Source of the DNA: Actinoallomurus sp. | GTDB taxonomy: Bacteria; Actinomycetota; Actinomycetes; Streptosporangiales; Streptosporangiaceae | Direction: 5' to 3' | Assembly: GCA_025964685.1 (NCBI GenBank) | Contig: JAOPYG010000126.1 | Coordinates: 1 to 35,952 of the forward strand | Length of the DNA stretch: 35,952 nucleotides | In this document: in pieces, positions 1-35,952 of the stretch | Layout of the letters: each line of letters begins with the position of its first letter | Position numbering within the stretch: position 1 is the stretch's first letter | Translations under genes and position numbers: made by a program | Notes under the pieces: generated by a model | What the model was told of the DNA's origin: nothing | The model's input: only the letters and a program-made list of their open reading frames with translations | The model's database searches: none

Positions 1-436
1 GCGAGGAGATCCGGTTGACCTCCATCATCATGACCCGGATGACCTGCGCACGCTCGGGGATCTCATCGGTGATGCCGAGCAGCTTCTCCACGGCCATGCA
101 GTACGCCGTCTCGTTGAAGATCGGCGCAAGGTAGTCCATGCGGGTGCAGAACGTGGTCCCCTGGGTCCACGTCCGGTACTCCATGTTCTTCTCGATACCG
201 GTGTGGAGGTAGCCGATGCCGACACGGGTCTCGTCCACCGTCTCGCCGTCGAGGGTGAGGATGAGCCGGAGCACGCCGTGCGTGGACGGGTGCTGCGGGC
301 CCATGTTCACGACGAGGCGGTCGTCCTCGCCCTCCTGGGCGCCCTTGACGACGTCGTCCCAGTCCTCACCGGAGACGTTGAAGACCGTGCCCTCGGTCGC
401 CTCGTCGGTGCCATACGCGTCATAGGTAGCGGTCAT
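1..436 (-). CDS. nuoD: NADH-quinone oxidoreductase subunit D, 5' part
   Basis: This is the N-terminal part (about 145 residues) of the 49-kDa-type subunit of respiratory complex I, which lies in the peripheral arm beside the quinone pocket. Translation on the minus strand gives the family signature [14 protein letters not shown] near residue 45, then [13 protein letters not shown] and a [11 protein letters not shown] segment, all typical of NuoD. The ATG at 436 overlaps the nuoC stop as ATGA, which indicates translational coupling. The reading frame is open to the window edge, so the C-terminal two thirds lies outside. The first 40 residues are acidic and poorly conserved, as in other actinobacterial NuoD. 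Identification is firm; only the 3' end is missing. Confidence 0.96.
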
Positions 437-1179
437 ACGTACGACCTCCGCTCGTCCGGCGGTGGCACCGTGGCCCCGCGGTATTCGACGGGGATGCCGC
501 CGAGGGGGTAGTCCTTGCGCTGCGGGTGACCCATCCAGTCGTCCGGCATCATGATGCGGGTCAGCGCCGGATGCCCATCGAAGATGAGGCCGTAGAAGTC
601 GTAGGTCTCGCGCTCGTGCCAGTCGTCGGTCGGGTAGACCGACACGATCGACGGGATGTGCGGGTCGGCGTCGGGGCAGGTCACCTCGACGCGAACGCGC
701 CGGTTGTGCGTGATCGACAAGAACGGGTAGACCGCGTGCAGCTCGGCGCCGGCGTCCTCGGGGTAGTGCACGCCGGACACGCCGAGGCACATCTCGAAGC
801 GCAGCCGCGGGTCGTCGCGCAGGACGCGCACCATGCCGAGGAGGTGCTCGCGGCGTACGACGAAGGTGAGCTCACCGCGGTCGACGACGATCCGCTCGAC
901 CGCGTCGCCGAAGTCGGGGTTTGCCTGCTCGAGGAGGTCCGCGATCTCGTCGAACTCCCCCTCCGTGCCGGTCGTACGCGGGCCGCCGTACGGGCGCTCG
1001 CTGCTGACCTTGGGCGACTGGCGCACGACGAGGCGGCCGAAGCCGGAGGTGTCACCGGTCGTCCGCGCGCCGAACATGCCGAGGCGCGCGACGGGCTGCT
1101 CGGCCCGCTCCTCCTCGCGGTGCGCGGGAAGCTGGTCGGCGGCCTGCTCGGCCTTCTGCTCCGGGTGCTGAGAACTCAT
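433..1179 (-). CDS. nuoC: NADH-quinone oxidoreductase subunit C
   Basis: This is the 30-kDa-type subunit of complex I (248 aa), which packs against NuoD in the peripheral arm. The family region runs from about residue 95 to the end. It has the conserved stretch [19 protein letters not shown], followed by [25 protein letters not shown] and a VEYRG tail. The first 70 residues are a charged, low-conservation extension usual in actinobacteria. The ATG at 1179 is preceded by a strong AAGGAGG ribosome-binding site. The 58 nt between nuoB and nuoC contain a dispersed repeat (see 1180-1244). The stop overlaps the nuoD start. The gene lies in the minus-strand nuo operon with nuoA, nuoB and nuoD. Confidence 0.96.
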
Positions 1180-1244
1180 GAGGCCTCCTTCGTCGGAGGA
1201 GCGACCTCCAGAACACTGTGCCTGCCGCTTCGCTCGCTCATGAC
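1180..1244. repeat. Intergenic repeat copy 1, between nuoB and nuoC
   Basis: The spacer between the nuoB stop and the nuoC start resembles the spacer in front of hemB (24067-24137). Starting from each start codon, 22 of the first 27 bases match. Both copies then share ACTGTGC and, near the far end, CGCTTCGC followed by CG and TCA. The repeat contains the ribosome-binding site of the downstream gene. I see no encoded protein that would explain the similarity. Confidence 0.6.
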
Positions 1245-1798
1245 GTCACCACCTGCTGAGGCTGGTCGAGGAGGGGAAGCTGGCGCATCCGGGCGCGCTC
1301 GAGCTCCTCGATCTCCTTCTTGCGGTGCGGGCCCATCTTGGTGTTCTGGATCTTGTCGTGCAGCTTGAGGATCGCGTCCAGGAGCATCTCCGGCCGCGGC
1401 GGGCAGCCGGGCAGGTAGATGTCGACCGGAACGATGTGGTCGACGCCCTGGACGATCGCGTAGTTGTTGAACATGCCGCCCGAGGAGGCGCACACGCCCA
1501 TGGCGATGACCCACTTCGGCGAGGCCATCTGGTCATAGATCTGCCGCAGCACCGGCGCCATCTTCTGACTCACCCGGCCCGCGACGATCATCAGGTCGGC
1601 CTGCCGCGGCGAGCCCGAGGCGCGTTCCATGCCCCACCGGGAGAAGTCGTGGCGCGGGTCGCCGGTCGCCATCATCTCGATGGCGCAGCACGCCAGGCCG
1701 AACGTCGCCGGCAAGACCGAACTCTTGCGCGCCAGCCCGATGACCTGCTCGACCGTCGTCAGCATGATCCCGCTGGGGAGCTTTTCTTCTAGACCCAT
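1238..1798 (-). CDS. nuoB: NADH-quinone oxidoreductase subunit B
   Basis: This is the PSST-type subunit of complex I (186 aa), which carries the terminal [4Fe-4S] cluster N2 that passes electrons to quinone. Its cluster ligands are visible: the tandem Cys in [10 protein letters not shown], the Cys in MGVCASSGG and the Cys in LPGCPPRPE. The start was set at the ATG at 1798 ([10 protein letters not shown]), because actinobacterial NuoB proteins begin there and it follows the nuoA stop by one base (TGATATG). An upstream in-frame codon at 1819 would add seven unconserved residues inside nuoA. The gene is second in the nuoABCD order. Confidence 0.96.
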
Positions 1799-1799
1799 A

Positions 1800-2159
1800 T
1801 CAGTCCCACTCCAGACCACCGCGGCGCCAGACGTAGGCGTACGCGATGAGGACGGTGACGATGAACAGCACCATTTCCACGAGACCGAACAGGCCGAGGT
1901 GATCGAACGCGACCGCCCACGGATAGAGGAAAATGATCTCGATGTCGAAAACGATGAAAAGCATCGCCGTCAGGTAGTACTTCACCGGGAATCGGCCGCC
2001 GCCGACGGGCTGCGGGGTGGGCTCGATGCCGCATTCGTACGCTTCGAGCCGGGCGCGGTTCCAACGCTTCGGGCCGGTCAGCGAGCCCATGACCACCGAA
2101 AAGCCCGCGAAGCCAAGTGCGAGTACCCCAAGCACGACAATCGGAACGTAGAGGTTCAA
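1800..2159 (-). CDS. nuoA: NADH-quinone oxidoreductase subunit A
   Basis: This is a small membrane-arm subunit of complex I (119 aa) with three predicted transmembrane helices. Family landmarks are [19 protein letters not shown] in the first loop, with the conserved Cys, and [22 protein letters not shown] at helix 2. The C-terminus, WRRGGLEWD, is typical of actinobacteria. The start is a TTG at 2159 giving (M)[10 protein letters not shown], preceded by a run of G that can act as ribosome-binding site. It follows menJ by 117 nt on the same strand, so it may be co-transcribed with menJ or have its own promoter. I saw no Rex-like site in that 117-nt spacer. Confidence 0.95.
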
Positions 2160-2276
2160 ATCCCTACACCCCCCTCTCGCTGAATGTCATGGAGCGCGCG
2201 TGGCGCGGCACGGTCGTCGGGCACGACCGGGATTTCCATCCTAGGCACGGCGATCATCACTTCTTTCCTCGGGGTG

Positions 2277-3557
2277 TCACGCCGCGGGCGCCAGTTTGGA
2301 CATCGCGTTGATGACGCGATCCATCGCGTCGCCGCCACGCGGATCAGTGAGATTGGCGAGGAGCTTGAGCGTGAATCGCATCAGTGTGGGATGCGGCAGG
2401 CCATGGCGCGTCGCGAACTTCATCACGCGCGGGTCCCCGATCGCCTTCACGAAGAGACGCCCGACCGTGTAATAGCCGCCATAGGCCTGCTTCAGCACCT
2501 GCGGGTAGTCGTGCAGCGCACGCTCCCGCTGCGCGGCGGTCGGCCGGCCCAGCGCCTGCACGATGACCTCGGCCGCCATCTCGGCGGACTCCATCGCGTA
2601 CGCGATGCCCTCCCCGTTGAACGGGTTGATCATCCCGCCGGCGTCACCGACGAGGAGCAGGCCGCGGGTGTAGTGCGGCGTGCGGTTGAAGCCCATCGGG
2701 AGGGCGGCGCCGCGCACCGGGCCGGTGGCGTTGTCCTCCTGGTAGCCCCACTCCTCGGGCATGCCGGCCAGCCAGCTCTTCAGCAGCCCCCGGTAGTCGA
2801 CGTTCTTGAACGACTCGCTCGTGTTGAGCAGGCCCAGGCCGACGTTGGAGGTGCCGTCGCCGACGCCGAACACCCAGCCGTAGCCGGGCAGCAGCCGCTC
2901 GCCGTCCCACAGCTCCAGCCAGGACTCGAGGTAGTCGTCGTCGTGGCGCGGGCTCGTGTAGTAGCGCCGCACGGCCACGCCCATCGGGCGGTCGTCGCGC
3001 TTGCGCAGGCCCATCGCGAGAGAGAGCCGCGTGGAGTTGCCGTCGGCGGCCACGACGAGGGGCGCGGTGAACCGTGCCTCGCCGTCGGGGGTCTTGGCGA
3101 TCACGCCGATGATGCGGCCGTTGTCGTTCAGGATCGGCTCGGTCACCGCGGTGTTCAGCCGCAGCTTGGCCCCCGCGGCGACGGCGCGCTCGGCGAGGAT
3201 CTGGTCGAAGTCCATTCGCGTGCGGACCAGGCCGTAGTCGGGATAGCTGGCGAGGTCGGGCCAGGGCAGTTCCAGGCGGACGCCGCCGCCGATGATGCGC
3301 AGGCCCCTGTTACGGATCCAGCCGGGTGCGTCGAGGTCGACGCCGAGCTTGATGAGCTGCTTGGTGGCGCGTGGGGTGAGCCCGTCACCGCAGACCTTCT
3401 CGCGCGGGAACTCCGTCTTTTCCAGAAGGAGGACGTTGAGGCCGGCCTGCGCGAGATGGTACGCGGTGGCCGAGCCCGCCGGTCCGGCGCCGACGACGAT
3501 GACGTCGGCGTCCGTCACGGAGGTGTCCTGCTGAACTGCGGCGGGTGTCTCGGTCAC
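2277..3557 (-). CDS. menJ: Geranylgeranyl reductase family FAD protein, probable menaquinone reductase
   Basis: This flavoprotein (426 aa) belongs to the geranylgeranyl reductase family, and by context it probably saturates one isoprene unit of menaquinone, as MenJ does in mycobacteria. The N-terminal FAD dinucleotide-binding motif is VIVVGAGPAGSATAYHLA (about residues 19-36). EKVCGDGLTP is the family Cys-containing motif, and GDAGGMINPFNGEGIAYA near residue 305 is the second FAD motif. The start is a GTG at 3557 preceded by AGAGGA. It lies divergent from menG and directly upstream of nuoA on the same strand, matching a quinone-respiration role. The exact substrate (quinone side chain versus another prenyl lipid) is inferred from neighbours. 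Confidence 0.85.
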   Translation of the reverse strand: MTETPAAVQQDTSVTDADVIVVGAGPAGSATAYHLAQAGLNVLLLEKTEFPREKVCGDGLTPRATKQLIKLGVDLDAPGWIRNRGLRIIGGGVRLELPWPDLASYPDYGLVRTRMDFDQILAERAVAAGAKLRLNTAVTEPILNDNGRIIGVIAKTPDGEARFTAPLVVAADGNSTRLSLAMGLRKRDDRPMGVAVRRYYTSPRHDDDYLESWLELWDGERLLPGYGWVFGVGDGTSNVGLGLLNTSESFKNVDYRGLLKSWLAGMPEEWGYQEDNATGPVRGAALPMGFNRTPHYTRGLLLVGDAGGMINPFNGEGIAYAMESAEMAAEVIVQALGRPTAAQRERALHDYPQVLKQAYGGYYTVGRLFVKAIGDPRVMKFATRHGLPHPTLMRFTLKLLANLTDPRGGDAMDRVINAMSKLAPAA

Positions 3558-3684
3558 GAGAATCCTCTGCGGGCATGTGGTCGATGGTGCCGCCTGGGGA
3601 TGGCGGGAGCGATGCCGTGCCGGATCGTACGGCCCTGGACGAGGCTCGATGCGACCCGGGGTGCCATCTTCGGGTCTTGTTCAT

Positions 3685-3702
3685 TTGTGAAGCGCTTCAC
3701 AA
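3685..3702. promoter_or_regulatory. Rex operator (perfect 18-bp palindrome)
   Basis: The sequence TTGTGAAGCGCTTCACAA is a perfect inverted repeat and fits the known Rex consensus TTGTGAA-N4-TTCACAA exactly. It lies in the menJ/menG divergent spacer. It is downstream of a candidate minus-strand -10 box (3718-3723), where binding would block menJ-nuo transcription. rex itself is encoded at 27974-28735 in this window. Confidence 0.85.
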
Positions 3703-3717
3703 GCGTGCTACATGCAG

Positions 3718-3723
3718 AGTCTA
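3718..3723 (-). promoter_or_regulatory. Candidate -10 box for menJ-nuo
   Basis: On the minus strand this reads TAGACT, a good actinobacterial -10 hexamer. No convincing -35 is visible. A transcript starting near 3710 would place the Rex operator immediately downstream of the start point and leave a leader of about 150 nt before menJ. Confidence 0.35.
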
Positions 3724-3808
3724 AACCTTCTGAGGGTCTGCTCGGGAACCGTGCGGGGACCCGGATCGTTCACGCGGGCCCCCATGCCCGGGGGTGCCGT
3801 TCCTTGCG

Positions 3809-3814
3809 TAGGCT
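3809..3814 (+). promoter_or_regulatory. -10 box for leaderless menG
   Basis: TAGGCT ends 8 nt before the menG ATG at 3823, the spacing expected for a transcript beginning at or beside the start codon. There is no ribosome-binding site between the box and the ATG. Confidence 0.55.
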
Positions 3815-3822
3815 CGACGACC

Positions 3823-4530
3823 ATGACGCGGGCATCCCTGGACAAGCAGCCGGCCGAGGTCGCGGCCATGTTCGACCGTACGGCGGCGCGCTATGACCTC
3901 CTGAACGACCTGATGACCGGCGGCCTGGACCGCCGGTGGCGACGCGCGGTCGTCCGCGCCGTCTGCGCGCGCCCCGGCGAGCTCGTCCTCGACGTGGCGG
4001 CCGGCACGGGCACCTCCTCGGTGCCGTTCGCCGAGGCAGGCGCGCTCACGGTCGCATGCGATTTCTCCCTCGGCATGCTGCGGCAGGGCGTACGCCGCCA
4101 GACGGGAGTACGCGGACTGGGCTTCGCGGCCGGCGACGCGCTGCGGCTGCCCTTCCACGACGCTTCCTTCGACGCGGTGACGATCTCCTTCGGCATCCGC
4201 AACGTCAGCGACACCAAGGCCGCGCTGCGCGAGATGCTGCGGGTCACCAAGCCGGGCGGCCGCCTGCTGATCTGTGAGGTCAGCCGCCCGCCCAACCCCG
4301 TGCTGCGCCGGCTGCACGGGCTGCACCTGCGGGTGGGCCTGCCGCTCATGGCGAAGGTGAGCTCGAACCCCGACTCCTACCACTACCTGGCCGAGTCGAC
4401 CGCCGCGTGGCACGACCAGGAGGCCCTGTCCGGGCTGCTGCGCGAGGCCGGCTGGGAGTCGGTCCGCTACCGGAACCTGACCTTCGGCGCCGTGGCACTG
4501 CACCACGCGGTACGGCCGGCGTCCGCCTAG
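3823..4530 (+). CDS. menG: Demethylmenaquinone methyltransferase
   Basis: This is a SAM-dependent C-methyltransferase of the UbiE/MenG family (235 aa), which converts demethylmenaquinone to menaquinone in the last step of the pathway. Motif I is [15 protein letters not shown] near residue 50. [17 protein letters not shown] near the N-terminus and [14 protein letters not shown] (about residue 120) are UbiE signatures, and the C-terminal region contains SYHYLAEST. The ATG at 3823 ([12 protein letters not shown]) is preferred over an in-frame ATG at 3712, because it begins the conserved protein and sits just after a -10 box. It is divergent from menJ, with a Rex operator between them. Confidence 0.93.
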
Positions 4531-4569
4531 CCGATCTGAGGCTTCGCGCGGGCGGGGTCCGCAGGGGTG

Positions 4570-4812
4570 TCAGTCGTCGTCCTCGCGGGCGGCGCCCTCC
4601 GCGAGGTTGTCCCGCATGCGGCCGGCCCGCTCGGTCACCGAGCTGGACACCGCGTCGCGCTGACGCGACAGCAGGACGAAGCTGACCACTCCGCTGATCA
4701 GGATGGCCAGTGCGAGCAGCAGGAACCCTCGGGCCCCCACCAGGAAGAGCACGCCGGCGGTCGCGGCGAGCAGCGCCAGCCGCGAGAGCGTGTAGATGAG
4801 TACGGAACGCAT
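4570..4812 (-). CDS. DUF4229 small membrane protein
   Basis: An 80-aa protein with two hydrophobic helices (about residues 5-25 and 29-48), the positive segment LLSRQRDAVS and an acidic C-terminus ending in REDDD. Length, the two-helix layout and the SFVLLSRQRD motif match the actinobacterial DUF4229 family, whose function is unknown. It is convergent with menG and lies 12 nt downstream of the dehydratase gene on the same strand, so it may be co-transcribed with it. The family is often found near menaquinone genes in Streptomyces, but that does not prove a role in quinone synthesis. Confidence 0.8.
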   Translation of the reverse strand: MRSVLIYTLSRLALLAATAGVLFLVGARGFLLLALAILISGVVSFVLLSRQRDAVSSSVTERAGRMRDNLAEGAAREDDD

Positions 4813-4824
4813 GGCCTTCCGAGG

Positions 4825-5823
4825 CTATCTCCCCCGGCCACCTACCTCGCCATCGCCCTCGCGCAGGATCTCGGCGTAGAGGGCCGGGTCGGCGTTGCCG
4901 CCGGAAACGACGGCGACGTAGTTACGGCGGCCGCCCGGCATCGCGTAGCGGGAGAGGTAGGCCGCGGTCGCCACGGCCCCGCCGGGCTCGGCGACGAGCC
5001 GGGCGCGCTGGGCGAGCTGCCGCATCGCGTCCCGGATCTCCTCCTCGCTGACGGTCACGATGTCATCGACGTACCGCAGGTGCTCGAACGGCAACTCACC
5101 GACGCATTCGACGCGCAGGGCGTCGGCGATCGTCCGGCGGGTGTCGGCGCTGGGCCAGGCGATCCGGCGGCCGGCACGGAACGAGGCGCGGGTGTCCGCG
5201 GCGAGCTCCGGCTCCACACCGACGACCCTTACCTCCGGGCGCATGGCCTTGATCGCGGTGGCGATCCCGGAGATCAGCCCACCACCGCTGATCGGCACCA
5301 GGACCGTGTCGACGTCGGGGGCATCCTCGAGGATCTCGAGTCCGACCGTTCCCTGGCCCGCGATGACCCGGCGGTCGTCGAACGGCGGGATGAGCGCGTA
5401 GCCGTGAGCGGCGGCCAGCCGGTCGGCCGTCTCGACGCGCGCCTCGATGGTCGGCTCGACGAAGACGATCTCGGCGCCCAGCAGGCGGCACGCATCGACC
5501 TTGATCGCCGGGATGGTGTTCGGCACGACGAGCACCGCCGGGACCCCCACGGCCTTCGCGGCGTACGCCACCGCTTGAGCGTGGTTTCCGCTGGAGTGCG
5601 CGATGACGCCGTTCTTGCGGTCGGGCTCGGACAGAGCGCTGACCGCCGCATACGCGCCGCGCAGCTTGAACGAGCCGACGGGCTGGAGTGACTCCGGCTT
5701 CAGCTGGAGGGACGGGGCCGTCGCGGGCTGCGCGGGGAATGCCAGCAACGGCGTGCGGACGATGACGCCGGCCAATCGCCGGGCCGCATCCTCGATCTCC
5801 TCCAACGTAACAAGATCGGACAT
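4825..5823 (-). CDS. PLP-dependent threonine/serine dehydratase
   Basis: This is a fold-type II PLP enzyme (332 aa), probably threonine ammonia-lyase or a serine/threonine dehydratase. The Schiff-base Lys is in PVGSFKLRGAY (about residue 53). SSGNHAQAVAYAAK follows, and SGGGLISG is the phosphate-binding glycine loop. A C-terminal VSGGN is also present. There is no ACT regulatory domain, so it is the short catabolic type rather than the isoleucine-feedback enzyme. Serine racemase or hydroxyaspartate ammonia-lyase would look the same at this level. The ATG at 5823 lies 6 nt after a -10-like TAGGGT on the minus strand, so the mRNA is probably leaderless. Confidence 0.88.
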   Translation of the reverse strand: MSDLVTLEEIEDAARRLAGVIVRTPLLAFPAQPATAPSLQLKPESLQPVGSFKLRGAYAAVSALSEPDRKNGVIAHSSGNHAQAVAYAAKAVGVPAVLVVPNTIPAIKVDACRLLGAEIVFVEPTIEARVETADRLAAAHGYALIPPFDDRRVIAGQGTVGLEILEDAPDVDTVLVPISGGGLISGIATAIKAMRPEVRVVGVEPELAADTRASFRAGRRIAWPSADTRRTIADALRVECVGELPFEHLRYVDDIVTVSEEEIRDAMRQLAQRARLVAEPGGAVATAAYLSRYAMPGGRRNYVAVVSGGNADPALYAEILREGDGEVGGRGR

Positions 5824-5829
5824 ACCAGA

Positions 5830-5835
5830 ACCCTA
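5830..5835 (-). promoter_or_regulatory. -10 box for leaderless dehydratase transcript
   Basis: The minus strand reads TAGGGT, ending 6 nt before the ATG at 5823. This is the leaderless arrangement seen repeatedly in this window. No clear -35 was recognised. Confidence 0.45.
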
Positions 5836-5928
5836 AGGGGCCGCGAAGCGTTGGGAGAGCGGGGCACCCGAGAAGGTGTCGTCCCCGTCGGCCGACCGGA
5901 ACTGCAACCGGACGGTCACATCTCGTCA

Positions 5929-5957
5929 TTACTGCATGTCACAAAACTACGTAGCGT
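5929..5957 (+). promoter_or_regulatory. Candidate sigma-HrdB-type promoter of bldC
   Basis: TTACTG (5929-5934) and TAGCGT (5952-5957) are separated by 17 bp, matching the housekeeping spacing. The leader to bldC would be about 90 nt and ends in GGGGAGAG as the ribosome-binding site. Confidence 0.45.
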
Positions 5958-6053
5958 GATGTTTCCCGAAAACAAGGGAGAAACCGGTCCTCAACCGGCA
6001 CACTTAGAAACAGTCCTTCCGCCACGAGAGCGGGACAAAGGGGGAGAGAAAAC

Positions 6054-6260
6054 GTGGAGAGCACGAGCGAACGCCTGCTGACCCCAGGCGAGGTCGCTGC
6101 CCTGTTCCGGGTCGATCCGAAAACTGTGACTCGATGGGCGGCCGCCGGCCGGATCAGTAGCATCCGGACACCTGGTGGACATCGCCGTTTCAGGGAATCC
6201 GAGGTGCACGCACTACTGCGCGGTGAGGAGACCGCCGACACTTCCGATCTCAGCCGCTGA
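6054..6260 (+). CDS. bldC: BldC, MerR-type DNA-binding developmental regulator
   Basis: A 68-aa protein made almost wholly of a winged-helix MerR-like domain. LTPGEVAALFRVDPKTVTRWA is the helix-turn-helix and IRTPGGHRRFRESEV the wing, nearly identical in pattern to Streptomyces BldC. BldC binds head-to-tail on direct repeats and controls entry into development. The start is a GTG at 6054 preceded by GGGGAGAG at 6041-6048. It has no dimerisation or effector domain, as expected for the family. It stands alone, divergent from the dehydratase gene, with a good promoter upstream. Its presence suggests a differentiating, mycelial actinomycete. Confidence 0.95.
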   Translation: MESTSERLLTPGEVAALFRVDPKTVTRWAAAGRISSIRTPGGHRRFRESEVHALLRGEETADTSDLSR

Positions 6261-6286
6261 CCGCGCAGACGCGCACCTCTCTGGCC

Positions 6287-6308
6287 GGCACCTAGACCCC
6301 CGGGTGCC
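6287..6308. terminator. Weak stem-loop between bldC and the convergent gene
   Basis: GGCACC and GGTGCC form a 6-bp stem around a 10-nt loop in the 51-nt space between two converging genes. There is no T-run. This is a possible terminator, but weak. Confidence 0.3.
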
Positions 6309-6311
6309 CCG

Positions 6312-6584
6312 TCATTCTTCGGCCTGCTCGGCCTTGAACTCCTCGAACTCCTGGCGCAGCGCCTCATCGTCCGCGCGCCATCTCCGGCGCCTGTCCGCCA
6401 GCTCCTCCTCGGTGATCGACTGTTCGAGAAGCCGCTGATAATCGGGATCATCAGGCCCGATCTCGACGTATGCCTGCCCGATCACCCCTCGGGGATCACG
6501 CTGCGTCCCTCGTTCCTCGCGCCCGGGTCCCACCACCCCTACGGGCACCCGCAGGTTCCCGTCGGGGAGTCTGATGACGTACAT
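6312..6584 (-). CDS. Small hypothetical protein partner of the metalloprotease-like gene
   Basis: A 90-aa protein I do not recognise. It begins MYVIRLPDGNLRVPVG, has an IGQAYVEIGPDDPDYQ segment, and ends in a highly charged, probably helical or coiled-coil tail (about residues 55-90) rich in Arg and Glu. There is no signal peptide and no membrane helix. The ATG at 6584 has a strong AGGGGAGGG site upstream, and the gene begins 10 nt after the stop of the metalloprotease-like gene on the same strand, so the two form a likely operon. The charge pattern would suit a binding partner or inhibitor, but this is only a guess from context. Confidence 0.65.
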   Translation of the reverse strand: MYVIRLPDGNLRVPVGVVGPGREERGTQRDPRGVIGQAYVEIGPDDPDYQRLLEQSITEEELADRRRRWRADDEALRQEFEEFKAEQAEE

Positions 6585-6594
6585 CGTCCCTCCC

Positions 6595-7521
6595 CTAAAT
6601 GCCGTATTTGCGGTTGAAGAAAAGCATCACATTGAGCGCCACGCGCGTGTTGCCGTCGAGCATGTCGACAAGTGCGGGCCGTTGCCGTGAAGCGATCGCC
6701 GCGAACGCGTCCGCGAAGAACTCATGCCGCCCGAGATCGTCGGACTGAATGTGAAAATCACTCGCGAAATGCGGAACACATTGCTCGTACAGCGCACGGA
6801 ACTCAGGACTGTCAGACTGCCATTGTCGGGGCGCGTCTTCCACGAACCGGCCGTCGATGTCATCCAGTGCGTGACCGACCTCATGCAACATCACGTCGGG
6901 AGTCGGTGAGGGCTGATCCCCCACGACGATCGTCCGGTCGCCGTACGCCCCCGCACAGATGTCCCAGGTCGCCTTTCCCGACGGCAACGGCGCCCCGCGC
7001 AGGTATTGCATGTCGTCGAGGTCAGGGACACCGCCGGACCCGACGTAGATCCCGTCCAGACCCTCGGCCAGCTTGTCCTTGAGGGTGTCGGGTAGCTCCG
7101 CGAGGCTGTCCACGGCGCCGACGGCGTCCGGTGGGGCCGACCGCCCGTCCTCCGCCCACTGGCGGTAGAGGACGCCTTCGAGGGCTCCGCAGTGCCGGCG
7201 CCCGTCCCTGAGGTCGACCGCGTCGGGCGCATGCGGGGCCGCGCGCGGCAGGTCCTCGTCGAGCTCGAAGTCACGCCAGGTGTACCTGGGCTTGGCCGGC
7301 TCGTCGGACACCACGTCGCCGGCCTCCCCCGCGACCGGCCTGTCCTCCGGCTCGATCCTGCGGAACCGCCCCAGCGCATCCCTGGGCTGCAGCCTGCGCG
7401 GCCGGTCGGCGGCCGGCTCCGGCCTGCGGTCGGGCTCGGCGGGAGCGTCCCTTCCCCGCCGGTGTCGCCCGCGGTCGGCGGCCGGCATCTCGGCCTGACG
7501 GCGGTTCCCCCGGTAGCGCAT
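6595..7521 (-). CDS. Putative zincin-type metalloprotease with disordered basic N-terminus
   Basis: A protein of about 308 aa whose C-terminal half has a zinc metalloprotease signature. MLHEVGHALDD supplies HEXXH, and HEFFADAF about 55 residues later supplies a likely third Glu ligand, an arrangement like anthrax lethal-factor-type and related zincins. The N-terminal 100 residues are Arg/Pro-rich and probably disordered, with QPRDALGRFRR. There is no signal peptide. Two starts are possible: ATG at 7596, with poor spacing, and ATG at 7521 (MRYRGNRRQ) behind a good GGGGAGGG site, which I chose. The next gene, 10 nt downstream, encodes a small charged protein. Substrate and role are unknown, and the peptidase assignment rests on motifs only. 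Confidence 0.65.
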   Translation of the reverse strand: MRYRGNRRQAEMPAADRGRHRRGRDAPAEPDRRPEPAADRPRRLQPRDALGRFRRIEPEDRPVAGEAGDVVSDEPAKPRYTWRDFELDEDLPRAAPHAPDAVDLRDGRRHCGALEGVLYRQWAEDGRSAPPDAVGAVDSLAELPDTLKDKLAEGLDGIYVGSGGVPDLDDMQYLRGAPLPSGKATWDICAGAYGDRTIVVGDQPSPTPDVMLHEVGHALDDIDGRFVEDAPRQWQSDSPEFRALYEQCVPHFASDFHIQSDDLGRHEFFADAFAAIASRQRPALVDMLDGNTRVALNVMLFFNRKYGI

Positions 7522-7678
7522 CGCAGCCCTCCCCTGTCCCCACGGCCGCCCGCCGGGACTAGGCGTAGCGTAAGGCGGATACCAAGACCGAGTCATCCCC
7601 GCCGACGCCCGCCGGCCCGGTGTACACGCCGGATCGGCCCGGACCGGCCAGGGGGCTTCGGCGTTTGCGCGGCAGGGC

Positions 7679-7684
7679 TACGCT
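7679..7684 (+). promoter_or_regulatory. -10 box for leaderless PLDc_N gene
   Basis: TACGCT ends 7 nt before the ATG at 7692, and no ribosome-binding site lies between, so a leaderless mRNA is likely. A TTCGGC 16 bp upstream is a weak -35. Confidence 0.45.
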
Positions 7685-7691
7685 GCGAAGC

Positions 7692-8036
7692 ATGCTCGTC
7701 CTTGCCGCCGCGCTCATCCTGGTAGCACTCGGCATGTGGCTCTACTGCCTCTTCGAGGTGCTGTCGACCAGTGAGGGCGATGCCCGTCATCTGCCGAAGT
7801 TCGCCTGGTTCCTGATTGTGCTGGTCGGTTTCGACCTCGGCGCGATCGCCTGGATCGTGTTCGGACGCCGTCGCGGCTTCGTCACCGCCGACGTCACCGC
7901 GTGGCCACCGGAGTTCCTCCTGTCCGGTGACGGCGCGCACGAGGAGCCGGCCACCCCCGCGCCGCTGGGGCCCGACGACGATCCGGAATTCCTCCGCCAG
8001 CTCGATCGCCGGCTGCGGGGCGACGATCAGGACTGA
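7692..8036 (+). CDS. PLDc_N domain membrane protein
   Basis: A 114-aa membrane protein with two N-terminal transmembrane helices (about residues 1-20 and 34-56). The second carries the PLDc_N pattern LPKFAWFLIVLVGFDLGAIAWIVFGRRR. The cytosolic tail is acidic and Pro-rich, ending in FLRQLDRRLRGDDQD. The family is named after the N-terminus of cardiolipin-synthase-type phospholipases D, but this protein has no HKD catalytic domain, so it is probably not an enzyme. The ATG at 7692 was chosen over an upstream in-frame ATG because the hydrophobic helix starts there and a -10 box lies just before it. Confidence 0.82.
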   Translation: MLVLAAALILVALGMWLYCLFEVLSTSEGDARHLPKFAWFLIVLVGFDLGAIAWIVFGRRRGFVTADVTAWPPEFLLSGDGAHEEPATPAPLGPDDDPEFLRQLDRRLRGDDQD

Positions 8037-8062
8037 GCGGCGCCGGGGCCGGAACGCCGAAC

Positions 8063-8092
8063 GCCCCGGCGACGCGTACGCGTCGCCGGGGC
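8063..8092. terminator. Bidirectional terminator-like 30-bp palindrome
   Basis: A perfect 30-bp palindrome centred on GCGTACGC gives a stem of about 13 bp with arms beginning GCCCCGGCGACGC. It lies between two converging genes (PLDc_N and the L,D-transpeptidase) and probably terminates both. It lacks a T-run, as is common in high-GC actinobacteria. Confidence 0.7.
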
Positions 8093-8108
8093 ATGGTCTG
8101 TGCCCGAC

Positions 8109-9278
8109 TCAGTGCGGCAGCGCGCTGCCCTTCAGCCACTTGGACCAGGACAGCGTCCAGTAGGTCCAGCCGTTGCCCTGCTCGAGCTTGCGGTCGGTGC
8201 CGGTGACGTCCACGACGTCGCCGCGCTGGGCGATGTTGTAGAACCAGCGGGCGCCGGTCGGCGACGTACGCACGCAACCGTGGCTGATGTTGCTGTGGCC
8301 CAGGGCGTAGTACTCACCGGGGCTCTGGTGGACGTACTCGCCGCGGTCGCTGATCCGCACCGCCAGCGGGATGTCCTCCGCGTAGTAGCCGGGGTCGCCC
8401 TTCTTACGTCCGGGCGACACCATGTGCACCATCGGCGCCTTTTCCTTGGTCAGGTGGATGCCGCTGGTGGTGGTGTACTCCTGCGTGCCCCCCATGCCCA
8501 TGCTGATCGGGAACTTCTTCACGGTGCCGTCGTGATTGACCTTCATGGAGTGCGTCTTGCTGTTGGCGACGGTGATGTTCGACGCACCGATCTTGAAGGA
8601 CTTCGTGACGTCCGTGGTGCCGTAGACATCGCGCAGCCCGCGCACGCCGGCCATGTGGGCGGTGAAGGTGACGTCCTGGTGCGGCTGCCAGTACTTCTGG
8701 GTGCGGAAGACCACTCGCTGGTCCGACTCCCAGTGCCAGGCGCCGACGTCACCCTTGTCGGACTTGACCTCAAGCGCCTTCTCGACGTACGCGCGGTTGG
8801 CGATCGCCCGGTTGAAGGTCACGATGAGCGGCATGCCCACGCCGACCTTCTCGCCCGGCATCGGCGTCACGTCGATGATGGAGAACGTGTCCGTGGCCTT
8901 CTGCGCGGTGAACCGGCTCGTCGCGCTGGATGCCTTGCCCTGGTCGTTCTTGGCGGTGGCGTTGACGGCGTAGGCCGCGCCCGGCTTCAGCGTCCATGTG
9001 GACTTCCACTGCGTGTGGTCGGCGTTGAAGGCGCCTTGTACGGGTTTGCTGCCCTGGGCCGCGGTCACCTGATCGAGCTTGCCGCCCGCCGCGGCGACCG
9101 TGATGCCCTGGTCCGGCCGGGCCTTGCCGTTACCGTTCACCGGCGTGATCCGCACCTGCGCGTCAGGTGCGTTCGTGCCGTTCTTGCCGTTGGTGCCCGC
9201 CTCGCTGTTCGAGCACGCGCACGCACCTGCCAGCAGTACCGCCATGACCAGCGCGACCGCTGACCGCCTATTACTCAC
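8109..9278 (-). CDS. L,D-transpeptidase with Ig-like domains, probable lipoprotein
   Basis: A cell-wall crosslinking enzyme (389 aa) that forms 3-3 peptidoglycan bridges outside the membrane. The signal sequence is SAVALVMAVLLAGACACSN, with a lipobox-like LAGAC, so it is probably lipid-anchored. Two bacterial Ig-like domains follow (about residues 45-130 and 135-225), then the YkuD catalytic domain with SHGCVRTS. The catalytic Cys is about residue 335, and GIHLTK holds a conserved His. This is the layout of mycobacterial Ldt proteins. The start is a GTG at 9278 (SNRRSAVALV) behind GGGAGGAC; a longer in-frame reading overlaps ccsB and is a shadow. Confidence 0.92.
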   Translation of the reverse strand: MSNRRSAVALVMAVLLAGACACSNSEAGTNGKNGTNAPDAQVRITPVNGNGKARPDQGITVAAAGGKLDQVTAAQGSKPVQGAFNADHTQWKSTWTLKPGAAYAVNATAKNDQGKASSATSRFTAQKATDTFSIIDVTPMPGEKVGVGMPLIVTFNRAIANRAYVEKALEVKSDKGDVGAWHWESDQRVVFRTQKYWQPHQDVTFTAHMAGVRGLRDVYGTTDVTKSFKIGASNITVANSKTHSMKVNHDGTVKKFPISMGMGGTQEYTTTSGIHLTKEKAPMVHMVSPGRKKGDPGYYAEDIPLAVRISDRGEYVHQSPGEYYALGHSNISHGCVRTSPTGARWFYNIAQRGDVVDVTGTDRKLEQGNGWTYWTLSWSKWLKGSALPH

Positions 9279-9312
9279 CCGAGTCCTCCCAGCTTTGCCC
9301 ACAGCGGATGAG

Positions 9313-9327
9313 ACGCACCACGTGCGT
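9313..9327. promoter_or_regulatory. Inverted repeat upstream of the L,D-transpeptidase gene
   Basis: ACGCAC and GTGCGT form a perfect 6-bp inverted repeat around CAC, about 35 nt upstream of the gene start. It could be an operator or a small hairpin. No regulator is assigned. Confidence 0.3.
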
Positions 9328-9355
9328 AAATTGTTTGCCGGCAGAGGACCGGAAT

Positions 9356-10318
9356 TCACCCACCAGCGTACGAGTGCAACCCCGACACCAGGTAGTTGAT
9401 TCCAAAGAAGTTGAACAGCAGGCACGCGAACGCGATCAGCGAGACGAACGCGGCCTTCCGTCCCCGCCAGCCGACGGTGGCGCGAGCGTGCAGGTAGCAG
9501 GCGTAGCCGACCCAGGTGATGAACGACCAGGTCTCCTTGGGGTCCCAGCCCCAGTAGCGGCCCCACGCGGAGTCCGCCCAGATCGCACCGGCGATGATGG
9601 CGAAGGTCCAGATCGGGAACGCGAACATGATCGTACGGTGCGCCAGCGTGTCCAGTGCCGCGGCGCCGGGAACGCGGGACAGGACGCCGCCCTCCCGGGC
9701 GGGGACCCACGACTTCACCAGGTACAGGACGGTCGCGACGCCGGCCACCGTGAACGTCCCCGTGGCGGTCACCGCGGCCGTCACGTGGATGGCGATCCAG
9801 TACGAGTGGAGCGCGGGGCGGAGCGGGCCCGGGTCGTTGTAGAGCCAGATCGTGGCGATGCCGAGCGCGATCACGACGGCCACCATCAGGAACGGGCCGA
9901 GCCAGCTCACCTTGTGGCGCCACACCATGACGAGGTAGACCGTGACCGCGGCGAACGCGATCGCGGAGACGAACTCGTACATGTTGCCCCACGGCACGCG
10001 GTCCGCAGCCATGCCGCGAGTGATGATCTCCGCGCCGTGCAGCCCCCACGCGATGACGTTCATGAGGATCGCGAACCGGCTCCAGTCGATCCGGCGCCCG
10101 TCATCCGCGACGGTCTCCTCGGCGTCCGGAGCGTCGGAGGCGGCCTCCGGGCCACCGGCGCCGACCAGCACCCGCGCCTGCTCGGCGGGCACCTCGGTCT
10201 CGGCGCTGCGACGCGCGAACGCGATCTCGGCGGCGTACGCGACCATGGCCACGACGTAGACCAGCACGGCGCCGAGCATCAACTGGTTGCTCAGGTTCGC
10301 CAGATGGGTGTCGACCAT
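9356..10318 (-). CDS. ccsB: Cytochrome c biogenesis protein CcsB/ResC
   Basis: A polytopic membrane protein (320 aa) of system II cytochrome c maturation. With ResB it handles haem and attaches it to apocytochromes outside the membrane. The tryptophan-rich haem-handling (WWD-type) motif is WGRYWGWDPKETWSFITW in the last third. Conserved His lie in helices such as ALHSYWIAIHV and LAHRTIMF. An extended charged loop separates helix 1 from WGNMYEFVSAIAF. The start at ATG 10318 (MVDTHLANLSNQ) has GAGGAG at proper spacing. A GTG at 10327 overlaps the resB stop but sits on the ribosome-binding site. The gene is coupled to resB. Confidence 0.93.
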   Translation of the reverse strand: MVDTHLANLSNQLMLGAVLVYVVAMVAYAAEIAFARRSAETEVPAEQARVLVGAGGPEAASDAPDAEETVADDGRRIDWSRFAILMNVIAWGLHGAEIITRGMAADRVPWGNMYEFVSAIAFAAVTVYLVMVWRHKVSWLGPFLMVAVVIALGIATIWLYNDPGPLRPALHSYWIAIHVTAAVTATGTFTVAGVATVLYLVKSWVPAREGGVLSRVPGAAALDTLAHRTIMFAFPIWTFAIIAGAIWADSAWGRYWGWDPKETWSFITWVGYACYLHARATVGWRGRKAAFVSLIAFACLLFNFFGINYLVSGLHSYAGG

Positions 10319-10323
10319 GGTCG

Positions 10324-11907
10324 TCACTCCTCGTCAGGGGTTTGGGGAGCGGTCTTCGCGAGACGCTCGGCGATCGCGTCGAACTCCGGCGTCGCACCGC
10401 CGAGAGTCAGCCCGCCGACCTCGACCACCGTACGCCCGTCGTCGGTGGCCCGTGCACGGACCCACACCCTGCGGCGTCGCACGAGGAAGGAGGTGACGAT
10501 GCCGAGGATGGCGACGATGGCGGCGGCGAGCGCGGGCACCCGGCCGGGGTCGCGGTTGACCTGGAGGGTGACGTACTGCCGGTAGCCGTCGAAGGTGACC
10601 GAACCGGCGCCGCCGGGCAGCGTCTCGGTCTGGCCGGCGGCGAGGGGCTTGGTCTTGTTCCCCATGACCAGCGGCTTCAGCTTGGCGGTCTCGAGCTTGT
10701 ACACCGACTGCGGTGCGCCGTTGGACAGGCCGAGGTCGCCCTTGAAGGCGAAGAGCGCGACCTGGGGGTTCCACGCAGCGGGGAAGGCCGAGGTGACCTT
10801 GCCCTGGGCGTCGGGGACGGCGGTCGGCCAGAACAGCCCGATGAAGCCGAGCTGGTCCGGCTGGGCATCGGGGACCTTGATGACGCCCTCGGATGCGTAC
10901 GTCGCCTCGTTCATCGGCAGGAACGGCACCGCGCCCTGATAGGCGACCTGTCCCTTGCCGTCGCGGACGGTGAAGCGCGGCGCGTAGCCGTGGCCGAGCA
11001 GGTAGACCCGCGCGCCGTCGACGTTGAGCGGATGGTTGACCTGCAGGTCGTACGGGCGCACCGGCGCCTTGAGGTCCTTCTGGTAGCGGATCTTGGCGGC
11101 GAAGGAGATCGGCTGGCCCCGGTTGGGACCGTCGACGAGGTAACCGGCCTTGAACGAGTCGACCCAGACGGTGAACGGCGGCAGCTTCGAGGAGGAGAAG
11201 GCCCGGCCGCCCTTGAAGGCGTCGTAGGAGGTCAGCGTGTTGGAGAAGCCCTCACCCTCGGTCACCAGGACGTTGCCCTTGTAACCGAAGGCCGCGCCGG
11301 AGCCGACCGCGAACAACAGCACGAGCAGGGCCAGGTGGAAGACGAGATTGCCGGTCTCGCGCAGGTAGCCCTTTTCGGCCGCGATGTGATCGTCGTAGGT
11401 GTCGACCCGGAAGCGGCGCTCCTTGAGCACCGTGGCCGCCTCGGCCAGGACGTCCTCGGGCGTGGCGTCGGTCTCGTGCGACGCCGTCTGCGGCAGCCGG
11501 TCGAGGTTGCGCGGGGCCTTCGGCGGCCGGGACCGGATGTGCTGGAAGTGCTGCCAGGACCTCGGCAGCACGCAGCCGGCGAGGGAGATGAACAACAGGA
11601 TGTAGACGGCCGCGAACCACGGTGCCGCGAACACGTCGAACAGCGACAGCCGGTCCATCAACGGTGCGAGCGTCTTGTGGTCGTCGAAGAACTGGGTGAC
11701 CTTCTCCGGCGCGAGCGCGCGCTGCGGCAGGAACGACCCCGGCACCGTGCCGAGCCCGACCAGGAACAGCAGCACCAGGGCGGTCCGCATCGAGGTGAGC
11801 TGCCGCCATCCCCACCGGAGCCAGCCGACGACGCCGATGCCCACCGGCCGCTCACGCGGGGCCTGCGGGGAGGTCTGCGCTTCGGGGGCGTCCGTGCTCG
11901 CCGTCAT
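10324..11907 (-). CDS. resB: Cytochrome c biogenesis protein ResB
   Basis: A large membrane protein (527 aa) of system II cytochrome c maturation and partner of CcsB. The N-terminal helix is ALVLLFLVGLGTVPGSFLPQ, with the family VPGS motif. Further helices are near residues 95-115 and LVFHLALLVLLFAVGSGAAFGYKG, then a long extracytoplasmic domain, then a last helix AAAIVAILGIVTSFLVRRRR before a cytosolic tail. The ATG at 11907 lies in a short tandem repeat that also contains the ccdA stop. The gene is part of the minus-strand series gpm-resA-ccdA-resB-ccsB, the order known from mycobacteria (Rv0525-Rv0529). Confidence 0.94.
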   Translation of the reverse strand: MTASTDAPEAQTSPQAPRERPVGIGVVGWLRWGWRQLTSMRTALVLLFLVGLGTVPGSFLPQRALAPEKVTQFFDDHKTLAPLMDRLSLFDVFAAPWFAAVYILLFISLAGCVLPRSWQHFQHIRSRPPKAPRNLDRLPQTASHETDATPEDVLAEAATVLKERRFRVDTYDDHIAAEKGYLRETGNLVFHLALLVLLFAVGSGAAFGYKGNVLVTEGEGFSNTLTSYDAFKGGRAFSSSKLPPFTVWVDSFKAGYLVDGPNRGQPISFAAKIRYQKDLKAPVRPYDLQVNHPLNVDGARVYLLGHGYAPRFTVRDGKGQVAYQGAVPFLPMNEATYASEGVIKVPDAQPDQLGFIGLFWPTAVPDAQGKVTSAFPAAWNPQVALFAFKGDLGLSNGAPQSVYKLETAKLKPLVMGNKTKPLAAGQTETLPGGAGSVTFDGYRQYVTLQVNRDPGRVPALAAAIVAILGIVTSFLVRRRRVWVRARATDDGRTVVEVGGLTLGGATPEFDAIAERLAKTAPQTPDEE

Positions 11908-11933
11908 GAGATCACCGTCATCAGATCACCGTC
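11901..11933. repeat. 14-bp tandem repeat at the ccdA/resB junction
   Basis: On the minus strand the unit GACGGTGATCTGAT is followed at once by GACGGTGATCTCAT and then a partial GACGG. The repeat spans the ccdA stop and the resB start, so the second unit supplies the start region of resB. Confidence 0.6.
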
Positions 11934-12652
11934 GTGAAGCCGGATACCCAGCCTTGCATCTTGATCGTCAGGTCGGTCCAGGCGCCGGTGACCAGGAGAA
12001 ATCCGATCGCGACCAGCATTCCTCCGCCGACGCGCATCACGGCCTGGTAGTGCCGCTTGACGAATCCGAACGCGCCCAGGGCCCGGCGGTACGCCACCGC
12101 GGTGAACAGGAACGGCAGGCCCAGCCCCAGACAGTAGGCGAAGGACAGCAGCGCTCCCCGCGCGGCGCTCGCCTCGTTGTAGGCCATCGCCTGGACGGCC
12201 GCCAGCGTCGGCCCGATGCAGGGGGTCCAGCCGAGGCCGAACAGCATGCCCAGCAGCGGCGCGCCGGCGAGGCCCGCGGCCGGCAGGCGGCTCGACTTGA
12301 CCGTCCGCTGCAGGCCGGGGATGAACCCCATGAACCCCAGGCCAAGCAAGATCGTGACGGCCCCCAGCACCCGCGTGAGGACGGTCGTGTGCCGCTGCAC
12401 CAGCGCGCCGAAGCCGCCGAAGGCCAGCCCCGCGCTGACGAACACGACCGTGAACCCGAGCACGAACAGCGCCACGCCGAGCAGCAGCCGCCCCCGGCGC
12501 TGCATCGCCAGGTCGGCGCCGCTCATGCCGGTGACGTAGGACAGATAGCCGGGCACCAGGGGAAGCACGCACGGGGACAGGAACGACACGAGCCCGGCCG
12601 CCGCCGCGACCGGGAACGCCAGCACCAGCGAACCGCTCGTGACGGTGCTCAC
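11921..12652 (-). CDS. ccdA: Thiol-disulfide transporter CcdA
   Basis: A six-helix membrane protein (243 aa) that moves reducing equivalents from cytosolic thioredoxin to ResA-type proteins outside. The two redox Cys are in FLSPCVLPLVPGYLSY (helix 1) and LGWTPCIGPTLAA (helix 4), the two inverted halves typical of CcdA/DsbD beta domains. The start is a GTG at 12652 (STVTSGSL) behind GGAGGACAG. It lies 16 nt after resA and is followed by resB, so it works in cytochrome c maturation. Confidence 0.94.
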   Translation of the reverse strand: MSTVTSGSLVLAFPVAAAAGLVSFLSPCVLPLVPGYLSYVTGMSGADLAMQRRGRLLLGVALFVLGFTVVFVSAGLAFGGFGALVQRHTTVLTRVLGAVTILLGLGFMGFIPGLQRTVKSSRLPAAGLAGAPLLGMLFGLGWTPCIGPTLAAVQAMAYNEASAARGALLSFAYCLGLGLPFLFTAVAYRRALGAFGFVKRHYQAVMRVGGGMLVAIGFLLVTGAWTDLTIKMQGWVSGFTTVI

Positions 12653-12668
12653 CTGTCCTCCGTAGGGA

Positions 12669-13241
12669 TCACTTCTCGGCCGCGAGACGGGTGACGATGT
12701 CCTTCAGGGGGGTGTACGACACGCTGCCGATCGCCCGCGCCGCGACGTTGCCCTGGCGGTCGATGACGAGGGTGGACGGCACGGCGTTGGGCGGGATGCT
12801 GCGGAACGCCAGGGCGATCTGCCCCGCCTGGTCGTAGAAGCTGGGGTAGGTGATCTTGAAGGTGCGCAAGAACGCCTGCGCGTTGTCCTTGCCGTCCTTG
12901 ATGTCCACGCCGACGAACTGCACGCCGGAGGCCTTGGTCTCGTCGAAGACCTTCTGCATCGTCGGCGCCTCGGCGCGGCAGGGCGCGCACCACGACGCCC
13001 AGAAGTTCACCACGGTGACCTTGCCCCGGAAGTCGGCGAGGCGGAGCGTCTTGCCGTCGAGCGTGCTGCCCTGGACGGCGGGCGCCGGCTTGCGATCCTT
13101 GATCAGCTCACTGACGCCATTGCCCGCCACATAGCGCGAGTCGCCGCTGCCCGCGCCGCTCTGCACGGCCGATGCACCCGCGCAGCCCGCGAGGGCGCCG
13201 GCGAGGAGGATCAGAGCCGGCACGGTCAGCACAGGACGCAT
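12669..13241 (-). CDS. resA: ResA/TlpA-type thiol-disulfide oxidoreductase, lipoprotein
   Basis: A thioredoxin-fold protein (190 aa) that reduces the haem-binding CXXC of apocytochrome c outside the membrane. The lipoprotein signal is MRPVLTVPALILLAGALAGCAG with lipobox LAGC. The redox site is WASWCAPC (about residue 90), and the cis-Pro region is NAVPSTLVIDRQG. The ATG at 13241 was chosen because it begins the signal peptide and is preceded by AGGAG; the longer in-frame extension would destroy the signal. A GTA/TAG triplet run lies just upstream. It receives electrons from CcdA, encoded next. Confidence 0.93.
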   Translation of the reverse strand: MRPVLTVPALILLAGALAGCAGASAVQSGAGSGDSRYVAGNGVSELIKDRKPAPAVQGSTLDGKTLRLADFRGKVTVVNFWASWCAPCRAEAPTMQKVFDETKASGVQFVGVDIKDGKDNAQAFLRTFKITYPSFYDQAGQIALAFRSIPPNAVPSTLVIDRQGNVAARAIGSVSYTPLKDIVTRLAAEK

Positions 13242-13302
13242 CACGGGGAAACTCCTACTACTACTACAGGGCGTAGTACTTGGACCTATTGTGCCTGAGG
13301 GG

Positions 13303-13935
13303 TCAGGCGCCGGGGACATTGGGTCGGCGTGACATGGCACCTGCCGGCTCGGCGTAGTCCACCTTGACGATGCGGCCGTCGTCATAGGTGACGCTCGTGA
13401 CGCTGGCCAGGCCGCACTGGCGCCGGGCCGGGTTGTGCCACAGCCTGCGGCCTTCGATCTTGCGGCGGGTCACCCAGATGGGCAGCTGGTGGCTCACGCA
13501 CACCGCCTCGTGGCCGCTCGCGGCGTCACGGACGTCTGCCATCGCGGCCAGCATGCGGCGGGCGATGTCCTCGTAGGGCTCACCCCACGAGGGACGGAAG
13601 GGGTTCCACAGAAAGGGCCAGTGCTGGGGCCGGCGCAGCGAACCGTCACCGACGCCGAAGGTGTGGCCCTCGAAGTGGTTGCCGGCCTCGATCAGCCGCT
13701 CGTCGATGCCGACCGGCAGCCGGAGCGCCTCGGCGATCGGCTGGGCCGTCTCCTGCGCGCGCTCCATGGGCGAGGAGCACAGGACCGTGATGTCGCGGCC
13801 GGTGAGCCACTTGGCGACCGTCTCGGCCATCAGCCGTCCGTCGTCGCTGAGGTGGTAACCGGGCAGGCGTCCGTACAGAACGCCTTCGGGGTTGTGCACC
13901 TCACCGTGGCGCATCAGGTGGACGATCGTCTTCAT
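13303..13935 (-). CDS. Histidine phosphatase (phosphoglycerate mutase-like) protein
   Basis: A branch-1 histidine phosphatase (210 aa). The phospho-accepting His is in HLMRHGEVHNP (about residue 10), SSPMERAQETA is the second motif, and the distal His is in AVCVSHQLPIWVTRR. It is the equivalent of the mycobacterial gene just before the cytochrome c maturation genes (Rv0525), which is probably a phosphatase of unknown substrate rather than glycolytic mutase. The ATG at 13935 lies 9 nt after a -10-like TAGGCT. It starts the ccs transcription unit and follows the lanthipeptide terminator. Confidence 0.88.
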   Translation of the reverse strand: MKTIVHLMRHGEVHNPEGVLYGRLPGYHLSDDGRLMAETVAKWLTGRDITVLCSSPMERAQETAQPIAEALRLPVGIDERLIEAGNHFEGHTFGVGDGSLRRPQHWPFLWNPFRPSWGEPYEDIARRMLAAMADVRDAASGHEAVCVSHQLPIWVTRRKIEGRRLWHNPARRQCGLASVTSVTYDDGRIVKVDYAEPAGAMSRRPNVPGA

Positions 13936-13944
13936 AACCGCCTC

Positions 13945-13950
13945 AGCCTA
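13945..13950 (-). promoter_or_regulatory. -10 box for the histidine phosphatase-ccs operon
   Basis: The minus strand reads TAGGCT, ending 9 nt before the ATG at 13935. The mRNA would be leaderless or nearly so. The -35 is not obvious. Confidence 0.45.
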
Positions 13951-14021
13951 CCGGGACCGTGGCGGGCACGGACCGCGCGGGTGAAGGACTGGGCGTGCGT
14001 TCAGCGAGATTTGGCACAGGG

Positions 14022-14049
14022 CCGGGGCCGCCACGCGTGGCGGCCCCGG
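14022..14049. terminator. Terminator-like 28-bp palindrome downstream of the lanthipeptide precursor
   Basis: A perfect 28-bp palindrome with arms beginning CCGGGGCCGCCACG. It lies 20 nt beyond the precursor stop and before the histidine phosphatase promoter. It ends the lanthipeptide unit. The T-rich flank lies on the plus-strand side. Confidence 0.75.
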
Positions 14050-14068
14050 TTTCTTCTGTCAGGTCAGG

Positions 14069-14188
14069 TCAGCAGACGGTGGTCCAGGTCGGTACTCGGT
14101 CCACGGCGGCGGGGATGCACGGCGTGCGGTCCTCGGCCACGCTCTCCTCCGGCAGCCGCTGCAGTTCGTCCAGGTCGTGGGTGATCAT
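14069..14188 (-). CDS. Putative class IV lanthipeptide precursor
   Basis: A 39-aa peptide encoded 28 nt downstream of the lanthipeptide synthetase on the same strand, with a good AAGGAAG site before the ATG at 14188. The N-terminal part, MITHDLDELQRLPEES, is acidic and amphipathic and has the LQ and LPE features of class III/IV leader peptides. The C-terminal part carries the modifiable residues Thr22, Cys24, Thr34, Thr36, Thr37 and Cys39, ending TWTTVC. Two Cys allow at most two (methyl)lanthionine rings. The leader/core boundary is unknown, perhaps near Asp20-Arg21. A strong hairpin follows the stop. Identification is inferred from position, size and composition, since I know no close sequence relative. 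Confidence 0.75.
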   Translation of the reverse strand: MITHDLDELQRLPEESVAEDRTPCIPAAVDRVPTWTTVC

Positions 14189-14216
14189 CGGGCTTCCTTT
14201 CTGGGGTGGGACTCGA

Positions 14217-16949
14217 TCAGTGCGGCACCGCGCCGCACGTTCGGGGGGTGGCCGGGGCCACGAGGGGTTCGGCGGGGTCGAGCGGCGGCATGAACAACGC
14301 CACGGACGCGCCGTGCGGGCGAAGAAGGGCGGCGACCACGCCCGCGACGCCGACACCCCAGCCGGGGAAGACGTCGATGCCGGAGTGGTCCGGGGTGAGC
14401 AGCAGGCCGTCGCGGACGACGGCCCGTGCGGCCAGGGCCGAGACGGCCTCATCAGCCCAGGCGCGGTAGCGGTCGTCGCCGGTGGCCTCGGTCATGTCCA
14501 TGAGGTGATCCATGGAGCCCGCCGTGCCGTGGCAGTGGGCCGGCCGGGACTGCCAGATGTCGTGGCGTACGGCGGCCGCCGCTCCCTCGGCCGCCGTACG
14601 GAAGTCCGTCTCACCGGTCGCCCGCCACAGCCGCAGCAGGAACGCCCCGACGCCGGCCGCGCCGCTGCACCAGCCGGTCAGCGGTACGTGGTCATCCGGG
14701 CCGGCGCTCCACCGGGCGGCGCCGTCGTGACCCCACAGCGTGGCGGCGCACAGCGTGCGGCCCGCGTGGCGTGCGGCGGCCAGGCAGTCGTCGCGACCGG
14801 TCACCATCGCGGTGTCCAGCAGAAAGGCGGCGATGCCCGCGGTTCCGTGCGCGAAGCCGTGGTGGGTGGCGCCGACCGGCAGGTGCGGGGGCTGGGGCGG
14901 CACCGGCCAGCGGACCCCGTCCGGGCCGTGGGCGGCCGCCGCCAGAAGCGCGTCGGCGCACTCTTCCGCCGTACGCCGGAAGGAGTCCCGCCCGGTGTGG
15001 CGCCAGAACCGCAGCGCGGTCAGGCCGGTGCCGGCGATCCCGTGGGTCACGTCGGGCACGGGCCCGGACGCCGGCAGGAGCTCCGCGGCGTCGGTGACCC
15101 GGCTCACCATGGCGGCGTCGCCGAGCGCGATCGCCGCCTCCAGCAGCGCCCAGTACGTCCCCGACCGGCCGAAGTGCAGCCCGGGAAGGGTCACGGGCTC
15201 CCGCGCGGCGCTGCGCTCGAGCCAGCGCGCGGCGCGTGCGGTCGCGGCGAGCAGCGCGGGATCCGGCCGGTGCCGGCACGCCACGGCCAGCACGGCGACG
15301 ATCCCGGCCGCGCCGTAGTAGACGTTGCACGGGTCGGTGGTGGCGCCGAAGGCGTCGGCCGGCCACCAGCGCGCGGTTCCCGGCTCGGCGGTGCCGTCCG
15401 GGTCAGCGTCCCGGCCGCCGGAGCCGATCAGGTAGGTCAGGCCGTCGTCGAGGAGGCGGTCCGCGTCGTCCCCGCGCGGCGACGTCGAACGTGGGCCGGG
15501 CTCCGATGCGCGCAGGGCCTCGCGTACGCGTTCCAGGGGCGGGCGTCGTGCGGGATCCCTGCCGGTCAGCTCCAGGATCAGGGGGCCGAGTCCGGCGGCG
15601 AGCGGGAGGTCGCGGGCGGCGCGGTCCAGCCAGCCGGCGATCCGGTCGTGCGCGCCGCGTTCGTCGTCGTCCGCCAGAACCGGTTCGGCCCCGGTCACCA
15701 GGGCGAACAGGATCGCGCCCACGCTGTGCAGGTCGACGGCCGGACACGCGTGGCGCTCGGTCCACTGCTCCGGGGCCGCGTACCCGGGCGAGCCGCCGGG
15801 TACGGCGTCCTGCCCGGCGAGGCCCGCGAGCTCCAGGTCGATCAGCCGCAGCTCGCCGCCGGGCAGCACCATGACGTTGGCGGGCGTCAGGTCACGGATG
15901 ACGACGCCCTCACGTTGCACGGCGGCCACCAGGTCCACCAGCGACGACGCGGTACGACGTATCGCCTCGGGGTCCGCCGCACCGCCCCGGTGCAGGCGCT
16001 GCAGGTGGACGCCGAGGGACACGCCGTCGAGGGCCTGGACGACCAGGAAGGTGTGTTCGGGCAGGTCGATCAGGGCGTGCACGCGGGGTACGAGCCCGGT
16101 CGCGGCGAGCCGGCCGAGCATGCGGGCCTCATTGCGCAGCAGGTCGCGTACGTCAGCCCCGTCGGACCGCACCTCGACGTGCCGACGCGCCTGTTTGACC
16201 ACGACCTGCTCGCCGGTGTGCTGATCCGTGGCGCGGAAGACGCCGCCCTTGTTCGCGTGCCGGATGGCGCCGCGGAGCAGGAACCGGTCATCGATCAGCA
16301 CGCCGCCCGGAGCGGGCGCCGGGGCCGTGGGTGGCTCGGCGAAGGGGTTCGGTGGCGCCCACGGGGGCGGGGAGAACCACGCGTCACGCCGGTCGGTCAC
16401 CCATGTGCCGTCGGGACCGGCAACGACCGGCTCATAGACGCCGTTGGCCGCCAGCCGCAGCCGGCGTACGAAGCCGCCGTAGCGGAAGTGCACCAGGCTG
16501 CCGGGCCGGCAGGGGCGGTCGGACAGGATGCGCGGTCCGTCCAGTCCGCCGATCGCCTCGTCCAGGGCCCGCACCAGGTCCGGCAGGACGGAGTCGTCCG
16601 GAGGATAGACGGTGAGGAACTTGCCCGCCGAGCCCCGATCGGCGTGGCGCCCGGTCAGGTGGGCGACCTCGGCGGGCGAGGCGGCGAACTTGAACGAGCA
16701 GCCCGCCTCCGCGAGCAGCGGCGTGGCACGTCGCAGGACGAGCGCGGCCGACGACGGCACCGCCGAGAGGTGAACTTTCCATCCCTGGTCCGGCAGCACG
16801 GCGTCATGGGGAGCGACGTGGGTCCACACCCCGGCCCGCTGGATCCGCCAGCCGACGCGGGGTAGCCCGGCGCGCACGATCTCGCCGAACCGGGTGGGGT
16901 CGTCCGACGCCGGTGGTGCTGGCGGTGACGCGGGACGCGCTGCCGGCAC
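14217..16949 (-). CDS. Class IV lanthipeptide synthetase (LanL)
   Basis: A three-domain enzyme (910 aa) that phosphorylates Ser/Thr in the precursor, eliminates phosphate and forms (methyl)lanthionine rings. Residues about 1-210 are the lyase domain (AGKFLTVYPP, RPCRPGSLVHFRYGGF). About 230-500 is a Ser/Thr-kinase-like domain with VVVKQ, catalytic loop VIRDLTPANVMV and LIDLELA. About 520-910 is a LanC-like cyclase. All three zinc ligands are present: Cys761 in GWCSG, and Cys806 and His807 in HCHGTAG. This marks class IV, because class III enzymes lack them. The start at GTG 16949 follows TAGGAGGAG; a TTG at 16985 is less likely. The precursor gene lies downstream. No transporter or protease is adjacent. 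Confidence 0.9.
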   Translation of the reverse strand: MPAARPASPPAPPASDDPTRFGEIVRAGLPRVGWRIQRAGVWTHVAPHDAVLPDQGWKVHLSAVPSSAALVLRRATPLLAEAGCSFKFAASPAEVAHLTGRHADRGSAGKFLTVYPPDDSVLPDLVRALDEAIGGLDGPRILSDRPCRPGSLVHFRYGGFVRRLRLAANGVYEPVVAGPDGTWVTDRRDAWFSPPPWAPPNPFAEPPTAPAPAPGGVLIDDRFLLRGAIRHANKGGVFRATDQHTGEQVVVKQARRHVEVRSDGADVRDLLRNEARMLGRLAATGLVPRVHALIDLPEHTFLVVQALDGVSLGVHLQRLHRGGAADPEAIRRTASSLVDLVAAVQREGVVIRDLTPANVMVLPGGELRLIDLELAGLAGQDAVPGGSPGYAAPEQWTERHACPAVDLHSVGAILFALVTGAEPVLADDDERGAHDRIAGWLDRAARDLPLAAGLGPLILELTGRDPARRPPLERVREALRASEPGPRSTSPRGDDADRLLDDGLTYLIGSGGRDADPDGTAEPGTARWWPADAFGATTDPCNVYYGAAGIVAVLAVACRHRPDPALLAATARAARWLERSAAREPVTLPGLHFGRSGTYWALLEAAIALGDAAMVSRVTDAAELLPASGPVPDVTHGIAGTGLTALRFWRHTGRDSFRRTAEECADALLAAAAHGPDGVRWPVPPQPPHLPVGATHHGFAHGTAGIAAFLLDTAMVTGRDDCLAAARHAGRTLCAATLWGHDGAARWSAGPDDHVPLTGWCSGAAGVGAFLLRLWRATGETDFRTAAEGAAAAVRHDIWQSRPAHCHGTAGSMDHLMDMTEATGDDRYRAWADEAVSALAARAVVRDGLLLTPDHSGIDVFPGWGVGVAGVVAALLRPHGASVALFMPPLDPAEPLVAPATPRTCGAVPH

Positions 16950-16999
16950 GGCTCCTCCTAACCCACTGACCGCGGACGGGGTCAAGTCGATCTTTACGG

Positions 17000-17028
17000 A
17001 TGGTAGCCGTGGGAGTCATTTCTGGAAA
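17000..17028 (-). promoter_or_regulatory. Candidate promoter of the lanthipeptide locus
   Basis: On the minus strand TTTCCA (17023-17028) and TACCAT (17000-17005) are separated by 17 bp. The leader to the GTG at 16949 would be about 45 nt and contains the AGGAGG site. The region is less GC-rich than its surroundings. Confidence 0.35.
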
Positions 17029-17136
17029 TATGTGGTTTTGCACCATTTGTGGGGTTCGACTGGGACTCTCGTACGAACGGTCCAGGCCAGGCGGGAGTGC
17101 CGTCCATCCGAAGCCCCACAGCCGGCGGCGGACAGT

Positions 17137-18060
17137 TCACCCCGATGTAACAGCCGGATCGTTCAGAACCGGCGCGGAAGCGCGGAGGGCCGCGACCGTG
17201 GCCTGGATGGCCGGGCGGCGAGCGGCCTCGGCACGCCAGATGGCGTAGACGTGACGCGTGAGCGCCGGCCGTACCGACACGATCCGGACACCGTCCGGGA
17301 TGTCACAGCGCCCCAGCCGAGGCACGATCGCCGCTCCCAGACCGACGGCTACCAGCGCGAGCTGGGTGGCGTACTCGTCCGCCGTGTGGGCGACCCTGGG
17401 TTCGAGGCCGGCCGAACGCAGTGTGTGCACGAGCCAGTCGCGGCAGATCGCGCCCGGCGACTGGGCGATCCAGGAGTCGCCGTGCAGCTCGCCGAGGTCG
17501 ACGACGGACCGCTCGGCGAGCGGATGCCCGGCCGGCAGCGCCACGTCCGCGACGTCGTCGACGAGCGAGGACTTGACCAGGCCGTCCGGGATGGCCAGCG
17601 GCACGTTGAACCAGTCCTGCACGATCCCCAGGTCGATCTCGCCGCGGACGGCCAGCGGCACCGCGGCGTGGGGTTCCTGTTCGCGCAGGCACACCCGAAG
17701 GCGCGGATGCTTAAGTCCCAGAGCGCGCAGCGCCATGGGCACGAGCCCGCGCGCCGCCGTGGGGAACGCCGCGACCGCCAGCTCGCCGACGACCTCGCCG
17801 CGCTGCGCCTCCAGGTCGGACTCGGCCTCCTCGACCATGGCGAGGATCCGATCCGCGTGCGCCGCGAGCAGCGCGGCCGCGTCGGTGAGGCGCACCCCGC
17901 GGCCGTTGCGTTCGAGCAGCTTCTGGCCGGTCTCGCGCTCCAGCTTGGCGACCTGCTGAGAGACGGCGGAGGTGGTGACGTGGAGCACGTCGGCGGCGGC
18001 GCTCACCGAGCCGTACGTGGCCACGGCACTGAGGGCACGAAGCCGGTCTAGGTCCAGCAT
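17137..18060 (-). CDS. LysR-family transcriptional regulator
   Basis: A LysR-type regulator (307 aa). The N-terminal winged helix-turn-helix is VATYGSVSAAADVLHVTTSAVSQQVAKLERE (about residues 13-43), and the rest is a two-lobed periplasmic-binding-like effector domain with DLGIVQDW and GLGAAIVPRLG. It is divergent from an exporter/aldolase/oxidoreductase operon with 73 nt between, the usual layout of a LysR regulator and its target. It is on the same strand as the lanthipeptide synthetase, 187 nt upstream, so read-through into that locus is possible but not required. The inducer is unknown; the target suggests an amino acid or derivative. Confidence 0.92.
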   Translation of the reverse strand: MLDLDRLRALSAVATYGSVSAAADVLHVTTSAVSQQVAKLERETGQKLLERNGRGVRLTDAAALLAAHADRILAMVEEAESDLEAQRGEVVGELAVAAFPTAARGLVPMALRALGLKHPRLRVCLREQEPHAAVPLAVRGEIDLGIVQDWFNVPLAIPDGLVKSSLVDDVADVALPAGHPLAERSVVDLGELHGDSWIAQSPGAICRDWLVHTLRSAGLEPRVAHTADEYATQLALVAVGLGAAIVPRLGRCDIPDGVRIVSVRPALTRHVYAIWRAEAARRPAIQATVAALRASAPVLNDPAVTSG

Positions 18061-18081
18061 GTAGGAATGCTACACATACTT

Positions 18082-18108
18082 CTTAAACTATTATCGCTTG
18101 TCCTAAAC
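18082..18108. promoter_or_regulatory. Direct repeat, probable LysR operator region
   Basis: CTTAAAC at 18082-18088 and CCTAAAC at 18102-18108 are direct repeats exactly 20 bp apart, that is two helical turns, in an AT-rich 73-bp divergent spacer. Such phasing suits a LysR tetramer. A possible -35/-10 pair for eamA is TTGTCC (18098-18103) and CAGCAT (18121-18126), which would give a leaderless mRNA. Confidence 0.4.
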
Positions 18109-18133
18109 GTTACGTAAGTCCAGCATCGGTCAT

Positions 18134-19036
18134 ATGAAACCTCGCCACGTCGCCATCGCGGTGATGATCGCCGCCATCTGGGGCGTCAACTTCGTCGCGA
18201 TCGACGTCGGGCTCGGCTCGCTGCCACCCCTGCTCTTCGCCGGCCTGCGGTTCGTCGCCGCGGCGTTCCCGGCCGTTCTGTTCCTGCGCCGGCCGCCGAT
18301 CGCGTTCCGCCGGCTCCTCCTCATCGGGCTGCCGCTCGGCGTCGGCCAGTTCGGGCTGCTGTTCATCAGCATGCACATCGGCATGCCGGCCGGCCTGTCC
18401 TCGCTGGTCCTGCAGACGCAGGCACTGTTCACCGCGCTGCTCGCCGCCGTGATGCTGCGCGAGCGTCCGCGCCGGGCGCAGGCGGCGGGGATGGCCGTGG
18501 CGTTCGCCGGAATCGCCCTGATCGGGCTGTCGCTCGGCCAGGGCAGCCCACTGCTCGCGTTCACGCTGTGCATCGGCGCCGCGGGCATGTGGGGGCTGGC
18601 CAACATCGGGATGCGCAGGGCACAGCCGCCGGACGCGTTCGCGTTCATGGTGTGGGTCAGCCTCGTGCCGCCGCTCCCGCTGCTGACCCTGTCGATGATC
18701 TTCGAGGGTCCCCGCGCCGACGCGCACGCGCTCGCGCACATCACCACCGGCGGCATCGGCGCCCTCTTCTACATCGCCTACATCTCGACCCTGGTCGGCT
18801 TCGGCGCCTGGGGCTGGTTGCTGCGCCGGTACGACGCGGGCCAGGTCGCGATGTACTCCCTGCTCGTGCCGCCGTTCGGCATGTCGTCCGCGGCGCTGTT
18901 CCTCGGCGAGCGGATCACCCTCACAGACGCCGTCGCGGCCCTCCTGATCGTCGGCGGCGTGGCCCTCGGCAGCCTCCGGCGGCGCCGCAGCCCGATCTCG
19001 CCCGCACCCCTCGCGCCACTGGTCAGGACCCCGTGA
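18134..19036 (+). CDS. EamA-family (DMT) exporter, YdeD-like
   Basis: A ten-helix drug/metabolite transporter (300 aa) made of two EamA repeats. The first repeat starts AAIWGVNFVAIDVGLG, the second near CIGAAGMWGLANIG. Its pattern is close to the E. coli O-acetylserine/cysteine exporter EamA (YdeD), for example HIGMPAGLSSLVLQTQALFT and ISTLVGFGAWGWLLRRY. It is therefore likely to export a small amino acid or derivative. The ATG is at 18134, with no ribosome-binding site, consistent with a leaderless message. The stop overlaps the next gene as GTGA. It is the first gene of a LysR-controlled operon. Confidence 0.9.
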   Translation: MKPRHVAIAVMIAAIWGVNFVAIDVGLGSLPPLLFAGLRFVAAAFPAVLFLRRPPIAFRRLLLIGLPLGVGQFGLLFISMHIGMPAGLSSLVLQTQALFTALLAAVMLRERPRRAQAAGMAVAFAGIALIGLSLGQGSPLLAFTLCIGAAGMWGLANIGMRRAQPPDAFAFMVWVSLVPPLPLLTLSMIFEGPRADAHALAHITTGGIGALFYIAYISTLVGFGAWGWLLRRYDAGQVAMYSLLVPPFGMSSAALFLGERITLTDAVAALLIVGGVALGSLRRRRSPISPAPLAPLVRTP

Positions 19037-19908
19037 GCGGCCCGCACGGCATCCACGTCCCGCTCGTGACGCCCTTCACCGCCGCAGGTGCGGTGGACAC
19101 CACCTCACTGCAGCGGCTCGCCCACCACGTCCTCGACCACGGCGCGGCCGGCCTGGTCGCACTGGGCACCACCGGGGAGGCGCCACTGCTGACCGATGAC
19201 GAACGGCGTACGGTCATCGCCGTCTGCCGCAGGGTCAGCGACGCGCACGGCACGCCGCTGACGATCGGAGCGGGAACCGTCGGCACGGACGAGTCCGCGC
19301 GGCAGGCGGAGGAGCGCGCGGAGGCCGCCGACCTGCTGCTCGTACTCGTGCCCTACTACCTGCGCCCCTCCGACGAGGGCGTGGTCGAACACTTCGCGAC
19401 GATCGGCGCCGCGGCCCGTGTGCCGCTCCTCGTCTACAACATCCCGTACCGCACCGGAAAGACGCTGCGCGTCGACACGCTGCTCACCCTCCTGGCCGCC
19501 GAGCACGTCGCGGGCATCAAGCACTGCGCCGACGCGATCGACGCGGACACGCTCACCCTCCTGGCCCACGGCGGCACCGTGCTCGGCGGTGACGACGCCT
19601 TCCTCTATCCGATGCTGCAGCTCGGTGCCGCCGGCGGTCTCGTCGCGTCGGCCAACGTCGCGCCTGCCGCGCTGGTCTCCATGGCGGAGGCCGTACGCGC
19701 GGGCGACGCCGAACGCGCCCGTTCGCTGCACCAGGCGCTGCTGCCGCTGACGCGGGCCCTGTTCGCGGAGCCGTCGCCGACCGTCATCAAGGCGGTTCTG
19801 GCCGAGCTCGGGCTGATCGAGCACCCGGGCGTGCGCGCGCCACTGCGGGCCCCCGCGCGAGTCTCCGTCGGCGCGGCGTCGGACGCCCTGACAGGATTGG
19901 GAACATGA
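19033..19908 (+). CDS. DapA/NAL-family aldolase (dihydrodipicolinate synthase-like)
   Basis: A class I aldolase or lyase of the DHDPS family (291 aa). Visible residues are GTTGEAPLLT near residue 42, the Tyr pair in LVPYYLRP, the catalytic Tyr and Arg in YNIPYRTG and the Schiff-base Lys in VAGIKHC. These match true DHDPS fairly well, so it could condense pyruvate with aspartate semialdehyde. However, the operon context (exporter and F420 oxidoreductase) and a shortened C-terminal region suggest a specialised keto-acid aldolase. The GTG at 19033 overlaps the eamA stop by 4 nt. A longer in-frame reading through eamA is a shadow. Confidence 0.85.
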   Translation: MSGPHGIHVPLVTPFTAAGAVDTTSLQRLAHHVLDHGAAGLVALGTTGEAPLLTDDERRTVIAVCRRVSDAHGTPLTIGAGTVGTDESARQAEERAEAADLLLVLVPYYLRPSDEGVVEHFATIGAAARVPLLVYNIPYRTGKTLRVDTLLTLLAAEHVAGIKHCADAIDADTLTLLAHGGTVLGGDDAFLYPMLQLGAAGGLVASANVAPAALVSMAEAVRAGDAERARSLHQALLPLTRALFAEPSPTVIKAVLAELGLIEHPGVRAPLRAPARVSVGAASDALTGLGT

Positions 19909-20822
19909 AGATCGGATTCGGCGCCCCGGTGGCGGGCGCATGGGCAAGCCCCGAGAACCTCGGTTACTTCGCCGGCCGCGCCGAGGAGCTGGGATACCAC
20001 TCACTGTGGGCGTTCCACCGCCTGCTGGTGCCGGCCGACAAGGACAAGATGGCGCCGGTCTACCACAGCGTCCTGGACCCGCTCGGCGCGCTGACCTTCG
20101 CCGCCGCCAGGTCGACCCGGATCCGGCTCGGCGTCGCCGTGGTCAACCTGCCGTTCGTGTCGCCGGCCTACCTCGCCAAGCAGTCGGCCACGCTGGACGT
20201 CCTGTCGGGCGGCCGGTTCGACCTGGGGCTGGGGACCGGCTGGCAGCGCGAGGAGTTCATCGCCAGCGGCGTGTCGATGGAGCGCCGCGGAGCGCGCGCG
20301 GAGGAGTACGTGGCCGCGCTGCACACGCTGTGGGCGGACGAGGTGAGCTCCTTCGAGGGCGAGTTCTACACCATCCCGCCGAGCCGGATGGCGCCCAAGC
20401 CGGTGCAGAAGCCGGGGCCGCCGGTGCTGCTGGGCGGTTCGGTCGACGCCGCGCTGAAGCGAGCCGGGCGCCTGGGCGCCGGCTGGATCAGCCGCAGCGC
20501 CACCGACCTGACCAAGATCCATGAGCAGATCGCCGTCGTGCGCGCCGCCGCCGAGGAGGCCGGCAAGGACCCCGCCGCCGTCCGCGTCGTCGTACGCGGG
20601 GTCGTACGGGCCGGTGAGGAGGCGCGGGACGACTCCGGCGAGCGCATCCGGCTGTCGGGGTCCTACGAGCAGATCCGCGAGGACGCCGCCTGGCTCGGCG
20701 AGCAGGGCGTCACCGAGCTGTTCTACGACCTGAACTGGGACCCGCTCATCGGCTCCCCCGACGTCACGCCGGAGTCGGCGACCACACGCGCCAAGGAGAT
20801 CCTGGAAGCGCTCGCGCCCTGA
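19905..20822 (+). CDS. LLM-class F420-dependent oxidoreductase
   Basis: A luciferase-like TIM-barrel protein (305 aa), probably using coenzyme F420. Family marks are ENLGYFAGRAEELGYHSLWAF near the N-terminus, LDVLSGGRFDLGLGTGWQREEF around residue 100, and PPVLLGGSVDAALKRAGRLGAGWI around residue 165. The substrate is unknown. The ATG at 19905 overlaps the aldolase stop by 4 nt, so it is translationally coupled, and it is the last gene of the LysR-linked operon. Its stop is only one base from the stop of the convergent hemL. Confidence 0.9.
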   Translation: MKIGFGAPVAGAWASPENLGYFAGRAEELGYHSLWAFHRLLVPADKDKMAPVYHSVLDPLGALTFAAARSTRIRLGVAVVNLPFVSPAYLAKQSATLDVLSGGRFDLGLGTGWQREEFIASGVSMERRGARAEEYVAALHTLWADEVSSFEGEFYTIPPSRMAPKPVQKPGPPVLLGGSVDAALKRAGRLGAGWISRSATDLTKIHEQIAVVRAAAEEAGKDPAAVRVVVRGVVRAGEEARDDSGERIRLSGSYEQIREDAAWLGEQGVTELFYDLNWDPLIGSPDVTPESATTRAKEILEALAP

Positions 20823-20823
20823 C

Positions 20824-22116
20824 TCAAGCCACCTCGGCGGCGGCGCGGGCGGCGTGCGGCATGGCCTCGGCGATCCGCTCCAGCACCGCGTCGTCGTGTG
20901 ACGCCGACAGGAACCACGCCTCGTACGCGGACGGCGGCAGGTAGACGCCGTGGTCCAGCGCGGCGTGGAAGAACGCGGCGTACCGCCGTGTGTCCTGGCG
21001 CTGCGCGCCGGTGTAGTCGCGGACGTGCTCCGCCGTGAAGAAGATCGAGAACAGGTTGCCGGCGACCTGCAGGCGGTGCGGCACGCCCTCCTTGGTCAGC
21101 GCGTCGGAGGCGAGCTCGGCCACGGTGGTGGCGGCGTGGTCGATCCTGGCGTACACGTCGTCGGTCGCGCCACGCAGGGTCGCCAGGCCCGCCGCGGTGG
21201 CGAGCGGGTTACCCGACAGCGTGCCCGCCTGGTAGACGGGGCCCAGCGGAGCGAGCCTGGACATGATCTCGGCCCGGCCACCGAACGCCGCGGCGGGCAA
21301 CCCGCCGCCCATGACCTTGCCGAAGGTGACCAGGTCGCCGGCCACGCCGTCGATGCCGTACCAGCCGCTCGGCGACACGCGGAACCCGGTCAGCACCTCA
21401 TCCATGATCAGCAAGGCGCCGTACTGCGCGCAGATCGCCTTGAGCCGCAGGTTGAAGTCCTCGGCGGGCGGCACGATGCCCATGTTCGCCGGGCATGCCT
21501 CGGTGATGACGCAGGCGATCCGGTCGCCGTGCTGGGCGAACGTCTCCTCGACCGCGGTGAGGTCGTTGTAGCCGAGCACGACGGTGTCCGCAGTGGCCGT
21601 CCCGGTGACTCCGGGCGAGTCGGGCAGCCCGAACGTCGCGACCCCCGAGCCGGCCGCGGCCAGCAACCCGTCGGAGTGACCGTGGTAGCACCCGGCGAAT
21701 TTCACGATCTTGGAACGGCCGGTGAAGCCGCGGGCCAGCCTGATCGCCGACATGGTCGCCTCGGTGCCCGAGCTGACGAGCCGGACCTGCTCCACCGGCG
21801 CACGCGCGACCATCTCCTCGGCGAGCTCGACCTCGCCCTCGGTGGGCGTGCCGTAGGAGGTGCCGAGCGCGGCGGCGCGCTGGACCGCCTCGACGACGGC
21901 CGGATGGGCGTGGCCGAGGATCATCGGCCCCCACGAGCAGATCAGGTCGACGTACTCGTTGCCGTCGGCGTCGGTGAGGTAGGGGCCACGGGCGGAGGCG
22001 ATGAAGCGCGGTGTGCCGCCGACGGCGCCGAAGGCGCGCACCGGGGAGTTGACCCCACCTGGCACGACCGCTTCGGCTCGCGCGAACAACGCCTGGGAGA
22101 TCTGGTCCGAAGTCAC
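20824..22116 (-). CDS. hemL: Glutamate-1-semialdehyde 2,1-aminomutase
   Basis: A PLP-dependent aminomutase (430 aa) that converts glutamate-1-semialdehyde to 5-aminolevulinate, the second step of the C5 haem pathway. The N-terminal signature is [32 protein letters not shown] and [10 protein letters not shown] are family motifs, and [12 protein letters not shown] contains the PLP Lys. The start is a GTG at 22116 ([15 protein letters not shown]), as in relatives. GAGACT, 7 nt before it, resembles a leaderless -10. It follows the primase-like gene and the hem operon on the same strand. The usual neighbour, the histidine phosphatase, is here displaced by the 14-21 kb insert. Confidence 0.95.
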
Positions 22117-22224
22117 GTCATCGAGTCTCGCAGACCAGAGTCCGGCGAGTGACGGTGGTCGGCCCGGCGGGGCGGAGCGCCGCATCGGGGGTTCCAAGGG
22201 GTCGCCCCCCAGGCGGACACGACG

Positions 22225-22875
22225 TCATTCGCAGACGTCCGCCAGGATTTCCAGAACACGTACGGGGTCGGGCAGCGCGGCCTGCGAGGGGAAGTTGACC
22301 CAGGTCACCTCGCGTCCGAAGGGGAGTACGGAGGGCGGTGCGACGACGAAGCTGTCGCGGCAGTGCCAGCGCATGCCCGGCGTGTCGGCGACGCTTTCCG
22401 GAACGGTGTCCAGGTGACAGGACCACCATTCGTCCTCATCGACCGGGGCGCCACGGGTCGCGACGAAGAACAGGTAACGCTCGTCGCCCATCGCGGCCAC
22501 CGGACCAACGGGCACCTGCCCGCTCTCCATGCGGGCCAGCGCGAGCCGGCCGGCCGCCGCGGGCACGTCGAAGACGTCGAAGACCCTGCCGGTGGGCAGG
22601 ATGATGTTCGCGCCGGGCGCCGCCGCCCACCACTGGCCGACGCGGTCGGCGTCGACGGTGGCCTGGAGTTTCCACACCTGCGAATTCGGATGCGCGCCCG
22701 GCGACGGACAGCCGATGCGGTCACACGAGCACGCCCGCATGCCGTCCGTGGCCGGGGACGCGCCCGTACAACAGGGCCAGCCGAGGGCCGCGTACTCCTG
22801 AGCCGCGGTCCCCATGTCTGGTTTTTGACGCTTTCCGGCGTTTCGCGTGCCGGAACGTGTGACGGATGTCTGCAT
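22225..22875 (-). CDS. Primase/polymerase (Prim-Pol)-like small protein
   Basis: A 216-aa protein resembling the N-terminal domain of bifunctional DNA primase/polymerase proteins found near hem genes in actinomycetes. AALGWPCCTGA and a Cys-rich ACSCDRIGCPSPGAHP match the start of that domain, with a likely metal site. GANIILPTGRVFDVFDVP corresponds to the position of the catalytic acidic motif, here degenerate, and FVVAPPSVLPFG lies in the later part. No helicase domain follows. The ATG at 22875 has a GGAGGGGGAG site; the upstream 48-codon extension is not supported. Catalytic activity is doubtful, and the function of these orphan domains is unknown to me. Confidence 0.65.
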   Translation of the reverse strand: MQTSVTRSGTRNAGKRQKPDMGTAAQEYAALGWPCCTGASPATDGMRACSCDRIGCPSPGAHPNSQVWKLQATVDADRVGQWWAAAPGANIILPTGRVFDVFDVPAAAGRLALARMESGQVPVGPVAAMGDERYLFFVATRGAPVDEDEWWSCHLDTVPESVADTPGMRWHCRDSFVVAPPSVLPFGREVTWVNFPSQAALPDPVRVLEILADVCE

Positions 22876-23079
22876 ATTTCGCTCCCCCTCCACCCTCTCA
22901 CCACCGATGATCGCGTGCCCGAGGGGGAGGGACCGCGACAACCCGGGGATAGCCGCGAACACGTGACCTGACCGCACTTCATAGCGGCTTGAGAGCGACG
23001 TGATAGGGCGCTCCGGCAAGATCTGAGGACGCTATGGGCCCGGGTCGCACGGAGGCCGACCCGGCCTCTCAGCGCTCCC

Positions 23080-24066
23080 TCAGCGGACGAACGAGCGAGC
23101 GACCTCGGTGGCCCAGTAGGTCAAAATGATGTCGGCGCCCGCCCGGCGGATCGAGGTCAGCGTCTCGTCGATGATGCGCCCGCGGTCCACCCAGCCCTGT
23201 GCGACGGCCGCCTCGACCATGGCGTACTCCCCGCTCACCTGGTAGGCGGCGACCGGGACGTGCACGGAGTCGCGCACCCGGCGGATGATGTCGAGGTAGG
23301 TCATCGCCGGCTTCACCATCACCATGTCGGCGCCCTCGGCGAGGTCGAGGGCGACCTCACGCATGGCCTCCTCGGCGTTGGCCGGATCCTGCTGGTACGC
23401 CGCCCGGTCACCGAACTGCGGTGCGCACTCGGCGGCCTCACGGAAGGGGCCGTAGAAGGCCGAGGCGTACTTCACGGCGTACGCCATGATCGACACACCG
23501 GAGTAGCCGGCCTGGTCCAGCGCCGAGCGAATCGCCGCCACCTGACCGTCCATCATGCCGCTGGGCGCGACCACCTCGGCGCCCGCCGCCGCCTGCGCCT
23601 CCGCGATCGAGGCGTATCGCTCCAGCGTCGCGTCGTTGTCCACCTCGCCGGAGGAGGTCAGGATGCCGCAGTGCCCGTGGTCGGTGTACTCGTCGAGGCA
23701 GAGGTCGGCCATCACGACCGTCGCGTCACCGACCTCGGAGGACAGGTCGCGCAGGGCCTTCTGCACGATCCCGGCCGGGTCGTCGGCGCCCGATCCCCGG
23801 CCGTCCTTGACCGCCGGGATGCCGAACAGGATCAGCCCGCCGACCCCGGCCTCGGCCGCGTCGTGCGCGGCCTTCCGCAGGGTGTCCCTCGTGTGCTGCA
23901 CCACACCCGGCATGGACGTGATCGGCTGCGGCTCGGAGATGCCCTCCTTGACGAAGAACGGCTGGACGAGATCGGCCGGCCGCACCTGCGTCTCGGCGAC
24001 CATCCGGCGCATCGCGGGGGTGCGGCGGAGCCGCCGGGGACGTACGACGGGGAACTGCGCGGTCAT
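23080..24066 (-). CDS. hemB: Delta-aminolevulinic acid dehydratase (porphobilinogen synthase)
   Basis: This enzyme (328 aa) condenses two 5-aminolevulinate molecules to porphobilinogen. The Schiff-base Lys pair is in [16 protein letters not shown] (about residue 198) and [14 protein letters not shown] (about residue 253). The metal region is [15 protein letters not shown], with Cys ligands. The ATG at 24066 has a strong AGGAGG site within an intergenic repeat (24067-24137). It follows hemD by 98 nt in the minus-strand haem series. Length is normal. Confidence 0.96.
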
Positions 24067-24137
24067 GTGGCCTCCTGCGTCGGGGAAGTGACCAGGGGAC
24101 TGTGCTCTCTTGTTCCCTCGCTTCGCGCGGTCACGAC
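24067..24137. repeat. Intergenic repeat copy 2, upstream of hemB
   Basis: This spacer matches the one upstream of nuoC (1180-1244): 22 of the 27 bases nearest the start codon are the same. ACTGTGC and CGCTTCGC boxes are also shared in order, with small insertions between them. It holds the hemB ribosome-binding site. Confidence 0.6.
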
Positions 24138-24164
24138 GGGCTCTCTCTCGGCTGTCGGGTCTTT

Positions 24165-25763
24165 CTATCTACGGCGGCGAGCCCCACGGCGCATCTCGCT
24201 CGGCTTGCGGAGCGGATCGCCGGCCTCGACCTGGGCCGCCCGGCGCTTGGCACCGTACTCGGAAAGCGCCTCGGCGAGGGCGCTCGCCGACGGTTTGTCC
24301 GCGATGACATCGACGCGCAGGCCGTACTCCTCGGCCGTTTTGGCGGTCTGCGGGCCGATCACCGCGATGACGGTCACGTTGTGCGGCTTGCCGGCGATGC
24401 CGATGAGGTTGCGCACCGTCGAGGACGAGGTGAACAGCACGGCGTCGAAGCCACCGCCCTTGATCGCCTCACGGATCGGCTGCGGCGGCGGCGCCGCGCG
24501 CACGGTGCGGTACGCCGTGACGTCGTCGCACTCCCAGCCCAGCTCGGTCAGGCCCGCGACGAGCGTCTCGGTGGCGATGTCGGCGCGCGGCAGCAACACG
24601 CGGTTGATCGGGTCCAGGTCCTTGTCGTAGGGCGGCCAGACCTCGAGCAGCCCCTCAGAGGACTGCTGGTCGGCCGGCACCAGGTCGGGGCGCACGCCGA
24701 ACTCCACCAGGGAGGCCGCCGTCTGGTCGCCGACCGCCGCGACCTTCAGCCCGGCGAAGGCACGGGCGTCCAGGCCGTACTGCTCGAACCTCTCCCGTAC
24801 CGCGCGCACGGCGTTGGCCGAGGTGAACACGACCCACTCGTAACGCCCGGTGACCAATCCCTTGACGGCACGTTCCATTTGCTGCGGAGTGCGAGGAGGC
24901 TCGACCGAGATCGTCGGCACCTCCTCGGGCACCGCGCCGTACGAGCGGAGCTGGTCCGACAGCGATACGGCCTGCTCCCTGGTGCGGGGCACGAGCACCC
25001 GCCAGCCGAACAGCGGCTTGGTCTCGAACCAGGACAGCTTGTCGTGCCATCCGACGACGTCACCGACGACGATCAGAGAGGGCGGGTCGAGGTGCTTGGT
25101 GTCCGGGGCCACCCGGGCGAGTGTGGAGGCCACGGTGTACTGCTCGGTCGTGGTGCCCATGGAGGTGACCGCGACGGGGGTCGAGTCGGGCCGGCCCGCG
25201 GCGATCAGGCCCTTGGCCACCTCGCCGATGGTGTTCTCCGCACCGATGATCACAAGCGTTGCCGCGCCGGCGTACGCGCCCCAGTCGACGCCACCCTCCT
25301 GCGCGTCGACCACCATGACGTCGCGGTGCCTGCCGTCGGTGAGTGGGATGCCGGCGTAGGCGGGCACGCCGGTGACTGCCGAGATGCCGGGCACGATCTC
25401 GAACGGCACGTGGCTCTTGACGCAGGCCTTGGCCTCATCGGCCATGACCGAGCCGATCCCCGGGTCACCGAGGAAGATCCGGGCCACCAGCTTGCCCGAA
25501 CGCGCCAGCGTGACCGGATTCACGGCACCCGGCTCGACGATCTCCGCCGCCGGGTTGAAGAAACTTTGAAAGAGTGCGGCCGTCGTGTCGTGGACCACGA
25601 TGACGTCGGCCGTGCCGAGCAGTCGCGTGGCACGCAGCGTCAGCAGCTCCGGGTCTCCCGGGCCGGCACCGACAAAGACCACTCTTCCCGGCTGCCCGCC
25701 GGGGTTCTTGGCCGGCCGGGCCGCACCGCTCGTGGCGGCCGGGCTCTTGCTCGCGGGGCTCAA
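24165..25763 (-). CDS. hemD: Uroporphyrinogen-III synthase fused to a SUMT-like domain
   Basis: A two-domain protein (532 aa). Residues about 25-255 resemble uroporphyrinogen-III C-methyltransferase ([46 protein letters not shown]). The usual GDPFIFGRGGEE motif reads [13 protein letters not shown], so methyltransferase activity may be weak or lost. Residues about 265-500 are uroporphyrinogen-III synthase ([40 protein letters not shown]), which closes the macrocycle with ring D inversion. The start is a TTG at 25763 overlapping the hemC stop as TTGA, with GGGGGAG upstream. The Arg-rich tail RRGARRRR is typical of actinobacterial HemD. Confidence 0.92.
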
Positions 25764-26665
25764 GATGTGCGCTCCCCCATCAACTGGTCGGCCCCCTCGG
25801 CGATCATCCGGGCCGCGAGGTCGCGTCCCAGCCGCTCGGCCTTGTCAGGGTGGCCGCTCTCGGACAATCGAATCTGTCGTTCACCGTCGTACCCTGCAAC
25901 GACGCCGATCAGATGCAGTGTTCGGTCTTCCAACGCAGCGTATGCGCCCACCGGGGCTGAACAGCCACCCTCCAGGGTCGCGAGCAGGGCTCGTTCCGCG
26001 GTCACGGCGGCCCGGCTCGCGCGATCGTCGAGGGTCGCGAGGATCTCGATCAGGTCGGGACGGTCGGCCCGGCACTCGACCGCCAGCGCGCCCTGGCCGG
26101 GCGCCGGCAGCATCTGGCCGGGGTCGAACACCTCCGACACCGCGTCGAGCCGGTTGATCCGCGCCAGCCCCGCGTAGGCGAGGACGACCGCGTCGTACTC
26201 GCCCTCGGCGGCCTTGCGCAGCCGCGTGTCGGCGTTGCCGCGGATCGACACGACGTCGAGGTCGTGCCGGAGTGCCCGCAACTGCGCCATCCGCCGCGGC
26301 GACCCGGTGCCGACCCGGGCTCCGCGCGGCAGGTCGGCCAGCTTGGCCGGGCCGCACAGGGCGTCGCGCGGGTCGTCTCTGGGGGGCACGGCGGCGAGCG
26401 CGATGCCCTCGGCGGGCAGCGTCGGGAGGTCCTTCAGTGAGTGCACGGCGAAGTCGACCTCGCCCCTGAGGACCTTCTCCCGCAACCCGTTGACGAAAAC
26501 GCCGGTCCCGCCGATCTGGGCGAGATCGGCCTTGGAGATGTCGCCCTCGGTGGTCACGCCGACCAGCTCGACCTCGTGGCCGGTACGCGCGGTGAGCGCG
26601 TCGGCGACCAGCCCCGCCTGCGTCATCGCCATCAGGCTGCGCCGTGTCCCAAGTTCGAACCTCAC
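25760..26665 (-). CDS. hemC: Hydroxymethylbilane synthase (porphobilinogen deaminase)
   Basis: This enzyme (301 aa) polymerises four porphobilinogens on a dipyrromethane cofactor. The cofactor Cys is in LEGGCSAPVGAYA (about residue 236). Family motifs FELGTRRSLMAMTQ at the N-terminus, FAVHSLKDLPT (with substrate-contact residues) and VGTGSPRRMAQLRALR are clear. The GTG at 26665 overlaps the hemA stop as GTGA, and its own stop overlaps the hemD start, so hemA-hemC-hemD are translationally coupled. Confidence 0.95.
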   Translation of the reverse strand: MRFELGTRRSLMAMTQAGLVADALTARTGHEVELVGVTTEGDISKADLAQIGGTGVFVNGLREKVLRGEVDFAVHSLKDLPTLPAEGIALAAVPPRDDPRDALCGPAKLADLPRGARVGTGSPRRMAQLRALRHDLDVVSIRGNADTRLRKAAEGEYDAVVLAYAGLARINRLDAVSEVFDPGQMLPAPGQGALAVECRADRPDLIEILATLDDRASRAAVTAERALLATLEGGCSAPVGAYAALEDRTLHLIGVVAGYDGERQIRLSESGHPDKAERLGRDLAARMIAEGADQLMGERTS

Positions 26666-27930
26666 AAGACGTCCTCCGCCCGGATCACGGCCTCAGGCGC
26701 CTTGGGATCGAGGTCGAACAGCTCGCGCAGCGCCTCGGTGTAGGTGTCGCCGTCCGGCGAGGCCGCCAGCTCCTTCACGCGTACGGTCGGAGCGTGCAGG
26801 AGTTTGTCCACGACGCGGCGCACCGTCTGGGCGATCTCGTCGCGCGCCTTGTCGTCCAGGCCGGGCAACCGGCCGCCCAGCCGGCCCAGCTCGGAGTCGA
26901 CCACGTCGGCGGCCTTGCTGCGCAGCGCCACCACGGTCGGCGCCACGGTGGCCGCGATCAGTCCGAGCTGGAACGCCTGGACCTCCTCGCAGACGATCCG
27001 GCGCACCGCCTCGGTGTCGGCCTCGGCCGGTGCGTCGTCGGCGTCGCGCAGGTCGTCCAGGCCCACGAGCGTGACGCCCGGCAGGTCGCGTACGCCGGGG
27101 TCGACGTCGTGCGGAAGCGCCAGGTCGAGCAGGAAGACCGGCTGTTCGATCATGTCGGGGGTGATCACAAGGCCGGTGGCGCCGGTACAGGACACGACGA
27201 TGTCGGCCTTGGTCAGCGCGGATCGCAGGTCGGCCAGCTCGATCGCGCGCGCCGGGACCTCGGCCGAGCGCGCCAGATGCACGCCGCGCTCATAGGTCCG
27301 GTTCGCGATGACCACTTCGCCGATGCCCTCGCGGGCGAGCGTGGCGACCGCGAGTGCGCTCATCGATCCGGCACCCACGACCAACGCCCGCCGGCCCTCC
27401 AGAGAGCCGGCCCGGCCGAGCCCGACGCTGACCAGCGACGCGCCGGCCCGGTCGATGCCCGTCTCGTTGCGTGCCCGCTTGCCGACCCGCAGCGCCTGCT
27501 GGACGACCTCGTTGAGGGCACGGCCGACGGTGCCGTTCTCCTGCGCGATCTTCAGTGCGGTGCGGAGCTGCCCGGAGATCTGGCCCTCGCCGATGACCAT
27601 GGAGTCCAGGCCGCACGCCACCGCGAAGATGTGCTGCACCGCGCGCTCTTCGTAGTGGACGTAGAGGTGCCGGGAGAGCTCCTCCAGCGGCACACCGGAG
27701 TGCCGTGACAGCAGCTCCGAGATCGACGACACCCCGGCGTGGAACTTGTCCACGTCGGCGTAGACCTCGATCCGGTTGCAGGTCGAGACGACCATGGCGC
27801 CGTTCACGCTCGACGTCTGGTGCACGTCGTGCAGCAGCTTGGCGAGCTCGTCCGCGGTGACCGCGGTGCGCTCGAGCAGCGTGACGGGAGCGCTGCGGTG
27901 ACTCAGCCCGACCACCAGGACGCTGGTCAT
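26662..27930 (-). CDS. hemA: Glutamyl-tRNA reductase
   Basis: This is the first enzyme of C5 haem synthesis (422 aa), which reduces Glu-tRNA(Glu) to glutamate-1-semialdehyde with NADPH. The N-terminal GLSHRSAPVTLLER motif and the catalytic Cys in VSTCNRIEVYA (about residue 50) are present. GLDSMVIGEGQISGQL follows, and ALVVGAGSMSALA is the Rossmann motif. A C-terminal dimerisation helix region ends the protein. The ATG at 27930 lies 43 nt after the rex stop, so rex-hemA-hemC-hemD is probably one unit and would respond to Rex. Confidence 0.95.
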   Translation of the reverse strand: MTSVLVVGLSHRSAPVTLLERTAVTADELAKLLHDVHQTSSVNGAMVVSTCNRIEVYADVDKFHAGVSSISELLSRHSGVPLEELSRHLYVHYEERAVQHIFAVACGLDSMVIGEGQISGQLRTALKIAQENGTVGRALNEVVQQALRVGKRARNETGIDRAGASLVSVGLGRAGSLEGRRALVVGAGSMSALAVATLAREGIGEVVIANRTYERGVHLARSAEVPARAIELADLRSALTKADIVVSCTGATGLVITPDMIEQPVFLLDLALPHDVDPGVRDLPGVTLVGLDDLRDADDAPAEADTEAVRRIVCEEVQAFQLGLIAATVAPTVVALRSKAADVVDSELGRLGGRLPGLDDKARDEIAQTVRRVVDKLLHAPTVRVKELAASPDGDTYTEALRELFDLDPKAPEAVIRAEDVL

Positions 27931-27973
27931 TCGACCACCTTCCCCGGGGACGCTGCTGTCGTGCCCGTTCGGC

Positions 27974-28735
27974 TCATTGGCCTTCTACCGCCTCGAGGTA
28001 CTCCTGCTCCACGCCGCTCGGGCCACCGGCCTTGCGCTGCTCGTGGAACGCGAGGATCTGTAGCTCAATAGACAGGTCGACCTTACGCACATCGACACTG
28101 TCCGGTACGGAGAGTACGACAGGGGCGAAATTGAGAATGCTCGTCACGCCCGATGCCACCACTCTGTCGCACACTGCCTGGGCCGCGGCCGCAGGGACGG
28201 CCAGGACGGCTATTGAGATCCCATTATCCTTGATGACCGTTTCGAGATCGTCGATGTGCTCGACCGTGAGGCCGGAGATCGACTGTCCGACGATGCCGGC
28301 CTCCGCGTCGACCAGGGCCGCCATGCGGAATCCGCGCGAGGCGAACCCTCCGTACCCTGACAGCGCTCGTCCGAGGTTACCGATGCCGACGATGGCGACC
28401 GCCCAGTCCTGGGTGAGACCGAGCTCGCGGGAGATCTGGTAAACGAGGTACTCCACCTCGTATCCGACGCCCCGGGTGCCGTAGGACCCCAGGTGGGACA
28501 GGTCCTTGCGCAGCTTCGCGGAGTTGACGCCCGCGGCGGCCGCCAGCTCCTCGGAGGAGACGGTGGCGACGCCGCGTTCGGCCAGGACGTGCAGCGCCCG
28601 GAGGTAGACCGGAAGCCTGGCCACGGTCGCCTCTGGGATGCCGCGGTCGCGCTCACCGAGGGTGGTTCGACGTGTCACAGGCCTGCTTTTCCGGGGCTTG
28701 AAACGCGGCCGCTCCCGTGGGGTCCCCTGGGCCAC
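27974..28735 (-). CDS. rex: Redox-sensing transcriptional repressor Rex
   Basis: A NADH/NAD+-sensing repressor (253 aa with this start). The N-terminal winged helix is SSEELAAAAGVNSAKLRKDLSHLGSYGTRGVGYEVEYL and the C-terminal Rossmann domain has VAIVGIGNLGRALSGYGGF. The conserved end is VDLSIELQILAFHEQRKAGG. High NADH releases it from DNA. Start choice is uncertain: GTG at 28735 adds a basic leader, while GTG at 28678 (TRRTTLGERDRGIPE) matches the length of Streptomyces Rex better. Neither has a strong ribosome-binding site. It is first in the rex-hemA operon, with a Rex-like operator over its own promoter. Confidence 0.95.
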   Translation of the reverse strand: MAQGTPRERPRFKPRKSRPVTRRTTLGERDRGIPEATVARLPVYLRALHVLAERGVATVSSEELAAAAGVNSAKLRKDLSHLGSYGTRGVGYEVEYLVYQISRELGLTQDWAVAIVGIGNLGRALSGYGGFASRGFRMAALVDAEAGIVGQSISGLTVEHIDDLETVIKDNGISIAVLAVPAAAAQAVCDRVVASGVTSILNFAPVVLSVPDSVDVRKVDLSIELQILAFHEQRKAGGPSGVEQEYLEAVEGQ

Positions 28736-28764
28736 ACGAGGAACCAGCCGCCTGGACTTTCTCC

Positions 28765-28793
28765 AGATTAAGCCCTTGTGAACACACGCACAA
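28765..28793 (-). promoter_or_regulatory. rex promoter with overlapping Rex-like operator
   Basis: On the minus strand TTGTGC (28788-28793) and TAATCT (28765-28770) are spaced by 17 bp. The plus-strand 18-mer at 28776-28793, TTGTGAACACACGCACAA, keeps both TTGTG and CACAA ends of the Rex consensus with imperfect inner bases. It covers the -35 and most of the spacer, a position for autorepression. Confidence 0.65.
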
Positions 28794-28903
28794 AGTCGGG
28801 AGCCGACCGCGCATCCTCGTGATCAGCCCTCGAAGGGCCGGATTCCCCTGCTCACCGGGGCGTCCGGAGGCTCGCGCACATCGTCCAGATTGTTCTGCGG
28901 CCG

Positions 28904-28933
28904 GCGGCGATGTGACCGAACAGACATCGCCGC
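28904..28933. terminator. Stem-loop downstream of the glutaredoxin-like gene
   Basis: GCGGCGATGT and ACATCGCCGC form a perfect 10-bp stem around a 10-nt loop. It begins 16 nt beyond the glutaredoxin-like stop on the minus strand and lies upstream of the rex promoter, so it probably insulates the two units. There is no T-run. Confidence 0.5.
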
Positions 28934-28948
28934 ACCTGTCATCGAGCG

Positions 28949-29203
28949 TCAGCGGGTGAGGGCAGCGCGCAGGCGGCTCTCGTCGACCCTCCAGAAATCG
29001 TGCTGGACTCCGTCGACGAACGTGACCGGGATCTGGTCCCAGTAGAGCCGGGTGTCCTCTTCCGACGCGGTGATGTCGCGTTCCTCCCACGTCACGCCGA
29101 GCTCCACGGCGACTCTGCGGACCACCACGCGGGCGTCGTCGCACAGGTGGCAGCCCGGCTTGCCGAGCAGGAGGACGCGCGCGTCGGCCGTACCGTCAGC
29201 CAT
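28949..29203 (-). CDS. Glutaredoxin-like protein
   Basis: A small thioredoxin-fold protein (84 aa) with an N-terminal redox motif GKPGCHLCDDARVVV, and QIPVTFVDGVQHDFWRV supplying the cis-Pro and following strand. It corresponds to the small glutaredoxin-like gene beside hemA in mycobacteria (Rv0508 position). It is probably a thiol-disulfide oxidoreductase of the cytosol; the electron donor is unknown, perhaps mycothiol. The ATG at 29203 overlaps the end of the upstream membrane-ABM gene by 8 nt, so the two are co-translated. Confidence 0.88.
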   Translation of the reverse strand: MADGTADARVLLLGKPGCHLCDDARVVVRRVAVELGVTWEERDITASEEDTRLYWDQIPVTFVDGVQHDFWRVDESRLRAALTR

Positions 29204-30416
29204 GGGGCCAGCGTACGGGCTGGCCGTTGCCCGGCCCTTGGGGCGTGCCGGGTGAGGCGATGTTGCCCGCGCTGACGGTCAGCTCCAGCACGTTGGTGCC
29301 GCTGACGTGCGCGCGCGCCTCCTGGGCGAACCGCTGGACGTGCGGCTGCCGCGTGTGCGCCTCCACGGAGTTCGCGTCGCGGAACAGCTGGTAGAAGAGT
29401 CGCTGGCTCGGCGAGTTGTCGACGGTGTGGCAGGCGTACACCAGAGTGCCCGGCTCGGCCTGGCGTACGGCGTACGCGACCTCGGCGGCCAGCCGGTCGA
29501 ACGCCTCCGCGTGCCCATCGATCAACGTGTAGATCATGATCCGTCCGTACTGGCCCATGACCTGGGGAAACTGCGGCGCCGGAGCCGGCACGGCGGGAGG
29601 CGGCGCGAACGACGGCGGCGCCTCGCGCTCGTACCGCGGCCGCTCGTACCCACCGGTGTTGTGGCGGCGGGGGTCCTGCCCGACGTTGTAGTGCCCGTCG
29701 TCGTAGGGGTGCTGATGATGGCGCGACATGTCCTCGTACGGCTCCGGTTCTTCGTCGGGATCGCGTGGCAGCCGGGAGGCCCCGAACCACACGAGGGCGG
29801 CGGCCCCACCGAGCGCCAGCGGCGCCAGCGGGCCGGGCAGAAAGTTGCGCATCGCGGCGACGACGAGCACCCCGGCGAACGCGACCATGGCGAGAGGCGT
29901 CATGATCGCGGCCGCCTGCCGGTCGCGCCTGCTGCTGCGCATCGCGGTGACCACGGCGCAGGAGACCAGAGAGACGACGGCGAACAGGTGTGCCCCGTCG
30001 AGCACCAGGCCGGGCAGCGATGAGTAGTGCCCGTTCACCCTCGGCAGGCTCTTGCCGAAGGTGCCGACGATGGGGTCGAGCAGGATGATGACGACGGCGA
30101 CGATCACGTAGGACGCCGCGATGAGCCGCGCGGCGAACCGCGCCTGCACCGTACGGCCGATCAGCTCCACGACGCCCAGCGCCAGGGTCAGCGGCGCGAT
30201 CAGCGAGCCGAACAGCTCCATCGCCCGCAGCAACGACGGCCGGAAGCCCACCGCGAACCCGATCGTCATCGAGCCGAGGGCGATCACGAGGGCGATGAGG
30301 GTGCCGCACCAGGCAAGGAGGTGCATACGGCGTTCTGGCAGGGTGCGCGAAAGCAGCAACCCGGCGCCTCCGAGGGCCGCGAGGGTCGCCAGAAGCGCCA
30401 GAGCGACGTTCACCAT
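29196..30416 (-). CDS. Membrane protein fused to a C-terminal ABM domain
   Basis: A 406-aa protein. The first 240 residues contain about seven hydrophobic helices, for example ALALLATLAALGGAGLLL and VIVAVVIILLDPIVG. A Pro/His/Tyr-rich linker follows (about 245-310). The last 95 residues resemble an antibiotic biosynthesis monooxygenase (ABM) ferredoxin-like domain: GRIMIYTLIDGHAEAFDRLA and RLFYQLFRDANSVEAHTRQPHVQRFA. The ATG at 30416 (VNVALALLATL) follows GGGGGAC; the longer reading to 30479 is less likely. The helix region is not one I can name. ABM domains often bind haem or small aromatics, so a respiratory or haem-linked role next to hem genes is conceivable but unproved. Confidence 0.8.
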   Translation of the reverse strand: MVNVALALLATLAALGGAGLLLSRTLPERRMHLLAWCGTLIALVIALGSMTIGFAVGFRPSLLRAMELFGSLIAPLTLALGVVELIGRTVQARFAARLIAASYVIVAVVIILLDPIVGTFGKSLPRVNGHYSSLPGLVLDGAHLFAVVSLVSCAVVTAMRSSRRDRQAAAIMTPLAMVAFAGVLVVAAMRNFLPGPLAPLALGGAAALVWFGASRLPRDPDEEPEPYEDMSRHHQHPYDDGHYNVGQDPRRHNTGGYERPRYEREAPPSFAPPPAVPAPAPQFPQVMGQYGRIMIYTLIDGHAEAFDRLAAEVAYAVRQAEPGTLVYACHTVDNSPSQRLFYQLFRDANSVEAHTRQPHVQRFAQEARAHVSGTNVLELTVSAGNIASPGTPQGPGNGQPVRWPHG

Positions 30417-30517
30417 CGTCCCCCATGGTGCCTGATCGTTCAGCCGGACGGGTAACGAAGAGCCATGCCATAACCGCAAAGACCGGATAAAGCATGCTGT
30501 TCACTCCCACATCACCA

Positions 30518-30546
30518 TTGCCAACCTACTCACCGGTATCTAACAT
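30518..30546 (+). promoter_or_regulatory. Promoter of bldN
   Basis: TTGCCA (30518-30523) and TAACAT (30541-30546) with exactly 17 bp between. The leader is about 38 nt and ends in AGAGGAGG. BldN in Streptomyces is BldD-repressed, but no clear BldD box was recognised here. Confidence 0.55.
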
Positions 30547-30590
30547 GTTCCGACACGCCCCGTGGTCGCGTCGCTCCAGAGGAGGACTGC

Positions 30591-31301
30591 ATGCGCAGCC
30601 TTACCCTCGCGCCGCCTGCCACCACGGGCCATGACACCGCGGGTCGCGACGCCGGAACCCGCGAAGCCACGTTTCATGAAGCCACGGCTCGCGAGGCCAC
30701 CCCGAGTTACCGCAGTGGCGACCTGAGCGACGACGAGCGCCCCGCCGACCCCGCCCGTGACGAGCTGCGCGACATCGTGCTCCGTGCCCGAGCCGGCGAG
30801 TCCGACGCCTTCGGTGTCCTGTACGCCCGGTACGTCGACCTCGTCTACCGGTTCGTCTACTACCGCGTGGGAACGCACGCCCTCGCCGAGGACCTCACCA
30901 GCGAGACCTTCCTGCGGGCCCTGCGGCGGATGAGTGTGTTCACCTGGCAGGGCAAGGACTTCGGCGCATGGCTCGTCACCATCGCCCGCAACCTCGTGCT
31001 CGATCACTTCAAGTCCAGCCGTCACCGCCTGGAGATCTGCACGGCCGACCTGCTGGAGATCGACCGGTGGGAGGAGGGCCCCGAACGCGCGGTGCTCGAC
31101 TCCTTCACCCACCGGGCCCTGTTCTCGGCGGTACGCGAGCTGGGCTCCGAACAGCGCGAATGCCTGGTGCTGCGGTTCCTGCACGGCCTGTCGGTCGCGG
31201 AGACCGCCGAGATCATGGGGAAGAACACCGGCGCCATCAAGGCGCTGCAGTACCGCGCGACGCGCTCGCTGGCCCGTCTCTTCCCGTCCGACTTCCGCTG
31301 A
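30591..31301 (+). CDS. bldN: ECF sigma factor BldN
   Basis: An extracytoplasmic-function sigma factor (236 aa). Region 2 is FGVLYARYVDLVYRFVYYRVG and AEDLTSETFLRALRRM, with FTWQGKDFGAWLVTIARNL. Region 4 is LRFLHGLSVAETAEIMGKNTGAIKALQYRA. These blocks are nearly the same as Streptomyces BldN, which directs genes for aerial mycelium and chaplin/rodlin-type surface proteins. Streptomyces BldN has a longer, processed N-terminal pro-region; here it is about 50 residues and contains a short repeat (30660-30704). The ATG at 30591 follows AGAGGAGG. The position close to rex and hemA is conserved with Streptomyces. Confidence 0.92.
   Translation: MRSLTLAPPATTGHDTAGRDAGTREATFHEATAREATPSYRSGDLSDDERPADPARDELRDIVLRARAGESDAFGVLYARYVDLVYRFVYYRVGTHALAEDLTSETFLRALRRMSVFTWQGKDFGAWLVTIARNLVLDHFKSSRHRLEICTADLLEIDRWEEGPERAVLDSFTHRALFSAVRELGSEQRECLVLRFLHGLSVAETAEIMGKNTGAIKALQYRATRSLARLFPSDFR
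30660..30704 (+). repeat. 15-nt repeat encoding (R/H)EAT(F/A/P) in bldN
   Basis: Three in-frame units of 15 nt encode REATF, HEATA and REATP in the N-terminal extension of BldN. Each unit carries GAAGCCAC or GAGGCCAC. This is a short tandem expansion in the region before sigma domain 2. Confidence 0.6.
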
Positions 31302-31418
31302 CGCCCGTCCACGCCTCCCTGCGGCCGCCGACTTCGGCCTGAGGTGCGTTGACGTGCGGTGACGCCGCCACGACGCGCCGCGTGCGGGCCTGCCGGATGC
31401 CCGCGCGTGAATGCTGGT

Positions 31419-31424
31419 TAGTCT
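31419..31424 (+). promoter_or_regulatory. -10 box for leaderless HAD gene
   Basis: TAGTCT ends 7 nt before the ATG at 31432, with no ribosome-binding site. It overlaps an in-frame upstream ATG at 31411, which argues that 31432 is the real start. Confidence 0.5.
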
Positions 31425-31431
31425 CGTCTGC

Positions 31432-32313
31432 ATGCGTCGACTGTGGCCATGGAGCGATGACGACGGAATGGCGGACGAACTCGCGGGTGAGGCCGCCGCC
31501 GCGGCCGCCGCACCGGACCAGGTGCGGGCGGTCCCGGACCCGAACGCCGCGGCGTTCTTCGATGTCGACAACACGCTGATCAGAGGCGCCTCGATCTACC
31601 ACTTCGCCCGTGGCCTGGCCGCCCGCAAGCTGTTCACCTTCCAGGACCTGACGATGTTCGCCCTCGGCCAGGTCGCCTTCCGCCTGCGCGGCGCGGAGAA
31701 CGCCGACCACATCAGTACGGCGCGCGAGGCGGCCCTGGCGTTCGTGGCGGGCCGGAGCGTGGAGGAGCTCGTCAGCCTCTGCGAGGAGATCTACGACGAC
31801 AAGATGGCCGACCGCATCTGGCACGGCACGAGGTCGCTCGCCCTCAAGCACCTGGACGCCGGCCAGCAGGTGTGGCTGGTCACCGCGACCCCGGTCGAGC
31901 TGGCCCGCATCATCTCGCACCGGCTGGGGCTCACCGGCGCGCTCGGCACCGTGGCCGAGACCGAGAACGGCGTCTACACCGGCCGGCTCGTCGGCCACCT
32001 GCTGCACGGCCCGGCCAAGGCGGGCGCGGTACGCGCGCTGGCCAGGAAAGAGGGACTCGACCTGTCCCGCTGCGCGGCGTACAGCGACTCCTACAACGAC
32101 CTGCCGATGCTCACCACGGTCGGCCACCCGCACGCCGTGAACCCGGACGGCGACCTGCGTGATCACGCCCGCGAGCACGACTGGCCGGTGCACGACTTCC
32201 GCACCGGCCGCAAGGTGACGATGGTCGCCCTCCCCGCGGCCGCGGGCACGGGCGCCCTGGTCGGCGGCGTGGCCGCCGGCGTCGCCCTCCGCCGCCACCA
32301 CCGCGGCCGCTGA
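31432..32313 (+). CDS. HAD-IB family hydrolase (SerB1-like)
   Basis: A haloacid-dehalogenase phosphatase (293 aa) with motif I FFDVDNTLI near residue 50, motif II WLVTATP, a Lys in GPAKAGAVRALA and motif IV AYSDSYNDLPML. The cap is short and helical (subfamily IB), as in phosphoserine phosphatase-like proteins and the mycobacterial gene called serB1, which lies at the same position relative to the acyltransferase and haem genes. The substrate is not established, and a lysophospholipid or phosphoserine are options. The C-terminal Ala/Gly-rich stretch GTGALVGGVAAGVAL may be a membrane-associated helix. It sits 130 nt after bldN with its own promoter. Confidence 0.88.
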   Translation: MRRLWPWSDDDGMADELAGEAAAAAAAPDQVRAVPDPNAAAFFDVDNTLIRGASIYHFARGLAARKLFTFQDLTMFALGQVAFRLRGAENADHISTAREAALAFVAGRSVEELVSLCEEIYDDKMADRIWHGTRSLALKHLDAGQQVWLVTATPVELARIISHRLGLTGALGTVAETENGVYTGRLVGHLLHGPAKAGAVRALARKEGLDLSRCAAYSDSYNDLPMLTTVGHPHAVNPDGDLRDHAREHDWPVHDFRTGRKVTMVALPAAAGTGALVGGVAAGVALRRHHRGR

Positions 32314-32366
32314 CGCACCGAGGACGCCCCTCACGCGGTGAAGGACGCCCTCGGACTCACAACGGG

Positions 32367-33341
<975 letters not shown>

Positions 33342-33347
33342 GACACC

Positions 33348-33378
33348 AGGCTGCATCTTCGAGCGCGCTCTAGGTCAA
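33348..33378 (-). promoter_or_regulatory. MerR-type promoter of the aldo/keto reductase
   Basis: On the minus strand TTGACC (33373-33378) and CAGCCT (33348-33353) are separated by 19 bp, the long spacer characteristic of MerR-family activated promoters. The spacer contains the 10-bp palindrome GAGCGCGCTC (33361-33370). The -10 ends 6 nt before the ATG at 33341. The -35 overlaps the stop codon of the preceding gene. Confidence 0.55.
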
Positions 33379-34322
33379 GCGCGGAAGAACGCGGGTCCCC
33401 GCTGCCTCAGGAGGTCGTACAGCATGTTCTGGATCGTCTCGCGCACCTGGTCGGTGAGGTTGAAGACGGTCATGTGGTCGTCCGCCTGCGCCGGGTCGTA
33501 CTCGTCGGTGCGGATCGGCTCACCGAAGGCGACCATCCACTTGGAGGGCAGCGGCACCAGGCCGAGCAGGCCGAGCAGCGGCCAGGTCGGGGTCACCGGG
33601 AAGTAAGGGAAGCCGAGGAGGCGGGCCAGCGGCTTGAGATCGGCGAGCTTCGGATAGATCTCCTCGGCGCCGACGATCGCGCACGGGATGATCGGCACCT
33701 GGGCGCGCAGCGCGGTGGCCACGAAGCCGCCCCGGCCGAACCTCTGCAGCTTGTAGCGCTCACTGAACGGCTTTCCGACGCCCTTGAACCCCTCCGGGAA
33801 CACCCCGACCAGTTGTTCTTTGGCGAGCAGCCGGGCCGCGTCGGCCTGGCACGCCAGCGTGTGGCCGCTCTTGCGGGCCAGGTGCGCCAGCACCGGGATC
33901 TGGTAGACGAGGTCGGCGCCGAGCAGCCGCAGGTTTCGGTGCGCCGGATGGTGGTCGTGCAGGCCGACCTGGAGCATCACGCCGTCGATCGGCAGCGTGC
34001 CGGAGTGGTTTCCCACGATCAGGGCGGAGCCGGTGCCGGGGACGTTGTCCATGCCGAACATCTCGACCCGGAACCAGCGTTCGTAGAGCGGCCGCAGCGC
34101 CGGCAGCAGGAGTCCTTCGTTCAGCTCCGGATCGAAGCCGAACTCATCGATCTCGTACTCCCCGGCCAGCCGGCGGCGCAGGAACCGTAGGACAGAAGCG
34201 ACCTTGTGGTCGAAGCCGGCCTGGTCCTGGGCAAGGCGGTCCGCGGCGTCGGTGTTGAGCGGTATTACCTGCGCCTCTGGCCGCATTGTCGGACTCGCTT
34301 CCTCGACCTGGTCGTGCCTCAC
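33375..34322 (-). CDS. PlsC-family acyltransferase
   Basis: A lysophospholipid-type acyltransferase (315 aa) of membrane lipid or glycolipid synthesis. The catalytic His region is VGNHSGTLPIDGVM (about residue 117), and FPEGFKGVGKPFSERYKLQRFGRGGFV is the second, acyl-acceptor motif. IPCAIVGAEEIYP follows. It is the counterpart of mycobacterial Rv0502, directly downstream of the same SDR gene. The GTG at 34322 overlaps the SDR stop as GTGA, with a G-rich site upstream; an ATG at 34286 (MRPEAQVIPLN) is an alternative. Confidence 0.9.
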   Translation of the reverse strand: MRHDQVEEASPTMRPEAQVIPLNTDAADRLAQDQAGFDHKVASVLRFLRRRLAGEYEIDEFGFDPELNEGLLLPALRPLYERWFRVEMFGMDNVPGTGSALIVGNHSGTLPIDGVMLQVGLHDHHPAHRNLRLLGADLVYQIPVLAHLARKSGHTLACQADAARLLAKEQLVGVFPEGFKGVGKPFSERYKLQRFGRGGFVATALRAQVPIIPCAIVGAEEIYPKLADLKPLARLLGFPYFPVTPTWPLLGLLGLVPLPSKWMVAFGEPIRTDEYDPAQADDHMTVFNLTDQVRETIQNMLYDLLRQRGPAFFRA

Positions 34323-35371
34323 CTCTTGCCCCCTACGACGCTGGTCAACCGGTCGAAGAGTTCCAGGGGCAGACCCTGACCGAGACCTTGCGAATCGGCG
34401 AAATCGGCAAAGGCCTCCTCCGAGCTGTACTTCGGGCGCCAGGAGAGCTCGCGGGCGAGCACGTCGGTGTCGATCACCCGGCCGTACGTCAGCCACCGGA
34501 GCAACTCCGGCGAGAAACCCTTCAACCCGCCGAACCTGCGGCCGACGTCGCCGAGCGTCTGCAGGGCGGCCGCGGGAAGGCGCAGGATCGGCCGGCCCGC
34601 GCGGCGCAGCGCCTGGGACAGCAGCACGACGCCGTCGCCGGCCACGTTGAACGTGCCGGGATGGTCCTCGACCGCCATGCGGCGCAGCACCTCGACGCCG
34701 TCGTCCTCGTGGACGAACTGGAGTCGCGGGTCGAACCCGAGGACCGTCGCGGCCAACGGCATGTGGAAGTAGCGGCTGAGCGGTGAGTCGACGTGCGGTC
34801 CGAGGAAGTTGGCGAACCGGAGTACGGACACGGTCAGGTCTGAGCGGCGCCGGGCAAGACCCCGGACGTACCCCTCGACCTCGACCGCGTCCTTGGCATA
34901 GCCGGAGGCAGGCGGAAGCACCGGCTCGTCGGTCTCGGTGAAGACCGCCGGGTCATACCCGGACGAGCCGTAGACGGCCGCGGACGAACGGACCACGACC
35001 TTGCGCATCGCCGCCGACCGCTGGCAGGCCGCCAGCAGCTGCATCGTCCCGATGACGTTGAGCTCCTTGGCCTTCACCCGTGCGCCGGAGGTCATCGTCA
35101 CCAGGTTGAGATGCACGACCGTGTCGACCTCGGCCGCGTTGACGATCTTCGCGATGCTCGGCGTGCGGATGTCGATGCGAACGAACTCCGTACGTCCCAG
35201 CGGCATCGTGGGCGCGACGGTATCCACGCCGATGACCCGTTCGATGCTGGGATCGGCCTGCAGTGTGTCCGCGACCCGTGCCCCGAGGAATCGGGACACG
35301 CCGGTGACCAAGACCACCCGGGCCGTACCTGAGGTGCGCGATCCGCTCGCCGAGGGACGCATGGATGACAC
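34319..35371 (-). CDS. NAD-dependent epimerase/dehydratase family (extended SDR) protein
   Basis: An extended short-chain dehydrogenase (350 aa) corresponding to mycobacterial Rv0501 (annotated galE2). The nucleotide-binding motif is VLVTGVSRFLGARVA (about residues 20-34), and VVVRSSAAVYGSS holds the conserved Ser. The expected YXXXK catalytic pair is not intact: the segment reads PPASGYAKDAVE, with Tyr two places before Lys instead of four. Sugar epimerase activity is therefore doubtful. The GTG at 35371 follows GGGGGG. It is coupled to the acyltransferase by a 4-nt overlap, so a lipid-linked role is likelier than galactose metabolism. Confidence 0.88.
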   Translation of the reverse strand: MSSMRPSASGSRTSGTARVVLVTGVSRFLGARVADTLQADPSIERVIGVDTVAPTMPLGRTEFVRIDIRTPSIAKIVNAAEVDTVVHLNLVTMTSGARVKAKELNVIGTMQLLAACQRSAAMRKVVVRSSAAVYGSSGYDPAVFTETDEPVLPPASGYAKDAVEVEGYVRGLARRRSDLTVSVLRFANFLGPHVDSPLSRYFHMPLAATVLGFDPRLQFVHEDDGVEVLRRMAVEDHPGTFNVAGDGVVLLSQALRRAGRPILRLPAAALQTLGDVGRRFGGLKGFSPELLRWLTYGRVIDTDVLARELSWRPKYSSEEAFADFADSQGLGQGLPLELFDRLTSVVGGKR

Positions 35372-35408
35372 AGTGCCCCCCAGCCTTTACGGCTACCTCA
35401 TCGCCAAG

Positions 35409-35507
35409 TTACTTCTTGTTACGGCGCTGGACCCGCGTCTTCTTCAGCAGCTTGCGGTGCTTCTTCTTGGCCATGCGCTTACGACGCTTCTTGATGACAG
35501 AGCCCAC
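35409..35507 (-). CDS. Small ribosomal subunit protein bS22 (AURKAIP1/COX24 domain)
   Basis: A 32-aa extremely basic peptide, [18 protein letters not shown] at its start and ending RVQRRNKK. It matches the actinobacterial small-subunit protein bS22 found in mycobacterial ribosomes. The GTG at 35507 follows GAGGG at suitable spacing; a longer in-frame reading to 35600 adds unrelated residues. It lies between the excisionase-type HTH gene and the SDR gene, the order seen across actinobacteria. Confidence 0.9.
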
Positions 35508-35616
35508 GAAACCCTCACTCGGTGTCGGCAGGAGACAGGCGATCAGCACCCTTGGCGGGCATAGCCCGGAGCCCAAGGGTACCGCCGCCAGCACGCCCAA
35601 CGTTCGCGGGCTTGGC

Positions 35617-35638
35617 GACCCCCGTGCGGTCGGGGGTC
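35617..35638. terminator. Stem-loop at the end of the HTH gene
   Basis: GACCCCCG and CGGGGGTC form a perfect 8-bp stem around a 6-nt loop, overlapping the stop codon of the HTH gene on the minus strand. It may be a terminator or attenuator before bS22. Confidence 0.5.
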
Positions 35639-35840
35639 AACCCGCTTCGATGTAAGCGTCTCGCAGATAGTCGTGAACAGCCTGTTCCGGTACGCGGAAC
35701 GAACGTCCCACGCGAATTGCCGGTAGCTCTCCTGAGTGAACGAGGCGGTATACGGTCATCTTGGACACCCGCATCACCGCAGCCACCTCGGCCACAGTCA
35801 GGAACCTGACCTCACTCAGAGGTCGCTCGCCTGAGCTCAT
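35637..35840 (-). CDS. Excisionase-family helix-turn-helix protein
   Basis: A 67-aa DNA-binding protein with a MerR/excisionase-type winged helix: LTVAEVAAVMRVSKMTVYRLVHSGELPAIRVGRSFRVPEQAV. It is the counterpart of mycobacterial Rv0500A and related to BldC in fold, but with a different wing (VGRSFRVP in place of BldC TPGGHRRFR). Its targets are not known to me. It is upstream of bS22, SDR and acyltransferase on the same strand. The ATG at 35840 follows GAGGG at good spacing. Confidence 0.9.
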   Translation of the reverse strand: MSSGERPLSEVRFLTVAEVAAVMRVSKMTVYRLVHSGELPAIRVGRSFRVPEQAVHDYLRDAYIEAG

Positions 35841-35880
35841 CGGACGCCCTCTTCCACACGCCGCGCGTCAGACCTTTGCG

Positions 35881-35894
35881 GTGACTTTGATCAC
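35881..35894. promoter_or_regulatory. Crp-like palindrome
   Basis: GTGACTTTGATCAC fits GTGA-N6-TCAC, the core of the Crp-family consensus TGTGA-N6-TCACA, although the outer T and A are replaced. It lies just downstream of a candidate promoter of the HTH gene and also upstream of the plus-strand side beyond the window. Confidence 0.4.
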
Positions 35895-35911
35895 GGCCGT
35901 GTACTTTCTCC

Positions 35912-35939
35912 AGCGTAAATCGTGAATCTGTAGTCGCAA
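35912..35939 (-). promoter_or_regulatory. Candidate promoter of the HTH gene
   Basis: On the minus strand TTGCGA (35934-35939) and TACGCT (35912-35917) are 16 bp apart. The transcript would begin near 35905, so the Crp-like palindrome would lie within the first 25 transcribed bases. Confidence 0.35.
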
Positions 35940-35952
35940 GAGGGGAGTTCAA

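Follow-up and report, generated by a model that had tools for sequence, protein, structure and literature searches.

A two-gene lanL-lanA locus in Actinoallomurus that probably encodes an undescribed class IV lanthipeptide

The archetype of the class IV lanthipeptides is venezuelin (VenL/VenA), whose synthetase carries lyase, kinase and LanC-like domains. The sections of the published account that set out its cluster give the gene order venL, venA, venT, venH, with the ABC transporter pair venT and venH downstream of venL and venA, name no protease gene, and place four cysteines (C32, C34, C45 and C50) in VenA (PMC2843593). The locus described here lies in a window of 35,952 nt, a stretch of Actinoallomurus sp. 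DNA (GCA_025964685.1, contig JAOPYG010000126.1, positions 1 to 35,952). It resembles the venezuelin cluster in the three domains of its enzyme, in the position of the precursor gene after the enzyme gene and in the lack of a protease gene, whereas it differs in that no ABC transporter pair was found beside it and in that its precursor holds two cysteines rather than four. Judging from sequence, we consider it very probable that the window contains a two-gene class IV lanthipeptide locus, lanL-lanA, which is probably expressed as one minus-strand transcript. Among PDB entries, 8car matches the enzyme, LanL, over nearly its full length (residues 29-880, E 4.5e-81). The title of that record reads only 'Serine/threonine protein kinase', and we take 8car and 8cav to be CuvL of curvocidin, a remote relative of the window's LanL that we compared as an enzyme alone.

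The enzyme gene lanL (14217..16949, minus strand) reads without internal stops from a GTG start at 16949, directly preceded by AGGAGGAG, and encodes 910 residues. The class IV model NF038150 (NCBIfam) matches enzyme residues 34-879 over model positions 1-844 of 851, with 914.8 bits against a cut-off of 650. Because of this profile match, the minus strand was taken as coding in preference to a long plus-strand ORF (13959-16865) that overlaps both lanL and lanA. Pfam places RamC_N (PF25816), Pkinase (PF00069) and LANC_like (PF05147) on a single chain, that is, lyase, kinase and cyclase together, in agreement with the original prediction of a complete class IV enzyme. The zinc ligands that it had named, Cys761, Cys806 and His807, are all retained at those positions in the window's enzyme; across 45 aligned LanL sequences, C761 and C806 are invariant (45/45 each) and H807 is kept in 37, with Cys in the other 8. 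The same alignment of the window and the fetched loci preserves K252, D353 and D371 of the kinase domain and K58, H60, K87, K110, Y115 and R156 of the lyase domain in all 45, and we presume that these residues have the corresponding kinase and lyase roles. Identity as a class III (LanKC) enzyme was rejected, as the zinc ligands are present and the LanKC model (NCBIfam) scores the same protein at 460.5 bits, below its cut-off of 575; class III enzymes are described, in the relevant part of PMC7268733, as having a cyclase without zinc ligands.

Twenty-eight nucleotides separate the lanL stop from the ATG of lanA (14069..14188, minus strand), which encodes the 39-residue peptide MITHDLDELQRLPEESVAEDRTPCIPAAVDRVPTWTTVC. 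Its ribosome-binding site, AAAGGAAG (14193..14200, minus strand), ends 4 nt 5' of the ATG, and the AAAGGAA within it is retained in both relatives that carry the locus. The gap and the dedicated ribosome-binding site bear out the earlier description, as does the translation, which has a cysteine at position 24 and a C-terminal end TWTTVC that closes on Cys39. No NCBIfam or Pfam model matches the peptide, and a comparison with plasmids gave no match. Its leader nevertheless carries a motif seen in precursors beside related LanL enzymes, and within 6 kb of the enzyme the 39-residue peptide is the sole match to the strict form of this motif in all three carriers. Two ORFs upstream of lanL were rejected as precursors, namely 16804-17046 and a 48-residue frame with one Cys at 16994-17140 (minus strand), the latter having no leader motif.

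Four of the eight genomes of the genus contain a LanL-like match (E up to 1e-60), and three, the window's own counted, contain an ortholog of at least 70% identity. In the two other carriers, G001 and G006, the 39-residue peptide follows the orthologous enzyme at the same place as in the window, and each copy is identical to the window's at 36 of 39 residues. Persistence of the frame in relatives with the same synthetase had been proposed as a test of the peptide, and the frame is kept in these two same-genus species. Any two of the three peptides differ at 3 of 39 positions, with variation overall at residues 4, 5, 16 and 29; residue 16 changes from Ser to Thr in G006 and is still dehydratable, while Cys24, Cys39, Thr22, Thr34, Thr36 and Thr37 are unchanged throughout. 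The enzymes of the relatives are 72-75% identical to that of the window (72.1-76.2% over all three pairs). Of the 39-residue stretches of the enzyme, 1 of 853 and 0 of 854 show no more than 3 differences in the two pairs that include the window, against 54 of 856 between G001 and G006. Nei-Gojobori dN/dS is 0.16-0.21 for lanA, a short gene with 4 nonsynonymous changes per pair, and 0.29-0.34 for lanL. Two orthologous enzymes are thus accompanied by a peptide with 36 of 39 residues identical to the window's, which is more than chance would give, and on these grounds we regard the peptide as a real precursor that the enzyme most likely cross-links into rings. The enzyme stop overlaps the peptide ATG by 4 nt in both G001 and G006, which favours coupled expression. 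The peptide is present in 3 of 341 genomes of the family, all from a single genus, in 3 of 345 genomes of the order (a set that adds few to those of the family), and in 1 of 396 sampled genomes of the phylum, which is the window's own.

In all three carriers, lanL-lanA lies between a LysR gene, on the upstream side, and a histidine-phosphatase gene. These two genes follow one another directly in G002, about 126 nt apart, and thus mark an empty site; for G003, G004 and G007, the 8-10 kb retrieved contained no LysR match near the phosphatase gene, and G005 retains only a scrap. The three carriers are joined in the LanL tree with support of 100/100 on a long stem, and their sister fork is without resolution, the program warning of long branches. 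Upstream of lanL, the carriers share an alignable block, TACCATCCGTAAAGATCGA-CTTGACC (TACCMTCCGTAAAGNYCGA then CTTGACC; 16980..17005, minus strand), which is a candidate promoter or operator of lanL. Each carrier genome has a single exact copy of the 19-nt pattern of this block, and the four non-carriers searched (G002, G003, G004 and G007) have none; with exactly one site per carrier, no regulon for it was seen. When up to 2 mismatches are permitted, one site appears in G002, and a reversed-pattern control also yields one, in G001.

Between lanA and the phosphatase gene lies a perfect 28-bp palindrome (14022..14049, minus strand) that would form an RNA hairpin; the segment 14005-14071 folds as RNA at -30.5 kcal/mol (z -3.88, with 0 of 200 shuffles as good). 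The original prediction took this palindrome for a terminator. The palindrome itself stands, but the transcribed strand after it reads CCCTGTGCC, with no T-tract, and a terminator scan called none at 14022-14049, so a canonical intrinsic terminator is unsupported there. The 80 nt 3' of lanA fold at -34.7 kcal/mol in the window, -33.7 in G001 and -39.8 in G006, and both relatives have a long hairpin at the same place with a sequence different from the window's. We place little weight on these hairpins, because in G002 the spacer, with no lanA in it, still reaches -30.2 kcal/mol.

The arrangement of LanL loci was surveyed in 45 cases: the window's own locus, three from two members of the genus, 40 chosen from the matches listed in the LanL search, and L040; L016 was left out as a copy of L104. 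ORFs of 30-80 residues within 6 kb of LanL were scanned for the leader pattern [DNS]-[LIVF]-x-x-L-x-x-L-[PA] together with a Cys. The pattern was fixed after some precursors had been seen, and the test is therefore the contrast in place and not the raw count: it occurs in 40 of 757 ORFs that lie downstream on the same strand, against 1 of the 2880 ORFs in the three remaining classes. Strict-motif peptides lie downstream in 29 loci, and L097 and L113, through a looser pattern, bring the same-strand downstream cases to 31 of 45, in a non-random sample that consists mostly of the best matches of the LanL search and leaves 35 other loci (28-36% identical) outside. The nearest downstream precursor is at most 430 nt from the stop in 16 loci and 1.6-2.4 kb away in 15. 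No convincing precursor was found by motif in ten loci (L110, L121, L122, L124, L127, L129, L130, L131, L135 and L136), and L098 has a candidate upstream on the opposite strand. In a divergent LanL branch (L132, L133 and L134, at 34-36% identity; L083, L084 and L085 are the same loci with shorter flanks), the candidate precursors lie upstream; their leaders are of a different type (EPRDAG...), and the core holds several Cys. The survey corrects the earlier claim that the gene order here is reversed relative to most lan loci: given the 31 of 45 LanL loci and the order in the ven cluster (PMC2843593), the order in the window is ordinary for class IV. Outside the carriers, the LanL enzymes of L117/L118 are the closest to the window's, at 46% identity. 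These two loci, together with L120, L123, L126 and L128, share the gene order, the leader motif and a short precursor with the window's locus but have other cores.

Neighbouring protease and exporter genes were sought by tblastn with the S9 protease and the ABC protein of L109 as queries (E up to 1e-8, within 6 kb). This test, which may overlook other exporter types, found an S9 protease in 21 of 45 LanL loci, an ABC match in 32, and one or both in 36. All three carriers are among the nine loci with neither (the window, L053, L054, L105, L113, L117, L118, L120 and L136); of the similar loci named above, an ABC gene was detected at this distance for L123, L126 and L128 and, by the same test, for none of L117, L118 and L120. 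Neither an ABC gene nor an S9 protease was found within 6 kb of the window's lanL by similarity, and a motif scan, of a kind that overlooked ABC genes elsewhere, found no ABC ATPase in the 36-kb window; both searches agree with the expectation that no ABC transporter or leader protease is adjacent. The description of the locus as minimal is apt in that the two genes lack such neighbours, but this does not make it special, as nine of 45 loci, the three carriers included, show no S9 or ABC gene within 6 kb by the similarity test. Across the window's genome, an S9 search gave one match (E up to 1e-15, 30% identity) and a search for M1 proteases (AplP family) gave seven, which say little because 8 of 14 control genomes have M1 matches too. 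An EamA-type exporter gene (window 18134-19036) adjoins the LysR gene; its nearest model is an O-acetylserine/cysteine exporter, with a score under the cut-off, and it is probably unrelated to the pair, since G002, which has no lanL at the site, has the EamA gene too.

The modification, ring pattern, proteolysis, export and function of the lanA product we infer from these features. Following co-transcription of lanL and lanA, LanL would bind the lanA leader at about MITHDLDELQRLPE, its kinase domain would phosphorylate Ser/Thr in the C-terminal part of the peptide, and its N-terminal lyase domain would eliminate the phosphate to leave Dha/Dhb. The zinc cyclase would then add Cys24 and Cys39 to form up to two (methyl)lanthionine rings, with Ser16 or Thr22, and Thr34, Thr36 or Thr37, as candidate ring partners, while leader removal and product release would fall to proteins encoded elsewhere. 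The locus is ordinary in its enzyme, leader and gene order, and somewhat unusual in the strict conservation of its core, in its restriction to one genus and in having no export or protease genes nearby.

Two other readings were weighed. It seems to us very improbable that the true substrate of LanL is another small peptide, upstream or elsewhere, and that the 39-residue ORF is due to chance or unrelated; a 48-residue frame with one Cys does lie upstream of lanL, and the divergent LanL branch has its candidate precursors on that side, but this frame is without the leader motif, the region 5' of lanL aligns poorly among the carriers except for the short block, and the strict motif singles out the 39-residue peptide in all three. 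The locus might instead be the remnant of a larger cluster whose protease and exporter genes are gone and from which no product is released any longer, as could be suggested by the S9 and/or ABC genes of 36 of 45 LanL loci, which the carriers lack, and by the same-genus G002, which is without the insert at this site. However, neither gene is disrupted in any of the three species, dN/dS stays well below 1, the peptide has changed less than the enzyme, and the block upstream of lanL is conserved, and we consider such decay unlikely.

A further proposal is compatible with a functional lanL-lanA pair and concerns function only, namely that the modified peptide has an intracellular or signalling role and is not an exported antibiotic. 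The lack of an exporter adjacent to the pair, the strictly conserved core and the LysR regulator gene upstream in all three carriers would fit this proposal. Exporters may, however, be encoded elsewhere, and the LysR gene also occurs in G002 with no lanL there, so that this link is weak; we entertain the proposal tentatively, as the less expected outcome. In a more specific and similarly speculative form, the locus would encode a genus-restricted class IV lanthipeptide with a near-frozen core beside a diverging enzyme. The cassette would consist of just the two genes, flanked by a LysR gene and a phosphatase gene, with a conserved upstream element of its own and without an exporter or protease dedicated to it; the product may have a conserved target in the producer itself and serve there as a developmental or internal signal and not as an antibiotic.

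Under the preferred reading of a two-gene class IV locus, lanL-lanA is predicted to yield a product that is probably undescribed but of a known kind. A literature text search with three short strings of the lanA peptide gave no match, in line with the original expectation of an undescribed product, and no text was found in the literature that pairs 'class IV lanthipeptide' with 'Streptosporangiaceae'. PMC7268733 refers to a mined set of 401 class IV precursors, and the lanA peptide could be among them. Class IV thus gains a probably undescribed core, in a two-gene pair that would be easy to test by co-expression. The S9 protease found beside 21 of 45 LanL genes suggests that many class IV loci of the family carry one, and these neighbours bear on how class IV leaders are removed. 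The protease-like gene used as the S9 query (L109:4103-5932, minus strand) belongs to the prolyl-oligopeptidase family, as assigned by a Pfam run on the L109 protein only. The S9 gene lies between lanL and the precursors in 15 of the 21 loci and after the precursor in three (L101, L103 and L106), and no precursor was found in the remaining three. The genome of G001 has a second LanL, L055, which is placed elsewhere in the LanL tree; its cluster contains two near-identical precursors as well as an S9 protease, and it also has an ABC match.
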